Assembly: GCA_937958985.1 (NCBI GenBank)
Contig: CALGLV010000009.1
Coordinates: forward strand, 62,001-126,000
Direction: 5' to 3'
From: an uncultured Aquimarina sp.
GTDB taxonomy: Bacteria > Bacteroidota > Bacteroidia > Flavobacteriales > Flavobacteriaceae
DNA: 64,000 nucleotides
Each line of letters begins with the position of its first letter. Position 1 is the first letter of the stretch. This document shows positions 1-64,000 of this stretch, piece after piece. The position numbers were made by a program, and so were the translations under genes. The notes below the pieces were generated by a model. It saw only the letters and a program-made list of their open reading frames with translations. It did not search any database and had not been told where the DNA came from.

Positions 1-589
1 CTTGATTTTTTAGTTTTTCAGCAATTTTTTTTCCAATTCCCCAAACATCATCAATGGCTGTCCATCGTAATGCTTTAATACGCAGTTCTTCATTTTTTAT
101 AAAATATACGCCACCTGTTTTAAAAGTGAATTTTTTAGCGATTTTATTAGCAATTTTAGACAAGGCTTTGGTAGGAGCAATACCTATACTTATGGGCATT
201 CCAACACAGCGAAGTACCTCGTTTTGTATTAATTTACAGTGTGTTTCTAAATCATAATATTCAAAGCCTTTAAATTGTATAAAGGCCTCGTCTATGGAAT
301 ACACTTCAATATCAGGACAAAATTTTTCGATAATAGTCATTACTCGCTGACTTAAATCACCGTAAAGAGGGTAGTTTGATGAAAAAACATGCACCCCATA
401 TTTTTCAAACTCAACTTCATATTTATGAGCAGGAGCCCCCATAGGAATAAAAGGTTTTGCTTCATTGCTACGAGCAATTACACAACCATCGTTATTCGAA
501 AGTATAGCCACGGGTTTATTGGCTAGGGAAGGATTAAAAACTCTTTCGCAACTAGCGTAAAAATTATTACAATCAATTAAAGCAAACAT
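1..589 (-). CDS. umuC: Y-family DNA polymerase V subunit UmuC (3' part cut by window edge)
   Basis: This is the N-terminal 196 residues of a translesion DNA polymerase; the rest lies beyond base 1. The protein opens with MFALIDCNNFYASCERVF, which carries the first metal-binding aspartate (D6) of the Y-family palm. The motif SIDEAF at residues 98-103 holds the second catalytic acidic pair. The FALIDCNNFYASCE start is typical of UmuC rather than DinB. UmuC normally works with the cleaved form of UmuD. No umuD is next to it on the upstream side, where a CIA30 gene lies instead, so the partner must be elsewhere or absent. No LexA-type box was recognised upstream. Confidence 0.93.
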   Translation of the reverse strand, partial: MFALIDCNNFYASCERVFNPSLANKPVAILSNNDGCVIARSNEAKPFIPMGAPAHKYEVEFEKYGVHVFSSNYPLYGDLSQRVMTIIEKFCPDIEVYSIDEAFIQFKGFEYYDLETHCKLIQNEVLRCVGMPISIGIAPTKALSKIANKIAKKFTFKTGGVYFIKNEELRIKALRWTAIDDVWGIGKKIAEKLKNQ

Positions 590-691
590 GTTGCTAATTT
601 ATGGATTATTTCCTTTTTATTGGATTAATTCCATGTTTAATAACATATATTTTTTAACTAAAAAAACCACTTTTTAAGTTTGATAAATTAG

Positions 692-1222
692 CTATTGGAG
701 TTCAATAGAATCAATAAGTAATTCGAAGTTTTCTTGTTTTTTGTTTCCAATTAAAAAAGCGATTTCTTCAATAAAGTTTTCTTTAAAATTGGGTTTATTG
801 AGTGTTTTACCCCTAAAGGCAGGATACATATTGTTTAACGAAATTTGGATTTCTTGCCACTCGTTTGTAGTTTCAAAAGCGCCTATATAAGAGTAATAAT
901 CACTGGAACTCGCTTTTATTCTAAACTGATACTTTTTGCAATCTCCTTTTATTTTAAGAATTATAGAGGTGAAATTAAAAACCTCAATTTTTTTAAATTT
1001 ATACCGAACAGAAGAAAATCCACCGTTGTTTTCAAGCGATACTTCTCCTTTAAAAACGCCATGGCCTTCGTTAGAAACAGTGAACTCTCCAAAGGATTTA
1101 CCTCCCATAACTACATCGTTAGTAACAATCCATTCGTTAGAAAACGTTTCTTTGTTGAAATTAAATATGGTTTGTGATAGCATAAGGTTAGTCGTAATTA
1201 TCATGAAAATTAAATGTTTCAT
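692..1222 (-). CDS. CIA30 family protein (secreted)
   Basis: A 176-residue protein with a short N-terminal signal peptide ending near residue 16 (LMLSQ). The body matches the CIA30 domain, related to a mitochondrial complex I assembly factor: WxxxNDxVMGGxS-like text (WIVTNDVVMGGKS), then GVFKGEVSLENNGGF, and a jelly-roll-like end with ELLIDSIELQ. In bacteria these are small carbohydrate-binding-like proteins of unknown role, and no complex I genes are near. It is followed on the same strand, after about 100 bases, by umuC, but no functional link is obvious. The family call is good; the function is unknown. Confidence 0.8.
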   Translation of the reverse strand: MKHLIFMIITTNLMLSQTIFNFNKETFSNEWIVTNDVVMGGKSFGEFTVSNEGHGVFKGEVSLENNGGFSSVRYKFKKIEVFNFTSIILKIKGDCKKYQFRIKASSSDYYSYIGAFETTNEWQEIQISLNNMYPAFRGKTLNKPNFKENFIEEIAFLIGNKKQENFELLIDSIELQ

Positions 1223-1513
1223 AGCTTAAACAGGTTAACTGGTTTAGTTTCTGAATTTAGGTTTTAATGATTTATGTATAAAAGTATAGTTTAGGAAATA
1301 ATTACTTTCATTTTACTACTAAATTTTATGCTCATTACATTTGTTTAGCATAAAATATTACAAACAAAGGCCTTATTTTAAAAGGTATCAAATTCCAATT
1401 TTGTTAACGGCCCAATTAAAAATTAATATTGTTGATTTACTGTATTGCAATAAATGGATACCAGACCTATTATGAAAATATTTTTAAGCAAAAGCTATGT
1501 TAGCTTAAAAAAA
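1223..1513. other. AT-rich intergenic stretch with one inverted repeat
   Basis: This stretch separates the CIA30 gene from the astacin-like gene, both on the minus strand. I see no ORF worth calling. It holds an inverted repeat with 10-base arms ATTTTATGCT (1323-1332) and AGCATAAAAT (1347-1356) around a 14-base loop, with no T-run next to it, so it is not an obvious terminator. No clear TAnnTTTG element for the CIA30 gene was found. Confidence 0.4.
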
Positions 1514-1551
1514 ACAGCCTTAAAGTTATAAGACGATAACTTTAAGGCTGT
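1514..1551 (-). terminator. Intrinsic terminator of the astacin-like gene
   Basis: The arms ACAGCCTTAAAGTTAT and ATAACTTTAAGGCTGT form a perfect 16-bp stem with a six-base loop. On the minus strand the stem is followed at once by a run of Ts (the As at 1507-1513). It sits about 40 bases past the protease stop codon. Confidence 0.9.
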
Positions 1552-1589
1552 AACTATTGAATTCTTTATATTATTAAATAATCTAGGTT

Positions 1590-2858
1590 TTAATTACCAC
1601 ATTGGCCTTCTAATAACCATCCATTTACAACTCTACGGTATAAATTACCTCTAAAAGTTACTTGGTTACCAATTCCATAATTAATAGATCGATTGTACTC
1701 AGAAATACCTTCACAAATATCAGCTGTTTGTGCTTCTTCACAAGAGCCTAATAAAATCCATCTAGAAAAATCTCTTTGGTATAAGTATCCTCTAAAAGTT
1801 ACTTTATCTCCAACACGGTAAAAATTATTACGATTGTATTCGTTTACACCATTACAAGCGCTCTGGTTCGTATCGTCGTCGTCAGTATCAGTTGTTGTAT
1901 CTGTTTCAGTTTCTGTATCTGTATTTGTATTTGTATTTGTGTCGTCTGTTGTTGTATCATCAGTAGTAGTTTCTTCTTCTTCTTCTTGGTCAGTAGGAGG
2001 GTAGGCTTGATTGGTACCGTTAATATCTCCTTGAGATAAACCAGGAGCATTTTTTCTGTATGGATTTCCATTTAAATCTACAATAGTAGGGCTTCTTCCA
2101 TCTTTAGAAAAAGTAAAAGACCTGTACATCATCACAGAGTTTAAATCAAGTTCATCAGTTAAAGGAATTGAGTTTTCTGAAACAAAAAACTGATCTTCAG
2201 CGCCGTCAACAATATTTTGAAATAATACATTTACATATTCATTTCTATCGGCACGGTTTTGTTCGTGTAAGTATCCTAAAGTATGTCCAATTTCATGAAT
2301 TATAATTGCTACAGAAGCTTGTGATCCAATTCGTATAAAACCTTGGTTTCTGAAAACACCTATAGTTGCTACACCACAATTACAACCATCTCCGGTTCTA
2401 TTTACAGTCACATAAAAGTTTTCATCGGTACGCTCCTTAAATCGAATAGCTGTTTTTGATTCCCATTCCTGTATGGCTTGATCAAAACGTTCTCGCATTT
2501 GTGCAGTAATATTACCTATTCTGTAAATAACAGTATTATTAGGCCATTTTCGTACTTGACCATTTCCACCAATAGTGATCGCTGATCTTCCTGGTAATTC
2601 GGGTAATGGATTGGCTGAGGAGTTAGCTCCATCAAAATTTTCTTCAAAAGCAGCCATGTCACTGCCTTCTCCTCCAATTAAATAAGTTCCGTCTTCTTGT
2701 TTTGATACCGGAACATCGCTACCCATTAAGCTCCGCATTTCAATATTTGCGGTTTGCGTAATTGTAGTTGGTGCAGTTTCTTCGGAAGTGTCTTCTGTTT
2801 GGCACGACCATAAAATACTTGCTAAAATACCTAACGGTATAAATTTTAAAAATTTCAT
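1590..2858 (-). CDS. Astacin-like (M12A) zinc metalloprotease lipoprotein with two C-terminal binding repeats
   Basis: A 422-residue exported protease. The N-terminus is a lipoprotein signal with lipobox ILWSC (Cys19). The catalytic domain covers about residues 85-285 and has the astacin zinc motif HEIGHTLGYLH (188-198), continuing as EQNRADR, and a Met-turn SVMMY (241-245; usually SVMHY). A low-complexity Glu/Thr/Asp/Asn linker (about 291-331) leads to two copies of a 40-residue module (334-373 and 380-420) with the pattern Cys-x-G-x-x-E-Y-N-R, then VTFRGxLY and W-x-L-x-G-x-C. These modules resemble small carbohydrate-binding domains such as CBM5/12. The protein probably digests extracellular or surface proteins while bound to a polymer. 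Confidence 0.88.
   Translation of the reverse strand: MKFLKFIPLGILASILWSCQTEDTSEETAPTTITQTANIEMRSLMGSDVPVSKQEDGTYLIGGEGSDMAAFEENFDGANSSANPLPELPGRSAITIGGNGQVRKWPNNTVIYRIGNITAQMRERFDQAIQEWESKTAIRFKERTDENFYVTVNRTGDGCNCGVATIGVFRNQGFIRIGSQASVAIIIHEIGHTLGYLHEQNRADRNEYVNVLFQNIVDGAEDQFFVSENSIPLTDELDLNSVMMYRSFTFSKDGRSPTIVDLNGNPYRKNAPGLSQGDINGTNQAYPPTDQEEEEETTTDDTTTDDTNTNTNTDTETETDTTTDTDDDDTNQSACNGVNEYNRNNFYRVGDKVTFRGYLYQRDFSRWILLGSCEEAQTADICEGISEYNRSINYGIGNQVTFRGNLYRRVVNGWLLEGQCGN
1866..1988 (-). repeat. Simple-sequence tract encoding the Thr/Asp linker of the protease
   Basis: The linker DNA is made of near-repeats of ACA/GAT/GAA-type codons, read on the plus strand as repeated TGTATTTG, GTTGTT and TTCTTC units, including three consecutive TGTATT hexamers. 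Such tracts change length easily by slippage; because most units are multiples of three the frame would often be kept. Confidence 0.6.
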
Positions 2859-2882
2859 AAGTGTAAAGTTTCCTCTTTAACG

Positions 2883-2928
2883 CAAACTAATTTAGTTTGT
2901 TGTGTTTTGATATGTTAAAACACAACAA
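2883..2928. other. Two overlapping inverted repeats upstream of the protease gene
   Basis: CAAACTA-ATT-TAGTTTG (2883-2899) is followed by a 12-bp perfect stem TTGTTGTGTTTT (2897-2908) and AAAACACAACAA (2917-2928) with an 8-base loop. The two share bases 2897-2899, so both cannot form fully in one RNA. They lie 25-70 bases before the protease start codon and could be operator sites or a leader RNA structure. There is no T-run, so they are not a standard terminator. Confidence 0.45.
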
Positions 2929-3049
2929 GTGTTATTTACAAATAGGAGGTTAACGGCTGTAAAAAAAATATAAAAAGCATTGACTTATAGCTACAATACT
3001 TTGGGTGTAGTATTAAAACACTTAAATTTACTTTTCAAATATTTAGTTA

Positions 3050-3475
3050 ATGACGGAATCCGAAAAGCAACAAAAAATTTTTCAATGCAATGCTATAAGT
3101 AAAAATACACTTATGGAAACCTTGGATATTACTTATACAGATGTAGGTGAGGATTATGTAGTTGCAAAAATGCCTGTTACTTCTCGAGTGCATCAGCCAG
3201 ATGGAGTTTTACATGGTGGTGCAATGGTTGCTTTGGCAGAATCTGTAGGGAGTTTAGCGGCATATATGTTTATAGACTACAAAAAGTTTATGATTAGAGG
3301 AATAGAAATTAGTGCCAATCACATAAAATCTGTAAAAAATGGTTTTGTATTTGCTAAAGCAAAAGCATTGCATAAAGGCCGTACTACTCAACTTTGGGAT
3401 ATAAAAATAACTAACGAACAAGGAGATTTAATTTCTATAGTTAAGCTTTCTACCATATCACTTCCCAAGAAATAA
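3050..3475 (+). CDS. menI: PaaI-type hotdog thioesterase, likely DHNA-CoA hydrolase (MenI role)
   Basis: A 141-residue single-hotdog thioesterase. The signature HQPDGVLHGGAMVALAE (48-64) contains the HGG turn and the glutamate (E64) used for catalysis in the PaaI/YdiI group. Its stop codon directly abuts the start of isochorismate synthase, and menD follows. This placement suggests it hydrolyses 1,4-dihydroxy-2-naphthoyl-CoA in menaquinone synthesis. The sequence alone shows only the acyl-CoA thioesterase family; the MenI role is inferred from context. The 190-bp region shared with the divergent protease gene should hold its promoter. Confidence 0.75.
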   Translation: MTESEKQQKIFQCNAISKNTLMETLDITYTDVGEDYVVAKMPVTSRVHQPDGVLHGGAMVALAESVGSLAAYMFIDYKKFMIRGIEISANHIKSVKNGFVFAKAKALHKGRTTQLWDIKITNEQGDLISIVKLSTISLPKK

Positions 3476-4528
3476 ATGGAAGCACATCGTTTTTTTAAAA
3501 AAATTGAGGACCATTGGAAATTAAATAAACCATTTGTGGTTTATAAAACACCGAATTCTCAAAAGCTAAAAGTACAATTGCAGCACAATTGTGATTATAA
3601 GGATGTTAATTTTCAAGAAAAAGGGTTTTTATTTGCTCCTTTTACAAGTGAAAATTCAAAAAAAATATGGTTTCCTTTAAAGGAATCACTTTTTTTAGAA
3701 GCTAATTTATCAACAGAACAGGCCAATGAATTTTTTGAAAAAAGTCAACCAACCGCTGTTTTAGATAAAGAAAAACATATCAATATAATTGAAGATGCGT
3801 TACTTTCTTTAAAAAGCAAGAATCTTCAAAAAGTAGTACTATCAAGAAAAGAAACAGTATCATTAAATAATAGTAAACCTTTTGAATATTTTAAAAATGC
3901 TTGTGTTTTATATCCTAATACGTTTTGCTATTGCTGGTATCACCCAACAGTAGGAATGTGGTTAGGCGCTACGCCAGAAACTTTAGTGAAATTAAATAAA
4001 AACAGTTTCGAAACCATGGCACTTGCAGGAACAATGCCTTATAAGGATATCGAAAATGTAAATTGGGGAGCTAAAGAAATTGAAGAACAGCAAATAGTTG
4101 TAGACAGTATTTTAAAAGAATTAGCTTCCGAAGTTCAACATGTCGAAACAGGCAGTACAACAACTCAAAGAGCAGGTAATTTATTACATTTAAAAACACC
4201 AATTTCCGGGATTTTAAATTCAAATAAAGGACTACAGAAATTGATAGACTTATTACATCCAACCTCTGCGGTATGTGGTTTACCAAAAAAGAAAGCCAAG
4301 GATTTTATTTTAAATAATGAAGGTTACGACCGAAAGTATTATACGGGTTACTTAGGAGAAGTAAACCCAGAAGGGAATTCCAGCTTGTTTGTTAATCTAA
4401 GATGTATGGAAATTGAAGAAAATCAATTATCACTATATGTGGGTGGAGGTATCACCGCTCTTTCAGATGCTAATAAAGAATGGCAAGAAACCGTTAACAA
4501 ATCACAAATAATGAAGCGAATTTTATAA
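3476..4528 (+). CDS. menF: Isochorismate synthase
   Basis: A 350-residue chorismate-binding enzyme that converts chorismate to isochorismate, the first step of menaquinone synthesis. Family motifs are LGATPETL (163-170), LAGTMPY (183-189), HPTSAVCGLP (261-270) and the GGGI near the end (323-326). The downstream menD supports the menaquinone role over siderophore synthesis. The length is on the short side, as is usual for the Bacteroidota form with a reduced N-terminal part. The ATG follows the menI stop with no gap, so the two are almost certainly translated from one mRNA. Confidence 0.93.
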   Translation: MEAHRFFKKIEDHWKLNKPFVVYKTPNSQKLKVQLQHNCDYKDVNFQEKGFLFAPFTSENSKKIWFPLKESLFLEANLSTEQANEFFEKSQPTAVLDKEKHINIIEDALLSLKSKNLQKVVLSRKETVSLNNSKPFEYFKNACVLYPNTFCYCWYHPTVGMWLGATPETLVKLNKNSFETMALAGTMPYKDIENVNWGAKEIEEQQIVVDSILKELASEVQHVETGSTTTQRAGNLLHLKTPISGILNSNKGLQKLIDLLHPTSAVCGLPKKKAKDFILNNEGYDRKYYTGYLGEVNPEGNSSLFVNLRCMEIEENQLSLYVGGGITALSDANKEWQETVNKSQIMKRIL

Positions 4529-4567
4529 AATTTACTTCTTAAAATAGCTTCGCATTACTGTCAATTG

Positions 4568-4575
4568 TATTTTTG
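4568..4575 (+). promoter_or_regulatory. Perfect -7 element TATTTTTG five bases before menD
   Basis: The sequence fits the Bacteroidota -7 consensus TAnnTTTG. Only five bases separate it from the menD ATG, so a transcript from it would be leaderless or nearly so. I found no convincing -33 TTTG at the proper distance. It may be a chance match or a second promoter inside the men operon. Confidence 0.4.
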
Positions 4576-4580
4576 AATTA

Positions 4581-6254
4581 ATGAATTTAATATCCGACAT
4601 TCCCTTAGTACAGCAACTAATTTCACTTTGTAAATTACATAAGTTACAACACATTGTTATTTCGCCAGGGTCTCGTAATGCTCCGTTAACATTAAGCTTT
4701 AGTAATGATCCTTATTTTAAGTGTTATAGTATTGTAGACGAGCGTTGTGCAGGTTTTTTTGCCATGGGAATAGCACAGCAAACAAAAAGCCCTGTAGCTT
4801 TGGTGTGCACTTCAGGAAGTGCTTTGTTAAATTATTACCCATCAATTTCAGAAGCTTTTTATAGCGATATTCCCTTAGTGGTATTGAGTGCCGATAGACC
4901 AGAAGAATATATTGATATTGGTGATGGACAAACGATTCGACAAGAACATGTTTTTAAAAACCATATTTGTTATGAGGCGAATTTAAAGAATAACATTTCA
5001 TACTCTAAGAGTATTGCAAATTCAAATAAAGAATTAATTTCGAAGGCTTTAGTTGAAGCTACTTCTCAAAATGGACCGGTTCATATCAATATTCCTTTAT
5101 ACGAGCCGCTTTATAATATAATAGAAAAAGAAACTGAAGTTGTTAGTGAATGCAAAGTAGTATCTATTAAGAACGACTGCCTATTAAATGATTCCATTGT
5201 AAATAATTGGAAACATAGTAGTAAAAAAATGGTGTTGGTAGGTGTGTTAGCACCTAATGAAGTAGATAATCAAATTTTAGACAATTTATTAAACGACCCA
5301 AGCGTTTTAGTATTCACAGAAACTACTTCCAATTTATACCACCCTAAAATTATTTCAAATATCGATCGAGTAATTGCGGAGTTAAATAAAAAAGAAAAGG
5401 AGGCACTACACCCCGATTTATTACTTACGTTTGGCGGATTAATTGTTTCCAAAAAAATAAAATCCTTCCTAAGGGAGTTGCAACCAAAATCACACTTTCA
5501 TATATCTAATAAAAGGGCTTACAATACTTTTGGGTGTTTAACAGATCATGTAAAATCTGATGTTAATAGTTGTTTATCAAGCTTACAGGAAATCAAGAAA
5601 AATAGTACTTCAAATTATCAAGAAAAATGGCTCCACTTTCATAATCAATTAAAGAAAGGTCACGCTAATTATCTCTCTGAGATCCCTTATTCTGATTTCT
5701 CTGTATTTCATCAAATTATAAAACGATGTGATTTTCCATTGCATTTACAGCTTAGTAATAGTTCTACTATTCGATATACTCAATTGTTCGAATTATCAGA
5801 TAAAGTAGAGGTATTTTGTAATAGAGGAACAAGTGGTATTGATGGTAGTACGAGTACGGCTATTGGAGCATCTATAATTCAAAATAAACCCACTTTACTT
5901 ATAACAGGAGATTTGAGTTTTTTTTACGACAGTAATGGCTTATGGAATAATTATATTCCAAATAATTTTAAAATTATTATAATTAATAATAGTGGAGGAG
6001 GTATTTTTAGAATATTACCGGGAGATAAAGAAACTGAAAATTTTGAAACATATTTAGAAACTACTCATAACCTTAAAGCAAATCACCTTGCTTCAATGTA
6101 CGGTTTTGAATATTTAGAGGCCGAAGCGACTAATTTAAAACAACAGTTAGATTATTTTTTTAATTTAAAAAACAAGGCTATTGTAGAAATACATACACCT
6201 CGCCGATTAAATGATGTAATTCTTCTAAAATATTTCAAAAAAATACGGAAATAA
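4581..6254 (+). CDS. menD: 2-succinyl-5-enolpyruvyl-6-hydroxy-3-cyclohexene-1-carboxylate synthase (MenD)
   Basis: A 557-residue thiamine-diphosphate enzyme that joins isochorismate and 2-oxoglutarate, the second step of menaquinone synthesis. The N-terminal signature SPGSRNAPL (28-36) and VDERCAGFFA (52-61, with the cofactor-activating glutamate E54) are MenD-specific. The C-terminal ThDP/magnesium region GDLSFFYDSNGLWNN and the NNSGGGIF stretch are present. The length is normal. It lies 52 bases after menF on the same strand. MenC, MenE and MenB are not in the window. Confidence 0.95.
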   Translation: MNLISDIPLVQQLISLCKLHKLQHIVISPGSRNAPLTLSFSNDPYFKCYSIVDERCAGFFAMGIAQQTKSPVALVCTSGSALLNYYPSISEAFYSDIPLVVLSADRPEEYIDIGDGQTIRQEHVFKNHICYEANLKNNISYSKSIANSNKELISKALVEATSQNGPVHINIPLYEPLYNIIEKETEVVSECKVVSIKNDCLLNDSIVNNWKHSSKKMVLVGVLAPNEVDNQILDNLLNDPSVLVFTETTSNLYHPKIISNIDRVIAELNKKEKEALHPDLLLTFGGLIVSKKIKSFLRELQPKSHFHISNKRAYNTFGCLTDHVKSDVNSCLSSLQEIKKNSTSNYQEKWLHFHNQLKKGHANYLSEIPYSDFSVFHQIIKRCDFPLHLQLSNSSTIRYTQLFELSDKVEVFCNRGTSGIDGSTSTAIGASIIQNKPTLLITGDLSFFYDSNGLWNNYIPNNFKIIIINNSGGGIFRILPGDKETENFETYLETTHNLKANHLASMYGFEYLEAEATNLKQQLDYFFNLKNKAIVEIHTPRRLNDVILLKYFKKIRK

Positions 6255-6317
6255 GTGAGAATTAAGCTAGTTTTTTTGTTAATTAGTGAAACAATAAACA
6301 AAAACTTAAATTTTCCA

Positions 6318-6662
6318 ATGAGCAAAAGAGACGAATTAATAGCAAAGTACGCTGCCGATATCAAAGAAAAAATAGGAGAAACGGCAGATATGGATTTACT
6401 AACTAAAGTAACCATTGGTTGTGGTCCATCAATATACGGTAAAGATGCTTCAACAGTATCAGGTTCTAGTGAAACAGAATTAGCTACAGTAAAGAATAAT
6501 TTCTTAATTAAAAAATTGGGATTATCTGAAAAAGATGGCTTAGATGCTGCTATTGCTTCCGTTATGGAGAAATATGGAAAATCTAACAGATCTAAGTACA
6601 GAGCTGTTGTTTATTACTTACTAACTAAGCATTTCAAAAAGGAAGCTATTTATAACAAATAG
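6318..6662 (+). CDS. DUF2853 family protein
   Basis: A small protein of 114 residues, counted from the ATG that begins MSKRDELIAKYAADIKEK. The reading frame extends 21 codons upstream to the menD stop, but that extension looks like untranslated sequence (VRIKLVFLLISETIN), so the inner ATG is preferred. The sequence is mostly helical with TIGCGPSIYG and a basic C-terminal half (YRAVVYYLLTKHFKK). DUF2853 proteins are small soluble proteins of unknown function in Bacteroidota and Proteobacteria. It may be co-transcribed with menD or have its own promoter in the 63-base gap; a terminator follows. Confidence 0.85.
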   Translation: MSKRDELIAKYAADIKEKIGETADMDLLTKVTIGCGPSIYGKDASTVSGSSETELATVKNNFLIKKLGLSEKDGLDAAIASVMEKYGKSNRSKYRAVVYYLLTKHFKKEAIYNK

Positions 6663-6685
6663 TTTTAAAATTATAAATTAGATAC

Positions 6686-6713
6686 AACGAGCTTCATTTT
6701 AATGGAGCTCGTT
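6686..6713 (+). terminator. Intrinsic terminator after the DUF2853 gene
   Basis: AACGAGCTTCAT pairs with ATGGAGCTCGTT (12 bp with one G-T pair) around a four-base loop TTTA, followed by ATTTTTA. It lies between the convergent DUF2853 and cyclophilin genes. Confidence 0.8.
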
Positions 6714-6730
6714 ATTTTTACAGCCAGGTC

Positions 6731-7423
6731 TTATTTTATAATAGTAGCCTTCATACACACATCAGTAATTGGCCATTCGCTTTTATCTACGGTTACAGCA
6801 TTAATTTTTTCAGCCACATCCATACCTTTAATTACTTTACCAATAACGGTATGTTCGCCATTTAGGTGTGTTGCATTTTGAGTGTTCATTACGATATAAA
6901 ATTCAAAAGGGGACGATCTTTTATTTGGGTTTTTCTTCCATATTCGAGCCATAGCAACCGTTCCATATTCGTGCTTTCTATGTTTTAAAAATTCAGCAGG
7001 CAAAGTAAATTTACCAATGCGATTTTTAATTTTTGCCATTTTAAAACTATCGCTATTGCCACCTTGTATAACAAAATCTTTAGCAACTCTGTAAAAACAG
7101 GTTTCACTTAAAAATCCTCGCTTTACAATATGTATAAAATTAGCACGATGTAAAGGAGTGTCATTAAAAAGTTCCATTTCAATTACTCCAAACGAAGTTT
7201 CAATGCGCACTTTAGTTTCAGTGTTCAGTTTTCCATACGCTTTGTAAAAAGAAACCACAGTTTCATTATTAATTCGATTATCAAATATTTTTTGAATGCT
7301 ATCTCTCTTCTTTTTTTTAAGATCAATTTTAGAAGTGTCGGGTATAGTTAATGGTTTACTTTTGTTATCTTGACAGGATATCAGTACACCTATTATAACT
7401 AAACACTTAAAAAAATAGCTCAT
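6731..7423 (-). CDS. Cyclophilin-type peptidyl-prolyl isomerase lipoprotein
   Basis: From the chosen ATG the protein has 230 residues and begins MSYFFKCLVIIGVLISC, a lipoprotein signal with Cys17. An ATG 12 codons earlier would add a charged stretch ahead of the signal and overlap the next gene, so it is rejected. The cyclophilin domain carries FGVIEMELFNDTPLHRANF, FYRVAKDFVIQGG (the FxRVxxxFxIQGG core) and GEHTVIGKVIKGMDV. It should speed proline isomerisation of proteins in the periplasm or outer membrane. Its start codon is two bases from that of the divergent Nudix gene. Confidence 0.9.
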   Translation of the reverse strand: MSYFFKCLVIIGVLISCQDNKSKPLTIPDTSKIDLKKKKRDSIQKIFDNRINNETVVSFYKAYGKLNTETKVRIETSFGVIEMELFNDTPLHRANFIHIVKRGFLSETCFYRVAKDFVIQGGNSDSFKMAKIKNRIGKFTLPAEFLKHRKHEYGTVAMARIWKKNPNKRSSPFEFYIVMNTQNATHLNGEHTVIGKVIKGMDVAEKINAVTVDKSEWPITDVCMKATIIK

Positions 7424-7425
7424 AA

Positions 7426-8061
7426 ATGGAATTTGATTTTTTCTTAAATAATAGTTCAAAAATAGAAAAAATAAAAGTGAATTCAGCCGATGCGCACCTT
7501 GAGTTTACTCCTGAGGGACGTGGTGTTTTTTCAGAAGAATATAAAACAGAAAGCACTAGAAATGCTGCTATTATGGCAATAATTTCTCCGATAGAGGGAA
7601 AAGCACATTTAACATTAATTATTAGAAGTAAGTACGATGGTGCACATTCGGGAGAAGTCGCTTTTGCTGGCGGAAAATGGGAACCCGAAGACAGTACTTT
7701 ACTCGAAACTGCTTTTAGAGAAGTTGAAGAGGAGATAGGGGTGTCGAAAAAAGAGCTGATTTTTTGCAGAGCGTTAACCTCATTATACATTCCTGTGTCC
7801 GATTTTAGAGTGTATCCTTATTTAGCTTACGCTGAAAAAAAACTAGAATACCTACCACAACCTAGTGAAGTAGCCAAAGTAATCACAATTCCACTAACAG
7901 AATTATTTGCAACTGAAGCAAAAAAAAATGTAGCTATTCACATAAGTAACACTACATTAATTAAAGTACCTGCTTTTGTGTACAAAAACTATACTATATG
8001 GGGGGCGACTTCTATGATTCTTAATGAACTTAAACAAATAATTGTTAAAAGTATGTGTTAA
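7426..8061 (+). CDS. Nudix hydrolase, CoA pyrophosphatase type
   Basis: A 211-residue Nudix protein. HSGEVAFAGGK (74-84) matches the H-x-G-x-V-x-F-x-G-G signature found just before the Nudix box in CoA pyrophosphatases. The box itself (to residue 106) contains EPED and REVEEEIGV with the metal-binding glutamates. It should cleave coenzyme A or its derivatives to 4'-phosphopantetheine and 3',5'-ADP. Its start is separated by only two bases from the start of the divergent cyclophilin gene. It probably leads into the acyltransferase gene 44 bases downstream. Confidence 0.88.
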   Translation: MEFDFFLNNSSKIEKIKVNSADAHLEFTPEGRGVFSEEYKTESTRNAAIMAIISPIEGKAHLTLIIRSKYDGAHSGEVAFAGGKWEPEDSTLLETAFREVEEEIGVSKKELIFCRALTSLYIPVSDFRVYPYLAYAEKKLEYLPQPSEVAKVITIPLTELFATEAKKNVAIHISNTTLIKVPAFVYKNYTIWGATSMILNELKQIIVKSMC

Positions 8062-8105
8062 TAATTGGTATATTTGTTTCCCTATTATTATAACTAAAAG
8101 TATAA

Positions 8106-8909
8106 ATGGCCTTATTCAAAAAGAATATATTTGGACAATATTTAATAGTAAAAAAATGGTTAATTCGAATTTTAGGAGCATTAACACATCGTCGTTACCG
8201 CGGATTTAACGAATTAGCGATTGAGGGTAGTGAAATTATTAAAAATTTACCTCATAACAATGTGTTATTCGTTTCGAACCATCAAACCTATTTTGCCGAT
8301 GTAGTAGCAATGTACCATGTGTTTAATGCTAGTTTAAGTGGTCGTGTAGATTCTATTAAAAATGTAGGATACTTATGGCAACCAAAAATGAATTTCTATT
8401 ATATCGCTGCTAAGGAAACAATGCGAGCAGGGTGGTTAACCAAAATTTTTGCTTACGCAGGAGCCATTACTGTCGAAAGAACATGGCGCTCGGCAGGAAA
8501 AGATATTAATCGACAAGTTAAAATTAGTGATATCACTAATATTACTAGAGCCTTGGACGATGGTTGGGTGGTTACATTTCCGCAAGGAACAACCAAACCT
8601 TTTAAACCTATTAGAAGGGGAACAGCACATATTATTAAAAAGCATAAACCTATTGTAGTTCCTATAGTTATTGATGGATTTCGTCGTTCATTTGATAAAA
8701 AAGGGCTTAGAATTAAGAAGAAAGGAATACTGCAATCTTTTGTAATTAAAGAGCCTTTAGAGATTGATTATGAGAATGATAGTATTGATAAAATTGTAGA
8801 ACAGTTAGAATACGCAATTGAGCAACACCCATCGTTTTTGAAAGTGATACCTCAAAAAGATATTGAAGAGCAAGAAGCTTTAAACAAATTAAGAGAGTGG
8901 GAATATTAA
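8106..8909 (+). CDS. 1-acyl-glycerol-3-phosphate acyltransferase (PlsC-like)
   Basis: A 267-residue acyltransferase of the PlsC/LPLAT family, which adds the second acyl chain in phospholipid synthesis or modifies lysolipids. The catalytic block is SNHQTYFAD (57-65). Here five residues separate His59 from Asp65, whereas the textbook motif is HX4D. Block III reads FPQG (158-161) instead of FPEG. I believe both are normal for this Flavobacteriia subfamily, but that is recollection. The N-terminus has a short hydrophobic segment, so it is probably membrane-associated. It lies in line with the Nudix and DUF4159 genes. Confidence 0.85.
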   Translation: MALFKKNIFGQYLIVKKWLIRILGALTHRRYRGFNELAIEGSEIIKNLPHNNVLFVSNHQTYFADVVAMYHVFNASLSGRVDSIKNVGYLWQPKMNFYYIAAKETMRAGWLTKIFAYAGAITVERTWRSAGKDINRQVKISDITNITRALDDGWVVTFPQGTTKPFKPIRRGTAHIIKKHKPIVVPIVIDGFRRSFDKKGLRIKKKGILQSFVIKEPLEIDYENDSIDKIVEQLEYAIEQHPSFLKVIPQKDIEEQEALNKLREWEY

Positions 8910-8946
8910 TGCTCAATTAACTATATACTATTTAAAATAATTAGAA

Positions 8947-9585
8947 TTGAGATTTTTATACTTCATAATGTTATTGATGTGTAATACACTATTTGGACAA
9001 CAAATAGCGGTATTACACTATAATGGTGGAGGAGATTGGTATAGTAACCCTACGGCATTACCTAATTTGGTTAAGTTTTGTAATAGCAAACTCAAAACCA
9101 ATATCGATGAAAAAATAGCAGAAGTAACTCCAGGAAGTCCAGATCTTTTCGATTACCCATATATTCATGCCACAGGACACGGAAATATATTATTTGATGA
9201 TACTGAATTAGAAAACTTGCAAAATTATCTAAACAGTGGCGGGTTTCTTCATATCGACGACAATTATGGGATGAAGAAATATGCAAAAAAAGAGATTTTA
9301 AAATTATTTCCTGCAAAAAAACTAATTGAAATAGGGCTAGATCATCCAATTTTCAAAAATAAGTTCTCGTTTCCTCAAGGACTTCCAAAAATACATGAAC
9401 ACGATAACAAAGCGCCAGTAGCCGAGGGTATATTTATTAATGGCAGGTTGGCTTTGTTACTAACTTATGAAAGTGATTTAGGTGACGGTTGGGAAGATGC
9501 TGAAGTACATAACGACCCAGAAGAAATTAGAGAAAAAGCCTTGAAAATGGGAGCCAATATTATAAATTATGCTTTTTCTAACTAA
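8947..9585 (+). CDS. DUF4159 domain-containing exported protein
   Basis: A 212-residue protein with a signal peptide (MRFLYFIMLLMCNTLFGQ). The start is TTG; the next ATG is six codons further and would shorten the signal. The DUF4159 body contains LHYNGGGDWYSNPT, YPYIHATGHGNI, GFLHIDDNYGMKKYA and FPQGLPKIHEHDNKAP. DUF4159 adopts a fold like the glutamine amidotransferase/ThuA group, but its activity is not known. The stop overlaps the ATG of the next gene (TAATG), which points to translational coupling with the RNA methyltransferase. Confidence 0.85.
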   Translation: MRFLYFIMLLMCNTLFGQQIAVLHYNGGGDWYSNPTALPNLVKFCNSKLKTNIDEKIAEVTPGSPDLFDYPYIHATGHGNILFDDTELENLQNYLNSGGFLHIDDNYGMKKYAKKEILKLFPAKKLIEIGLDHPIFKNKFSFPQGLPKIHEHDNKAPVAEGIFINGRLALLLTYESDLGDGWEDAEVHNDPEEIREKALKMGANIINYAFSN

Positions 9586-10100
9586 TGCAACTGCAACACC
9601 ACAATACTAATTTTACTCCATTTAATTTTGAAATTATTATACTTTGTGATGGTGTAAATTCGCCCGCAAATAAAGGCGGCTTATTGCGGTTAGCAGATAG
9701 TTTTGGTGTTAAAAAAGTAATATTTGCAAATACAGATTTAGATATTTCTAGTCCAAGACTTAAACGTACTGCTCGGTCTACTCAAAATTGGATTGAAACA
9801 GAAACAACTAACAATATTTCTGAAACCCTTGAAAAATATACTAATGATGACTTTGTGCCTATTGCTTTGGAAATAACCCAAAAAAGTATTGCGTTACAAA
9901 AAATATCTTTTTTAAATTTAAAAAAGATAATATTGATTATTGGAGACGAAAGTACAGGGGTGTCAAATTCTATTTTAAGCAAATGCGACTACCAAATGCA
10001 TATTACTATGTTTGGTAAAAACACAAGTATGAATGTGTCTCAGGCAACTTCAATTGCGTTATATGAAATAACTAAACAACTTACAGATGTCAACGAGTAA
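9585..10100 (+). CDS. SpoU/TrmH-type RNA 2'-O-methyltransferase
   Basis: A 171-residue SPOUT-class enzyme. The three motifs are present: SPANKGGLLRLAD (26-38), LIIGDESTGVS (117-127) and SMNVSQATSIALYE (148-161), which build the knotted SAM site. It should methylate a ribose 2'-OH in tRNA or rRNA; the exact target cannot be read from sequence. The length fits the short TrmH/TrmL forms without an extra substrate-binding domain. It overlaps both neighbours: one base at its start with DUF4159 and 14 bases at its end with the permease gene. Confidence 0.9.
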   Translation: MQLQHHNTNFTPFNFEIIILCDGVNSPANKGGLLRLADSFGVKKVIFANTDLDISSPRLKRTARSTQNWIETETTNNISETLEKYTNDDFVPIALEITQKSIALQKISFLNLKKIILIIGDESTGVSNSILSKCDYQMHITMFGKNTSMNVSQATSIALYEITKQLTDVNE

Positions 10101-11178
10101 AGCTATAAGTAACGGTATATTAAGAGCGATAAGTATAATTCTTGGAGTTATATTGCTATTATTTTTTCTTTATTTAATCCGCTCAGTATTATTATATGTT
10201 TTAATTGGCGCTATTATTTCGCTAGTGGGTAGGCCTTTAATGCTTTTTTTTACTACAAAGTTAAAAATGAAGTCGGGTTTAGCTGTTGGTATTTGTTTGT
10301 TTATTTTCTTACTATTTTTTACGGGAATTATAGCACTTTTTGTACCGGTATTAGCCGAGCAGTATCAAAACATAACAGAAATTGATATTAGTCAATTAGA
10401 ATTAGATGTTGATAGATTAATAGGAGAGTTTACAGAGTATTTTAAAATTGAAAGATTAAATGTTCGGGACTTAGTAAATCAAATTGATTTTATTAAATAC
10501 TTAGATGATAAACGCGTTCCAGAAGTATTAGGTAGCGTATTTGGAGGATTAGGTAGTTTTATGATAGGTCTTTTTTCTGTAATTTTTATAGCTTTTTTTA
10601 CTTTAAAAGATAGTAAGCTGCTAGAAAAAAGTTTATTAGCATTTGCTAAAACGGAAGATGAAAATAAATTTTCAAATGCGTTTTCTAAAATAAAAGAGTT
10701 GCTATCGCGCTATTTTGTAGGCTTGCTTTTTCAAGTCATTATATTGTTTGTATTGTACTCTGTTTTACTATTATTTATAGGGATTGATAATCCTATTGCA
10801 GTGGCCTTAATTGGTGCTTTTCTTAATTTAATACCTTATTTAGGACCTTTAATTAGTATTGGTATTATGATTTTGTTTGCAATTACAGGAAATTTAGACA
10901 GCTCTTTTTCAGACGTGATTTTACCAAAAATTATTTGGTTGGGATCGGGTTTTATAGGAATTCAGTTAATTGATAATTTTGCAAACCAACCCATAATATT
11001 TGGAAATAGTGTTCGATCGCATCCTTTGGAAATATTTTTAGCGATATTAATTTTTGGTTTGTTATTTGGAATAGGAGGGCTTATAGCTGCCGTGCCTTTA
11101 TACACGGCGATTAAAGTAATTTCAAAAGAATTTTTATCGGAATATAAAATAGTACAATACCTAACTAAAGAAATCTAA
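10087..11178 (+). CDS. AI-2E family (PerM-like) membrane permease
   Basis: A 363-residue integral membrane protein with about eight hydrophobic segments (for example near residues 16-35, 37-55, 60-85 and 150-172, with several beyond 205). The motif IPYLGPLISIG in the C-terminal half is characteristic of the family. Members have been linked to autoinducer-2 export or sodium/proton exchange, and most are uncharacterised, so no substrate is assigned. Translation starts inside the end of the methyltransferase gene, which suggests an operon. Confidence 0.9.
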   Translation: MSTSKAISNGILRAISIILGVILLLFFLYLIRSVLLYVLIGAIISLVGRPLMLFFTTKLKMKSGLAVGICLFIFLLFFTGIIALFVPVLAEQYQNITEIDISQLELDVDRLIGEFTEYFKIERLNVRDLVNQIDFIKYLDDKRVPEVLGSVFGGLGSFMIGLFSVIFIAFFTLKDSKLLEKSLLAFAKTEDENKFSNAFSKIKELLSRYFVGLLFQVIILFVLYSVLLLFIGIDNPIAVALIGAFLNLIPYLGPLISIGIMILFAITGNLDSSFSDVILPKIIWLGSGFIGIQLIDNFANQPIIFGNSVRSHPLEIFLAILIFGLLFGIGGLIAAVPLYTAIKVISKEFLSEYKIVQYLTKEI

Positions 11179-11182
11179 TTTT

Positions 11183-12364
11183 TTGAATTTAGAAGTTTTA
11201 AAATCAGATATTCAAGCTTTTTTAAATACTAATTTATCAAAGAAAGGGACAAGTATTGCGCTTAAAAAATCGCCATTTTTAAAGGTTTCTTCTCAGGAAT
11301 TAGCACAACAATTAGTAGGCAAACAAAAAGCAAAAAACAAACTGCCTAGCTGGTTTAATAATAATTCAATTTACTATCCGCCAAGTTTAAACTTAGAACA
11401 AACTTCCTCAGAAAAAACCGCAAATTATAAAGCGGGTTTAGTATCGGGTACTACGCTTGTCGATAGTACAGGAGGCTTTGGTATTGATAGTGTAGCTTTC
11501 TCTAAAAAAGTAACAACCGTTTTTCATTGCGAATTAAATACCGAATTACAGCAAATAGCGGCACATAATTTTTCGATCTTCAGTTGTAATAATATAGAAT
11601 CAAATAATTGTAACGGTATTGAATTTGCTTTAAATCATTCAAATGTCGATTGGGTTTACATAGACCCTTCCCGTAGAAATGAAGCTAAAGGGAAAGTGTT
11701 TTTTTTAGAAGATTGCTTACCTAATGTGCCTGTTGTTGTAGATGAGTTGTTGGATGTTGCAACTTCAGTTTTAGTTAAAACAGCTCCAATTCTTGATATC
11801 TCTATAGGTTTACGAGAACTTAAATATGTAAAAGAAATACATATTGTAGCTGTAAACAACGAAGTAAAAGAATTGTTGTGGGTGCTCAATAAATCGAATA
11901 CTTCAAATCCATCAATACATATGGTAACGATGTACGACGCTTTCGAAAATAATTTGATGGTTAAATTAGGAGTTGAGCAAATGAGTAGTGCAGACTTCAG
12001 TGACCCTTTAAAATATCTTTATGAGCCCTATGCACCGTTAATGAAAGCAGGAATGTTTAATTGGTTGTCAGAGGCTTTTAAAGCAAAAAAAATTCACAGT
12101 CAAACACATTTATATACAACCAACGAGTTTATTGACTTTCCTGGGCGTAAATTTGAAATTTTAGCAGTTTATCCTTTCAATAAGAGTGCTATGCGATTAT
12201 TGGTTAAGTCAAAAACAAATGTTGTTTCAAAAAATTTTAAAATGAGTGTGGCTGAAATTCGTAAAAAGTATAAATTACAAGAAGGATTGGAACAGTATTT
12301 GTTTTTTGTAACCGACGCAACTAACAAACCAATTGTTATTGAATGTAAAAAGATTTCAAACTAA
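11183..12364 (+). CDS. Class I SAM-dependent methyltransferase with THUMP-like domain
   Basis: A 393-residue protein starting at TTG, four bases after the permease stop. The SAM-binding loop is VDSTGGFGID (93-102) and the catalytic-site-like motif is VYIDPSRR (158-165), which resembles the DPPY-type motif of nucleic-acid methyltransferases. The C-terminal part carries FPGRKFEILAVYPFNKSAMR, typical of the THUMP-like methyltransferases of Bacteroidota. The substrate is probably an RNA, but this is not shown. The stop overlaps the next ATG (TAATG). Confidence 0.85.
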   Translation: MNLEVLKSDIQAFLNTNLSKKGTSIALKKSPFLKVSSQELAQQLVGKQKAKNKLPSWFNNNSIYYPPSLNLEQTSSEKTANYKAGLVSGTTLVDSTGGFGIDSVAFSKKVTTVFHCELNTELQQIAAHNFSIFSCNNIESNNCNGIEFALNHSNVDWVYIDPSRRNEAKGKVFFLEDCLPNVPVVVDELLDVATSVLVKTAPILDISIGLRELKYVKEIHIVAVNNEVKELLWVLNKSNTSNPSIHMVTMYDAFENNLMVKLGVEQMSSADFSDPLKYLYEPYAPLMKAGMFNWLSEAFKAKKIHSQTHLYTTNEFIDFPGRKFEILAVYPFNKSAMRLLVKSKTNVVSKNFKMSVAEIRKKYKLQEGLEQYLFFVTDATNKPIVIECKKISN

Positions 12365-12939
12365 TGAAGTATTTATTAATTACCCTTATTTTTTTTAGCT
12401 CCTTATCGCTTTTTTCTCAATGTGATTTTGAAATTATAGAATTTAACGATTTGCGTATAAATGCTACTTCTAAAGAAATGTATGTTCTTAAGGAAAATCA
12501 AGAAGCATTAACGGGAGATTACGTATTGTTTTCAATGTATACCGACGGAAAATCAAAACATTTATTAGTTACTTATTCCAGAGTGGCGAGGCATCAATTT
12601 CCTGATTTTTGTTTAGGGAAAGACTCTTTTTTAAGGTTTACTTTTAAAGATGGTACCTCAGCAAAACTAAATTACAGAGGCGATGATGTTTGTAAAAAAC
12701 AAACCAAACACCCTACCAGAGCTAATTTTAAAGCATTAAAAACAGAATTTAAATTCGAAGTCGATGCTAAGTCGGTTCAAAAATTAAAGCAGAACAAGGT
12801 TCTTAATTTTACAATTTCAGGTAGAGGAGGTATATCTTTTACGTATGCTGTAGAAAATAAAATTGACGATAGTAATTTAGAAACGGTTACTTATCCTTCT
12901 TCTTACTTCAAAAAAACGTTGCCGTGCTTAGAATTTTAG
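12364..12939 (+). CDS. Exported protein of unknown function
   Basis: I do not recognise this 191-residue protein. It starts with a clear signal peptide (MKYLLITLIFFSSLSLFSQ), so it is sent to the periplasm or outer surface. The mature part looks beta-rich, with four cysteines (two near the start and end, a pair-like C-x(8)-type spacing not obvious) and a basic stretch KKQTKHPTRANFK. It is the last gene of the tight run that begins at DUF4159, starting within the previous stop codon. Confidence 0.7.
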   Translation: MKYLLITLIFFSSLSLFSQCDFEIIEFNDLRINATSKEMYVLKENQEALTGDYVLFSMYTDGKSKHLLVTYSRVARHQFPDFCLGKDSFLRFTFKDGTSAKLNYRGDDVCKKQTKHPTRANFKALKTEFKFEVDAKSVQKLKQNKVLNFTISGRGGISFTYAVENKIDDSNLETVTYPSSYFKKTLPCLEF

Positions 12940-12957
12940 TAGTGGATTAAATTATAA

Positions 12958-13674
12958 TCAACTATTTTTCATCCCCCAAAGGTATAAAAGGCCGGTACTT
13001 ATAGCTATTGCAAAACTTAATAAAGTACCTATTAAAACATATTCGGTTAGCTTTCGGTCTTTGGATTTTGACAGGTCTCCAAATCTGAAAACAGATTTTG
13101 CTGTTAATAAAAAGCCTATAGCTCCCCATTGATTTAGGATTACAAAACAAAGCACAAAAAGACGTTCTAAAATACCAATATATTTACCTGCTTGCTTTAA
13201 TGATTTGTTAGGACTGTTTTCTTCTAGTTTCCATTTTCCCATAATAACCTTCATAAATACCGACGATACAAAGGTTACATTCAATATAGAAAACAATAAA
13301 AATAAGTTTTTCGAGGTGTTTAAAAATTCAAAATTAAGTTCAAATCCCGTATAACTTAGCGTTACAATTAATAGTATTAATAAGTGTACTAGTTGATCTA
13401 TTATAAATAAAGACCGTGTGTTTTTTTTAGTTTCAAAGTACATTTTCAAAACATCAACAATACCATGAGTTATTAATATAGCTACAATTCCTACCCAATA
13501 GTTGAAATCAAAACCAAGTAATACAATCAATGCAATTGCATGTATTGCAAGGTGTACATACAAAAACTTAGATCGAATTTTATTTTCCTGTTTGCTTTTA
13601 ACCCATTTGTTAGATTGAAAAACAAAATCTCCCAATATATGTGCAATCAATAGTTTTAGTCCGAATAAAATCAT
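12958..13674 (-). CDS. DUF3307 family membrane protein
   Basis: A 238-residue integral membrane protein. It opens with LKLLIAHILGDFVFQSNKWVKSK, the DUF3307 signature (hydrophobic helix with HxxGDFxxQ). About six further hydrophobic segments follow. Its function is unknown. Its start lies two bases after the satD stop on the same strand, so the pair is one transcription unit. DUF3307-SatD pairs recur in other bacteria as far as I recall. It converges on the secreted unknown with an 18-base gap. Confidence 0.87.
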   Translation of the reverse strand: MILFGLKLLIAHILGDFVFQSNKWVKSKQENKIRSKFLYVHLAIHAIALIVLLGFDFNYWVGIVAILITHGIVDVLKMYFETKKNTRSLFIIDQLVHLLILLIVTLSYTGFELNFEFLNTSKNLFLLFSILNVTFVSSVFMKVIMGKWKLEENSPNKSLKQAGKYIGILERLFVLCFVILNQWGAIGFLLTAKSVFRFGDLSKSKDRKLTEYVLIGTLLSFAIAISTGLLYLWGMKNS

Positions 13675-13676
13675 TT

Positions 13677-14270
13677 TTATGGAATATGCTTTAGGTAATA
13701 TTGATTCAATTTTAATATTTCGTCAAAACCACCTCTGCTAAGTAACTCACTTACATTGCTTTGTGATTTATTAAGCAATTTAGCCAATTCTTTTTGATTT
13801 TTTTTAGGGTTTTCTATAGCTGTCGTTATCGCTTCAGCAACTGCGGGTGTCCAATTATTAATAGTTAACGCACTTAAATGAAGCATTAAATTTATAGTTT
13901 CATTAAAAAGGGTATCATTTGTAGCTATTGCCAAATAGTGCTTGTTAAGTTGTTCAAAACAGTTTCCTGAGTTGATATAAGCATTGCCATTAGATTCGCT
14001 TATTGTATTACTCACATGCGATACTTCACCCAAGCCAATAGCTATTCGAACGTCTAATCCTTTAAATTGTTTTAGTTTGGCCTTTATGTGTAATGAAGTA
14101 AGTAGAGCGCTCTTAGGTGCTATTGCAAGTTGAAAACTATCGCCCCTAAAAATTTCCCAATCATTAGGTACTGTTCCATAAATAGTAAGTACTTCTTTTA
14201 ACGAAACCAACCAACTATTTACGTCGTGTTCTCTTGAATTTACAATATCACCAGTTAATATTGCGATCAT
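13677..14270 (-). CDS. SatD family protein: cyclase-fold-like domain plus helix-turn-helix
   Basis: A 197-residue SatD family protein. It begins MIAILTGDIVNSR, the family signature. Three blocks look like a class III nucleotidyl cyclase: TGDIVNSR (6-13, D8), FRGDSFQLAIA (41-51, D44) and VRIAIGLGEV (74-83). Their order and spacing match the two metal-binding aspartates and the RIGIxxG strand of adenylate cyclases. A helix-turn-helix follows at about 159-177 (QKELAKLLNKSQSNVSELL). The cyclase resemblance is my inference; the family is usually listed without a function. It is upstream of and coupled to DUF3307, and three palindromes precede it, which suggests it represses its own operon. Confidence 0.85.
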   Translation of the reverse strand: MIAILTGDIVNSREHDVNSWLVSLKEVLTIYGTVPNDWEIFRGDSFQLAIAPKSALLTSLHIKAKLKQFKGLDVRIAIGLGEVSHVSNTISESNGNAYINSGNCFEQLNKHYLAIATNDTLFNETINLMLHLSALTINNWTPAVAEAITTAIENPKKNQKELAKLLNKSQSNVSELLSRGGFDEILKLNQYYLKHIP

Positions 14271-14304
14271 AATAAGGTAGTATTAGTGAAACTATTTCAA
14301 TAAA

Positions 14305-14382
14305 TATATCGTATTATAGTACGATATACAAAAATATCGGCTTATAATACGATATTTATGATTATCGGCTTAAAAAACGATA
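14305..14382. promoter_or_regulatory. Three palindromic operators with an exact 28-bp period upstream of satD
   Basis: Three 20-bp units of form TATCG-N10-CGATA lie at 14307-14326, 14335-14354 and 14363-14382. Their starts are exactly 28 bp apart and the eight-base gaps between units are equal. The first unit is the most symmetric, with nine-base arms TATATCGTA and TACGATATA. Six half-sites therefore alternate at 15- and 13-bp steps. The array lies between satD and gldFG and is the only upstream DNA satD has. The likely binder is the helix-turn-helix of SatD. Confidence 0.75.
14329..14336 (-). promoter_or_regulatory. Candidate satD promoter -7 element
   Basis: On the minus strand this reads TATTTTTG, matching TAnnTTTG. 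It falls in the gap between the first and second palindromes, with about 55 bases to the satD start codon, so a protein bound to the array would cover it. A -33 TTTG was not found at the usual distance. Confidence 0.4.
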
Positions 14383-14390
14383 ATTAAACC

Positions 14391-16763
14391 TTATTTAGTA
14401 AATTTTATGCGTCTGTTTAAATAGAATAACGAATACAACAGAGCTATAAATAAAAGAGGCAAAATAAGTACTGTCCACTGCCAAAAGCTTTTGTCGGTAC
14501 TAACTTTAGTAAGGTTGAGTAAAGGTATTTGCAATTGCTTTGCTTTTAAGGCTACCAAGCCTTTATCTTCTAATAAATAATTTACCGTATTTAGTAAAAA
14601 TTCTTTATTACCGTATTGGCGTTTGCTAATAGGGTCGTAGCCTAAAGGAAGGGGAGTACCTTTGGAGGCTTCATTTTTAATAACATCACCGTCGGATATT
14701 AATACAAGACTTCCTTTTTGAGTATCTGTTATAAAGTTATCGTAGTCAAATGGTAAAATTCTGTTTTTATAAGCGCTTTTAATAGGGCCTTCTAAAAGAA
14801 CACCTAAAACTTGCTCTTTTGTGGTATAGTATTCTTTAGGTTTGGGGGTAGTAATTTTATTTAAGCTTAGTTCTGCGGGAACACCTCTTAATTTTGTTAG
14901 TGGACTTGTGGTTAAAAGAGTTGTTTTAATAACCTTATTTTTTAATAATTCTATAGGACTACTAAAATTGAATTTTACAGCTTCTATATTTTTAGTAATA
15001 ATGTGATCATTACCTACTGCTAAGGTTGAAAAACCCCAGTTGTAAGGTAAATATTGAGTATTTTCTCCTTCACCTTCAGCTAATACTATAGGGGCACTGT
15101 AATAATCATCAATTAACAAAGGATTAATTCTAGCTCCATAAGCAAAAAAGAAATCATTTAACTTTAAGTCGTTAATCCAAGTAAGGGTTTTAAAATTAGG
15201 ATTGTTAAAAATACTATCCTTTTCAGCATTAACCATGTCAATTAAATGCAATTGCTTATTCCCTTGTAAAAGATGCTGATCTAAAATTAATTTTTGCGTT
15301 TCAGAAAAGCTACGAGTGGGCTTAGCATTAATTAGTAAATCGTATTTAAGTAATTCTTTTAACTCTTGTTTAGGTGTACTAGAATTCGTATTTATTGTAA
15401 TAGGACGTACCGTATATTTTTGTTGAAGACTTCTTAAAAAGTCAAGAATATAAATGTCCTTAAGTTGCTCGTTCCCTTTAAGAATCGCTATTTTTTTAGT
15501 GCTTTTTGCAGTTAATTGTTTTAGAATATTAGTAAATGCATATTCCAGGTTTTGAATAGATTCTGTAGTACGTTCTTCTGTGGAAGCCCCCAATCTATTT
15601 TTTAATAAAGGAACTTTAATACTTTTATCCTTGTAGTACATAATAGCCCAAGGAAGTACAATTTCCTTTTTTAAAGCGCCTTCAAATTGAGTACTTACTT
15701 CGGCAGGAGTAACCCCTAGTTTTTTTAATTGCTGTAAGTTTTGATTTCGGAGCTCAATAGGCTCTAAAGGGTTTACAACACTAAACGCAACTAACGGATT
15801 TACCGAACTAAAGCTTTCTAGCAATTGCAGTGTTTCGCGTTGTAAGCGTTTAAATTCGGGAGGGAGTTCGCCTGCGAGTAATACATCTATAACAATAGGC
15901 GTATTAATTGGTAATAAAATATGTTGTGAGGTTTCAGAAAGGCTAAAGCGTTTATCTTTCGTTAAATCAAAACGGTAATGAGTAACTACGCCTAAGGTTC
16001 CAAATAATACAATTCCTGCAATAATTAAAAGCGTGGTTTTATTAAAAAAAACGGTTTTCTGGATGCTAAAAATAGTAGCTAAAATAAAGAGCGCAGTAAG
16101 GCATAAAAAATAAATAACATCTCGAGTATCTATAACCCCTTCACTTATTCTAGAATAGTGGTAGTTAATACCTAAAACATCCCACGAAATATATTTTTGT
16201 AGTATGGGAATATTTTCAAAACCTATGTAAAATATAAAGCATCCCAATATAGCAAGTATTAAAGCTATAGTTTGGTTTTTAGTCAAGCTAGAAGTAAAGA
16301 TTCCTATAGCTGTAAAGGATGTTAATAAAAGCAATAAAGCAATATAGGAGCCCATAATGCTACCTAAATCAATGTTTCCTTGGGGTTGTGCTAATTGAGA
16401 TATGGCAAAAACGTATATAAGAGAAGGCAATAAGGCAATAATTCCAATGGTGATAACACCTAAAAATTTGCCGAAAATTAATTTGAAAATACTAATAGGT
16501 TTCGTCAACAATAACTCTAAAGTACCTTGTTTACTTTCTTCAGCAAAAGTATGCATACTAATTGCAGGTATCAAAAAAGTAAAAAGCCACGGTGTAAGCT
16601 CAAAAAAAGAAGCTAAACTAGCAAAACCACTATCGGGGATATTAAACGAACCTTCTAAAACCCATAAAAATAGGCCTGTAAAAATGTAAAAACTGGCTAA
16701 AAAAATAAAGCCAATAGCAGTAGAAAAAAAATAGTGTAGTTCCTTTTTAAGCAGTGCAATCAT
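14391..16763 (-). CDS. gldFG: Fused GldF-GldG gliding motility ABC transporter protein
   Basis: One uninterrupted 790-residue ORF holds two proteins that are separate in Flavobacterium johnsoniae. Residues 1-240 are GldF, an ABC-2 permease with six membrane segments (about 12-36, 57-76, 101-121, 138-158, 165-184, 217-236). From about 241 the GldG part begins with its own membrane helix (243-261), then YRFDLTKDKRFSLSE, a long extracytoplasmic Gldg/IFT52-like domain, and a C-terminal helix (about 761-781) ending in basic residues. The joined permease would keep the normal GldG topology. The ATPase GldA is not in the window. The gene follows the DUF62 gene by 72 bases on the same strand. Confidence 0.9.
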   Translation of the reverse strand: MIALLKKELHYFFSTAIGFIFLASFYIFTGLFLWVLEGSFNIPDSGFASLASFFELTPWLFTFLIPAISMHTFAEESKQGTLELLLTKPISIFKLIFGKFLGVITIGIIALLPSLIYVFAISQLAQPQGNIDLGSIMGSYIALLLLLTSFTAIGIFTSSLTKNQTIALILAILGCFIFYIGFENIPILQKYISWDVLGINYHYSRISEGVIDTRDVIYFLCLTALFILATIFSIQKTVFFNKTTLLIIAGIVLFGTLGVVTHYRFDLTKDKRFSLSETSQHILLPINTPIVIDVLLAGELPPEFKRLQRETLQLLESFSSVNPLVAFSVVNPLEPIELRNQNLQQLKKLGVTPAEVSTQFEGALKKEIVLPWAIMYYKDKSIKVPLLKNRLGASTEERTTESIQNLEYAFTNILKQLTAKSTKKIAILKGNEQLKDIYILDFLRSLQQKYTVRPITINTNSSTPKQELKELLKYDLLINAKPTRSFSETQKLILDQHLLQGNKQLHLIDMVNAEKDSIFNNPNFKTLTWINDLKLNDFFFAYGARINPLLIDDYYSAPIVLAEGEGENTQYLPYNWGFSTLAVGNDHIITKNIEAVKFNFSSPIELLKNKVIKTTLLTTSPLTKLRGVPAELSLNKITTPKPKEYYTTKEQVLGVLLEGPIKSAYKNRILPFDYDNFITDTQKGSLVLISDGDVIKNEASKGTPLPLGYDPISKRQYGNKEFLLNTVNYLLEDKGLVALKAKQLQIPLLNLTKVSTDKSFWQWTVLILPLLFIALLYSLFYLNRRIKFTK

Positions 16764-16835
16764 TTATAAATAATATCTATTTTTAATTGAAAAATAAGAT
16801 TTAAGGAGTCATTTAAGTGATTCTAAATTCAACCT

Positions 16836-17672
16836 TTAATCTTCAAAAGTAACGCTAATAGTATCCATATATTTCAAACCAAATAAGGTGCTTGCTGCTC
16901 CAACGGTTTTAGGGTTACTTTTATAAATAGCCAATTCTAAATATCCCGAAGAGTTAAATAAAGCTATTTTTTTACCATCCTCCTCACGTTTTTGACGTTC
17001 TACATTAAAGTTAATGGCTTCGCTATATCCGCGGACAACGTTATTAAATGTAATACGTTTTGCTTTTATTAAAAAAGATCGCCCGTTTTGTTGTGCCGTA
17101 AATAAGTCTTTAGAAATGTTAGTTACTACATTTCCATAGTTATCAATATAAATAACATTTCCTATAATAACTTTTCCTTGTTGTTGAACAATAGGTTCTG
17201 TTTTTACTAATTGTTTATAAGTTTCTATTTGATTTCCTATAATACTTAAGCTACCACCTCGCGCTAAATGGCAAGCTACCCTTACAAAAACATCCAATAC
17301 CGGGAAATTTGTTTGTCGTAAATCGGGCAATTGAATTTGATAAATAAACTCAGGATTAATTTCTAAAGCAACTAATGATAAAATACCATTATCGGCACCT
17401 ATAAAATACTGCCCATATAATTGTACCGCTATATGTTTAGTTTCGGGGGTAATAGCGCTATCTACACCAATAATATGAATAGTTTTTTTAGGGAAATTTG
17501 AATAGGCGTTTTTTAAAATATAAGCAGCCTCTTGTAGGTCAAAAGGAGTAATTTGATGCGTAATATCAACTAGCGTAACCTCTTCGCCCAATTCTGAGTA
17601 TATAGCACCTTTAACCGCTCCTACAGAAGGGTCTTTACTTCCAAAATCGGTAGTAAGCGTAATTATAGGCAT
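16836..17672 (-). CDS. SAM hydroxide adenosyltransferase (DUF62)
   Basis: A 278-residue protein of the DUF62 family, which hydrolyses S-adenosylmethionine to adenosine and methionine and is related to the fluorinase and chlorinase. The start MPIITLTTDFGSKDPSVGAVKG and the VDITHQITPFDLQEAAYIL stretch are typical, as are GVDSAI, YFIGADNGILSLV and YIDNYGNVVTNI. The length is normal. In several flavobacteria, by recollection, it neighbours phoH and gldF/gldG, as here. It is divergent from phoH across 161 bases and may be transcribed with gldFG. Confidence 0.92.
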   Translation of the reverse strand: MPIITLTTDFGSKDPSVGAVKGAIYSELGEEVTLVDITHQITPFDLQEAAYILKNAYSNFPKKTIHIIGVDSAITPETKHIAVQLYGQYFIGADNGILSLVALEINPEFIYQIQLPDLRQTNFPVLDVFVRVACHLARGGSLSIIGNQIETYKQLVKTEPIVQQQGKVIIGNVIYIDNYGNVVTNISKDLFTAQQNGRSFLIKAKRITFNNVVRGYSEAINFNVERQKREEDGKKIALFNSSGYLELAIYKSNPKTVGAASTLFGLKYMDTISVTFED

Positions 17673-17833
17673 AAAAGTAGCATTGTTAACAAAATTGTTA
17701 TTAACGTGTTCTTATAAATCGTAAATTAAAACTAATTACTTTTAAATTTATAATAACCAACAGCGAAAATAGAATTATAAGATGAAACGATAATGCATCG
17801 AGTCACTTTTTTATTAACTAAAAACCACAACAT

Positions 17834-18790
17834 TTGAACGAAATAATTATTGAACTTACCGACCTAGATCCACAAGGTTTTTTTGGAGAGCGAAATGCCA
17901 CAATTGAATCATTAAAAAAATATTATCCTAAACTGAAATTAGTAGCCAGGGGTAATAAATTAAAAGCTTACGGAGATGAAGCTCATCTAGAAGAATTTGA
18001 TAAACGTATGGAAATGTTAATGGAACATTTCGGTAAATACAATAAGTTAGACGAAAATGATATTGAACGAATTTTAACGAGCGATGATAAAGAAACATTT
18101 CAGGCTTCGATTAAAGGAGACGAAACACTTGTACACGGAGTAGGAGGAAAAAAAATAAAACCTCAAACCCCAAATCAGCGTAAATTGGTAGAGCTTATGC
18201 GTAAAAACGATATGTGTTTTGCTATAGGTCCAGCCGGAACCGGTAAAACATACACAGGCGTTGCTTTAGCAGTTAAGGCTTTAAAAGAAAAACAAGTAAA
18301 ACGAATTATTTTAACAAGACCAGCAGTAGAGGCAGGAGAAAACTTAGGTTTTTTACCGGGCGATATGAAGGATAAACTAGATCCATATATGCAACCTTTA
18401 TACGACGCTTTGCGCGACATGATTCCCGCAGAACGTTTGGCAGATTTTGTAGAAAAAGGAATTATACAAATAGCTCCTTTAGCTTTTATGAGAGGACGCA
18501 CACTCGACAATGCTTTTGTGATATTAGATGAAGCCCAAAACACAACGCATTCGCAAATGAAAATGTTTTTAACCCGTATGGGAAAACAAGCGAAGTTTAT
18601 GATTACTGGCGACCCAGGGCAAATAGATTTACCAAGGCGCGTGACTTCTGGTTTAAAAGAAGCTTTATTAGTACTTAAAGATGTTCAGGGAATTGGAATG
18701 ATTTTTCTAGACGATAAAGATGTAATTCGCCATAAATTAGTTAAAAAAGTTATTGCTGCCTATAAAGGAATTGAAAACCACCCTGAGTAG
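17834..18790 (+). CDS. phoH: PhoH family ATPase
   Basis: A 318-residue PhoH-like protein starting at TTG (MNEIIIELTDLDPQGFFGER). Walker A is GPAGTGKT (132-139) and Walker B is FVILDEAQN, followed by the TGDPGQIDLPRR motif. The N-terminal 100 residues resemble the KH-like part of bacterial PhoH proteins. Members bind ATP and probably RNA and are often linked to ribosome or RNA maturation. No Pho regulon context is visible. The stop comes 42 bases before an unrecognised gene. Confidence 0.92.
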   Translation: MNEIIIELTDLDPQGFFGERNATIESLKKYYPKLKLVARGNKLKAYGDEAHLEEFDKRMEMLMEHFGKYNKLDENDIERILTSDDKETFQASIKGDETLVHGVGGKKIKPQTPNQRKLVELMRKNDMCFAIGPAGTGKTYTGVALAVKALKEKQVKRIILTRPAVEAGENLGFLPGDMKDKLDPYMQPLYDALRDMIPAERLADFVEKGIIQIAPLAFMRGRTLDNAFVILDEAQNTTHSQMKMFLTRMGKQAKFMITGDPGQIDLPRRVTSGLKEALLVLKDVQGIGMIFLDDKDVIRHKLVKKVIAAYKGIENHPE

Positions 18791-18832
18791 CTGTGGTGAT
18801 TGATGTGATGTTATTTTAAGTGATTGTTAAAA

Positions 18833-19573
18833 ATGAAAGAAAAAGCATTCGAATTAATAAAACGTTTTTTATTCCCAAAATTCAGTAATCGAATTACTTG
18901 GTTTGTGTTAATAATCGGTTCAGGGCTATTTGGAACATCAATAATAGAAAATATTATTGCTTCTTTCATAGAAAAAGAATACAAAATTTCTCTTATAGAC
19001 TCTTCAGATAACTTATATGGTCTTTTATGTATATTATTAGGTTTGGCCTATAATGCAATAATATTGTTTATTGAAAAAAAACCAAATATCAATAAAAGTA
19101 TATCTATTTATGAAAATTTGGAGAAGATTACTATTCACGATATTGAAAAATTTAATTTATACGAGCAAATTATAAATGAAAATTCATTAGAAATAATATT
19201 AGACGATGTTGCAGGGGCACATTATATTAAAAGTGAGGACATTAGTAAAATTGTTAAATTCAATATAGAAGGTTCAAAAAAATCCAATGAATTTATCACA
19301 AAGTCTCTATCAGTAAAATTTGATATTTTAAAAAAAACTTTCAATGAGTTGGAAAAATTTATATCAGAAAATTTCTTCTCAAATCACAATCCTCAATACA
19401 GGGTAAGTTATTTATTTCCTGAGGGAAATATAGAAAGATGCAGATATGGTTTTGAGCCTGAAGATGAAAAAAAATATAAAAAGTTATCTTCTGACTTAAA
19501 TGATTTAGTTTTCCGCATTGAGGAAAAATATAAAATATATCGACAAGCTATAAAAGAAGAGCTTAAAATATAA
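18833..19573 (+). CDS. Membrane-anchored protein of unknown function (accessory)
   Basis: I do not recognise this protein. The ATG beginning MKEKAFELIKRFLFPKF is preferred; a TTG three codons earlier is possible. From the ATG it has 246 residues. After a basic amphipathic start come two membrane helices (about 20-42 and 60-80), then a charged soluble part of about 160 residues predicted mostly helical, with the stretch YLFPEGNIERCRYGFEPEDEKKYKK. This layout is common among small membrane-anchored sensors or effectors in accessory DNA, but no domain supports that. The gene sits between phoH and another orphan gene. Confidence 0.65.
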   Translation: MKEKAFELIKRFLFPKFSNRITWFVLIIGSGLFGTSIIENIIASFIEKEYKISLIDSSDNLYGLLCILLGLAYNAIILFIEKKPNINKSISIYENLEKITIHDIEKFNLYEQIINENSLEIILDDVAGAHYIKSEDISKIVKFNIEGSKKSNEFITKSLSVKFDILKKTFNELEKFISENFFSNHNPQYRVSYLFPEGNIERCRYGFEPEDEKKYKKLSSDLNDLVFRIEEKYKIYRQAIKEELKI

Positions 19574-19785
19574 TTCTACAGATAACAATAGTCGTTGCAT
19601 AACTACTAATTTCAATAAAATCAGTTTGTTTCCATAAATTCATAAAAAAACAAACACTTGATATCTTTGAAGTGGTTGTTGTGCAACAGTTACATTAGGT
19701 GGAAAATATAGTATTTATTCTTAACAGTAAGTACTGTTAAACCGCTCTAGATTTCACACACTGAGCTACATGTAAAACAAATAAA
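19574..19785. other. Intergenic stretch with palindrome and GTTG..AAC boxes
   Basis: The DNA between the two orphan genes contains a near-repeated box, GTCGTTGCATAAC just after the first gene and GTTGTTGTGCAAC near 19675-19687. It also has a perfect inverted repeat TTAACAGTA-AG-TACTGTTAA (19721-19740) and, read on the minus strand, a GCTCAGT...AGAGC stretch like a tRNA D arm. No complete tRNA can be folded. These may be footprints of past insertion. Confidence 0.35.
19721..19740. repeat. Perfect inverted repeat, nine-base arms
   Basis: TTAACAGTA and TACTGTTAA flank a two-base centre, 45 bases before the TTG start of the second orphan gene. It could be an operator for that gene or a recombination remnant. 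Confidence 0.5.
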
Positions 19786-20622
19786 TTGGATTTTATAAAC
19801 AAATATATTCTAGAAGAGATAGAAAAACAGCATCAACAAGCTCTTGATGATTTTGAAGGATATTCTCCTTTTCAAATGCAATTGATCCTGTATAAAACTT
19901 TTGATATTGAAAGCCCCATTACAATTAATAAGATTGATGATAATTTGTATAATGAAATTCCACTATTTAATCAAATCAAATATTTATTAAACATAATTAA
20001 GGACCATAAAGAGTTATTGCTCACAAAAAAAGGATTCTTACCTGTTAAAATAGTAGCTGATATTTATAATCAGAAGTTTATTAAAGATTATGCTATTGAG
20101 ATTGGAATCACTAAACTTTATAAAGAGTCGGATGTAAATACAATTAATCTTACAAGAATATTGATAGAGCTTTCTCCTTTTGTAAAAAAAAGAAACAACA
20201 AGTTAAGCTTAACAAAAAAGGGAACCCACGCCTTTTACAATAACAATATACTTTTTAATAATTTTTTCGAGATATTTTTAACCCAATTTAATTGGGGATA
20301 TTATGATGGATATAATAATGAAGAAATAGGGCAATTAGGTTTTGGATTTACTCTTATTTTATTGAACAAATATGGGAATCAATTTAGGCCTGTTGATTTT
20401 TATGCTAATAAATACCTCAAAGCATTTAATTTTGAAAATGATTATACTAACGAGCAATTGTATTTTGCGGATAATCCAAAAAAAGCATATAACCTTAGAT
20501 CTTTTGATCGATGTTTAAACTATTTTGGCCTGATTGAAACTCAAGAGAAATACGGCGAATCCATTGCTATAAAGAGATCTAAATTATTTGAGAACTTATT
20601 TAAAATTAGAGGTAACGTATAA
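19786..20622 (+). CDS. Protein of unknown function with two LTKKG motifs (accessory)
   Basis: I cannot name this 278-residue soluble protein, which starts at TTG. It has two similar short blocks, LLLTKKGFLPVKIV (77-90) and LSLTKKGTHAF (140-150), each of the type seen at the wing of winged-helix folds, then an aromatic-rich segment NWGYYDGYNNEE and a second conserved-looking block YNLRSFDRCLNYFGLIE. The repeated blocks suggest a duplicated helical or winged-helix fold. It lies 212 bases after the other orphan gene and 136 bases before the nitrate reductase, and is probably part of the same small insert. Confidence 0.65.
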   Translation: MDFINKYILEEIEKQHQQALDDFEGYSPFQMQLILYKTFDIESPITINKIDDNLYNEIPLFNQIKYLLNIIKDHKELLLTKKGFLPVKIVADIYNQKFIKDYAIEIGITKLYKESDVNTINLTRILIELSPFVKKRNNKLSLTKKGTHAFYNNNILFNNFFEIFLTQFNWGYYDGYNNEEIGQLGFGFTLILLNKYGNQFRPVDFYANKYLKAFNFENDYTNEQLYFADNPKKAYNLRSFDRCLNYFGLIETQEKYGESIAIKRSKLFENLFKIRGNV

Positions 20623-20693
20623 CAAAATGAAAAATAAATAATTATTTAAGCCCAACCTGCCAAATAGCATCTTCTGAAATTTATTAAATAAAC

Positions 20694-20720
20694 TTAAGTG
20701 ATTACTTAGATAATTAAGTA
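20694..20720. promoter_or_regulatory. Candidate operator cluster upstream of the nitrate reductase
   Basis: Three half-sites of type TAAGT/ACTTA lie together: TAAGT-GATT-ACTTA (20695-20708) and TACTTA-GATAAT-TAAGTA (20703-20720). They lie just upstream of the -7 element. The half-site is the same as in the palindrome before the DtxR-type regulator (25894-25909), which raises the possibility of shared control. Confidence 0.4.
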
Positions 20721-20728
20721 TAAATACG

Positions 20729-20736
20729 TAGTTTTG
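20729..20736 (+). promoter_or_regulatory. Candidate promoter -7 element of the nitrate reductase operon
   Basis: TAGTTTTG fits TAnnTTTG and lies 22 bases before the ATG, giving a short leader. No clear -33 TTTG is present, as expected of a promoter that needs an activator. Confidence 0.45.
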
Positions 20737-20758
20737 AATTGAATATTTAAAACTCCCT

Positions 20759-23700
20759 ATGTCAATAATTTCTTCACATAAATCTACTTGTTCATATTGT
20801 GGTGTAGGCTGTGGTATCGTAGTGAATAAAGACACCAACGGCACTGTAACAGTTGAAGGTGATAAAGATTATCCTGTAAATAAGGGTAAACTTTGTTCCA
20901 AAGGAATGAATTTACACCACGTGGTTCAAGATAAAACCGATCGTTTATTACACCCTCAAATGCGTTGGAGTAAAAATCACGATTTGCAAAATGTAACTTG
21001 GGATGAAGGTTTGGATCGTGCTGCATCAGTTTTTAGTACAATCATAAAAAAATATGGTCCTAATAGTGTAGGTTTCTACGTTTCGGGACAATGTTTAACA
21101 GAAGAATATTACTTATTTAATAAACTTACTAAAGGTTTCATAGGTACTAATAATATCGATACCAACTCGCGCTTATGTATGAGTTCGGCTGTTGTGGGAT
21201 ACAAACAAGCACTTGGTGAAGACAGTGTGCCTATTTCTTACGAAGATATTGAGCTTGCAGATTTGTTTATGGTTGCTGGGGCTAACCCTGCTTGGTGTCA
21301 TCCTATATTATGGAGGCGTATTGAAGCACGTAAAGAAACGCACCCGGATACCAAAATAATTGTTGTAGATCCTAGGCGTACACAAACGTGTGATTTAGCC
21401 GATTTACACTTGCAAATTATACCAGGTACCGATGTTGTTTTATACAATGCAATTGCCAAAAGATTAATCGATAAAAAGAAAATTGATAAAGAATTTATAG
21501 AATCACATACTGATAATTTTAGCTTAGTAAAAGAAGCCGTTTCAAAAACATCAATAAAAAAAGCAGCCAAGGAATGTGGAGTTCCTGTTGATGATATTTA
21601 TAAAGCAGCGGAAATGATTTCTAATGCTAAAGGTTTTATGACACTTTGGGCAATGGGTTTAAACCAAAGCTCTATAGGTGTAAATAAAAATAACGCCCTG
21701 TTAAACTTGTCTTTAATGACAGGGCATATTGGTAAACCAGGTTCAGGACCTTTTTCGCTAACAGGCCAACCCAATGCAATGGGAGGAAGAGAAGTTGGTG
21801 GAATGGCTAATTTATTAGCAGTTCACAAAGACCTTGGCAATGAAGAACACCGTAAGGAAGTGGCTAATTTTTGGGGAGGAAAAGAAATTTCTGAAAAACC
21901 CGGATTTACAGCAACTCAAATGATAGATGCTTTAGAGAGTGGTGAATTAAAAGCCATTTGGATAGCTTGTACCAATCCGTTGGTAAGTTTACCAAACTCT
22001 AATAAAGTAGAAAAAGCATTAAAGAAGGCGAAATTTGTGGTAGTGCAAGAAATTTCTTCAAATGCCGAAACTTTAGAGTATGCCGATTTAGTACTACCCG
22101 CGGCTGCTTGGGCAGAAAAGGAAGGTACTATGACGAATAGTGAGCGAAGAATTTCTCACTTATCAAAAGTAACTGAAGCACCTGGGCAAGCACTTGCCGA
22201 TGCTGAAATTATTTGGAGGTTTGCTCAAAAAATGGGATACGAAAGCTTCAATTACGAACATGTTTCTGAAGTTTACCACGAGTACATTCGTATGACCGAG
22301 GGTACCAGTATTGATATTTCAGGATTAAGTTACGATCGATTACAAAAAGAAGGTAGTTTTCAGTGGCCTGTACCTGTTGCAGGGCACCCAGGAACACCAA
22401 GATTATTTACCGACCATAAATTTTATACCGATAATGGGAGAGCCAAATTTATGGTTCCTCAATTCACATCACCAAATTCAGAAAAAACAAGTTCTGATTA
22501 TCCATTAGTACTTACCTCGGGTAGAATTAGAGATCAATGGCATACACGTACCAAAACAGGTAAAGTAAATCGATTATTAACTCATATTCAAGATCCTTAT
22601 ATTGAAATTAATCAGGTAGATGCTTTTGTTAGAAACTTGAAAGATGGTGATATTGCTACCGTAACAAGTAAGCGAGGAAAAACGCAAGTAAAAGTTGTTG
22701 TGGCCGATACTATTAATAAAGGGGTAGTATTTATGCCAATACACTGGGGTAAAATTTTTGGGAATGATTATGCTAGAGTTAACAACTTAACTACAAGTAT
22801 TGTAGATCCAATATCTAAGGAACCAGACTTTAAATATTCAGCCGTACAAATTGAAAAATTTGTAAAGGAAAAGCAAAAAATATGTATCGTAGGTGCAGGT
22901 ACTGCTGCATTTAGGTTTATACAAACTTATAGGGAACATAATACCGAAGATGAAATTGTAGTATTTTGCAAAGAACAGTATCCTTTTTATAACCGCGTAT
23001 TACTTCCGGAATATGTGTCGGAAGAATTGACATGGGATCAACTTCAAAAATTGAGAGAAGGGGAGTTAGAGCGTTTCAATATTAGATTAGAAACTAGCAA
23101 TCCTGCAGAAGAGATTAATAAGGAAGAAAAATATATTATTGACAGTAAAGGAGAGAAGCACAATTACGATGTGGTGTTAATGGCCACAGGGAGTAGGGCT
23201 TTTGTTCCTAAAGAAGTTCCTATTCACTTACCAGGTCGATTTACAATGAGAGATCGTTCTGATGCTGATGCGTTAAAAAATTACTTAGATGATTCTAAAA
23301 TACCTCAAGATAACCAGCATGTAGTTATTATTGGTGGAGGATTGCTAGGGCTTGAACTAGCAGCTTCTCTTAGGAAAATTGGAGTTAATATCACAATTAT
23401 ACAAAGAGGTAGTCGTTTAATGGAACGTCAGTTAGACGTAGTGGCTAGTCGCTTATTGGCAGATGATGTTAGGGATAGAGGGATTCAAGTTTACTTTGAT
23501 AATGAGGTCGATACTGTTTTTAATTCTTCAGACTATAATTTATCTGTTACTCTAAAAACAGGAAGGGAAATTAATTGTAATGCTGTAGTATATTCTATAG
23601 GAACCATTCCTAATATTGAACTAGCAAAGCAAGTTGGTTTAAATTGCAAACGAGGAATTGTAGTAAATCATTACTTGCAAACTTCCGATCCGGATATTTT

Positions 23701-24280
23701 TGCTGTAGGTGAAATTGCCGATTTCGAAGGCAGTTTGTATGGTATTACAGCAGCAGCTGAGCAGCAGGCAGATATTGTTGCCCGATTCCTTTTAGGAGAT
23801 TATTCGGCGATTTATAAAGGGTCTGTTTTCATGAATATTCTGAAATTTGAGGATTTAGATTTATGCAGTATTGGTACGTTGGATTACCCACAAGATGACC
23901 CTGCTTATCAAGAAATTCTATTAATGGATGTTTCCAAGCGTTTTTATAAAAAATGTATTGTTTATAACGATTGGCTTATTGGGGCTATTTTAATGGGTGA
24001 TAAAAGTGAATTCGCAGAATTTAAACGCTTAATTGAAGAAAAAATAGAACTTTCTGAAAAGAGAGAAGAATTATTAAGAAGTAGTAAAGTAGACGAGCCG
24101 GTTATAGGTAAATTAGTATGTTCTTGTAGTCAAGTAGGTGAAGGTAATTTAGAGGCTGCTATTAAAAATGGTTGTCAAGATTTTGCGAAACTTTGTCAAC
24201 AAACTGGCGCTGGTTTAGGTTGCGGAAGTTGTAAAAGTGAAGTAAAACAAATTATGGAAAACGTAATGCAACCAGCTTAA
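20759..24280 (+). CDS. nasA: Assimilatory nitrate reductase fused to NirB-like FAD reductase and BFD [2Fe-2S] domain
   Basis: A 1173-residue cytoplasmic enzyme that should reduce nitrate to nitrite with NAD(P)H. The N-terminus binds a [4Fe-4S] cluster through C11, C14, C18 and C46. The molybdopterin oxidoreductase part follows, with the likely molybdenum ligand C140 (NSRLCMSSAV). A molybdopterin-dinucleotide-binding domain ends near residue 700. From about 704 comes an FAD/NAD reductase as in NirB, with dinucleotide motifs GAGTAAF and, near 854, VVIIGGGLLGLE. The last 55 residues (about 1117-1170) are a BFD-type [2Fe-2S] domain (CSCSQVGEGN, LGCGSCKSE). The fusion makes a self-contained NADH-nitrate reductase. 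The next gene starts 12 bases later. Confidence 0.9.
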   Translation: MSIISSHKSTCSYCGVGCGIVVNKDTNGTVTVEGDKDYPVNKGKLCSKGMNLHHVVQDKTDRLLHPQMRWSKNHDLQNVTWDEGLDRAASVFSTIIKKYGPNSVGFYVSGQCLTEEYYLFNKLTKGFIGTNNIDTNSRLCMSSAVVGYKQALGEDSVPISYEDIELADLFMVAGANPAWCHPILWRRIEARKETHPDTKIIVVDPRRTQTCDLADLHLQIIPGTDVVLYNAIAKRLIDKKKIDKEFIESHTDNFSLVKEAVSKTSIKKAAKECGVPVDDIYKAAEMISNAKGFMTLWAMGLNQSSIGVNKNNALLNLSLMTGHIGKPGSGPFSLTGQPNAMGGREVGGMANLLAVHKDLGNEEHRKEVANFWGGKEISEKPGFTATQMIDALESGELKAIWIACTNPLVSLPNSNKVEKALKKAKFVVVQEISSNAETLEYADLVLPAAAWAEKEGTMTNSERRISHLSKVTEAPGQALADAEIIWRFAQKMGYESFNYEHVSEVYHEYIRMTEGTSIDISGLSYDRLQKEGSFQWPVPVAGHPGTPRLFTDHKFYTDNGRAKFMVPQFTSPNSEKTSSDYPLVLTSGRIRDQWHTRTKTGKVNRLLTHIQDPYIEINQVDAFVRNLKDGDIATVTSKRGKTQVKVVVADTINKGVVFMPIHWGKIFGNDYARVNNLTTSIVDPISKEPDFKYSAVQIEKFVKEKQKICIVGAGTAAFRFIQTYREHNTEDEIVVFCKEQYPFYNRVLLPEYVSEELTWDQLQKLREGELERFNIRLETSNPAEEINKEEKYIIDSKGEKHNYDVVLMATGSRAFVPKEVPIHLPGRFTMRDRSDADALKNYLDDSKIPQDNQHVVIIGGGLLGLELAASLRKIGVNITIIQRGSRLMERQLDVVASRLLADDVRDRGIQVYFDNEVDTVFNSSDYNLSVTLKTGREINCNAVVYSIGTIPNIELAKQVGLNCKRGIVVNHYLQTSDPDIFAVGEIADFEGSLYGITAAAEQQADIVARFLLGDYSAIYKGSVFMNILKFEDLDLCSIGTLDYPQDDPAYQEILLMDVSKRFYKKCIVYNDWLIGAILMGDKSEFAEFKRLIEEKIELSEKREELLRSSKVDEPVIGKLVCSCSQVGEGNLEAAIKNGCQDFAKLCQQTGAGLGCGSCKSEVKQIMENVMQPA

Positions 24281-24291
24281 AAGTTATAATT

Positions 24292-25743
24292 ATGAAAACA
24301 GAATTACAACGCTTTCAAATTAAAGGAGGAATTATATCTCCTGGAGAATTACTAAAATTAATAACTAAAGCAGAGAGCATAGGTTTAGATTCACTTCATT
24401 TTGGATCTCGTCAAGATATATTATTTCCAGAAAAAAATAATAATAAAGATATTGCTGAGGAGCATCAGAACTTTGATTCAAGTATGTTTGCGCTTCCCGA
24501 GCATCAAAACATAATGAGCTCCTATGTAAGTATCGATATATTCCCGTCAACGGTTTGGCTTCGTGGAACCACATATTTATACATATTAGAAGAGTTCAGG
24601 TATGCTCCTAAACTGAAAATTAATATTGTAGATCCTAAACAGCAAATGGTACCTCTGTTTTCGGGAGAATTAAATTTTATAGCTTCAGAACATGAGGATT
24701 ATTGGTTTTTATATGCAAAACTACCAGGGATAGAGCAAGGGTATTACCCAGTACTTATTTATACTTGGGATATAGCACATATGTGTGAGTTGGTAGAGGA
24801 TATTTACCGAAATGTTTCAACGGTTGAGGGGTTATTTGAAGCTTTAAATGGTACTACTTCTTTAAACAGTAAAACCATAAAGAAAAAACTAACTGTAAAT
24901 TTTTCTCCATTCCCTTATTATGAAGGAATGAATAAAATGAGAACTAATGAATATTGGTTGGGATTGTATTGGAGAAATAACAAGTATAATATTGACTTTT
25001 TAAAGGCCTTATGTACTTTTTGTGTAGATAATAGAATTGGTAAAATTTGTTTAACTCCTTGGAAGTCTTTTATAGTTAAAGGAATTCAAGCAAGTTCAAA
25101 AATATTATTAGAAAAGTTATTAGGGCAGTACGGTATTAATGTACGTCACTCTGCCTTGGAGTTAAATTGGCACTTACCGGTAGATAATCAGCAGGCTCTA
25201 GATTTAAAGAAGAACTTAGTATTAAATTTCGATCAAAATGATATTAGTACTTACGGATTAACTTTCGGAGTAACTACAGAGGCAAATAGGAATAAATATT
25301 TTACCTCAATTGTAATTGAAATTAACCCAATACCTCAAATTCAAAATAAAGAATTTATAATTAGACCAACTTATAATGTGGTTTATGCAAAAAGTTTTAA
25401 TCCTAATACACGTAGCTATGTAGTTTATGCACAGGATGTTGATATGATGGATTTGCCGAATTTATTGATGGAACTTACAAAAACGTATTTTGAAAATTTA
25501 GATTCTCAAGTAACAGATATAATAAAACCCGGTTCTTTACGTTTTAAGGAAGAGAAAATTGTTTTGGAAGTATATCAATGTGCTAACTGTAAAACAATTT
25601 ACGACCCGTCTGTTGGTGATAAAGAGCAATATATAGAGGCAGGTACTTTTTATGAAGATTTACCAGAGACTTATCGTTGTGCTTTATGTGATAGTAGTTT
25701 GTCAGATTTTGTACCAACAGAAATGGAGTTTATAGAAAAATAA
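24292..25743 (+). CDS. Siroheme-less nitrite/sulfite-reductase-like protein with C-terminal rubredoxin
   Basis: A 483-residue protein. Residues 1-410 follow the layout of nitrite/sulfite reductases: an N-terminal ferredoxin-like half-domain (FQIKGGIISPGELLKLI) and a second copy with GKICLTPWKSFIVKGI (250-265). The C-x5-C ... C-x3-C motif that binds siroheme and the [4Fe-4S] cluster is missing; only isolated cysteines occur (165, 241, 244, 253). The C-terminus is a rubredoxin with C430, C433, C463 and C466 (YQCANCKTIYDP, YRCALCD). It is coupled to the nitrate reductase gene, so it is probably an electron carrier or assembly factor for it, not a nitrite reductase. A terminator follows. Confidence 0.82.
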   Translation: MKTELQRFQIKGGIISPGELLKLITKAESIGLDSLHFGSRQDILFPEKNNNKDIAEEHQNFDSSMFALPEHQNIMSSYVSIDIFPSTVWLRGTTYLYILEEFRYAPKLKINIVDPKQQMVPLFSGELNFIASEHEDYWFLYAKLPGIEQGYYPVLIYTWDIAHMCELVEDIYRNVSTVEGLFEALNGTTSLNSKTIKKKLTVNFSPFPYYEGMNKMRTNEYWLGLYWRNNKYNIDFLKALCTFCVDNRIGKICLTPWKSFIVKGIQASSKILLEKLLGQYGINVRHSALELNWHLPVDNQQALDLKKNLVLNFDQNDISTYGLTFGVTTEANRNKYFTSIVIEINPIPQIQNKEFIIRPTYNVVYAKSFNPNTRSYVVYAQDVDMMDLPNLLMELTKTYFENLDSQVTDIIKPGSLRFKEEKIVLEVYQCANCKTIYDPSVGDKEQYIEAGTFYEDLPETYRCALCDSSLSDFVPTEMEFIEK

Positions 25744-25773
25744 TTTTTGTTCCCCAACAAAAATTTATCCTAC

Positions 25774-25805
25774 AAAACCTGTAAATAGAAAAATTTACAG
25801 GTTTT
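25774..25805 (+). terminator. Intrinsic terminator of the nitrate reductase operon
   Basis: AAAACCTGTAAAT pairs perfectly with ATTTACAGGTTTT around the loop AGAAAA, and the stem runs on into TTTTTTT. It lies 30 bases after the rubredoxin gene. Confidence 0.9.
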
Positions 25806-25878
25806 TTTATGCCTAAAAAGTAAAATTATTCAATCTATATTATTTAAAGATCTTTATGAATAAACAATATGGTTAAGC

Positions 25879-25886
25879 TATATTTG
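25879..25886 (+). promoter_or_regulatory. Promoter -7 element of the metal regulator operon
   Basis: TATATTTG is a strong match to TAnnTTTG. It is 31 bases before the ATG and eight bases before the palindrome, so the transcription start should fall at or just before the palindrome. Confidence 0.6.
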
Positions 25887-25893
25887 TTTTATT

Positions 25894-25909
25894 TTTAAGT
25901 ATACTTAAA
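25894..25909. promoter_or_regulatory. Perfect 16-bp palindrome, likely autoregulatory operator of the DtxR/MntR-type gene
   Basis: TTTAAGTATACTTAAA is fully self-complementary and lies between the -7 element and the start codon. A repressor bound here would block initiation. DtxR/MntR proteins bind palindromes of this size near their own promoters, and the adjacent gene encodes one, so autoregulation by metal is the simplest reading. Confidence 0.65.
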
Positions 25910-25917
25910 TAATAGTT

Positions 25918-26577
25918 ATGTCAGTTGCAATTGAAAATTTTGTAAAAGCAATATATCAGTTTAGTAAGCATAGTGAATATGATACTAAACCGAGTACTGT
26001 GGCTAAGAAATTAGGTATTACTAGTGCAGGAGCTACTGATATGTCTAAAAAATTAGCGCTGAAAGGGCTGTTAGATTATGAGAAATACCAAGAGTTAAAA
26101 CTCACGCCTAAAGGAGAATTAATGGCCTTACGTGTAGTTCGTAAACATCGTATTTGGGAATCTTTTCTTTTTAAATTGTTAGATTTATCCCTTCATGAAA
26201 TTCATAGAGAAGCCGAGTTACTAGAGCATGAAACTTCCGATTTCTTAGCCGAAAAAATACATAAATATTTAGGTTACCCCGATTTTGATCCTCACGGAGA
26301 CCCTATACCCAATATTGAGGGGAAGTTTCCTGTAATAAAGGATTCTGTAGCCTTATCGAAAGCGGCAATAAACAAAACTTATAGAATATCCAGATTGCAA
26401 AGTGATGATAAAGAATTCTTTGATTTCTGCGCAGATCATAAACTTATAAATGGCGAGCTTATTTCGGTAGATAAACAATTTGAAAAAACCCAAATGACTC
26501 AAGTTAAAGTAAACGGTATAACCTTACTATTAAATTATAATTTTACTTCATTAATACAATTAATAGATGTTCAATAA
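25918..26577 (+). CDS. DtxR/MntR-family metal-dependent transcriptional repressor
   Basis: A 219-residue regulator. The N-terminal winged helix (about 1-70) reads TKPSTVAKKLGITSAGATDMSKKLALKGL, followed by the dimerisation/metal domain with HRIWESFLFKLLDLSLHEIHREAELLEHE and a C-terminal SH3-like domain (to LLNYNFTSLIQLIDVQ). The length and GxxDPHGDPIPN-like text (FDPHGDPIPN) fit the iron- or manganese-responsive group. Which metal it senses cannot be told. The end overlaps the TonB receptor start by 11 bases, and the operon continues to a metal ABC transporter, so it should control metal uptake. Confidence 0.92.
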   Translation: MSVAIENFVKAIYQFSKHSEYDTKPSTVAKKLGITSAGATDMSKKLALKGLLDYEKYQELKLTPKGELMALRVVRKHRIWESFLFKLLDLSLHEIHREAELLEHETSDFLAEKIHKYLGYPDFDPHGDPIPNIEGKFPVIKDSVALSKAAINKTYRISRLQSDDKEFFDFCADHKLINGELISVDKQFEKTQMTQVKVNGITLLLNYNFTSLIQLIDVQ

Positions 26578-28849
26578 ATTAAGTTTATTGTTAATTATCC
26601 TTTCGCAAGTAGTGTTAGGTCAAAATCAAGAAATTACAGGTAGTATAACATTAGAAAATGAGTTAGTCTTAGGAGCTGAAATAATAATTAAAGAACTCAA
26701 TAAAGCCACAACATCTAATGAAAATGGAAAGTTTATTTTAACAGATATCCCTAAGGGAACATATGTTATAGAAGTATCTTATATTGGAACAGAAACGGTT
26801 TTAAAAAAAATCATGCTGAATGATCAACCGATATCTATTTCAATAAAGCTTATTTCAAATAGTTCTTTAGATGAAGTTATAGTATCAGTACCAGGTTCTA
26901 AGCTTCAAAAAGATTTAGTAGTTAATGTAGAAAAGAAAAAGCTTTCAGAAATAAACAAAGAAACCTCCTCAACCTTAGCAGAAAGTATAGCAAACATTAA
27001 TGGAATATCTCAAAACAGTACGGGTAGCAGTATTGGTAAACCTGTAATTAGAGGATTAACAAGTAATAGGGTAGTAACTTTTGCACAGGGCACAAGAGTA
27101 GAAAACCAGCAATGGGGAGCCGAGCATGGTTTGGGAGTTAGTAGTAATGGTATTAAAAGTGTAGAAGTAATTAAGGGACCTGCCTCGTTACTTTATGGTT
27201 CTGATGCTATTGGGGGAGTGCTTTACTTTGTGGATGAAGACTTTACAAAACAAAAAATTAAAGGCGTTGTGGAGACAACATACTTTAATAATGCCGAAAA
27301 TATCCAAACTCGTGCAGGGGTAAAACTTGGTTTTGGTGATTTTAAAATAAATACTTTTTTAGGTCAAAATTCTGCAGGGGATTATAAAATTTCTAAGAAT
27401 GCTAATTTTAATGCAGACCGAGTATTTAATACTCGTTTTGACGAGCGTAATGCTAAAATTAGTTTAGGACTATTAAAGGAAAATTATCAAAGTAAATTAA
27501 CATATAGTTATTTAAATAACTTTTTTGGTATTCCAGTGCCCTCCGATAATCCAATTTTTACAGATGATTTAAATAGAAATTTAGATTTACTAGCTCCAAT
27601 TGACGGGCCTCTTCAAAATTTTGTATTACCATTTCAGGATGTTACTCAGCATATAATATCTTCTGAAAATAAGTTTAACATTAAAGAAAGTGATGCCTTA
27701 CTAACGTTAGGATATTCGATAAATGATAGGCAAGAGTTTAATGATGTAGAAACAACACCAGATTTACATTTGTATTTACAGGTATTTAATTATAATTTAA
27801 AAATATCGGACCTTATAAAGACCGATAAGTTTGATTTAACAGCAGGAGCACAAGGTTTATTTCAAGATACAGAAAACAGAGGTAATGTATTTTTAATTCC
27901 TGATGGCAAAAGTGCCGAGAATGGTTTGTACGGATTATTGAATTATAAAGTACACAGTAATCTTAGATTTCAGGCAGGGTTAAGGTTTGATAGTAAACGA
28001 TTGGAAGCTGAAGGTATTGTTATTGATGAAAACACAAGTTTTTCGGCTTTTGATGAAACTTATAATACTTTAAATTATTCAATAGGTGCAAAATATGATG
28101 TAAATGATTTTTCATTTAGATTTAATATAGCATCAGGCTATAGAGCTCCTAATGCTTCAGAATTATTATCCAATGGAGAGCATGGAGGTACTGGACAGAT
28201 AGAGCGGGGAGATCCAACTTTAGAGAGTGAATCTGCCACTCAATTTGATTTTGCGTTGAATTATAAAAATACAGAGGGACTAAATATTACTATAAATCCA
28301 TTTGTAAACATAATCGATAATTATATATTTCTTTCCCCTACAGGAGTGGTCGATCCTAATTTAAGATTACCAATTTTTGAATATTTACAAGAAAACGCTT
28401 TGTTGTTTGGGGGAGAACTTAACTTAAATTATGTGCCTAATTTTGCGCCCAAATTAATAGTGCAAACAGGTGCAGCATTAACTTATGGTAACGATAGTGA
28501 TGGTAATCCTTTGCCGTTTATTCCGCCAGTTAATTTCAATACTAAAATTTCATACAATATTAATTTAGGAAAACAACTAAAGTTGGATAGCCTTTATTTT
28601 CAGCAGCAAAACTTTATTGCGCAAAATAGGGTGGCAAATGGAGAGTTAAAAAATAATGACTATCATTTAGTTGATTTAGGTTTGAATGCATCCTATAAAA
28701 GCTTTAATTTTAGCGCTTCGGTTAAAAATGTGTTTGATATCGTTTACACCGATCATTTATCACGTTTGAAAACCTCTTTTGCAGAATCAAATATTGTAGT
28801 TCCCAATCCGGGAAGAGATATTGTTTTCAATTTAAATTATAATTTTTAA
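26567..28849 (+). CDS. TonB-dependent outer membrane receptor, probably for a metal
   Basis: A 760-residue outer membrane protein. A signal peptide (LSLLLIILSQVVLGQ) is followed by a carboxypeptidase-like regulatory domain (about 21-95, TGSITLENELVLGAEI), typical of Bacteroidota receptors, then the plug (about 115-220, GKPVIRGLTSNRVVTF and VEVIKGPASLLYGSDAIGG) and a 22-strand barrel ending in aromatic F. Its position inside a DtxR-controlled metal operon suggests import of a metal ion or chelate such as Zn, Mn or Fe. Translation starts within the regulator gene. Confidence 0.9.
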   Translation: MFNKLSLLLIILSQVVLGQNQEITGSITLENELVLGAEIIIKELNKATTSNENGKFILTDIPKGTYVIEVSYIGTETVLKKIMLNDQPISISIKLISNSSLDEVIVSVPGSKLQKDLVVNVEKKKLSEINKETSSTLAESIANINGISQNSTGSSIGKPVIRGLTSNRVVTFAQGTRVENQQWGAEHGLGVSSNGIKSVEVIKGPASLLYGSDAIGGVLYFVDEDFTKQKIKGVVETTYFNNAENIQTRAGVKLGFGDFKINTFLGQNSAGDYKISKNANFNADRVFNTRFDERNAKISLGLLKENYQSKLTYSYLNNFFGIPVPSDNPIFTDDLNRNLDLLAPIDGPLQNFVLPFQDVTQHIISSENKFNIKESDALLTLGYSINDRQEFNDVETTPDLHLYLQVFNYNLKISDLIKTDKFDLTAGAQGLFQDTENRGNVFLIPDGKSAENGLYGLLNYKVHSNLRFQAGLRFDSKRLEAEGIVIDENTSFSAFDETYNTLNYSIGAKYDVNDFSFRFNIASGYRAPNASELLSNGEHGGTGQIERGDPTLESESATQFDFALNYKNTEGLNITINPFVNIIDNYIFLSPTGVVDPNLRLPIFEYLQENALLFGGELNLNYVPNFAPKLIVQTGAALTYGNDSDGNPLPFIPPVNFNTKISYNINLGKQLKLDSLYFQQQNFIAQNRVANGELKNNDYHLVDLGLNASYKSFNFSASVKNVFDIVYTDHLSRLKTSFAESNIVVPNPGRDIVFNLNYNF

Positions 28850-28855
28850 AAATAA

Positions 28856-29323
28856 GTGAATAGTTTAAAATTCATAGCGCTTTTTTTGTGTTCCTATAGT
28901 TGTTTTGCGCAGCTTAATGAAACAACCTTTAAAGAAATTGATTCGGTACTTTTGAACAAACCAACAATTGTATTTTTAAATACGAAGTGGTGTAAAAGTT
29001 GTCTTTCTATGAAAAGGAAAACGTTTACAGATGAATTATTAATAAACGAATTGAACAGTAATTATTATTTTATTTCTTTTGATGCTGAATCAAAAGATTC
29101 AATTTCATTTAACAACACTATTTATAATTACAAACAACAAAGTAAAAGAAGGGGAATACACGAGTTGGCCGAATTTTTAGGGAAATACAAGCATAAAATA
29201 AGTTACCCTACTTTAGTATTTTTAAATACAAAGAAACAGGTGGTATTTAGGTCAACTTCAAAACTAAAATCAAAAGGGTTTCTAAATTTATTAAAAGAAT
29301 TAAAAGCACATGAAAAGATATAG
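28856..29323 (+). CDS. Exported thioredoxin-like protein
   Basis: A 155-residue protein beginning at GTG six bases after the receptor gene. It has a signal peptide (FIALFLCSYSCFAQ) and a thioredoxin fold with active site W45-CKSC (46-49) and a cis-proline block SYPTLVFLN. The active-site dipeptide KS differs from the usual GP or PH, so the redox role is uncertain; it may reduce cysteines or handle metal in the periplasm. It overlaps the next gene by 14 bases and is clearly part of the metal operon. Confidence 0.82.
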   Translation: MNSLKFIALFLCSYSCFAQLNETTFKEIDSVLLNKPTIVFLNTKWCKSCLSMKRKTFTDELLINELNSNYYFISFDAESKDSISFNNTIYNYKQQSKRRGIHELAEFLGKYKHKISYPTLVFLNTKKQVVFRSTSKLKSKGFLNLLKELKAHEKI

Positions 29324-30227
29324 ATTAATAGCAATAATATTGGTTTCACTTTTATTGAGTTGCAATCAAAAACAGCAAACTAATACAGGTAAATTAAATG
29401 TGGTAACCACCACAACTATGATTACCGATATGATTACCGCTATTGGTGGGGAGCATATTAATGTAGTGGGTTTAATGGGCAGTGGAGTAGATCCGCATTT
29501 ATATAAAGCCAGTGAAGGCGATGTATCTAAATTATCTAGAGCTGATGTTATTTTTTATAACGGTTTACATTTGGAGGGAAAATTAGAAGATATTTTCGAG
29601 AAAATGAAACACAGTAATAAGGAAACGGTAGCTTTATCGAACTCACTTTCAAAAGATAAATTAATAGCTTCCGAAAACTTTGCTTCTAATTATGACCCTC
29701 ATATTTGGTTTCAAATTGATTATTGGATTGAATGTGCCAAATATGCGACTAAAGAGTTAAGTAGAATTGATACTAAGAATAAGATGAACTACGAAGTTAA
29801 CTCTAAAAGCTATGTAGAAAAATTACAACTATTGAAGCAAGATAATATTGCTCTAGTAAAAAAACTTCCTAAAGAAAAGCGGGTTTTAATTACTGCTCAC
29901 GATGCTTTTAATTATTTTGGTAAGGCATATGGTTTTGAAGTAGTTGGTTTGCAAGGCCTGTCAACAGCAACTGAAGCAGGAGTGCAAGACGTTCAAAATT
30001 TGGCTAACTTTATAATTCAAAAAAATGTAAAAGCTATATTTGTTGAAAGTTCAGTTCCTAAACGAACAATAGAAGCCTTACAAGCTTCTGTGAAAGCAAA
30101 AAACCATAATGTAGAAATAGGAGGAGAGCTATTCTCTGATGCTTTAGGAAGTGCAGGTACAGCTGAAGCTAGTTATATAGGTATGTACAAGCATAATATC
30201 TCAACAATTGTTAATGCATTAAAGTAA
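29310..30227 (+). CDS. Metal ABC transporter substrate-binding lipoprotein (Zn/Mn cluster A-I)
   Basis: A 305-residue lipoprotein (signal with Cys18, LVSLLLSC). The family text is clear: [47 protein letters not shown] and [24 protein letters not shown], which carry the metal-binding histidines and aspartate/glutamate of the ZnuA/MntC group. There is no His-rich loop, which is more like manganese or iron binders than high-affinity zinc binders. It overlaps the ATPase start by one base (TAATG). Confidence 0.9.
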
Positions 30228-30967
30228 TGGATGAAGAAAAATTTGCCGTTAAAATAGATGACCTTACGGTTGCCTACAATTACAAACCGGTACTTTGGGA
30301 TATTGATTTAGCGATCCCAGAAGGTGTGTTAATGGCGATTGTTGGCCCTAATGGTGCAGGAAAATCAACCCTAATAAAATCTATTTTAGGAATAATAAAA
30401 CCCATTGCAGGTAAGGTTAGTATATTTGGTAAGCCTTATGAAAAACAACGTTCTTTAGTGGCTTATGTTCCTCAAAAAGGTTCGGTAGATTGGGATTTTC
30501 CTACTACAGCATTAGATGTAGTTTTAATGGGAACTTATGGTAGTTTAGGTTGGGTTAAAAGGCCAGGACAAACTCAAAAAAAGCAAGCACTTGAAGCTTT
30601 AGAAAAAGTTGGAATGCTTCCTTTTAAAAGCAGGCAAATAAGTCAATTATCGGGAGGGCAACAACAGCGCGTTTTTTTAGCACGAGCTTTGGTGCAAAAT
30701 GCTGCTATATATTTTATGGATGAACCTTTTCAAGGGGTTGATGCCACTACTGAAATAGCGATTATAAATTTACTTAAAGAACTTCGTAAGCAAGGTAAAA
30801 CCGTTATTGTAGTCCATCACGATCTTCAAACAGTACCCGAATATTTTGATTGGGTAACTTTTTTGAATGTAAAAAAAATAGCCACAGGTCCAGTTAAAGA
30901 TATTTTTAATGATGATAATTTAACTAAAACCTACGGTATTAATTATAAAGTAAGTATTCAAAAATAA
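30227..30967 (+). CDS. Metal ABC transporter ATP-binding protein
   Basis: A 246-residue ABC ATPase. Walker A is GPNGAGKS (about 40-47), the signature is LSGGQQQRV, Walker B is AIYFMDEPF, and the switch histidine is in VVHHDL. It belongs to the Mn/Zn/Fe uptake group (ZnuC/MntB-like), confirmed by the coupled binding protein. The gene ends the operon; a hairpin follows within four bases and no permease gene is present, although such systems need one. Confidence 0.93.
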
Positions 30968-30970
30968 GAG

Positions 30971-30991
30971 GAAATAGGTGTTTCCTATTTC
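30971..30991 (+). terminator. Short hairpin at the convergent end of the metal operon
   Basis: GAAATAGG and CCTATTTC enclose the loop TGTTT. The right arm includes the stop codon of the opposing gene. The following TTCTTATTT is a weak T-run, so termination may be partial. Confidence 0.5.
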
Positions 30992-31572
30992 TTCTTATTT
31001 AATTCGTCTTGTAGTTTACGCATCACTTTTTGTTCGCGCTCTAAAGCTCTTCTTCTGTGGTCTTCAAATTCAACTTCTAAATCTTTTAAATTACTTTGTG
31101 CTTCTTTAGTAATTGCGTTACTGCTATTAAATTTAAAAATAAAAAATCCAAGAAGACTTAATAGTAAAGCAACAATAACCCAAAATATAGTTGAAAATGA
31201 TTTTTTGGTGGTATTGATGCCTAAAAATGGCATTGAGTCTTTTTCGTCAGTAATCGAAACTAATTCTTCGTTTACTTGTTGTAATTTTTTCTCGCTTTTT
31301 TGGATTACTAACTGTTGTTCTGTTATTTTTAATTCAGCTTTCTTTAATTCGTCTTCAACATTTTTTAAAGAATCTAAAGTTTGTTTTTTAAGTTTAGTAA
31401 ACCATTCTTGTTTTACTACTTTATACTGAGTGTAATTACCCGATTTCCCATAAATAAACTCAAACTGTGCTTTAATACTTTTAGGAGTATCGATTGTTTG
31501 CTCTGTTGATTCTTGCGAATAACCAGTTAAAAAAGAAAAGGAAATTATAGCTAATACTAGTAATTGCTTCAT
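30985..31572 (-). CDS. Exported coiled-coil membrane protein of unknown function
   Basis: A 195-residue protein with a signal peptide (LVLAIISFSFLTGYSQ), a long coiled coil (about 57-115, rich in Lys/Glu/Leu), a membrane helix (about 127-147, FWVIVALLLSLLGFFIF) and a charged coiled tail ending in KKK. Similar flavobacterial proteins are sometimes labelled tRNA (guanine-N1)-methyltransferase, which nothing here supports. It converges on the metal operon and shares a direction with the DegP-type gene 110 bases upstream, from which a terminator separates it. Confidence 0.75.
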   Translation of the reverse strand: MKQLLVLAIISFSFLTGYSQESTEQTIDTPKSIKAQFEFIYGKSGNYTQYKVVKQEWFTKLKKQTLDSLKNVEDELKKAELKITEQQLVIQKSEKKLQQVNEELVSITDEKDSMPFLGINTTKKSFSTIFWVIVALLLSLLGFFIFKFNSSNAITKEAQSNLKDLEVEFEDHRRRALEREQKVMRKLQDELNKKK

Positions 31573-31635
31573 AGTAATGTTTTGTTTCTATTTTGTAACG
31601 TAATAAAACTTTTTTTATTTTTTAAAATCAAAAAA

Positions 31636-31655
31636 GCCACCTTAGATAAGGTGGC
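31636..31655 (-). terminator. Intrinsic terminator of the DegP-type gene
   Basis: GCCACCTT and AAGGTGGC pair around AGAT. On the minus strand the stem is followed by TTTTTTGATTTT. Confidence 0.88.
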
Positions 31656-31682
31656 AAATATATGAACTAAGATCGAGTTTTA

Positions 31683-33125
31683 TTAGTCGAATACAAAGTG
31701 TTTTTTCTCCCCATATTTATCCAAAAGGCTAATCATTATACTTTCACTGTCAGATTTATTCTTTATAATATTACGTACATCATCAATACTAGTTACTTTT
31801 TTTTCGTCAATTTCTGTAATAATAATCCCTTCTAAATTATATTGCTTCATTCTAGGAGTCAAAGCTTTGCTAATTACTACACCATATTTTGTGTTTGACC
31901 GAGCTAATTCTTCTTCCGTAGCATTACTAATTTCTACACCAACTTCTTTTAATTGATAGCGATCATCTAAAGTTAGTGTAACCGGTATTTTTAAAATTTC
32001 GTTATTTCTTGAAACCTGTATATTTAACGTTTCGTTAGGACGCTTACTGTTTAAATACCCCACTAAGTCTGTGAATTTTTTAATCGCCTTAGCATCAATT
32101 TTTGTAATAATATCGCCTTGTTTTAAATCACTTTTAGAAGCTCCACTACCTTTTACAATGGCATCGATATAAACACCTTGTTTAAAATCAATATCTAATT
32201 CTTTAGCAGCTTTCTGTGTTAAGGTACCTCCTTTGATACCTAAAATTGCTTTTTGCACGCCACCATATTCTAAAATATCTTCTACTATTTTTTTAGCATT
32301 ATTAGAAGGTACCGCAAAAGCGTAGCCCACATAACTACCCGTTTGTGAGGTAATGGCAGTATTAATACCGATTAATTCTCCTTGAGTATTAACCAAAGCA
32401 CCACCGCTATTACCAGGGTTTATAGCAGCATCGGTTTGTATAAAAGATTGAAAATTACTGTCATACTCGTTCAAATCACGAGACTTTGCACTTATGATAC
32501 CCGCAGTTACTGTTGAAGTAAGGTTGAATGGATTACCTACAGCAAGAACCCACTCACCAACTTTGGAGTTGTCGGAGTCTCCAAAAGGCAAGTAATCAAA
32601 AGATTCTTCGTTTGATTTAATTTTTAATAATGCGATATCTGCAGACTCATCCGTACCTACAACCTCTGCTGCATACGACTTATTGTTATTCAACGTCACA
32701 CTAATTTCACTAGCACCTTTTATTACATGGTTATTGGTAACGATATAACCATCACCTGTTATAATCACTCCCGAACCAGCTCCTTGCAGTTGTTTTCTTT
32801 CAGCACCTCCATTTCGTAAATACTCCATCATATTTCGAGGTTGACGCGAAATGGCAACATTTTTAACATGCACAACCGCGTTTACTGTTTTTTCTGCAGC
32901 TACTGTAAAATCGGTATTAATACCAGGTAATATTGCTTTATTAGAAGCTTGGTATATGTTAGCGTTTTCTTGTTTAGCATTAATTTCTTCTAATGAAGGA
33001 ATGGTACTAACAATTTCAGTATTTTTTTTCTCTGTATTTTCAGAAGTTAAAAAATACTTTTGAATTCCGATAGCGGTAACACCACCTAAAATTCCAATGA
33101 TGAGAAATGATGCTATTTTTTTCAT
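31683..33125 (-). CDS. degP: DegP/HtrA-family periplasmic serine protease
   Basis: A 480-residue protease/chaperone. An N-terminal hydrophobic segment (about 4-22) serves as signal or anchor. The trypsin-like domain has the triad H133 (VTNNHVI), D163 (SADIALLKI) and S240 (NPGNSGGALV). Two PDZ domains follow (about 290-375 and 390-475), the first with LGIKGGTL and GDIITKIDAK. It should degrade misfolded periplasmic proteins. It is divergent from dapF across 137 bases. No sigma-E-type promoter was recognised. Confidence 0.94.
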   Translation of the reverse strand: MKKIASFLIIGILGGVTAIGIQKYFLTSENTEKKNTEIVSTIPSLEEINAKQENANIYQASNKAILPGINTDFTVAAEKTVNAVVHVKNVAISRQPRNMMEYLRNGGAERKQLQGAGSGVIITGDGYIVTNNHVIKGASEISVTLNNNKSYAAEVVGTDESADIALLKIKSNEESFDYLPFGDSDNSKVGEWVLAVGNPFNLTSTVTAGIISAKSRDLNEYDSNFQSFIQTDAAINPGNSGGALVNTQGELIGINTAITSQTGSYVGYAFAVPSNNAKKIVEDILEYGGVQKAILGIKGGTLTQKAAKELDIDFKQGVYIDAIVKGSGASKSDLKQGDIITKIDAKAIKKFTDLVGYLNSKRPNETLNIQVSRNNEILKIPVTLTLDDRYQLKEVGVEISNATEEELARSNTKYGVVISKALTPRMKQYNLEGIIITEIDEKKVTSIDDVRNIIKNKSDSESIMISLLDKYGEKKHFVFD

Positions 33126-33235
33126 AAAATAAACTTTTTTACACTATTAATAAACGCTTAAATATTAAAGGTATTACACTTTTTAAATCCACTCTAAAAA
33201 ACCAAATAGTTTAACTTCTTTTTAAAGGTATTTAG

Positions 33236-33243
33236 TAACTTTG
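33236..33243 (+). promoter_or_regulatory. Promoter -7 element of dapF
   Basis: TAACTTTG matches TAnnTTTG and lies 19 bases before the dapF ATG. The expected -33 TTTG is not obvious. Confidence 0.5.
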
Positions 33244-33262
33244 TGAGTCAAAATTCAAATTA

Positions 33263-34048
33263 ATGATTATCCATTTCTACAAATACCAAGGCACAGGCAA
33301 TGATTTCGTAATTATTGACAATCGTGATGGAATATTAGACAAAAATAATACCAAACTTATAGCACATTTATGTGATCGTAAATTTGGTATTGGAGCAGAC
33401 GGGTGTATGTTTTTAGAAAACCCAACGGTAGAAGGGGATGATTTTACGATGGTATATTTTAATGCTGATGGAAACGAAAGTACCATGTGCGGAAACGGAG
33501 GACGTTGTTTAGTGGCTTTTGCTAAGCAAATTGGTGTGGTAGATACACATGCCAAATTTTCAGCCATTGATGGTCCGCATGATGCCACTATTTCAGGAGA
33601 TTCTATAAAATTAGGAATGCAAAATATTTCTGAAATTGAAACCAATTCTAATAATTGGTGGTTAGACACAGGTTCACCGCACCATGTAGAAGAGGTGGTT
33701 GATATTCAAAATTTTGATGTGTTTTCTGTAGGAAGAAAAATAAGAAATGGAGCTCCCTATTTTGAAGCAGGTACCAATGTGAATTTTGTAGAACAATTGT
33801 CTCCTAATTCTTTTAGCGTACGTACTTATGAACGGGGGGTAGAAGATGAAACATTATCCTGTGGTACAGGAGTTACTGCGGTGGCTATCGCGATGCATTC
33901 AGCAGGAAAAACACATTCTGAAAATATAGCTATTAAAGCACAAGGAGGAGATTTAACGATTAGTTTTAAAAAGGTAGGTAATGGATACGAAAATGTTTAC
34001 TTAGAAGGACCTGCTAAATTAGTGTTTAAAGGAGAGATTGAATGGTAA
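33263..34048 (+). CDS. dapF: Diaminopimelate epimerase
   Basis: A 261-residue enzyme converting LL- to meso-diaminopimelate for peptidoglycan and lysine synthesis. The two catalytic cysteines are C76 in NESTMCGNGGRC and C200 in LSCGTGVTAVA. The start FYKYQGTGNDFVIIDN is the family hallmark. The length is normal. The gene overlaps the acetyltransferase by seven bases and leads to mltG, so the operon is about the cell wall. Confidence 0.96.
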   Translation: MIIHFYKYQGTGNDFVIIDNRDGILDKNNTKLIAHLCDRKFGIGADGCMFLENPTVEGDDFTMVYFNADGNESTMCGNGGRCLVAFAKQIGVVDTHAKFSAIDGPHDATISGDSIKLGMQNISEIETNSNNWWLDTGSPHHVEEVVDIQNFDVFSVGRKIRNGAPYFEAGTNVNFVEQLSPNSFSVRTYERGVEDETLSCGTGVTAVAIAMHSAGKTHSENIAIKAQGGDLTISFKKVGNGYENVYLEGPAKLVFKGEIEW

Positions 34049-34569
34049 CGTTAAAAGGAGCTCAGGTATATTTAAGGGCATTAGAGCCCGAAGATTTAGA
34101 GTTTATATATAAGGTAGAAAACGACGAGCGTGTTTGGGAGGTTAGTAACACTCAAACCCCTTATTCACGGTTTCTGATAAAACAATATTTAGAAAATGCT
34201 CATTTGGATATTTATGAAGCCAAACAGCTCAGGTTAGTTATTAGTAATTACAAAGATGAAGTAGTTGGACTTATAGATTTGTTTGATTTTAATCCTACGC
34301 ATAGAAGAGTTGGTGTTGGAATTTTAATTTTAGATAAAGAACAGCGAGGTAAAGGATATGGATCTGAAGCTTTAAAATTAGTAATAAAGTACGGTCAAAC
34401 TCATTTACATCTTCATCAACTTTATGCTTCTATAACGGAGGAAAATAAAAAGAGTATAGATTTGTTTACCAAAGCAGGTTTTAAATATATAGGACAACGT
34501 AAAGATTGGACTATTGTAAACGGAAAATTTAAAAACGAAAACTTATATCAGCATTTATATGTACATTAA
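34042..34569 (+). CDS. GNAT family N-acetyltransferase (RimJ/RimL-like)
   Basis: A 175-residue GNAT enzyme. The acetyl-CoA loop is seen in ILDKEQRGKGYGSEAL (QxxGxG/A type), after VGLIDLFDFNPTHRRVGVGI, and the C-terminal end YASITEENKKSIDLFTKAGFKYIGQRKDW fits the RimJ/RimL branch. The acceptor may be a protein N-terminus or an amino compound and is not known. It is coupled by overlaps to dapF on one side and mltG (11 bases) on the other. Confidence 0.9.
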   Translation: MVTLKGAQVYLRALEPEDLEFIYKVENDERVWEVSNTQTPYSRFLIKQYLENAHLDIYEAKQLRLVISNYKDEVVGLIDLFDFNPTHRRVGVGILILDKEQRGKGYGSEALKLVIKYGQTHLHLHQLYASITEENKKSIDLFTKAGFKYIGQRKDWTIVNGKFKNENLYQHLYVH

Positions 34570-35602
34570 AAAAATACTTCTATTAATTGTTGCTCTTTCG
34601 GTTGTTATCGGCGGATTTTTTTCTTATTATGTTTACAATCAGGTTTTTGGGGCTAATACTAATTTTGAAACGGACACCGTTGCTATAAATATTAGTAAAA
34701 ACGACTCGCCTCAAGTGGTTTTGAATAAAATTACACCCTTAATAAAGGATGTTAATTCGTTTGATTGGTTGGCTAAAAAAAAAGCATACTATTCTTATAT
34801 TAAACCAGGTCATTATATTATTAAAAAAGGAAGTAATAACAATGACATTATAACGATATTAAGAAGTAGAAATACGCCAATTAAAATTAGCTTTAATAAT
34901 CAAGAGCGTTTAGAAAATTTAGCCGGTCGTATAGCTCAACAAATGGATGTTGATAGTTTGGAATTACTTAATGTAATGAAAGACAATAAATTTCTAAAGG
35001 CTAATAACTTCACTTCTACAACGGCTTTAAGTATGTATATACCGAATAGCTATGAGTTTTTTTGGAATACAACAGCAATAGGTTTTAGAACACGAATGCT
35101 TAAGGAATATCATAACTTTTGGACAAATAAGCGAAAAGAAAAAGCTAGTAAAGTTGGTTTAAAGCCCAATGAAGTATACACCTTAGCATCTATAGTACAT
35201 AAGGAGACTGTTAAGGCAGATGAACGACCAAGAGTAGCTGGAGTATATATGAATCGCTTGGTTAGAGGAATGAAATTAGATGCCGATCCTACGGTGATTT
35301 TTGCATTAAAAAAACATACTAACGATTGGGAAAGGGTAATTAAACGAGTATTATTTAAAGATTTAACCCTTAAACATCCTTACAATACTTATCAAAATAG
35401 GGGATTACCACCAGGCCCAATAACAATGCCTGATATTTCAGCAATAGATGCGGTGCTGAATTATGAAAAGCACGATTACTATTATTTTGTTGCCGATGTC
35501 CAAAAGATAGGGTATCATAATTTTGCTTCATCATTAGCACAACATAATCGCAATAGTAAAATGTATCACAATTGGGTAAATAAAAAAGGTATTTTAAGGT
35601 AG
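34559..35602 (+). CDS. mltG: Endolytic murein transglycosylase MltG
   Basis: A 347-residue inner-membrane enzyme that cuts nascent glycan strands. One membrane helix (about 5-24) is followed by a LysM-like region and the YceG domain. The active-site segment reads LASIVHKETVKADERPRVAGVYMNRL, with the catalytic glutamate in KET (E216), and the later DPTVIFALK and GLPPGPI motifs are also present. The length is normal. Its start lies inside the acetyltransferase gene, giving a dapF-GNAT-mltG operon. Confidence 0.93.
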   Translation: MYIKKILLLIVALSVVIGGFFSYYVYNQVFGANTNFETDTVAINISKNDSPQVVLNKITPLIKDVNSFDWLAKKKAYYSYIKPGHYIIKKGSNNNDIITILRSRNTPIKISFNNQERLENLAGRIAQQMDVDSLELLNVMKDNKFLKANNFTSTTALSMYIPNSYEFFWNTTAIGFRTRMLKEYHNFWTNKRKEKASKVGLKPNEVYTLASIVHKETVKADERPRVAGVYMNRLVRGMKLDADPTVIFALKKHTNDWERVIKRVLFKDLTLKHPYNTYQNRGLPPGPITMPDISAIDAVLNYEKHDYYYFVADVQKIGYHNFASSLAQHNRNSKMYHNWVNKKGILR

Positions 35603-35637
35603 TTTATTAGCACTTAAGCTAAAATATCGTAAAAAAT

Positions 35638-35665
35638 GCCTTAGAAAATAGTATGTTTTTAAGGC
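35638..35665 (+). terminator. Weak hairpin after mltG
   Basis: GCCTTA and TAAGGC, extended by A/T pairs (GAAAA with TTTTT), enclose a small loop. The following sequence TTTCGTT is only a weak T-run. Confidence 0.4.
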
Positions 35666-35728
35666 TTTCGTTATAAAAATAACATTGAGAATCATTATTT
35701 TTTGATGATTAGATAATTCTTGATCGGA

Positions 35729-35763
35729 TTTTGCAATTTATTAAAAACTCTGCTGTAGGTTTG
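35729..35763 (+). promoter_or_regulatory. Promoter of the lysozyme-like gene
   Basis: TTTTG (35729-35733) and TAGGTTTG (35756-35763) form a -33/-7 pair with a 22-base spacer, within the range reported for flavobacteria. The start codon is about 27-48 bases downstream depending on the choice. Confidence 0.5.
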
Positions 35764-35810
35764 CACCGCCTAACAGAAATAAATACTATTTGGTATTCAG
35801 AAAAAATGTA

Positions 35811-36437
35811 ATGCGTGTATCGGTTTTACCAATACTTATAGGAGTTTTTAGTCAATGGACTTTAAGTTCTTTCGATTCTAAAGAAATAGCGAACAATTCC
35901 ATTTCTAGTTTTGAACCAGAATTACATATTTATCCTGCCTTGGAAAGTAGGATGATCACAGAAAAAAAAGAGTTTTCCGTTTTTCTAGAAAAAGATATAC
36001 AAGGTTTTAAAGAAGCTTTAGCTTTTAAAGAGTCACAAGGTCGCTATACAATAGTAAACACTTTTGGCTATTTAGGAAAATATCAATTTGGTAAAGGAAC
36101 ATTAGAATTGGTGGGTATTTATAGCCCTAATAAATTCTTGAAAAATCCAGCATTGCAAGAACGCGCATTTTTAGCGAACTTATCACGTAACAAATGGATT
36201 TTAAGAAAAGACATCAAGCGATCTGTAGGAAAATATATTAATGGAATAGTTGTTACGGAATCAGGAATATTAGCAGCAGCCCATTTAGCAGGTCCAGGAG
36301 CAGTTAAAAAGTTTTTACGATCTCGTGGAGAGTTAGCTTTTTCTGATGGCTACGGAACGACTATAGAGCAGTATATGAAAAAATTTAGTGCTTACGATGT
36401 TTCTGCTATCGTTGGTAACCGAAAAGCAAAAGCTTAA
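35811..36437 (+). CDS. Exported lysozyme-like (lytic transglycosylase-type) protein
   Basis: From the ATG the protein has 208 residues, with signal peptide MRVSVLPILIGVFSQWTLSSF. A TTG seven codons upstream in the same frame is an alternative. The core FKEALAFKESQGRYTIVNTFGYLGKYQFG resembles the goose-lysozyme/SLT active site with a catalytic glutamate in KESQGRY, and AAAHLAGPGAVKKFL matches the AHxxG-type helix of phage and bacterial transglycosylases. It probably cuts peptidoglycan in the periplasm. It has its own promoter just downstream of mltG. Confidence 0.75.
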   Translation: MRVSVLPILIGVFSQWTLSSFDSKEIANNSISSFEPELHIYPALESRMITEKKEFSVFLEKDIQGFKEALAFKESQGRYTIVNTFGYLGKYQFGKGTLELVGIYSPNKFLKNPALQERAFLANLSRNKWILRKDIKRSVGKYINGIVVTESGILAAAHLAGPGAVKKFLRSRGELAFSDGYGTTIEQYMKKFSAYDVSAIVGNRKAKA

Positions 36438-36597
36438 ATAGCGAGATTTTAACTAAATATCCTTTGAGTTTTGTGAAAGAGGAAAGTAGTTCTTCAATTA
36501 GCTTTACAAGCTTTATTAATTAAATTTGATTATTAAGTTTAAAAAGGAAGTATATAATTTTAAAGCATTTATGTAAAATGTTTTAAAATTCAAAAAC

Positions 36598-36634
36598 AAA
36601 AATGGAGGTCTATATTTTATAGACCTCCATTTTT
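36598..36634 (-). terminator. Strong terminator between the lysozyme-like gene and gyrA
   Basis: Two 17-base arms, AAAAATGGAGGTCTATA and TATAGACCTCCATTTTT, pair perfectly around TTT. The A/T ends make it work in both directions; it ends 24 bases from the gyrA stop. Confidence 0.92.
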
Positions 36635-36658
36635 ATTTCAATAGTATTTAACTAAAAC

Positions 36659-39199
36659 TTATTCTTCAGAGTCATCGTCTGTCGAAGGGGCTTCAGTTGA
36701 TTCAGAATCAGAAATAATAGTTGATCCTTCTTCACCTTCTAGTAATTCAGCAATTTCTTCATCATCTTGCATTACTTTTGCAACAGCAGCAATAGAGTCT
36801 TTACCTTTTAGGTTAATTAATTTAACCCCTTGGGTAGCTCTACCCATAACTCTTAATTCTTCAACCGATAAGCGAATTGCCACACCAGATTTATTAATAA
36901 TCATTAGGTCGTCGTTATTAGTTACATTTTTAATCGCAACTAACTCTCCTGTTTTTTCCGTTACGGAAATGGTTTTAACTCCTTTTCCTCCTCGGTTGGT
37001 AATTCTATAATCATCTAAGCTAGAACGTTTACCGTAACCTTTTTCAGAAACCACCAAAATATCACTTTCCGAATCGTTTACAGCAACCATACCAATAACT
37101 TCATCGGTAGGGTGAGCTAGGGTAATTCCTCTAACACCAGATGCTCCACGACCCATAGGCCTTGTTTTAGCTTCTTCAAATCGAATAGATTTACCAGATT
37201 TTAAAGCAAGCATAATTTGACTTTCGCCAGTAGTTAATTTCGCTTCTAGTAATTCGTCTTCATCTTTAATAGTAATAGCATTAATACCATTAGATCGAGG
37301 TCTTGAATATTGCTCTAATGAAGTTTTTTTAACTTGACCTTTTTTAGTGGCCATCACTACAAAATGCTCGTTGATGTATTCTTCGTCTTTCAAGTCACCA
37401 GTACAGATAAATGCTTTCACTTTATCGTCCTGCTCTATATTTATTAAATTCTGAATAGCTCTTCCTTTACTGGTTTTACTTCCTTCAGGAATTTCATAAA
37501 CACGCATCCAAAAACATTTTCCTTTTTGAGTAAAGAATAACATGTATTGGTGGTTAGTACCCACAAATAAATGCTCTAGGAAGTCTTCGTTACGAGTAGT
37601 GCTTCCTTTTTGTCCAACACCACCACGGTTTTGAGTTTTGTATTCGCTTAAAGAAGTTCTTTTTACATATCCGGCATGAGAAATAGTAATTACTACTTTT
37701 TCATCAGGAATCATATCTTCAATACTTAAACTACCGCCAGCATATTCTATTACTGAACGACGCTCATCTCCATATTTTTCTTTAATTACAGCTAACTCAT
37801 CTTTAATGATTTGCATACGACGTTCCTTTTTAGCAAGAATGTCTTTTAAATCATCAATAGTTTTTAATAATTCATCATATTCAGCACGTAGTTTACCTTG
37901 TTCTAAGCCAGTTAATTGTCGAAGTCTCATTTCAACAATAGCTTTGGCTTGAATTTCCGATAACTCAAAACGCTTAATTAAATTAGCTCTAGCTTCATCA
38001 GCATTATTGGAAGCTCTAATAATAGCAATAACTTCGTCTATATTGTCTGAAGCAATAATTAAACCTTCGAGTATATGTGCTCTTTCTTCGGCTTTACGAA
38101 GCTCATATTGAGTTCTACGTACTACAACTTCATGCCTGTGTTCTACGAAATGATGAATCATTTCTTTAACATTCAGTAATTGCGGGCGACCTTTTACAAG
38201 TGCAATATTGTTAACACTAAAAGAAGTTTGAAGCGAAGTATATTTATAAAGGGTATTTAATACTATGTTAGGAATAGCATCACGCTTTAAAATATAAACT
38301 ATTCGCATTCCTTTTCTATCCGATTCATCACGGATAGAAGAAATACCTTCGATTTTTTTATCATTTACTAAATCGGCCGTTTTTTTAATCATATCGGCCT
38401 TATTAACTTGATAAGGTATTTCAGATACAATAATGCATTCTCGGCCTTTAACCTCCTCAATAATTGCTTTAGCACGCATTACAATTCTACCTCTACCAGT
38501 TTTCATTGCTTCGCGCACACCATCATAACCATAAATGGTTCCTCCAGTAGGGAAATCAGGTGCTTTGATGTGTTGCATTAACTCATCAATTTCAATATCA
38601 TTATTATCAATATAAGCTATAGTACCATCTACAACTTCGCTTAAGTTATGAGGCGGCATATTGGTAGCCATACCTACGGCTATACCCGAAGCACCATTAA
38701 CTAAAAGGCCAGGCACTCTTGTAGGAAGTACAGTAGGTTCTTTTAAAGTATCATCAAAATTTAAAGAATGGTCAACAGTATCTTTATCAATATCAGCCAA
38801 CATGTCTTCTGATATCTTTTTCATTCTAGCCTCAGTATAACGCATTGCTGCAGGGCTATCTCCATCTACCGAACCAAAGTTACCTTGTCCATCAACAAGC
38901 ATGTATCTCATGCTCCATTCTTGAGCCATACGTACCATTGCATCATATACAGAAGTATCACCATGAGGGTGGTACTTACCTAATACTTCTCCAACAATCC
39001 TTGCTGATTTTTTATGGGCACCACTAGCACGTACTCCTAATTCATACATACCGAATAAAACCCTGCGATGAACTGGTTTCAATCCATCTCTTACATCAGG
39101 TAATGCTCTTGAAACAATTACGGACATCGAGTAATCGATGTACGCAGACTTCATTTCTTCTTCAATGTTAATCGGAATGAGCTTTTCTCCGTCTGCCAT
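36659..39199 (-). CDS. gyrA: DNA gyrase subunit A
   Basis: An 846-residue type II topoisomerase subunit. The active-site tyrosine is Y121 ([10 protein letters not shown]). The quinolone region reads [17 protein letters not shown]; the residue at the place of E. coli Ser83 is threonine (T82) and the Asp87 equivalent is D86. The C-terminal beta-pinwheel contains the GyrA box ([10 protein letters not shown]) and an acidic tail ([12 protein letters not shown]). The length is normal. No partner gene is adjacent; it is divergent from clpC across 257 bases. Confidence 0.97.
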
Positions 39200-39398
39200 A
39201 TATGTAATTTTAATTTTTTGTTAATTCTAACAAGCAAAATATGAAAATAAGATTGGTTTACGACTTATAATACATATTAATATTATTGATTTATTAACAA
39301 ATTAGCCACTAAAAATAGTTAATAAGTACTGTCATTTCAATTTTGATTTGCGTTACAAATTTCTTCCATTTATAAAAAGAAATATTAAAGGGTACGAA

Positions 39399-39433
39399 TT
39401 TTGATGTTTTATTCAGAAAAAAAAGTATTTTTA
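39399..39433 (+). promoter_or_regulatory. Possible clpC promoter
   Basis: TTTTG (39399-39403) and TATTTTTA (39426-39433, one mismatch to TAnnTTTG) are spaced by 22 bases. The ATG is 23 bases further. No CIRCE or CtsR-like operator was seen in the 257-base region. Confidence 0.35.
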
Positions 39434-39456
39434 GTTTAAAGAAAAAGAAAAAGTCT

Positions 39457-42015
39457 ATGGATGATAATTTTTCACCAAGAGTAAAAGATGTAATAGCGTA
39501 TAGCAAAGAAGAAGCTTTACGGTTAGGGCATGATTTTATAGGAACAGAACATTTAATTTTGGGATTGCTTCGTGATGGAGCAGGAAAAGCTATAGATATT
39601 TTATTTGCATTAGATATAGATTTAGCACATTTGCGTAAAAAAGTTGAAATATTAACTCCAGCGAATTCTAACATTGCTATAGCATCAAATAAAAAGAAAA
39701 GCTTACACCTTACTCGACAAGCAGAGCGGGCTTTAAAAACTACATTTTTAGAAGCTAAGTTGTTTCAGAGTAATTCTATAAATACTGCACATTTATTGTT
39801 ATGTATTTTAAGGAACGATAACGATCCCACTACAAAACTTTTAAATCGTTTAAAAGTAGATTATGATAACGTAAAAGAACAATTTAAGGGTATGAAAGTA
39901 AACGAAGACGAGAAATTCGATATCCCTACTTCAGAATCTTTTTCCGATGAGGGTAATAATTTAGAAGGTGGAGATCGAGAATCTTTTGGAAACACTCCTT
40001 CAAATTCATCAACAGCAAAAACAGCTAAAAAATCCACTACACCAGTTTTAGATAATTTTGGTAGGGACTTAACGGCTATGGCCGAAGAAGGCAAACTAGA
40101 CCCTGTAGTTGGTAGGGTAAAAGAAATAGAAAGAGTTTCACAAATATTAAGTAGACGTAAAAAGAACAATCCATTACTTATAGGTGAACCTGGTGTTGGT
40201 AAATCTGCAATTGCAGAAGGGTTGGCCTTACGAATAATTCAACGTAAAGTATCACGTATTTTGTTTGACAAACGCGTAGTTACTTTAGATTTAGCAAGTT
40301 TAGTGGCTGGTACTAAATACCGTGGCCAGTTTGAAGAACGCATGAAAGCGTTAATGAATGAGTTAGAGAAAAACGATGACATTATTTTGTTTATTGACGA
40401 AATACATACCATTGTTGGCGCCGGAGGGGCTACTGGTAGTTTGGATGCATCTAATATGTTTAAACCTGCTTTAGCAAGAGGAGAAATTCAATGTATTGGC
40501 GCAACTACATTAGACGAATACCGAAATTCTATTGAAAAAGATGGTGCTTTAGAGCGTCGTTTTCAAAAAGTAATTGTTGAGCCTACTAATATAGAGGAGA
40601 CTGTTGAGATTTTAAATAATATCAAAGAAAAATATGAAGAGCATCACAATGTTATTTATACTCCAGAAGCTATTCAAGCTTGTGTAAAGCTTACCAACAG
40701 ATACATGACAGATCGCTTTTTGCCAGACAAAGCCATTGATGCTTTAGATGAAGCAGGATCTCGTGTACACATCACAAATATTGATGTGCCAAAACAAATT
40801 TTGGATTTAGAACGTAAACTTGAAGAGGTTCGTGAATTAAAAAATACCGTTGTTAAAAAGCAAAAATACGAAGAGGCAGCTAAACTTCGAGACGATGAAA
40901 AAACTATCGAAAAGCAATTAGCAGTGGCACAAGAACAATGGGAAGCAGATGCTAAGGCTCATAAAGAAATTGTTAATGAAGAAAGCGTAGCTGATGTGGT
41001 TTCTATGATGACAGGAATTCCTGTAAATAGAATTGCACAAAAAGAAATAGCTAAATTAGCAGAATTACCAAGTTTAATTACAGGTAAGGTAATTGGTCAA
41101 GAAGAAGCTGTAGGTAAAGTAGTAAAAGCGATACAGCGGAATAGAGCAGGACTTAAAGATCCTAATAAACCAATTGGGTCATTTATATTTTTAGGACAAA
41201 CAGGAGTTGGTAAAACACAACTTGCTAAAGTTTTAGCTAAAGAATTGTTTGATAGTGAAGAAGCGCTTATTCGTGTGGACATGAGTGAATACATGGAAAA
41301 GTTTGCGATTTCTCGTTTGGTAGGAGCGCCTCCAGGATATGTAGGTTACGAAGAAGGGGGTCAGTTGACTGAAAAAGTGAGACGCAAACCTTACTCTGTG
41401 GTACTTTTAGATGAAATAGAAAAAGCACATCCAGATGTTTTTAACATGCTGTTACAGGTATTGGATGATGGTTACTTAACAGACAGTCTTGGTCGAAAAA
41501 TTGATTTTAGAAATACTATCATTATAATGACCTCCAATATCGGGGCACGTAAACTTAAGGACTTTGGTTCAGGAGTTGGTTTTGGTACTTTGTCACAAAA
41601 AGCACAAGCCGATCAAAATGCAAAAAGTATTATCGAAGGGGCTTTGAAAAAAGCTTTCGCTCCAGAATTTTTAAACAGAATTGACGATGTTGTTGTCTTT
41701 AATGCATTAGAAAGAGAAGATATTCATAAAATTATTGATATTGAACTAAATAAATTATTTACTCGAATTAAAGATTTAGGATATGAATTAAAACTTTCAG
41801 ATAAGGCAAAAGATTATATTGCTGATAAAGGTTTTGACAAACAATATGGAGCACGCCCTTTAAAAAGAGCTATTCAAAAATACATCGAAGATGCTTTAGC
41901 TGAAGAAATCGTAAAATCGAATCTGTCAGAAGGAGATGAGATTTTTATGGATTTAGATGCTAAAACAAATGAATTGAAAATAGATATTAAAGCTTCCAAG
42001 GAAGCTACAGAGTAA
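39457..42015 (+). CDS. clpC: ATP-dependent Clp protease ATP-binding subunit ClpC
   Basis: An 852-residue Hsp100 unfoldase that feeds proteins to ClpP. The N-domain has two repeats (about 1-145, FSPRVKDVIAYSKEEALRL). The first AAA+ domain has Walker A GEPGVGKS (about 243-250), the UVR-like middle stretch is KYEEAAKLRDDEK (about 475-487), and the second Walker A is GQTGVGKT (about 579-586). Arginine-finger and sensor regions follow, and the end is acidic. The length is normal for ClpC rather than ClpB or ClpA. A strong terminator follows. Confidence 0.96.
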   Translation: MDDNFSPRVKDVIAYSKEEALRLGHDFIGTEHLILGLLRDGAGKAIDILFALDIDLAHLRKKVEILTPANSNIAIASNKKKSLHLTRQAERALKTTFLEAKLFQSNSINTAHLLLCILRNDNDPTTKLLNRLKVDYDNVKEQFKGMKVNEDEKFDIPTSESFSDEGNNLEGGDRESFGNTPSNSSTAKTAKKSTTPVLDNFGRDLTAMAEEGKLDPVVGRVKEIERVSQILSRRKKNNPLLIGEPGVGKSAIAEGLALRIIQRKVSRILFDKRVVTLDLASLVAGTKYRGQFEERMKALMNELEKNDDIILFIDEIHTIVGAGGATGSLDASNMFKPALARGEIQCIGATTLDEYRNSIEKDGALERRFQKVIVEPTNIEETVEILNNIKEKYEEHHNVIYTPEAIQACVKLTNRYMTDRFLPDKAIDALDEAGSRVHITNIDVPKQILDLERKLEEVRELKNTVVKKQKYEEAAKLRDDEKTIEKQLAVAQEQWEADAKAHKEIVNEESVADVVSMMTGIPVNRIAQKEIAKLAELPSLITGKVIGQEEAVGKVVKAIQRNRAGLKDPNKPIGSFIFLGQTGVGKTQLAKVLAKELFDSEEALIRVDMSEYMEKFAISRLVGAPPGYVGYEEGGQLTEKVRRKPYSVVLLDEIEKAHPDVFNMLLQVLDDGYLTDSLGRKIDFRNTIIIMTSNIGARKLKDFGSGVGFGTLSQKAQADQNAKSIIEGALKKAFAPEFLNRIDDVVVFNALEREDIHKIIDIELNKLFTRIKDLGYELKLSDKAKDYIADKGFDKQYGARPLKRAIQKYIEDALAEEIVKSNLSEGDEIFMDLDAKTNELKIDIKASKEATE

Positions 42016-42043
42016 ATTTATTAGATAACTATAAATGTTACTG

Positions 42044-42070
42044 AGCCAACGAAATTTAATTTCGTTGGCT
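42044..42070 (+). terminator. Intrinsic terminator of clpC
   Basis: AGCCAACGAAAT and ATTTCGTTGGCT pair perfectly around TTA, followed by TTTTTTT. Confidence 0.93.
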
Positions 42071-42149
42071 TTTTTTATTATATAAATTTAGATTAAGTAT
42101 TTTAAGGTTAATAAAATGTGAATGCATTTTTTCGATACAATTGAAACCT

Positions 42150-42157
42150 TATTTTTG
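42150..42157 (+). promoter_or_regulatory. Promoter -7 element that decides the start of the flavoprotein gene
   Basis: TATTTTTG matches TAnnTTTG and lies 18 bases before the ATG at 42176. Because it falls inside the longer possible reading frame that begins at 42122, it favours the shorter protein. Confidence 0.55.
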
Positions 42158-42175
42158 CGTACAAACCTATTATTT

Positions 42176-43417
42176 ATGAACGATCAAATTATTATTGTAG
42201 GCGCTGGTGTTAGCGGATTAGTAGCTGCTTTGCAGTTAGAAAAAGAAGGCTATAGCCCTGTGATTTTTGAATCTGATTATAAAGTAGGAGGAAGGGTGCA
42301 ATCAGATGTTTTTGACGGTTATGTACTAGATAAAGGCTTTCAGGTTTTATTAAGTGCCTACCCTTTAGCACAAAAATATTTAGACTACAATTCTTTAACG
42401 CTTAAACGTTTTGATGCAGGATCTTATATATTTAAAGATAAACACAGGGAATGTATTGGTGATCCTTTAAGAGATAAATCATTATTTTTCGCAACACTTT
42501 TTTCTGGAATTGGTAATTTTTCTGATAAATTAAAGGTTTTTAGATTGAACCGAATGTTGAATAAAAAATCTATCGAGCAGATTTTTAAAGATCAAGAAAC
42601 AACTACCTTAAGTTATTTGCAGAATTTTGGATTTTCAGCTTCAATAATTAATGATTTTTTCGGTCCTTTTTTTACAGGAATATTTTTAGAAACAAAATTA
42701 GAAACCTCTTCAAGAATGTTTGAATTTATATTTAAAATGTTTGGTGAAGGAGAGGCAGTAGTACCTGAGCGAGGGATTCAGGAAATCCCGAATCAGTTAG
42801 CTGCTAAACTAAAAAAGACTACAATTAATTTTAATAAAAAGGTTTCACAAATAGTAAATAATAGAATTACGTTTGATGATAACACTACAGAAGCATTTAA
42901 GTATTGTATTGTTGCTACCGAAGCAAGTAACATAATTCCCAATCTTTCGAATTCCGAAATTCAATGGAAAAGTACTCAAACACTATATTTCGAAGTTGAT
43001 AAAAAAGCAGTATTTAATAAGAATATGATTGGACTATTGGCGAATGAACCTAACGCATTAATAAATTCACTTTGTTTTCCTTTTACAGAAAAAAAAGAAG
43101 CTAAATTATTATCAGTAACTATAATTAAAGAACATACCAATTCAGAATTTGAGTTAATTACTATTATAAAAAAAGAACTTAAAAAATACTTTAATCTAGA
43201 GGTGCTAAAATATTTAAAAACCTACTCTATTAAAAAAGCCTTACCGAATTTGAACGATGTTAAATACGAGGTTCACCCTTCGGAAACACAGCTTACAGAA
43301 TCTATATTTTTGGCAGGAGATACTATATTAAACGGATCTTTAAACGGAGCGATGTTGTCCGGGGAAATCGCAGCAAAAGCAGTACATGAAAAGAATATAG
43401 GAACTATTTTGAAATAA
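42176..43417 (+). CDS. FAD-dependent oxidoreductase of the amine oxidase/protoporphyrinogen oxidase type
   Basis: From the preferred ATG the protein has 413 residues and begins MNDQIIIVGAGVSGLVAALQLE, placing the FAD-binding GxGxxG at the very start as in this family. A start 18 codons earlier adds residues with no family match and overlaps a promoter element. Other marks are GGRVQSDVFDGYVLDKGFQV, and AGDTILNGSLNGAMLSGEIAA near the C-terminus, the second FAD contact. The substrate is unknown; relatives oxidise amines, carotenoids or porphyrins. The last 14 bases overlap the opposing pentapeptide-repeat gene. Confidence 0.85.
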   Translation: MNDQIIIVGAGVSGLVAALQLEKEGYSPVIFESDYKVGGRVQSDVFDGYVLDKGFQVLLSAYPLAQKYLDYNSLTLKRFDAGSYIFKDKHRECIGDPLRDKSLFFATLFSGIGNFSDKLKVFRLNRMLNKKSIEQIFKDQETTTLSYLQNFGFSASIINDFFGPFFTGIFLETKLETSSRMFEFIFKMFGEGEAVVPERGIQEIPNQLAAKLKKTTINFNKKVSQIVNNRITFDDNTTEAFKYCIVATEASNIIPNLSNSEIQWKSTQTLYFEVDKKAVFNKNMIGLLANEPNALINSLCFPFTEKKEAKLLSVTIIKEHTNSEFELITIIKKELKKYFNLEVLKYLKTYSIKKALPNLNDVKYEVHPSETQLTESIFLAGDTILNGSLNGAMLSGEIAAKAVHEKNIGTILK

Positions 43418-44558
43418 GTATTCCTTTATTTTTAACCACTTTTAGTTGGTAATGATCTTCAAGGTATTCAAAGTTTTCATCATCAAGTTGACTTTCCATA
43501 TTTTTCATAAAATCGGTATCAACTGAAGCTTTACTGAAATTGGCATTTAATATATTGGCTCTAGTAAAGTCTGTTTTAATAAGGTCGCAGTTACTAAAAT
43601 CTGCATTTTCTAAATTTGTGTCAATAAATAGTGTTTTTTCGATTTCACTTTTTGCAAAACTGGTATTAGCCATATTAGCAGTACTGAAATCACATCGCTT
43701 TAAAGTACATTTATCAAAAACAGCATTTTGTAAATCGGCATGTCTAAAACTACTTTTTTGATTGTTTGTACCTCTTCCTCGTATTAATGAAATCTGAAAA
43801 TTAGAACCTTGAAGGTTTGAATAATCTAAATTTATATTGTCTAAATTTAAATCGGTAACAGTAGCATTGTTAAGTTCGGTGTATTGAAAATTTAGCGCCT
43901 CACCAAGGGTTTCCTTAGTATTGTCATCAATTACAATTCCTAATTTGATATTGTTTTCTAACATGGATAGTAATAAATAACCACGCTCCGGACTCACAGA
44001 TTTACTAATCAATACATCATTCTCTAAATAGCGGTAGGGTTTTAGGTTTTTACTTATAGCAATTAACCGAGTAGCACTTCGTTTACTTATATATCCATTG
44101 TTTTTGTAAGCTTCATCGGTTACTTCTTTTATAATTTGATCGAGTATGCCAATCATAAAACTACGTCTTTCAGCTTCTTGTAAAAAAGTTTGTTGTTTCA
44201 TACGAGCATTTTGCCCTGTTATTAATCTATTTTGATTTTTTAAATAATATACTTGTAGTAATATGAGTAGAGTAGGTAATAGCGAAGTAATAATTACAAA
44301 CCCGCCTATGCGGGTAATTCTAATAAAAAGAGCTGCCAATAAATCGGAAGCTGTATCTTTTGAAACTGTTTTATCTTCCTGTAGCTCTGAAAAAAAAGCG
44401 TTGATTGCATTTTTCAATTTTATGCCTAAAAATTTACCCGATAAATTTTTAGAAAACCGATAGCGCTTAGACCATTTCTCCTTTTTCTTTGCCTCTATAT
44501 TATGGAGTTCTTTTTTTAAGCGTTTATTTTCTTCGGCTAAATTATTAAGGTCATCCAT
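43404..44558 (-). CDS. Pentapeptide-repeat membrane protein
   Basis: From the ATG beginning MDDLNNLAEENKRLKKEL the protein has 384 residues. The open frame runs 46 codons further upstream, but that part overlaps the pseudouridine synthase gene and lacks family features. The N-terminus is a coiled coil (1-35), with a membrane helix at about 84-106. The C-terminal part (about 240-350) is a run of A(D/N)LxX pentapeptides such as ADLQNAVFDKCTL, TNLENADFSNCDL and ANILNANFSKASV, which fold into a square beta-helix. The role is unknown. Its 3' end overlaps the convergent flavoprotein gene by 14 bases. Confidence 0.85.
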   Translation of the reverse strand: MDDLNNLAEENKRLKKELHNIEAKKKEKWSKRYRFSKNLSGKFLGIKLKNAINAFFSELQEDKTVSKDTASDLLAALFIRITRIGGFVIITSLLPTLLILLQVYYLKNQNRLITGQNARMKQQTFLQEAERRSFMIGILDQIIKEVTDEAYKNNGYISKRSATRLIAISKNLKPYRYLENDVLISKSVSPERGYLLLSMLENNIKLGIVIDDNTKETLGEALNFQYTELNNATVTDLNLDNINLDYSNLQGSNFQISLIRGRGTNNQKSSFRHADLQNAVFDKCTLKRCDFSTANMANTSFAKSEIEKTLFIDTNLENADFSNCDLIKTDFTRANILNANFSKASVDTDFMKNMESQLDDENFEYLEDHYQLKVVKNKGILISK

Positions 44559-44652
44559 TATAGGGGGAGATTTAAAAGGAAAAAAACACAAACGTTTATA
44601 AAAATAAAAAAACTTATAATAGTAACAAGTTATAAGCCTAAGTAATATTATG

Positions 44653-45237
44653 TTAAAATAATTTTTGCATATCTGGCATACAGGAAATATCACCAATAAG
44701 CATGTTGTCTAACTTAATGTTATGAACCCGTATTCTAACTAGACGAAGCGTAGGAAAGCCCATGGCAGAAGTCATTTTACGAACCTGTCTAAACTTACCT
44801 TCAGTTAGCGTTATTCCAATCCACGAAACAGGTCCATGGCGGGCATCTCTAATTTTTTTTGATCTTTCTTGAAATAGAGGAGGTGTAACTAGTCTTTCAA
44901 CTTTACAGGGTTTCGTTTGGTATTTTTTTCCATCAAAACCAATTTCTACACCCTGTTGCATTTGTTTAATGGCTTCATCAGTAATTGCGCCATCAACCAA
45001 AGCGTAATATTCTTTTTCAAATTTTGAACTGTTAATATAATTACTCAACTGACCATTTGTGGTAAGTAAAAGCAATCCTTCAGATTTTTCATCTAACCTT
45101 CCTATAGACATTATGCCTTCGGGAAAATCGTTAAGTTCTCCTAGCAACTTTTTTTTTCCTTGTTTAGGTCCATTATTTACAAATTGGCTTAAATAGCCGT
45201 AAGGTTTGTAAATTTTATAATGTTGATGTTCATTCAT
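44653..45237 (-). CDS. rluE: RluE-like ribosomal pseudouridine synthase
   Basis: A 194-residue enzyme of the RsuA/RluB/E/F family without an N-terminal S4 domain. It starts almost directly with YKIYKPYGYLSQF, and has the catalytic aspartate D49 in SIGRLDEKSEGLLLL and the end motif LTEGKFRQVRKMTSAMGFPTLRLVR. The short form with this N-terminus is RluE-like, which modifies U2457 of 23S rRNA in E. coli. Its 3' end lies 94 bases from the pentapeptide-repeat gene start. Confidence 0.9.
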   Translation of the reverse strand: MNEHQHYKIYKPYGYLSQFVNNGPKQGKKKLLGELNDFPEGIMSIGRLDEKSEGLLLLTTNGQLSNYINSSKFEKEYYALVDGAITDEAIKQMQQGVEIGFDGKKYQTKPCKVERLVTPPLFQERSKKIRDARHGPVSWIGITLTEGKFRQVRKMTSAMGFPTLRLVRIRVHNIKLDNMLIGDISCMPDMQKLF

Positions 45238-45298
45238 AATCTTTAAAACTAATTGTAAAATAGGGTTTCAAAAACCTTAAAAAGGTTTAATTTGGATT

Positions 45299-45306
45299 TA
45301 AATTTG
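45299..45306 (+). promoter_or_regulatory. Promoter -7 element of the small lipoprotein gene
   Basis: TAAATTTG fits TAnnTTTG and lies 11 bases before the ATG. Confidence 0.45.
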
Positions 45307-45317
45307 ATTCCAAAACA

Positions 45318-45857
45318 ATGAAAATTAATTTTTTGCTCTTTCTTGTGGCTCCTTTTTTATTAAATTGTAATGCTTCAAAATCTACAACCTCATTAAAACC
45401 AATAGAAGCTTTAGAATCAGTTGCTGATTTAAAAAACTATATCGCCAATAATTGCAGGTTTAATGGATTCCGTATTGGTAGTTACGACACAGAAAATAGT
45501 TTTGAAAAATTTGGTTTAGATACGCTACAAGGCAAATATATATGGTATTCTAACAAAAATGATAAAATAATTATCAATACTTTTTTAAAAGAGAAGTTTG
45601 CTGTAAAATATGCTTATAATCAAATAAATAAAGTATTTCCTGAATCTAAAGGAGCCATTACTTTATCTATCAGTTCTAAAAACACAGAGGACAAGTTACT
45701 TGCCGATTTTAAAAAAAACAGTGTAGAATCAAATCTATTGGTATCGTTTAATGATGAGTTAGGCTATAGTTCAGAAATAGAAGTTTCTGAGTGTGATTCG
45801 CAAAAGGCAGAATCAATATTAGCTAATTATCCAAAGGTTATTGTAAACTATAATTAA
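45318..45857 (+). CDS. Lipoprotein of unknown function
   Basis: I do not recognise this 179-residue protein. It has a lipoprotein signal (MKINFLLFLVAPFLLNCNAS, Cys17). The mature part has two cysteines, at NNCRFNG and SECDSQ, which could form a disulfide, and otherwise looks mixed alpha/beta. It is 19 bases ahead of the MtfA-like peptidase gene on the same strand, so the two are likely co-expressed. Confidence 0.7.
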   Translation: MKINFLLFLVAPFLLNCNASKSTTSLKPIEALESVADLKNYIANNCRFNGFRIGSYDTENSFEKFGLDTLQGKYIWYSNKNDKIIINTFLKEKFAVKYAYNQINKVFPESKGAITLSISSKNTEDKLLADFKKNSVESNLLVSFNDELGYSSEIEVSECDSQKAESILANYPKVIVNYN

Positions 45858-45876
45858 TAAGCCTCTAAAATAGAAA

Positions 45877-46653
45877 ATGGTTTTCCTAGCGGTAGTAGTA
45901 TTAATTGGTTTCTATTTCTTTTTAAAGAAAGGTAAAAAAGGAACAAAGAATATTTCGAATGAAATACCCTCACATTGGCATACCTTACTTACAGGTAATG
46001 TGCTATTTTATAAAAAATTAAATAATACAGATCAATTACGTTTCAGAAAACGGGTGTTTTCGTTTTTAAACTCAGTTGTTGTTGAGTCGGTTTCCTTTAA
46101 ATTAACCGAGCTCGATAAACTCTTAGTAGCAAGCAGTGCTGTAATTCCTATTTTTAATTTTAACAACTGGAACTACCCAAACATTAGTACGGTTATTTTA
46201 TACCCCGATTATTTTAATGAAGAATTAGATTTTTCTAAAAACGCTGAAAAAAGAATAATAGGAGGGTTAGTAGGAAACGGAAGATTCGAGAATCAGATGA
46301 TTTTATCGAAAAAAGCACTTTACCATGGCTTTTCAAATAAAACAGATAAAGGAAATACCGGTGTTCATGAGTTTGTGCATTTACTCGATAAATTAGATGG
46401 AACTATAGACGGTGTGCCTACATTATTAATAAAAAACAATAATATAGCTCCTTGGGTAGATTTAATGTACATAAAAATGGAAGCTATTAATAAAAACGCT
46501 TCTGATATTAGAAAATATGGAGGTACTTCCAAGGAAGAATTTTTTGCCGTTGTTTCTGAATATTTTTTTGAACGTCCCAAATTATTAAAAAGAAAACATC
46601 CGGAACTTTTTGTAATGCTAGAAAATTGTTTTGGCTCAAAACAAACAACATAA
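45877..46653 (+). CDS. mtfA: MtfA-like M90 family zinc peptidase
   Basis: A 258-residue protein of the M90 (MtfA) group. An N-terminal membrane helix (about 1-14, FLAVVVLIGFYFFL) is followed by PSHWHTLLTGNVLFYKKLNNTDQLRFRKRV and the zinc motif HEFVHLLDKLDG (164-175), with FFAVVSEYFFERP supplying the third ligand. In E. coli MtfA affects the glucose transport regulator Mlc; no such partner is known in flavobacteria, and here the protein is membrane-anchored. It ends the short operon begun by the lipoprotein. Confidence 0.88.
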   Translation: MVFLAVVVLIGFYFFLKKGKKGTKNISNEIPSHWHTLLTGNVLFYKKLNNTDQLRFRKRVFSFLNSVVVESVSFKLTELDKLLVASSAVIPIFNFNNWNYPNISTVILYPDYFNEELDFSKNAEKRIIGGLVGNGRFENQMILSKKALYHGFSNKTDKGNTGVHEFVHLLDKLDGTIDGVPTLLIKNNNIAPWVDLMYIKMEAINKNASDIRKYGGTSKEEFFAVVSEYFFERPKLLKRKHPELFVMLENCFGSKQTT

Positions 46654-46950
46654 CAAGGATTTATAAAATTTTAAAGTAATATTTAGTAATTGTTTTACTT
46701 AAAATTTGTGATAAAAAGAGAGAGTTTAATTAAATGAATTTCACTTCACGCGCTTTTTTTAAAGACTTTTTAGTTTAAAAAAAAATATTTTCTAACTAAA
46801 TTAGTGATATTATACGATTCTTATAGCTGTTGAACCCTTATGAAACAACGATTTAATTTATTTTTAAAGATTATTTAATTAAATAGCTGTTTATTAAATT
46901 AATGGGGCGATATTTGTAAAAGATATTATAATAAATTAAATTAAATTACA
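46654..46950 (+). other. AT-rich leader region of the cold-shock gene
   Basis: Almost 300 bases without a gene lie before the cold-shock ORF. A near -7 element GATATTTG (46909-46916) would give a leader of about 30 bases, but a longer leader, as in many cold-shock mRNAs, is possible. A 14-bp AT palindrome TATTTAATTAAATA (46872-46885) and three ATTAA-type tandem units just before the ATG are present. No small ORF was convincing. Confidence 0.35.
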
Positions 46951-47142
46951 ATGAGTAAAGGAACAGTAAAATTCTTCAACGATGACAAAGGTTTTGGATT
47001 CATAACTGAAGAAGGTTCAGGTAAAGAACATTTTGTTCACGTTTCTGGATTAATCGAAGAAGTTCGCGAAGGTGACGAAGTTGAATTCGACTTAACAGAA
47101 GGAAGAAAAGGATTGAATGCAGTAAACGTAAAAGTTATATAA
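46951..47142 (+). CDS. cspA: Cold-shock domain protein
   Basis: A 63-residue single-domain RNA chaperone. RNP1 is KGFGFI (14-19) and RNP2 is HFVHVSG (27-33). The start MSKGTVKFFNDDKGFGF is the standard five-stranded barrel opening. It binds single-stranded RNA and DNA to prevent or resolve structure. It is a one-gene unit with its own leader and a strong terminator. Confidence 0.95.
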   Translation: MSKGTVKFFNDDKGFGFITEEGSGKEHFVHVSGLIEEVREGDEVEFDLTEGRKGLNAVNVKVI

Positions 47143-47166
47143 CAATACGCTTAAAGATTTTATCAC

Positions 47167-47198
47167 AAAAGCCTTTCCAATTAATTGGAAAGGCTTTT
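47167..47198 (+). terminator. Intrinsic terminator of the cold-shock gene
   Basis: A perfect 32-bp palindrome (AAAAGCCTTTCCAATT and its complement) followed by a T-run to 47202. It can serve recQ, which ends 30 bases away on the other strand. Confidence 0.93.
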
Positions 47199-47227
47199 TT
47201 TTGATTCATAATTTTAAATATAGAGGA

Positions 47228-49333
47228 TTATTCACTCAAAATTAACCCTAGTTTAATATTGGTATAGCTCATTTCTTCTTTAAAATACTCATAATAAGAG
47301 CGTAATCTAGTGGGGTCTTCTACTTTTGAACGCGCATCGGCAATTGCTTTAATGTCAGCTTCACTAATTAATTTGTCAAGTCTAACAGCCTTATCCGTTT
47401 CGTATGCTTTTATCAGATCCGCGATTACTGTATTTTCAGCAACTCCACGCTCTAAGACTATTTCTTCAATACTACTACCATTTTTATACATTTTAGCAGA
47501 AACTAAATATGGAGATTTTTTCTTTTTAGGGGTGGTTATTTTTTTTGTTTTTTGAAAATCAATAATAGCCTTTATGAATTGAAAACCATAGTCTTGCATT
47601 TTCTTTTTACCAACACCACTTATCTGTAAAAATTCCTCATCCGACATTGGTCGTACTTGATCCATTTCACGCAAACTAGCATCGTTAAAAATTTGATAAG
47701 CGGGTACGTCTTCTTCACGAGCTATTTTTAATCGTAAAGTGCGTAAATTTTCAAATAAGCTAGAAGCGGCTTTTTTAGTTGCTATAACTTTAGTTGGCGC
47801 TTCTTTCTTTTTGTCTACGATATTAGCCAGCTGTATTTTTTGATTTTCGAAAAGTACTTTCTTTGCTAAATCAGTTAATTTTAAACGACTTTTTTCATGG
47901 AAAGCAATTTCCAATAATCCTAGATTGGTCATTTGTATAATATACTGTTGCCAACTGTTCCAAGGTGTTTCCTTGCCGATACTATAGGTTTTTATTTTGT
48001 CTAAGTTTTTTTCTAAAATCATGCTATTTTGAGCGCCTCTCAAAATATCAATAATTGTAGTAATGGTTTCTTTTTCCTTCACGCGAGCAACTGTAGATAG
48101 TGCTTTTTGAGCTAAGATTGTACCATCGAAAAAAGTAGGAGGGCGTTTACAAATATCACAGTTTCCACAGTTTTTTTCAGGGTATTCACCAAAATAGCTT
48201 AGTAAAACTTTTCGTCTGCAACTTAAAGCTTCAGCATATTGCATCATACGATCCAATTTAGCTAGTTGAACTTCGGAATTCCCAGCGCCATCAGCAAACT
48301 TTTTTAATTGCATTACATCGGCATAACTGTGAAATAGTATTGTTTCTCCGGCGACACCATCTCTACCAGCCCTACCGATTTCTTGGTAATAGCTTTCAAT
48401 ATTTTTAGGGAGGTTATAGTGGATTACCCAGCGCACGTTCGATTTATCGATTCCCATACCAAAAGCAACGGTAGCACATACTATTTGAATACGATCATTA
48501 ATAAAATTATCCTGTACATTTTGACGTGTTTTGTGATCTAAACCAGCATGATATGCTTCAGCTTTAACCCCTTCATTTTCTAGTTTTTGAGCTAAACTTT
48601 CTGTGGTTTTTCTACTCAAGCAATATACAATACCACTCTCATTAGGCTTACTATCTACGTAATCAATAATTTGCTGTATTCGTTTAGTTCCTGGTCTTAC
48701 CTCTAAACTTAAGTTAGGTCTATCAAACGAACTTAAGTGCAATGTGGCATGTGGTATACTTAATTGGTTTTTTATATCCTCCCTAGTAGCTTTGTCTGCT
48801 GTTGCTGTTAATGCAATAACAGGAGTGCCTACGAAACGATTTTTTAAATATCCTAATTGGGTATAAGCAGGCCTAAAATCGTGTCCCCAAGAGGATATAC
48901 AGTGCGCTTCGTCAATAGCGATTAAGCTAGGTTTTTGAGTGTTAAAAAAGCCTTCTAACTGAGATAAACTTTCTGGAGCTACGTATAATAATTTAGTGTT
49001 TCCTTTAGCAAGATCTTCGAAAATTTGATGTTGCTCTTCGGGTTGCTGACTACTATTTATAAAGCTAGCTGTAATACCGTTGGCTCTTAAGCTATCTACC
49101 TGATCTTTCATTAAGGCAATCAATGGAGATATCACCAAAGTAAACCCAGGTAACAGTGTAGCAGGTAGTTGGTAACAAATAGATTTCCCCCCACCAGTAG
49201 GCATTATAACTAGATTATCTTCTTTATTAAGCACTGATTTAATGATGCTTTCTTGTTGAGGGCGAAATTTGGAATACCCAAAATAATCCTTTAAGTTTTT
49301 ATATAATAAAGTGTCTTCAGCAGAATGATTCAT
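47228..49333 (-). CDS. recQ: ATP-dependent DNA helicase RecQ
   Basis: A 701-residue superfamily 2 helicase. Walker A is TGGGKS (46-51), the DEAH box is in IAIDEAHCISSWGHDFR, and motif VI is QEIGRAGRDG. The zinc-binding cysteines are in CRRKVLLSYFG and NCGNCDIC, followed by the winged helix, and the HRDC domain covers about residues 525-605. The length includes a C-terminal extension (about 600-701) common in Bacteroidota. It opens 3'-tailed DNA in recombination repair. It is a single gene divergent from the HMA protein. Confidence 0.96.
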   Translation of the reverse strand: MNHSAEDTLLYKNLKDYFGYSKFRPQQESIIKSVLNKEDNLVIMPTGGGKSICYQLPATLLPGFTLVISPLIALMKDQVDSLRANGITASFINSSQQPEEQHQIFEDLAKGNTKLLYVAPESLSQLEGFFNTQKPSLIAIDEAHCISSWGHDFRPAYTQLGYLKNRFVGTPVIALTATADKATREDIKNQLSIPHATLHLSSFDRPNLSLEVRPGTKRIQQIIDYVDSKPNESGIVYCLSRKTTESLAQKLENEGVKAEAYHAGLDHKTRQNVQDNFINDRIQIVCATVAFGMGIDKSNVRWVIHYNLPKNIESYYQEIGRAGRDGVAGETILFHSYADVMQLKKFADGAGNSEVQLAKLDRMMQYAEALSCRRKVLLSYFGEYPEKNCGNCDICKRPPTFFDGTILAQKALSTVARVKEKETITTIIDILRGAQNSMILEKNLDKIKTYSIGKETPWNSWQQYIIQMTNLGLLEIAFHEKSRLKLTDLAKKVLFENQKIQLANIVDKKKEAPTKVIATKKAASSLFENLRTLRLKIAREEDVPAYQIFNDASLREMDQVRPMSDEEFLQISGVGKKKMQDYGFQFIKAIIDFQKTKKITTPKKKKSPYLVSAKMYKNGSSIEEIVLERGVAENTVIADLIKAYETDKAVRLDKLISEADIKAIADARSKVEDPTRLRSYYEYFKEEMSYTNIKLGLILSE

Positions 49334-49394
49334 AATGCAAAGTTAAGAATTGAAGTGATTTAAAATTAGTATTTTTACATAAGAAATTTAAGCG

Positions 49395-50108
49395 ATGAAA
49401 TATCATTATAATATAGAAGGATTAACATGTGAAGGCTGTGTAAATTCAGTTAAACTAAAGCTTCAAGAAGTGTTACCTGAATCTAGTGTTAATGTATCTT
49501 TAAGCGAATCTAAAGTAGTTATTGAAAGTGCTAAAAAACCTATTGTTGAAATACTTCAAATGGCATTGCCTAAAAAATATTTAATTAAAGAATTTCGAAT
49601 AGAAAATGAAATTACAATACCGAATAAAAAATATTCAAAACTAAAAGAACTTAAGCCTTTGTTACTAATCGTTGGATATATTTTAGTAGCAAGTATACTT
49701 TTACATCAAAAGGATAGAAATCCAAAACTATTTATGATTGATTTTATGGGGTTATTTTTTATTGTCTTTAGCTTTTTTAAACTCCTCGATTTAAAGGGAT
49801 TTGCTAAAACTTTCAAAATGTATGATCCTTTTGCTAAGCGAGTAGGTGTTTATGCACAAATTTATCCGTTTATAGAAGTTGCTTTAGGCTTACTTTTTTT
49901 GTTTCGTTTTCAAATTCAAATAGCAATACTAGTTACTTTAGCAATACTATCAATAACAACCTTTGGTGTAGTGAAAGCGTTATTAAGCAAACAAGAAATA
50001 CAATGTGCTTGCTTAGGTACGGTATTAAAACTAAAAATGACAGAAGCTACCTTTATAGAAAACAGCATTATAATAGTAATGGGTTTGCTATTATTGTCAA
50101 ACTTATAA
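49395..50108 (+). CDS. Heavy-metal-associated domain fused to MauE/DoxX-like membrane protein
   Basis: A 237-residue protein. Residues 1-70 form an HMA domain with the metal-binding pair GLTCEGC (C12, C15). About five membrane helices follow (86-104, 114-133, 155-172, 176-194, 222-236), as in MauE/DoxX-like redox-associated membrane proteins, with a CAC pair (C204, C206) in a loop. It may carry copper or a similar metal or help form disulfides; the HMA label is firm, the rest is less sure. It stands alone between recQ and bamD. Confidence 0.82.
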   Translation: MKYHYNIEGLTCEGCVNSVKLKLQEVLPESSVNVSLSESKVVIESAKKPIVEILQMALPKKYLIKEFRIENEITIPNKKYSKLKELKPLLLIVGYILVASILLHQKDRNPKLFMIDFMGLFFIVFSFFKLLDLKGFAKTFKMYDPFAKRVGVYAQIYPFIEVALGLLFLFRFQIQIAILVTLAILSITTFGVVKALLSKQEIQCACLGTVLKLKMTEATFIENSIIIVMGLLLLSNL

Positions 50109-50172
50109 TAACTCTAAATAATTTACTTTTTTTTGCAACCCAAAAAAAGTTTTATAGTATTTAATAAAAAAC

Positions 50173-50180
50173 TACTTTTG
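50173..50180 (+). promoter_or_regulatory. Perfect -7 element TACTTTTG four bases before bamD
   Basis: It matches TAnnTTTG, with only four bases to the ATG. If used, the bamD message would start at or beside its start codon. No -33 TTTG is present at the usual spacing. Confidence 0.45.
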
Positions 50181-50184
50181 CAAA

Positions 50185-50994
50185 ATGTATTTACCCGAGC
50201 TTAAAAAAAGCATTTGTTTAATTATTGGTTTCGTATTGTTAGTTTCTTGTAGTGACTATCAACAACTTCTTCGTAAAGGAAAGTTAGCAGATAAGTATAA
50301 GGCTGCTGAAACTTTCTATAAAGGAGGTGATTATAAGCGTGCTTTGCGTTTGTTTGAACAAATAATACCTGCTTATAGAGGAAAACCACAAGCAGAACGT
50401 GTTTTGTTCTATGAAGCTAATACTTATTACAAACTTGAAGATTATTATATTTCTCAATATAAGTTTGAACGTTTTGCTAAATCTTATCCTAAAAGTGATA
50501 AAATAGAAGAAGCTTTATATAAAGAAGCAAAATGTGGGTATGAACTGTCAAATAGATACAGCTTAGACCAAGCGGAAACAGATAAAGCTCTAGAGAAATT
50601 TCAGTTATTTATTAATAAGTATCCTGAAACGGAGTATTTAGAAAATGCCAATAAGTACACAGCAGCATTAAGCACTAAGCTGGAAAAAAAATATTATAAA
50701 ATAGCTAAACAATTTCATCATAGAGAACTGTATAAACCAGCAATAAAATCATTCTCAAATTATTTAATAGACTACCCAGGTTCAAAATACACGGAGGCGG
50801 TTTTATATTACCGATTAGAATCAGCCTATAAACTAGCCATAAATAGTTTTAAAGAATTAATTCCTGAAAGGCTAAGAGTAGCACAAGAATATTACGAAGA
50901 TTATTTAAATAGAAGTAAAACAGAAGAATTAAAGAAAAAAGCAGAGATTATTGCTTTTGATATTAATAAAAGACAACAAGCATTTAATATATAA
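50185..50994 (+). CDS. bamD: Outer membrane assembly lipoprotein BamD
   Basis: A 269-residue lipoprotein of the BAM complex, which inserts outer membrane proteins. The lipobox is LLVSC (Cys22). Helical TPR-like repeats fill the rest (YKGGDYKRALRLFEQIIPAYRG, DYYISQYKFERFAKSYPKSD, KYPETEYLENANKY, LIDYPGSKYTEAVLYYR). It heads the conserved run bamD-rpoZ-coaBC-DUF4835-recN, with rpoZ five bases on. No other ATG in frame could serve. Confidence 0.93.
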   Translation: MYLPELKKSICLIIGFVLLVSCSDYQQLLRKGKLADKYKAAETFYKGGDYKRALRLFEQIIPAYRGKPQAERVLFYEANTYYKLEDYYISQYKFERFAKSYPKSDKIEEALYKEAKCGYELSNRYSLDQAETDKALEKFQLFINKYPETEYLENANKYTAALSTKLEKKYYKIAKQFHHRELYKPAIKSFSNYLIDYPGSKYTEAVLYYRLESAYKLAINSFKELIPERLRVAQEYYEDYLNRSKTEELKKKAEIIAFDINKRQQAFNI

Positions 50995-50999
50995 TTATT

Positions 51000-51335
51000 A
51001 TGGATTTAAAAAACAGTACTGCTCCAGTGGCAACCACTACAATTGATAAAAATTTAATTGATGCTCCTACGGACAATATATACGAGGCAATTTCTATTAT
51101 TGCTAAAAGAGCCAACCAAATAAACACAGATATTAAAGAAGAATTAATCGAAAAATTAGATGAATTCGCTACTTTTAATGACAGTTTAGAAGAAGTTTTT
51201 GAAAACAAAGAACAAATTGAAGTTTCTAAGTTTTATGAAAAATTACCGAAACCACATGCGTTAGCAGTGGAAGAGTGGTTAGATGGAAAAATTCATCACA
51301 AAAATACAGCTGACGATATTTCAGAAGAATTATAG
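51000..51335 (+). CDS. rpoZ: RNA polymerase omega subunit
   Basis: A 111-residue protein of the Bacteroidota-type omega group. The conserved segment NIYEAISIIAKRANQINTDIKEEL corresponds to the helix that clamps the beta-prime subunit. Sequence conservation with E. coli omega is low, and the position between bamD and coaBC is the strongest support. It starts five bases after bamD. Confidence 0.88.
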   Translation: MDLKNSTAPVATTTIDKNLIDAPTDNIYEAISIIAKRANQINTDIKEELIEKLDEFATFNDSLEEVFENKEQIEVSKFYEKLPKPHALAVEEWLDGKIHHKNTADDISEEL

Positions 51336-51344
51336 TCGTAGTTG

Positions 51345-52556
51345 ATGTCTTTATTACAAGATAAAAAAATACTTCTTGGAGTGAGTGCTGGCATTGCTGC
51401 TTATAAATCAGCAATGCTAGTTCGTGCTTTTATAAAACAAGGAGCCGAAGTAAAGGTGGTAATGACACCTGCTGCAAAGGATTTTGTTACTCCTTTAACG
51501 CTATCAACATTATCTAAAAATCCAGTTCAAAGTACTTTCTATGAAAAAGAAAGTGAAAATGAACTTTGGAATAATCATGTAGACCTTGGTTTGTGGGCAG
51601 ACTATTTTGTGATTGCTCCGGCAACTGCAAATACCTTGTCAAAAATGGCGCACGGTAAAAGCGATAATTTGTTGCTTGCCACATATACCTCTGCTAAATG
51701 CCCTGTATATTTTGCTCCAGCAATGGACCTTGATATGTACATACATCCTTCTACAACTAACACTTTTAATACACTTAAAGGTTTTGGGAATATTATGATT
51801 CCTGCAACCTCTGGTGAATTAGCAAGTGGTTTAGTAGGACAGGGACGTATGGCCGAACCCGAAGATATCGTAGCGTTTGTTGAAGACGATATTCTTCAAA
51901 AACTTCCTTTAAAAGGAAAAAAAATGGTGGTAACTGCGGGACCTACTTACGAAGCAATTGATCCAGTTCGATTTATAGGGAATCACTCCACAGGCCGAAT
52001 GGGTATAAACATTGCTACAGAAGCTGCTAATTTAGGAGCAGAAGTTACCTTGGTCCTAGGCCCCTCTACCTTAACATGTACTCATAGCAGGGTTAATGTG
52101 ATTAAGGTTGTTAATGCAGCATCTATGTATAAATCGGTTACAGAAGTTTACAACGATTGTGATTATGCAGTAGCTTCGGCTGCAGTAGCAGATTATAGAC
52201 CTAAAAACCGTAGTGATCAAAAAATGAAAAAGAAAGATGGAGATCTTTCTATTGAATTGGAACGTACCACTGATATTTTAAAGTGGATGGGTGATCACAA
52301 AAAAAATCAAGTATTAGTTGGTTTTGCGTTAGAAACTGAAAATGAAATTGAAAATGCAAAAGGAAAGTTAAAACGTAAAAATTTAGACTTAATTGTTTTA
52401 AATTCTTTGAATGATAAAGGAGCTGGTTTTAAGGCTAAAACAAATAAAGTTACCTTTATAAATTCTAATGAAGAAATTAAAGCTTTTCAACTTAAAACTA
52501 AAACTGAAGTAGCTAAAGATATTCTTAACGAAATTCAATCCTTACAAAATGCGTAA
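51345..52556 (+). CDS. coaBC: Phosphopantothenoylcysteine decarboxylase/synthetase CoaBC
   Basis: A 403-residue bifunctional enzyme of coenzyme A synthesis. A TTG just before the ATG is in frame, but the ATG (MSLLQDKKILLGVSAGIAAYKS) is preferred. The N-terminal FMN decarboxylase domain has the active-site histidine in NHVDLGLWADYFVIAPATANT and FAPAMDLDMY. The C-terminal synthetase has GPTYEAIDPVRFIGNHSTGRMG and AVADYRPKN. It is nine bases after rpoZ and overlaps the DUF4835 gene by eight. Confidence 0.95.
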   Translation: MSLLQDKKILLGVSAGIAAYKSAMLVRAFIKQGAEVKVVMTPAAKDFVTPLTLSTLSKNPVQSTFYEKESENELWNNHVDLGLWADYFVIAPATANTLSKMAHGKSDNLLLATYTSAKCPVYFAPAMDLDMYIHPSTTNTFNTLKGFGNIMIPATSGELASGLVGQGRMAEPEDIVAFVEDDILQKLPLKGKKMVVTAGPTYEAIDPVRFIGNHSTGRMGINIATEAANLGAEVTLVLGPSTLTCTHSRVNVIKVVNAASMYKSVTEVYNDCDYAVASAAVADYRPKNRSDQKMKKKDGDLSIELERTTDILKWMGDHKKNQVLVGFALETENEIENAKGKLKRKNLDLIVLNSLNDKGAGFKAKTNKVTFINSNEEIKAFQLKTKTEVAKDILNEIQSLQNA

Positions 52557-53439
52557 ATTCTGTTTTATTCTGCTTTTTTCCCTGATTAATTTCTTAAATG
52601 CACAAGAGTTTATTTGTGAAGTAAGTATCAATGCAGAACAAACAGGACAACCCAATTTATCTGTTTTCAAAACTTTGGAAACTTCGTTAACAGAATTTAT
52701 TAATAATACCAAGTGGACGCAAACGGAATACAAAGTAGAAGAGCGTATTCCGTGTGCTATTTTTATAAATATAACAGGCTACGATACCAATACGTCTTTT
52801 GATGCTTCTATTCAAGTACAAGCATCTAGGCCTGTATTTGGTTCTAACTATAAAACTACTACTGCTAATTTTAACGATAGTGATTTTAGTTTTGAATATT
52901 TGGCCTTTCAGCCTTTAGTTTATAATGAGAATGGGGATCAAGGGAATTTAGTAGCTGTAATTACTTATTATTTGTACACCATACTCGGTATTGAAGCAGA
53001 TACTTTGGAGGAACTAGGAGGTACCTCTTTTTTCAAAAAAGCCAAACAAATAGTAAATATAGCTCAAGCATCGGGTAATACAGGTTGGAGTCCAGCATCG
53101 GGAACACAATCTCGTTTTCGTTGGAACGACGATATTTTATCAGGTATTTTTAATGAATATCGTAAATCTATGTACAAATATCACTTACAAGGTTTGGATG
53201 TAATGTCTACAGATTTAAAGGCGGCTAAAGAGTCAATTATTGAATCTTTGAATAATTTAAAAAAGGTAAATCAAAGTAGGCCAAACTCCTATGTGCTTAG
53301 AACTTTTTTTGATGCCAAATCTACTGAAATATCCAAAGTATTATCAGGAGGTCCAAAAGTAGACGTATCCAAAACAGCCGATTTATTACGTTCGATATCT
53401 CCTACGTATGTTAAAGATTGGGATGCCATAAAAAATTAA
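52549..53439 (+). CDS. DUF4835 family exported protein
   Basis: A 296-residue protein with a signal peptide (FCFILLFSLINFLNAQ). DUF4835 members are conserved in Bacteroidota between coaBC and recN and have no assigned function. Conserved-looking text includes NTKWTQTEYKVEERIPC, FQPLVYNENGDQGNLVAVITYYLYTILGIEADT and SRFRWNDDILSG. Given the neighbours it may relate to envelope building, but this is only context. It overlaps coaBC by eight bases. Confidence 0.9.
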   Translation: MRKFCFILLFSLINFLNAQEFICEVSINAEQTGQPNLSVFKTLETSLTEFINNTKWTQTEYKVEERIPCAIFINITGYDTNTSFDASIQVQASRPVFGSNYKTTTANFNDSDFSFEYLAFQPLVYNENGDQGNLVAVITYYLYTILGIEADTLEELGGTSFFKKAKQIVNIAQASGNTGWSPASGTQSRFRWNDDILSGIFNEYRKSMYKYHLQGLDVMSTDLKAAKESIIESLNNLKKVNQSRPNSYVLRTFFDAKSTEISKVLSGGPKVDVSKTADLLRSISPTYVKDWDAIKN

Positions 53440-53498
53440 TTATACGATTTCTTCCCTCAATTTTAGAATGGTATATTTATACTCTAAATTAACTAGCA

Positions 53499-55157
53499 TT
53501 GCTTCAAAAATTATCTGTCAAAAATTTTGCTTTAATAGAATCCTTAGAGGTTGACTTTAATAGCGGTTTAAGTACTATTACTGGTGAAACAGGTGCGGGT
53601 AAATCTTTATTATTAGGAGCTCTAGGACTAATTATAGGCAAGCGTGTAGATACTTCTGTAATAAAAGATTCAGAAAAAAAATGCGTAGTCGAAGCTGTTT
53701 TTGATGTATCAGCCTATGATTTAGAAATCTTTTTTAAAGAGGAAGATTTAGATTTTGAAATAGAAACCTACATAAGGAGAGAAATTTTACCTTCAGGAAA
53801 ATCAAGGGCTTTTGTAAATGATTCCCCCGTAAATTTAAATATTTTGAGTAAGCTGGGCGATAAGCTTATTGATATTCACAGTCAACATCAAACTATTGAA
53901 ATTACTCAAACTAGTTTTCAATTTTATATTTTAGATGCTTTAGCCAAAAATAACAAAGAATTAGAATCTTTCAAAAGAGGTTTAAAGCAATTAAAAGAAA
54001 GTGAAAAACAGCTAATAGCACTTAAGGAAAATCAACAACGTCTTAAAGATGAATATAATTACAATTCGTTTTTATTAAACGAGCTTTCGGAAGCTAAATT
54101 AAAAGCCGAAGAACAATTAGAATTAGAGGAGTTACAAGAAAAATTAGCAAATACAGAAGAAATTCAAGAGCGATTGGCATTTGTAGTTAGTACTATTACT
54201 ACGGAAACTCATGGCGCTTTTGATCAACTTACAGAGGCTAAAAACAACCTAAACAAAATAGGAGGTTATGCCAAGGATTATGAAGAATTATCCAATCGGT
54301 TAGAAAGTCTTTGTATTGAACTAGATGATTTAAGAACTTCTGTTGAGGCACAGGCAGAATTAGTAGATGCTGACCCTGATACATTGCAAAAAACAAGTGA
54401 TCGATTGCAATTAATGTACACTTTACAGAAAAAACACAATGTATCTAATAATGCCGACTTATTAGCTGTTCAAAACACGTTAACAGAAAAAGTGGCGAGC
54501 ACTGAAAATATAAACGAGGCTATTACGGAGTCTGAAGCAACTATTTTTGATATTAAAAACAAGCTTAATATCGTTGCTGATAAAATTCATAATAAAAGAG
54601 AAAAAGTAATTAAAAAACTTACAGTTAAACTGGAAACTATTTTAAGTGAGTTAGGAATGCAAAATGCACGATTTAACCCTGTTTTAGAAAGGATTGATAC
54701 CTTTAATAGTTATGGGGCATCCATTTTTGAATTACAATTCTCTGCCAATAAAGGAGGGCAATTCGGAACACTTAAAAAAGTAGCTTCGGGTGGAGAGCTT
54801 TCTCGAATTATGTTAGCGGTTAAAATGTTGTTATCTCAGCACATAAAATTACCAACCATTATTTTTGATGAAATTGATACTGGAGTTTCTGGTGAAGTAG
54901 CTCAAAAAATGGCACATCTTTTACAAGAAATGGGCCAGCAGCAGCAAGTATTTAGTATTACCCACTTGCCACAAATAGCTGCAAAAGGTAGTTTTCAGTA
55001 TAAAGTATTTAAAGAAGATGTTGGTGAAATTACCCAAACAAAACTAAAACAGCTAACTGCAACTGAGCGTGTAAACGAAATTGCTGAGATGATAGGAGGT
55101 AAACAACTTACGGATGCAGCAAAAGCACATGCAGAATCGTTGTTAGCAAACACTTAA
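53499..55157 (+). CDS. recN: DNA repair protein RecN
   Basis: A 552-residue SMC-like ATPase for double-strand break repair, beginning at TTG (MLQKLSVKNFALIESLEVDF). Walker A is GETGAGKS (29-36). A long coiled coil (about 150-390) separates it from the C-terminal half, which has the signature VASGGELSRIMLAVKMLL and Walker B IIFDEIDTGVSG. The length is normal. It is 59 bases after the DUF4835 gene and probably ends that operon. Confidence 0.95.
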   Translation: MLQKLSVKNFALIESLEVDFNSGLSTITGETGAGKSLLLGALGLIIGKRVDTSVIKDSEKKCVVEAVFDVSAYDLEIFFKEEDLDFEIETYIRREILPSGKSRAFVNDSPVNLNILSKLGDKLIDIHSQHQTIEITQTSFQFYILDALAKNNKELESFKRGLKQLKESEKQLIALKENQQRLKDEYNYNSFLLNELSEAKLKAEEQLELEELQEKLANTEEIQERLAFVVSTITTETHGAFDQLTEAKNNLNKIGGYAKDYEELSNRLESLCIELDDLRTSVEAQAELVDADPDTLQKTSDRLQLMYTLQKKHNVSNNADLLAVQNTLTEKVASTENINEAITESEATIFDIKNKLNIVADKIHNKREKVIKKLTVKLETILSELGMQNARFNPVLERIDTFNSYGASIFELQFSANKGGQFGTLKKVASGGELSRIMLAVKMLLSQHIKLPTIIFDEIDTGVSGEVAQKMAHLLQEMGQQQQVFSITHLPQIAAKGSFQYKVFKEDVGEITQTKLKQLTATERVNEIAEMIGGKQLTDAAKAHAESLLANT

Positions 55158-55212
55158 ATCATAGTGTATTTTTACTATATTTACCCATTAAATTCGAAAC
55201 TAGATAACTATT

Positions 55213-56028
55213 ATGTCATATAATTTATTAAAAGGAAAAAGAGGAATCATCTTCGGAGCTTTAGATGAAAATTCAATTGCTTGGAAAACAGCAGAGCGTG
55301 TATTTGAAGAAGGCGGTTCTTTTGTCTTAACAAATGCTCCTGTAGCAATGCGTATGGGTAAAATTAACGAATTAGCTGAAAAAACTAATTCAAAAGTTAT
55401 TCCTGCCGATGCTACATCTGTAGAAGATTTAGGAAACCTTGTTGATCAAGCTATGGAGATACTAGGGGGTAAAATTGATTTTGTTTTACATTCTATCGGA
55501 ATGTCTGTTAACGTACGTAAAAAACGTCATTACACAGATCTTAACTATTCTTACAGTGAAAAAGGATGGGATGTTTCAGCACTTTCTTTTCATAAAACAA
55601 TGCAAACTTTATACAAAAAAGATGCAATGTCAGAGTGGGGTAGTATTGTTGGGTTAACATATATGGCAGCGCAACGTGTTTTTCCTGATTATAACGATAT
55701 GGCAGATAATAAAGCCTATTTGGAATCAATAGCACGTAGTTTTGGATATTTCTTTGGAAAAGATAAAAATGTACGTGTAAATACCATATCTCAATCTCCG
55801 ACTCCAACTACCGCAGGGCAAGGAGTAAAAGGTTTTGATGGTTTTATAGCATACGCAGATAAAATGTCGCCTTTAGGTAATGCTACTGCATTAGATTGCG
55901 CAAACTATACCGTTACACTATTTAGTGATTTAACCAAGCGTGTAACGTTACAAAACTTATATAACGACGGTGGTTTTTCTAACGTAGGAGTAAGCCAAGA
56001 AGTAATGGAGCACTTTGTAGAGAAATAA
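55213..56028 (+). CDS. fabI: Enoyl-ACP reductase FabI
   Basis: A 271-residue NADH-dependent reductase, the last step of each round of fatty acid elongation. The start LLKGKRGIIFGALDENSIAWKTAERVFEEG is the short-chain dehydrogenase NAD site of the FabI type. VLHSIGMSVNVRKKRHYTDLNY and the tyrosine/lysine active-site segment follow, and RVNTISQSPTPTTAGQGVKGFDG is the substrate loop. It has a strong terminator and lies 55 bases after recN. Confidence 0.93.
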   Translation: MSYNLLKGKRGIIFGALDENSIAWKTAERVFEEGGSFVLTNAPVAMRMGKINELAEKTNSKVIPADATSVEDLGNLVDQAMEILGGKIDFVLHSIGMSVNVRKKRHYTDLNYSYSEKGWDVSALSFHKTMQTLYKKDAMSEWGSIVGLTYMAAQRVFPDYNDMADNKAYLESIARSFGYFFGKDKNVRVNTISQSPTPTTAGQGVKGFDGFIAYADKMSPLGNATALDCANYTVTLFSDLTKRVTLQNLYNDGGFSNVGVSQEVMEHFVEK

Positions 56029-56054
56029 AAACACTTTATCGATAATATATTACT

Positions 56055-56080
56055 AAAAACCGCTACTATTAGCGGTTTTT
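56055..56080 (+). terminator. Intrinsic terminator of fabI
   Basis: AAAAACCGCTA and TAGCGGTTTTT pair around CTAT; the T-run continues to 56083. Confidence 0.93.
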
Positions 56081-56094
56081 TTTGTTTCTAGTGA

Positions 56095-56102
56095 TATATT
56101 TG
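56095..56102 (+). promoter_or_regulatory. Promoter -7 element of the 374-residue lipoprotein gene
   Basis: TATATTTG matches TAnnTTTG. It leaves a leader of about 55 bases. The upstream side is occupied by the fabI terminator, so no clear -33 element exists. Confidence 0.45.
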
Positions 56103-56162
56103 ATTAAAATATAATTACCTTACAATTCCTAAATTTAACCTAACAAATTTAAAATCAATACA

Positions 56163-57287
56163 ATGAGAAGAATTAATTTATTAAAAACTAGCTTAGTAGC
56201 CTTATCACTTGGGCTTTCTGCTATTAGTTGTGGTAGTGATAATACGGATATTTTTGAAACTCCTGAAGACCCTATAGAAGACCCTACGGGCGTGACTCAA
56301 TCAGCTGAAATTAATATAGCATTTGATTCTAATTTACCTGAAGGAGAACAAAGAACTGGTAAGTTTTTTGCTTTAGCTACAGGTCAAGCAGGGGGTAAAG
56401 TAAATGGACGTGTTCAATTTACTTCTGATAGAGATATGAGACGTTTATATATAACCAGGACCTTACCAGGTGGAGAACCAGAGCCATTTGCTAGTTTTGA
56501 TGAATTAGATAGTAAATCGATAAGAAAAGCGACTAAGCCAGACGGTTCTATTGATTTGGATGGTGATAGAAAAAATGCTTTTGATTTTACATTTGAATTA
56601 GATGTTCCTGCAAACGCTACTGATGGAGAAACAATTTATAACTTTTGGGCTACATCAGGAAGAGGAGATTTCACAGACCCAAGTAAGCGATTATTAGTAG
56701 GGGTAGGTACTATTGAAGTTAAAATAGGTACTGCAACTATAGGTCAGCAAATCATTAGCCAAGAGGGTATTTCTCTTAGAGCACCTTTAGGAGACGGTTC
56801 TTCAGAAACATTTGTTTCCTTATTTAATTTAAATGAACCATTTAGAATTGATGAAGGCGCAGGTACATCTGAATTATGGGATTTTGGGTATTTCTTTGGA
56901 AACACCAGTAGAGCATCACTTGCATCTGCTAACAATTATCCAAGTAATATTATTGATATAGTAACGATCTCTAATCAAGATAGACCTGCAGATGAAGAGG
57001 AAGTTATGGCGTCTGACTTAAGAATGGTTTATTTCAAAAGAAATACGACTATTGATTTTGATACAGTAAGTTTAGCTGAATTAGGAGCATTAACTGTGTC
57101 TTCATCAGATTCTCAAAGAGTAACTCAGCTAGAGGCTAATCAAGTTGTTGAATTTTTAGATTCTACAGGAAGAAAAGGGCTTATTAGAATAGTAAGTATT
57201 ACTGGTACTGATGGTTCTTCAGGAACTATTGTATTAGATGTTAAGTCAACACCTAGTGCACCAATTATGAATGGTGATACTTTTTAG
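56163..57287 (+). CDS. Lipoprotein of unknown function
   Basis: I do not recognise this 374-residue protein. It begins with a lipoprotein signal ending ALSLGLSAISC (Cys23) and an acidic spacer (TPEDPIEDPTG). The mature body looks beta-rich, with GKVNGRVQFTSDRDMRRLYITR, FELDVPANATDGETIYNFWATSGRGDF and a later repeat-like second domain (from about 190) about glycine, aspartate and threonine. The layout suggests a surface lipoprotein of two immunoglobulin- or jelly-roll-like domains. It is a single gene flanked by two terminators. Confidence 0.75.
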   Translation: MRRINLLKTSLVALSLGLSAISCGSDNTDIFETPEDPIEDPTGVTQSAEINIAFDSNLPEGEQRTGKFFALATGQAGGKVNGRVQFTSDRDMRRLYITRTLPGGEPEPFASFDELDSKSIRKATKPDGSIDLDGDRKNAFDFTFELDVPANATDGETIYNFWATSGRGDFTDPSKRLLVGVGTIEVKIGTATIGQQIISQEGISLRAPLGDGSSETFVSLFNLNEPFRIDEGAGTSELWDFGYFFGNTSRASLASANNYPSNIIDIVTISNQDRPADEEEVMASDLRMVYFKRNTTIDFDTVSLAELGALTVSSSDSQRVTQLEANQVVEFLDSTGRKGLIRIVSITGTDGSSGTIVLDVKSTPSAPIMNGDTF

Positions 57288-57309
57288 TATTAAATTTATT
57301 AAAAAACAT

Positions 57310-57333
57310 AAAGACCGCTTACCAGCGGTCTTT
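57310..57333 (+). terminator. Intrinsic terminator after the lipoprotein gene
   Basis: AAAGACCGCT and AGCGGTCTTT pair around TACC, followed by five more Ts. Confidence 0.93.
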
Positions 57334-57414
57334 TTTTTATTTACATATATCCCTTTAGATTATTTAATTAACTTTTTTTTTCTGAAATTTGTGGGATTTT
57401 AATCACAACAAAAA

Positions 57415-58608
57415 ATGCCAAAAATATCAAGTAAAGGAACGGCAATGCCATTATCACCAATTCGTAAATTGGTGCCCTTTGCAGAAAAAGCTACAGAAGA
57501 AGGTAAAAAAATTTTTTACCTTAATATTGGGCAACCAGATATTAAAACACCACAAGTTGCCTTAGATGCAGTTAGTAACCATGGTTTAACCACAGTGGCT
57601 TACAGTCATTCTGCAGGAAATGAAAGTTTACGTACAAAATTAGGTGAGTATTATAGAAAGCATGGTATAGAAGTAACTAAGAAAGATATTTTAGTTACTA
57701 CTGGAGGTAGTGAAGCTTTAATTTTTACGATGGGTAGTATTACCGATCCTGGTGACGAAATTATTGTTCCAGAGCCTTTTTATGCCAATTATTATAGCTT
57801 TTCAACACAATCTACCGTAACTGTAGTTCCTGTTATTTCGAATATAGAGGATGATTTTTCATTACCTTCTATTGCCGAGTTTGAAAAACATATCACTAAA
57901 AAAACAAAAGCAATTTTAATTTGTAACCCAGGAAACCCAACAGGATACGTATATAGTAAAGAAGAAATAAAGCAAGTTGCCGACTTAGCTAAAAAATACG
58001 ACATATTTGTTATTTCTGACGAGGTATATAGAGAGTTTGTCTACGCTGAAAATAATGATCACTACTCTGTATTACAAGAGGAAGGTATGGATGAGCATGC
58101 CATTATTATTGATTCTGTTTCTAAACGCTACAGTATGTGCGGTGCACGAATAGGTTGTATTGTTAGTAAAAATACACGAGTTATGGATACAGCCATGAAA
58201 TTTGCTCAGGCACGTTTAAGTCCGCCTACCTTTGCTCAAATTGCTAGTGAGGCCGCATTAGGTGTTGACGAAAGTTATTATACTGAAGTTGTTGAAAAGT
58301 ACCGATTGAGAAGGGATGCACTTATTGATGGATTAAAATTAATACCAAATATTAAGTTTTCGGTTCCTCGTGGGGCTTTTTATTGTATGGTAGAACTTCC
58401 CATTGCTGATGCGGAAGATTTTGCTAAGTGGATGTTAGAAAGTTATAGTGATAATAATGAAACGGTTATGGTAGCACCAGCATCCGGATTTTATTCTAGT
58501 TTTGCAGGTATGAATCAAATAAGGATTGCATTTGTACTAAATAAAAGAGATTTAAAGAGAGCGACAGAAATTTTAAAATTAGCATTGGAAGCTTACTTAA
58601 ATAAATAA
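57415..58608 (+). CDS. Pyridoxal-phosphate-dependent aminotransferase (class I/II)
   Basis: A 397-residue fold-type I aminotransferase. The PLP lysine is K237 in DSVSKRYSMCGARIG. Other class marks are LNIGQPDIKTP, NPGNPTGYVYSKEEI and FVISDEVYREFVY. It resembles aspartate/alanine-type aminotransferases; the amino acid used is not clear. The stop overlaps the start of murB (ATAATG), so it is translationally coupled to a cell-wall gene. Confidence 0.9.
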   Translation: MPKISSKGTAMPLSPIRKLVPFAEKATEEGKKIFYLNIGQPDIKTPQVALDAVSNHGLTTVAYSHSAGNESLRTKLGEYYRKHGIEVTKKDILVTTGGSEALIFTMGSITDPGDEIIVPEPFYANYYSFSTQSTVTVVPVISNIEDDFSLPSIAEFEKHITKKTKAILICNPGNPTGYVYSKEEIKQVADLAKKYDIFVISDEVYREFVYAENNDHYSVLQEEGMDEHAIIIDSVSKRYSMCGARIGCIVSKNTRVMDTAMKFAQARLSPPTFAQIASEAALGVDESYYTEVVEKYRLRRDALIDGLKLIPNIKFSVPRGAFYCMVELPIADAEDFAKWMLESYSDNNETVMVAPASGFYSSFAGMNQIRIAFVLNKRDLKRATEILKLALEAYLNK

Positions 58609-59621
58609 TGTTAGAAATTTTTAATAATATATCCTTAAAGCCTTACAATACTTTTGGTGTTGATGTAACTGCCGAGCAGTTTTGTTCCATTACTTCTAAT
58701 GATGACTTAGTTACTGTTTTAAAGCAAAATAAAAAACCTTTATTTGTTTTAAGTGGAGGAAGTAATATGTTGCTAACTAAAAATATTGAAGCTTTAGTAG
58801 TGCATATAAATACCAAAGGTATTTCGGTCGTTAAGGAAAAAGAGTATGCTTTGGTAACTGCTAAAGCAGGTGAAAATTGGCATGATTTTGTGCAATATTG
58901 TATTTCCGAAGACTTAGGAGGTATTGAAAACCTTTCATTAATTCCTGGTTGTGTGGGTAGTTCTCCTATACAAAATATTGGAGCGTATGGTGTTGAAATT
59001 AAAGATACTTTTGTAAGCTGTAGGGCGTTACATCGCAGTACATTAAAATATAAAGAATTTTCTAATGAAGCGTGTAATTTTGGTTATCGAGATTCTATAT
59101 TCAAAACTTCGGTTAAAAATGAATATATTATTACTGAAGTTACTTTTAAGTTAACAACTAAAAACCATAATTTTAAAACAGCTTATGGAGCTATTCAGCA
59201 AGAGTTGAAGAGCCGAAACATTGGTAATATTACTATAAAAAATATTGCTGATGCAGTAATAAATATTCGAAAAAGTAAATTACCCGATCCTAGTGAAATA
59301 GGGAATAGTGGTAGCTTTTTTAAAAATCCAGTAATTTCAAAAGTTGAATTTGAGCAGTTACAAAAAAAGTTCCCTGAAATGCCATTTTACCCTGTTTCTG
59401 AAACGCTAATAAAAATACCTGCAGGTTGGTTAATTGATCAAGCTAATTTTAAGGGATATAGTTATAAAAATGCAGGAGTACATGAAAATCAAGCTTTGGT
59501 TTTGATTAATAAAACAGGAAAAGCTACAGGGCAGGAGGTGGTAGAACTTTCAGCACTAATTAAACAAAAAATCAAAACACTATTTAATATTGAATTAGAA
59601 GTTGAAGTAAATATTTTCTAA
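58608..59621 (+). CDS. murB: UDP-N-acetylenolpyruvoylglucosamine reductase
   Basis: A 337-residue flavoenzyme that makes UDP-MurNAc, the second step of peptidoglycan synthesis. KPYNTFGVDVTAEQF and FVLSGGSNMLL are the FAD-binding start, NLSLIPGCVGSSPIQNIGAYGVE the phosphate-binding part, and GNSGSFFKNPVIS the catalytic serine segment of type I MurB. The final glutamate sits near QALVLINKTGKATGQEV. It follows the aminotransferase with a one-base overlap. Confidence 0.95.
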   Translation: MLEIFNNISLKPYNTFGVDVTAEQFCSITSNDDLVTVLKQNKKPLFVLSGGSNMLLTKNIEALVVHINTKGISVVKEKEYALVTAKAGENWHDFVQYCISEDLGGIENLSLIPGCVGSSPIQNIGAYGVEIKDTFVSCRALHRSTLKYKEFSNEACNFGYRDSIFKTSVKNEYIITEVTFKLTTKNHNFKTAYGAIQQELKSRNIGNITIKNIADAVINIRKSKLPDPSEIGNSGSFFKNPVISKVEFEQLQKKFPEMPFYPVSETLIKIPAGWLIDQANFKGYSYKNAGVHENQALVLINKTGKATGQEVVELSALIKQKIKTLFNIELEVEVNIF

Positions 59622-59670
59622 TCTCTATTTATATATTAGTGTTTTAAATAAACATTATCCAGCAAATATT

Positions 59671-60462
59671 ATGAAATCTCAATCTATAGATACCACTAAA
59701 CCCCAACAGCTAAAAGCTTTTGAACGTTTGTTAGTTATTATGGATGAACTTCGCGAACAATGCCCTTGGGATAAAAAACAAACTTTTGAAAGTTTACGAC
59801 ATTTAACTATTGAGGAAACCTACGAATTAGGAGATGCGATATTAGATGGAGATTTACCAGAAATTAAAAATGAATTAGGCGATTTATTACTACATATTGT
59901 TTTTTATGCAAAAATAGGTAGTGAAACTAATGATTTTGATATATCGACGGTTTTAAATAGTATTTGCGAAAAATTGATTCATCGTCATCCTCATATATAT
60001 GGAGATGTAAAGGTTAAGGATGAAGAGGAAGTAAAAAGAAACTGGGAGCAATTAAAGTTAAAAGAAGGAAAAAATAGCGTTTTAGAAGGCGTTCCTAAAT
60101 CTTTACCGGCTTTAGTTAAAGCAAGTAGAATTCAAGATAAGGTTGCAGGGGTAGGTTTTGACTGGGAAGAGCCTCAACAGGTTTTTGAAAAAGTACAAGA
60201 AGAATTAGCAGAATTGCAAGTGGAGGTTGATGCACAAGATCAAGATAAAATAGAAGCTGAGTTTGGTGATGTGTTATTCTCTATGATTAACTATGCGCGC
60301 TTTCTTAAAATTAACCCCGAAGATGCTTTAGAAAGAACCAATAAAAAATTTATAAAACGATTCCAGTATTTAGAGACTAAATCTAAAATAATAAATAAGC
60401 CTTTAAGCGAAATGAAACTCGCTGAAATGGACAAATACTGGAATGAGGCTAAAAAATTGTAA
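59671..60462 (+). CDS. mazG: Nucleoside triphosphate pyrophosphohydrolase MazG
   Basis: A 263-residue house-cleaning enzyme that hydrolyses nucleoside triphosphates. Two MazG modules are visible: the first with CPWDKKQTFESLRHLTIEETYEL (the EExxE metal helix) and ELGDLLLHIVFYAKI, the second with EELAELQVEVDAQD and EAEFGDVLFSMINYARF. The length is normal for the two-domain form. It lies 49 bases after murB. Its stop is only three bases from the stop of the opposing phosphoribosyltransferase gene. Confidence 0.94.
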   Translation: MKSQSIDTTKPQQLKAFERLLVIMDELREQCPWDKKQTFESLRHLTIEETYELGDAILDGDLPEIKNELGDLLLHIVFYAKIGSETNDFDISTVLNSICEKLIHRHPHIYGDVKVKDEEEVKRNWEQLKLKEGKNSVLEGVPKSLPALVKASRIQDKVAGVGFDWEEPQQVFEKVQEELAELQVEVDAQDQDKIEAEFGDVLFSMINYARFLKINPEDALERTNKKFIKRFQYLETKSKIINKPLSEMKLAEMDKYWNEAKKL

Positions 60463-60465
60463 AGT

Positions 60466-60960
60466 TTATTTTAAGCAAACACTATCTTGCTCTCCAAATT
60501 TTACTTCTACATGATTTAATAAAGAGGTAGATAGCGAAACTCCTTTAAAGTCTGCCTTAATAGGAAATTTTTTATGGTTTCGATTAACAAGTACAGCGGT
60601 TTTAAACCTTTTTGTAGTAACGTTTAAAAAATGATGCACACCATAAGTTAAAGCTGATCCTGTATTTAAAACATCATCTACTAAAACAATAGATTTGTTT
60701 TCATATTCACTAGGTTTAAGTGATGTTTCTGTAGAATTTAGAGGATTTTCTTTATCCATCGAAACTTTACATAATTTCACGTCAATGTCAGATATTTCTT
60801 TAAGCACCGTTTCTAATCGTTCAGCTAAAACGTAACCATAAGGAGCAATTCCAGCAATAATTAGTTCACTTTCATTAGCATTAGTTTCGTAAATTTGATA
60901 AGCAATACGACGTATTTTGTGTTGTATCTGTTGATGCGTAAGTATTGTTTGTGTTTCCAT
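60466..60960 (-). CDS. Type I phosphoribosyltransferase (PyrR-like)
   Basis: A 164-residue PRTase. The PRPP-binding loop is IVLVDDVLNTGSAL (about 90-103), and the start ILTHQQIQHKIRRIAYQIYE is like PyrR and relatives. It may salvage a base or regulate pyrimidine genes; no pyr operon is nearby. It is three bases downstream of the S4-domain gene on the same strand, and converges on mazG with a three-base gap. Confidence 0.85.
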   Translation of the reverse strand: METQTILTHQQIQHKIRRIAYQIYETNANESELIIAGIAPYGYVLAERLETVLKEISDIDVKLCKVSMDKENPLNSTETSLKPSEYENKSIVLVDDVLNTGSALTYGVHHFLNVTTKRFKTAVLVNRNHKKFPIKADFKGVSLSTSLLNHVEVKFGEQDSVCLK

Positions 60961-60963
60961 AAT

Positions 60964-61353
60964 TTATTCTTCTTCTTCAGTATTAATTATTGGTGTAAAC
61001 CAATCATCAATATCTCTACGGTCTTTTTTGGTTGGTCTTCCAACTCCTTTTTTTCTATAGTACTCTTTCGAATATTTTAGTAAATCTAATTTTTGCAACT
61101 CTTCTTTGGGAGTAACGTCTTTTCTATACAAATCTACCAATTTAGCACCAACTCTACTTGGTGGTAAATCTAAAATTTGAATAGAATATATAATTTGATT
61201 TTTACGAACTGTGAAAAGATCTGAAGGATAAACCTCCCTTGAAGGTTTTATATTACTACCTCCAATTTTCACATGCCCTTGTTTACAGGCATTAGTAGCA
61301 ATACTTCTAGTCTTAAAAACTCGAATACACCATAAATATTTATCAATTCTCAT
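60964..61353 (-). CDS. hslR: S4-domain RNA-binding protein (HslR-type)
   Basis: A 129-residue protein with an N-terminal S4 domain (1-60), opening MRIDKYLWCIRVFKTRSIATNACKQGHVKI, followed by a basic tail (RKKGVGRPTKKDRRDIDDW). HslR (Hsp15) in E. coli rescues stalled 50S subunits carrying nascent tRNA. The tail motif is typical. It is the first gene of a two-gene unit with the phosphoribosyltransferase and is divergent from the FKBP-like gene. Confidence 0.9.
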   Translation of the reverse strand: MRIDKYLWCIRVFKTRSIATNACKQGHVKIGGSNIKPSREVYPSDLFTVRKNQIIYSIQILDLPPSRVGAKLVDLYRKDVTPKEELQKLDLLKYSKEYYRKKGVGRPTKKDRRDIDDWFTPIINTEEEE

Positions 61354-61387
61354 TCATCAAGATTAAAAATAATATTAAAGACTAAAA

Positions 61388-61404
61388 ATACGATAATATC
61401 GTAT
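61388..61404. promoter_or_regulatory. Palindrome over the promoter between hslR and the FKBP-like gene
   Basis: ATACGAT-AAT-ATCGTAT has perfect seven-base arms. Its right arm overlaps the first bases of the likely -7 element, so a bound protein would block it. The half-site TACGATA is the same as in the satD operators, but the two halves face each other in the other order and are much closer. Confidence 0.5.
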
Positions 61405-61409
61405 CTTCG
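61402..61409 (+). promoter_or_regulatory. Likely -7 element TATCTTCG of the FKBP-like gene
   Basis: It has one mismatch to TAnnTTTG (C for T), a variant often seen in flavobacteria. It is 16 bases before the ATG. Confidence 0.5.
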
Positions 61410-61425
61410 TAAACAAATTTTTTAA

Positions 61426-62577
61426 ATGAAAAACACTTTTTTTTATATCAATATACTGTTACTAGGGTTTTTTGGAATTTCCTCTTGCCAGCAAGATGAT
61501 GGTAATTTACCAGGACCATCTGTTAGAGATGTACAAACACAGGCTAATTTAGACGATCAAAAAATTAGAGCATTACTTACAAATTATACTTTTAACGATA
61601 AAGATTTTGAAATATTAAACGGAATAGATAAAGTAAAGGATAGTGGTTATACGCATGAAAATATTAAGTTTATTAGAATAAAAGATACTATAGGTGCCAC
61701 AATTCCATTATCGTCTGAAAACAGAGATATATCCACAGGTACTCCAATAATAAACAATACTAAATTCCTTAAAGTAATTAACAATGTTCCTTTTAGCGGA
61801 ATAGATCATACGCTTTATTACCTTCAATTAAGAGAAGGTGAGGGAAAGCCAGTTACTATTATAGATCCAACATTAAACACATACAAAGGGGAGTTTTTTG
61901 GTGATAACAGGGAAAGTTTTACCGCTAACGAAGTATCTATTACTACAGTTTTTGATGAATTTAACACCCCTGTTTGGACAAATGAGCTTACTAGAATAGC
62001 AGGTTTCAGACAAATATTATCTAACTTTAGAACAGTATTGCCTATTGATAAACCAGGCTTTGATGCTATAGAAAATCCAACTCAAAAATTATTAAAACAA
62101 TGTCAAGTTTTTGACAATAGTGATAATGGGGGGTTAGGAGCAGTTGACACAAGTTACGGTATAGGTGTAGCTTTTGTACCATCGGGCTTAGCGTTCTTTG
62201 AAATGAACCAACCTCTTGTTAACGGTAATAATATAGCTCCTTATCAAAATCTTATATACAGTTTTACTCTTTTCAATACAGAATATACCGATCAAGATAA
62301 TGACGGTATAGCATCTTTACTAGAAATGACAACTGCGGACGGAAGTATTGACCCTACTATTGATACAGATAATGATGGTAATCCAGACTTTAATGATGCA
62401 GACGACGATGGAGACGGTCGTTTAACAATTTTAGAAGTAGAGGTGATGGATAATCTTCCTGATATTGATTCCAATTGCGACGGGATTTTCACTAATGATA
62501 ACGATGTTGAGTTTTCAGATGAAAACGGAAATGGTATATTCGATCACTTAGATAATACAATTAGAGTTGGGTTTTAA
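61426..62577 (+). CDS. FKBP-like surface lipoprotein with C-terminal calcium-binding repeats
   Basis: A 383-residue lipoprotein (signal ending LLLGFFGISSC, Cys21). The layout is that of Bacteroidota FKBP-type isomerase-like lipoproteins: a helical start, a domain with GIDHTLYYLQLREGEG, and LPIDKPGFDAIE. The C-terminal 100 residues hold repeated EF-hand/thrombospondin-3-like motifs (DQDNDGIASLLE, DTDNDGNPDFNDADDDGDGR) that bind calcium. Whether it still isomerises proline bonds is unsure. It has its own promoter with an overlapping palindrome. Confidence 0.72.
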   Translation: MKNTFFYINILLLGFFGISSCQQDDGNLPGPSVRDVQTQANLDDQKIRALLTNYTFNDKDFEILNGIDKVKDSGYTHENIKFIRIKDTIGATIPLSSENRDISTGTPIINNTKFLKVINNVPFSGIDHTLYYLQLREGEGKPVTIIDPTLNTYKGEFFGDNRESFTANEVSITTVFDEFNTPVWTNELTRIAGFRQILSNFRTVLPIDKPGFDAIENPTQKLLKQCQVFDNSDNGGLGAVDTSYGIGVAFVPSGLAFFEMNQPLVNGNNIAPYQNLIYSFTLFNTEYTDQDNDGIASLLEMTTADGSIDPTIDTDNDGNPDFNDADDDGDGRLTILEVEVMDNLPDIDSNCDGIFTNDNDVEFSDENGNGIFDHLDNTIRVGF

Positions 62578-62602
62578 TTTCATAAATACTTTAATAATTC
62601 AC

Positions 62603-62646
62603 AATCACAAAACCCTATTTTTAACTAAAAATGGGGTTTTGTGATT
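62603..62646 (+). terminator. Long hairpin after the FKBP-like gene
   Basis: AATCACAAAACCCTATTTTT pairs with its complement (20 bp with one G-T) around AACT. The stem is strong but the T-run after it is poor, so it may also act as an mRNA 3' end protector. Confidence 0.75.
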
Positions 62647-62672
62647 ACTACTAATTAGATACTTATATTTTT

Positions 62673-64000
62673 ATGGAGGAAAAATCATTATTTCCTTGGG
62701 AAGAATTAAAGGGTAAACTCAATGGAGATTTACATTTAGATGATTTAACAAAAATCATCTATGCAACAGATGCTTCTGTATATCGAAAAATTCCTTTCGG
62801 AGTAGCCTTTCCAAACAATACTAATGATATTCAGGAAATCATAAGATTTGCATCAAAGCATTCACTTAATTTAATTCCTCGTACTGCAGGTACTTCATTA
62901 GCAGGTCAATGTGTTGGAGAAGGATTGATTGTTGATGTTTCAAAATATTTAACAAAAATTATTAGTGTCGATTCCAAACAAAAAACAGTTACCGTTCAAC
63001 CAGGAGTTATTAGGGATGATCTTAACAGGTATTTAGAATCTTACGGTTTGTTTTTCGGCCCGAATACCTCTACATCAAATAGGTGTATGGTTGGAGGTAT
63101 GGTAGGTAATAATAGTAGTGGAACAACCAGCATTCAATATGGGGTTACTCGTGACAAAGTAGTCTCTTTAAAAACCATACTTTCAGATGGAAGTGAAGTT
63201 ATTTTTAATAGTAAATCAAAAGAGAGCATTGAAACCTTCCGATTTAAAAAATCTCTAGAAAGTGAAGTTTATAAAAAAATAGACGAAATTTTTGAATCTG
63301 AAGAAAATCAATATCAAATTCAAGATAATTATCCTAAAGCATCTATACATCGTCGTAACACCGGTTATGCTTTGGATGTGTTGCTACAAAATTCATTTTA
63401 TAAAAATGGGTCTTCATTAAATTTATGTGATCTATTAACGGGTAGTGAAGGTACTTTAGCTTTTACTACTGAAATTACTTTGAAATTAGATGATTTGCCG
63501 CCAAAGCTTAATGCTATGGTTTGCGCTCATTTTGATTCTATTGAAAAATGTATGAAGGCAGTAGTTCCTGTAATGGAGCATAAACTTTATACTTGTGAAA
63601 TGATGGATAAAACCATTTTAGATTGCACAAAAAATAATATCGAACAAGCCAAAAATAGGTTTTTTGTTGTTGATGACCCTCAAGCAATTCTAATGCTTGA
63701 ACTTCGCTCTAATAGTATCGATGATTTAGATTTACAAGTAGTTCAATTAGTTGAAACACTCGAAACTTCTAAGTTATCTTATGCTGAACCAATATTATAT
63801 CAACAGGATACGCTTAAAGCATTAGAGCTTCGTAAAGCTGGTTTGGGTTTATTAGGTAATATGGTAGGCGATCGTAAAGCAGTTGCATGTATAGAAGATA
63901 CAGCAGTAGCCTTAGAAGATCTTTCGGATTACATAGACGAATTTACTGCTTTAATGGACCATTTTAAACAGGATGCTGTTTATTATGCGCATGCTGGTGC
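62673..64000 (+). CDS. FAD-linked oxidase, probably with C-terminal iron-sulfur domain (3' part cut by window edge)
   Basis: The first 442 residues of a flavoprotein; the frame is open to the window end. It starts MEEKSLFPWEELKG, then the FAD-binding PCMH domain with PRTAGTSLAGQCVGEGLIVDVSKY, VTVQPGVI, MVGGMVGNNSSGTTSIQYGVTRD and LLTGSEGTLAFTTEITL. This is the D-2-hydroxyglutarate/D-lactate dehydrogenase (GlcD-like) family. In Bacteroidota such proteins are often about 970 residues with a following Fe-S domain; that part would lie outside the window. The substrate is not known. Confidence 0.9.
   Translation, partial: MEEKSLFPWEELKGKLNGDLHLDDLTKIIYATDASVYRKIPFGVAFPNNTNDIQEIIRFASKHSLNLIPRTAGTSLAGQCVGEGLIVDVSKYLTKIISVDSKQKTVTVQPGVIRDDLNRYLESYGLFFGPNTSTSNRCMVGGMVGNNSSGTTSIQYGVTRDKVVSLKTILSDGSEVIFNSKSKESIETFRFKKSLESEVYKKIDEIFESEENQYQIQDNYPKASIHRRNTGYALDVLLQNSFYKNGSSLNLCDLLTGSEGTLAFTTEITLKLDDLPPKLNAMVCAHFDSIEKCMKAVVPVMEHKLYTCEMMDKTILDCTKNNIEQAKNRFFVVDDPQAILMLELRSNSIDDLDLQVVQLVETLETSKLSYAEPILYQQDTLKALELRKAGLGLLGNMVGDRKAVACIEDTAVALEDLSDYIDEFTALMDHFKQDAVYYAHAG

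Follow-up and report, generated by a model that had tools for sequence, protein, structure and literature searches.

What does a protein named for acid tolerance do when its gene follows an array of palindromes and precedes the gene of a membrane protein? This is the question raised by satD in a 64,000-nucleotide stretch of Aquimarina DNA (the window); the features of the locus are collected in Table 1. The preliminary description had read SatD as a nucleotidyl-cyclase-fold transcription factor controlling its own operon, an observation that is right and understated: to that first reading we add the geometry of the operator array across phyla, a recognition code, the true common domain of the membrane partner and a hint of an antitoxin-like role. 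The explanation that we favour, with a probability of about 0.7, is that SatD is a cyclase-fold autorepressor that controls the membrane protein, probably via a bound nucleotide. A widespread family named for acid tolerance now has the look of cyclase-fold regulators of transcription whose DNA code can be read: a single residue is E, Q or K where the half-site has CG/CT, AG or CC, respectively.

Table 1. Features of the satD locus, in window coordinates.
Feature	Position	Strand	Remarks
Partner membrane protein	12958..13674	(-)	238 aa; reading frame starts 2 nt past the satD stop
Partner C-terminal membrane domain, residues 159-238	12961..13200	(-)	common to all aligned partners; without Pfam match
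Partner DUF3307 domain, residues 6-125	13300..13659	(-)	PF11750, E 1.9e-32; conserved H/D in helices
satD	13677..14270	(-)	197 aa; N-terminal domain of predicted nucleotidyl-cyclase/palm fold and C-terminal helix-turn-helix (model, Foldseek, profiles)
SatD predicted DNA-binding domain, residues 142-195	13686..13847	(-)	model helices and weak helix-turn-helix matches
E175 codon, recognition helix 170-179	13746..13748	(-)	residue covarying with the operator word
SatD cyclase-fold domain, residues 1-118	13917..14270	(-)	AlphaFold2 pLDDT 95.8, Foldseek, hhalign against class III cyclases
D44 codon, second putative metal aspartate	14139..14141	(-)	conserved in 228/229 aligned relatives
D8 codon, first putative metal aspartate	14247..14249	(-)	conserved in 227/229 aligned relatives
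Operator palindrome 1, nearest satD	14307..14326		20 nt, candidate site
Candidate promoter -7 box TATTTTTG (TAnnTTTG)	14329..14336	(-)	consensus match only; lies, as in many relatives, 8 nt from a palindrome centre (palindrome 2)
Operator palindrome 2	14335..14354		20 nt, 28 nt further, candidate site
Operator palindrome 3	14363..14382		20 nt, 28 nt further, candidate site

The Pfam SatD model (PF16264) matches residues 6-180 of the window protein with E 2.7e-6 and 27.6 bits, the cut-off being 29; the SatDs of genomes G190 and G196, 55% identical to it, pass with 36.5 and 34.8 bits, and 122 of the 142 aligned SatD sequences match at E ≤0.1. The window protein represents a divergent flavobacterial subtype, in which GDSFQ and ESNGxAF replace GDEFQ and GMDGPAF. 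SatD takes its name from secretion and acid tolerance, and the title of the original sat study reportedly credits Ffh with the acid role. That SatD itself is an acid-tolerance factor, as the name and some annotation have it and as passages of three papers repeat (PMC11323703, PMC10326533, PMC10210942), is hardly credible, as we saw no feature of the protein or of its neighbourhood that suggests acid. Among the matches listed from the open-licence literature, as far as the excerpts go, we found no fold, binding site, mechanism or established function for SatD; the table of a S. suis paper carries it as a 'DNA-binding protein', with nothing further in the excerpt (PMC12005413), and two other papers touch on it briefly.

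The three cyclase-like blocks noticed at the outset, TGDIVNSR, FRGDSFQLA and VRIAIGLGEV, are indeed present at residues 6-13, 41-49 and 74-83 of the 197-residue reading frame. An AlphaFold2 model built on 142 aligned sequences (pLDDT 95.8, pTM 0.92) shows a beta-alpha-beta-beta-alpha-beta order, followed by further helices and the helix-turn-helix. D8 is part of the first strand (residues 2-10), and the turn that joins strands 38-41 and 45-50 contains G43-D44. A Foldseek search with this model returned the palm or cyclase fold that the preliminary description had predicted: the 50 listed of 1031 matches are almost all of cyclase or palm type, many with probability 1.00, and at their head are the class III cyclase Ma1120, GTP cyclohydrolase III, a light-regulated cyclase, GGDEF, Cas10/Cmr2 and a cyclic UMP synthase; none of these 50 has E ≤0.001, the best being 1.9e-3. 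In profile comparisons with hhalign against 17 class III and 17 GGDEF domains, SatD scored 82.9% with class III (E 9.3e-6) and 53.1% with GGDEF, and 26 control families taken from satD neighbourhoods scored at most 8.0% each; a profile of GDEFQ-type SatDs alone (10 sequences) scored about 10% with class III or GGDEF. SatD therefore resembles the class III cyclases (PF00211, e.g. Ma1120) in its predicted fold, in both aspartates and in an RxxIGxG-like strand. It differs from them in that the sequence link is weak, hhalign bringing D8 and the RIAIGLG strand into register and leaving the D44 block out of it, in that catalytic and substrate residues are not identifiable, and in having one such domain followed by a helix-turn-helix. 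At E up to 1, the window SatD matches neither the class III cyclase model PF00211 nor the GGDEF model PF00990; GGDEF is absent among the 25 families listed, of 103 Pfam families, for a scan of the 142 members, and in the PDB class III cyclases appear as sequence relatives at E 0.07 or weaker, the best rows being helix-turn-helix proteins.

In an alignment of 229 SatDs (122 genus and family loci, 30 phylum loci and 77 of 80 cross-phylum loci), D8 is kept in 227 and S12, G43 and D44 in 228 each, so that both aspartates singled out earlier proved nearly invariant, although they could have a structural role instead of binding metal. Sensing or making of a nucleotide is plausible, and the N-terminal domain most likely binds a nucleotide with Mg2+. 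For flavobacterial SatDs, sensing appears more likely than making because column 102, an arginine in 105 of 107 non-flavobacterial proteins, has become a glycine in all but one of the 122 flavobacterial sequences. The residues that choose the substrate and stabilise the transition state in class III cyclases, as we take those motifs to be, have no clear counterpart in this subtype. It is also conceivable, if doubtful, that the cyclase fold is a mere dimerisation scaffold, a role that the GGDEF-like domain may have in PucR/CdaR regulators, and that SatD responds to another signal or to none. Of known proteins, these regulators come closest in joining a cyclase-type fold to a helix-turn-helix at the C-terminus: in the excerpt seen, PucR-type MabR has a GGDEF-like fold that has lost its motif, together with a globin sensor domain (PMC11617747), and BAD_0249 (3onq) is among the listed Foldseek matches of SatD. 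However, a pure scaffold would need neither the metal aspartates nor the glycine before the second one, which SatD keeps in 227-228 of 229 sequences, and SatD differs further in its length of about 200 residues and in its nearly obligate membrane partner. SatD may show how nucleotide signalling folds turned into transcription factors.

The three palindromes reported directly upstream of satD were recovered as 20-nt elements spanning 14307-14382 with a period of exactly 28 nt. Their pattern, TATCG-N10-CGATA, occurs three times in the 64-kb window against an expected 0.01, and the whole genome holds 11 exact places, three of them at satD. A wider regulon was considered and rejected, the satD sites being the sole cluster among the 11; when one mismatch was allowed, the genome held 78 places against 144 for a reversed control pattern, so single one-mismatch sites are meaningless.

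The array is common to much of the family. The best 20-nt direct repeat in the upstream region scores at least 16 at 101 of 121 family loci; its two copies lie 28 nt apart at 82 of these, 29 at 7, 56-57 at 9 and some other distance at 3; eight of 242 dinucleotide shuffles score as high, none at 28 or 29 and one at 57. Across phyla, the same score is reached in 35 of 78 regions (14 at 28, 14 at 29, 3 at 57-58 and 4 at other lags) and in 2 of 156 shuffles. A scan of 30 loci from the phylum, which allowed periods of 27-30 and had no shuffle control, found arrays above threshold in 21, with a period of 29 in 18 and 28 in 3. No array exceeded the consensus threshold at 22 of 121 family, 9 of 30 phylum and 32 of 77 cross-phylum loci. 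The operator words are TATCG, TATTAG, TATTCC and TATCTG, also TATAAG, in flavobacteria, and TTCAACC or TTAAACC and GTGAAGC elsewhere, with GTTCGCC in a haloarchaeon; across phyla the words vary and the geometry is constant.

Which protein reads these words is suggested by covariation. The helix-turn-helix said to follow the cyclase-like half is represented by weak matches to such domains and by helices 159-166 and 170-179 of the model, the latter carrying residue 175. Among family loci with an array consensus of at least 0.75 (99 of 121), residue 175 is E in 25 of the 27 that have C[GT] after TAT (the two exceptions have A), Q in 27 of the 32 with [TA]AG (five are not Q) and K in all 15 with nCC; the other 25 have other operator words. 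E is thus paired with TATCG or TATCTG, Q with TATTAG or TATAAG and K with TATTCC, and all three pairings occur in each of the two helix-turn-helix lineages. In an association score based on 60 permutations within lineages, residue 175 ranks highest against the operator (z 20.2), the next position reaching 8.8. On a tree built from SatD residues 1-137, which lie ahead of the helix-turn-helix, residue 175 changes on 31 and the operator class on 30 of 196 branches, both changing on 20 (p 1.3e-12, with operator classes that were grouped after the residue-operator association was seen); the runner-up, position 178, belongs to that helix too. At the 45 of 77 cross-phylum loci with clear arrays, K goes with AACC or AACT in 33 and Q with AAGC in 5 of 5, and the haloarchaeal locus L231 combines E175 with GTTCGCC as a single case. 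Three loci depart from the code, AACC being paired with Q in L212 and with M in L203, and TTCGC with K in L183; three further K loci have other operator words. Since K is common at this position across phyla anyway (62 of 77), the weight of the cross-phylum comparison rests on the Q and E cases. The covariation on the tree is strong indirect evidence that SatD binds the arrays; binding to the upstream palindromes is, on this basis, strongly supported, and the claim that SatD controls its own operon gains support from a comparison that takes phylogeny into account.

The position of the array suggests what binding would do. The motif TAnnTTTG, which we take to be the Bacteroidetes -7 box, is found at 52 of 93 loci against 14 after mononucleotide shuffling, and the commonest distance between it and a palindrome centre is 8 nt (33 of 69 boxes among the matches listed); a scan for sigma-70 promoters was uninformative, with 7 found against 9.1 in shuffles. 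Because the box lies most often at this distance, in the window as well, SatD binding should cover the promoter, and since the array overlaps the promoter SatD would repress the operon, although a regular array suits an activator too. NrdR offers a parallel, being a repressor that senses nucleotides and sits on tandem palindromes with a fixed spacing; it is unlike SatD in its ATP cone fold, in its spacing and in acting on ribonucleotide reductase targets rather than on one operon of its own.

Within the genus, 13 of 66 genomes carry SatD, and within the family 164 of 299 do, the genome of the window being counted in both. In 296 genomes of the phylum, an alignment profile found it in 105 at E ≤1e-10 and in 112 at 1e-3; both SatD and the partner occur in 101, SatD only in 4, the partner only in 2 and neither in 189. 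The pair count leaves out 7 genomes with SatD weaker than E 1e-10, one genome with a partner match of E 9.8e-4 and the second pieces of split matches. The partner lies downstream at 108 of 115 SatD places in this sample, and the pairing is nearly obligate. Among 122 genus and family loci, a subset of the genomes with matches (42 returned and 80 picked down the identity range), the partner is on the same strand as satD in 120, with a spacing between a 70-nt overlap and an 80-nt gap in 118 of these. A scan of named genomes for the GDEFQ subtype, of which the best 80 of 91 loci were kept, placed it in Bacteroidota, Calditrichota, Gammaproteobacteria, Spirochaetota, Verrucomicrobiota, Chloroflexota, Fermentibacteria and Halobacteria, among others, with the partner adjacent in 70 of the 80 and a contig end accounting for some of the rest. 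The satD-partner layout recurs in many phyla and in haloarchaea. The other neighbours vary even within the genus, the commonest neighbour family occupying 33 gene places over the 122 loci. Among plasmid-borne copies, the haloarchaeal one of Halorientalis plasmid pHOS300 (L234) overlaps a gene annotated DUF3307, and in L236 (Agrobacterium pAt) and L235 (Sphingomonas) a small hypothetical reading frame takes the place of that gene.

The partner had been described as a DUF3307 membrane protein. This stands for the window, where DUF3307 covers residues 6-125; the part shared by all aligned partners is another one. DUF3307 was ruled out as the common part: 96 of 105 aligned partners have a Pfam match to it, nine, all non-flavobacterial, have none at E 0.1, and some partners from non-flavobacterial groups have only 106-115 residues. 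All 39 partners chosen for the purpose could be aligned over the C-terminal domain, in which G, E-R, K, R, L, G and S residues are invariant, and it lies outside any Pfam model in the proteins scanned; this unannotated membrane domain is probably the working part. The model of the window partner is all-helical, with no beta domain or beta-barrel; a search of the PDB with its fold gave nothing at E 0.001 and nothing convincing, a sequence search found no solved relative, and no nucleotide-binding domain was recognised in it. Within the DUF3307 helices, H12, D16, H41, H70, D74, D93 and H97 are conserved, and in the model these histidines and aspartates look like a metal site within the membrane. 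DUF3307 also stands alone in phages, and tblastn of phage records with the whole partner found none.

A hint of what the pair is for comes from Streptococcus pyogenes, where, in the excerpt seen of a meta-analysis of transposon screens, satD is present in 178 of 249 genomes and no other accessory gene ranks in the top quarter for essentiality (PMC11323703). These data may concern a set-up different from that of the window pair; an essential yet accessory gene hints at an antitoxin-like role, and the pattern is just what one would expect of a gene whose product represses or neutralises a harmful partner. In an ordinary toxin-antitoxin pair, SatD would neutralise the partner by contact through its cyclase domain and would autoregulate. 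Such a pair would agree with the two-gene operon (a 4-nt overlap at 74 of 120 loci), with palindromes of the autoregulatory kind, with the patchy presence and variable neighbours noted above and with the reported essentiality. We nevertheless find it unlikely, as the active-site pattern is conserved beyond the needs of a contact surface and the module is broad, with no phage copies found: searches of phage records with GDEFQ-type or window SatD queries yielded none, nor was any found in viral contigs. With these results and the weak PADLOC matches, an origin in phages or defence systems was rejected. The best PADLOC match of the window SatD, a weak one, is of its helix-turn-helix part to PDC-M64B (E 0.0019), the window partner has none, and residues 5-78 of the partner at locus L125 match a '2TM' effector model weakly (E 0.0056).

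If SatD is a cyclase-fold antitoxin acting on a membrane effector, its closest known parallel is Panoptes, a two-gene operon in which, according to the excerpted text, the cyclase-fold enzyme mCpol is the antitoxin of the membrane protein 2TM-beta (PMC12657230). By analogy, SatD could be an active nucleotide-making enzyme whose product restrains the partner, the helix-turn-helix adding transcriptional feedback. The nearly invariant D8 and D44 would fit, as would the enzymes that are its closest folds, a membrane partner that is obligate and almost never alone, the essentiality of satD when present in the S. pyogenes data seen, and the faint '2TM' match at L125. We regard this as improbable for several reasons: class III catalytic residues, as we presume them to be, lack a clear flavobacterial counterpart, R102 being replaced by G; the partner has no recognised nucleotide-binding domain; the window partner has no PADLOC match, and the window SatD has weak ones in its helix-turn-helix region; and no SatD turned up in the phage records searched. 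The pair also differs from Panoptes in its helix-turn-helix and operator array and in the all-helical, barrel-free window partner, and does not belong to that system.

Autorepression by a nucleotide-bound SatD accommodates these observations as follows. The gene and that of its partner would form a self-controlled module in which SatD, probably dimeric, binds palindromes repeated in tandem every 28 or 29 bp, and the nucleotide state of its N-terminal domain would set DNA binding or the assembly of the array. The purpose of the module would be to keep the amount of the membrane protein safe or dependent on conditions. Loss of SatD would then be harmful through the freed partner, and such harm would explain why satD can be essential where present and yet be absent from other strains, a reason that can be tested in S. 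pyogenes. A more ambitious version, which we offer only tentatively, is that of an ancient inhibitory-signalling or antitoxin-like module of Bacteria and Archaea: a nucleotide-making or nucleotide-sensing SatD would hold a membrane effector in check, assemble on the helical array of palindromes and control the operon, so that loss of the nucleotide state would free genes and effector together. A single chain that unites nucleotide signal, repressor and antitoxin is not known to us from any other protein of the cyclase fold.

Two SatD-partner loci each are found in genomes G413, G517, G525, G555, G563, G578, G589, G625 and G633. The operator words of the two loci in G413 differ, being of the TATCTGCT type in L259 and of the TTGAAACA type in L144, which suggests insulated paralogues; the distinct words of different SatDs could serve in orthogonal repressors. 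Just upstream of satD in the window, a reading frame of 790 aa (14391-16763, minus strand) has matches to an ABC2-type permease and to ABC_transp_aux, and presumably combines GldF-like and GldG-like parts in one chain.
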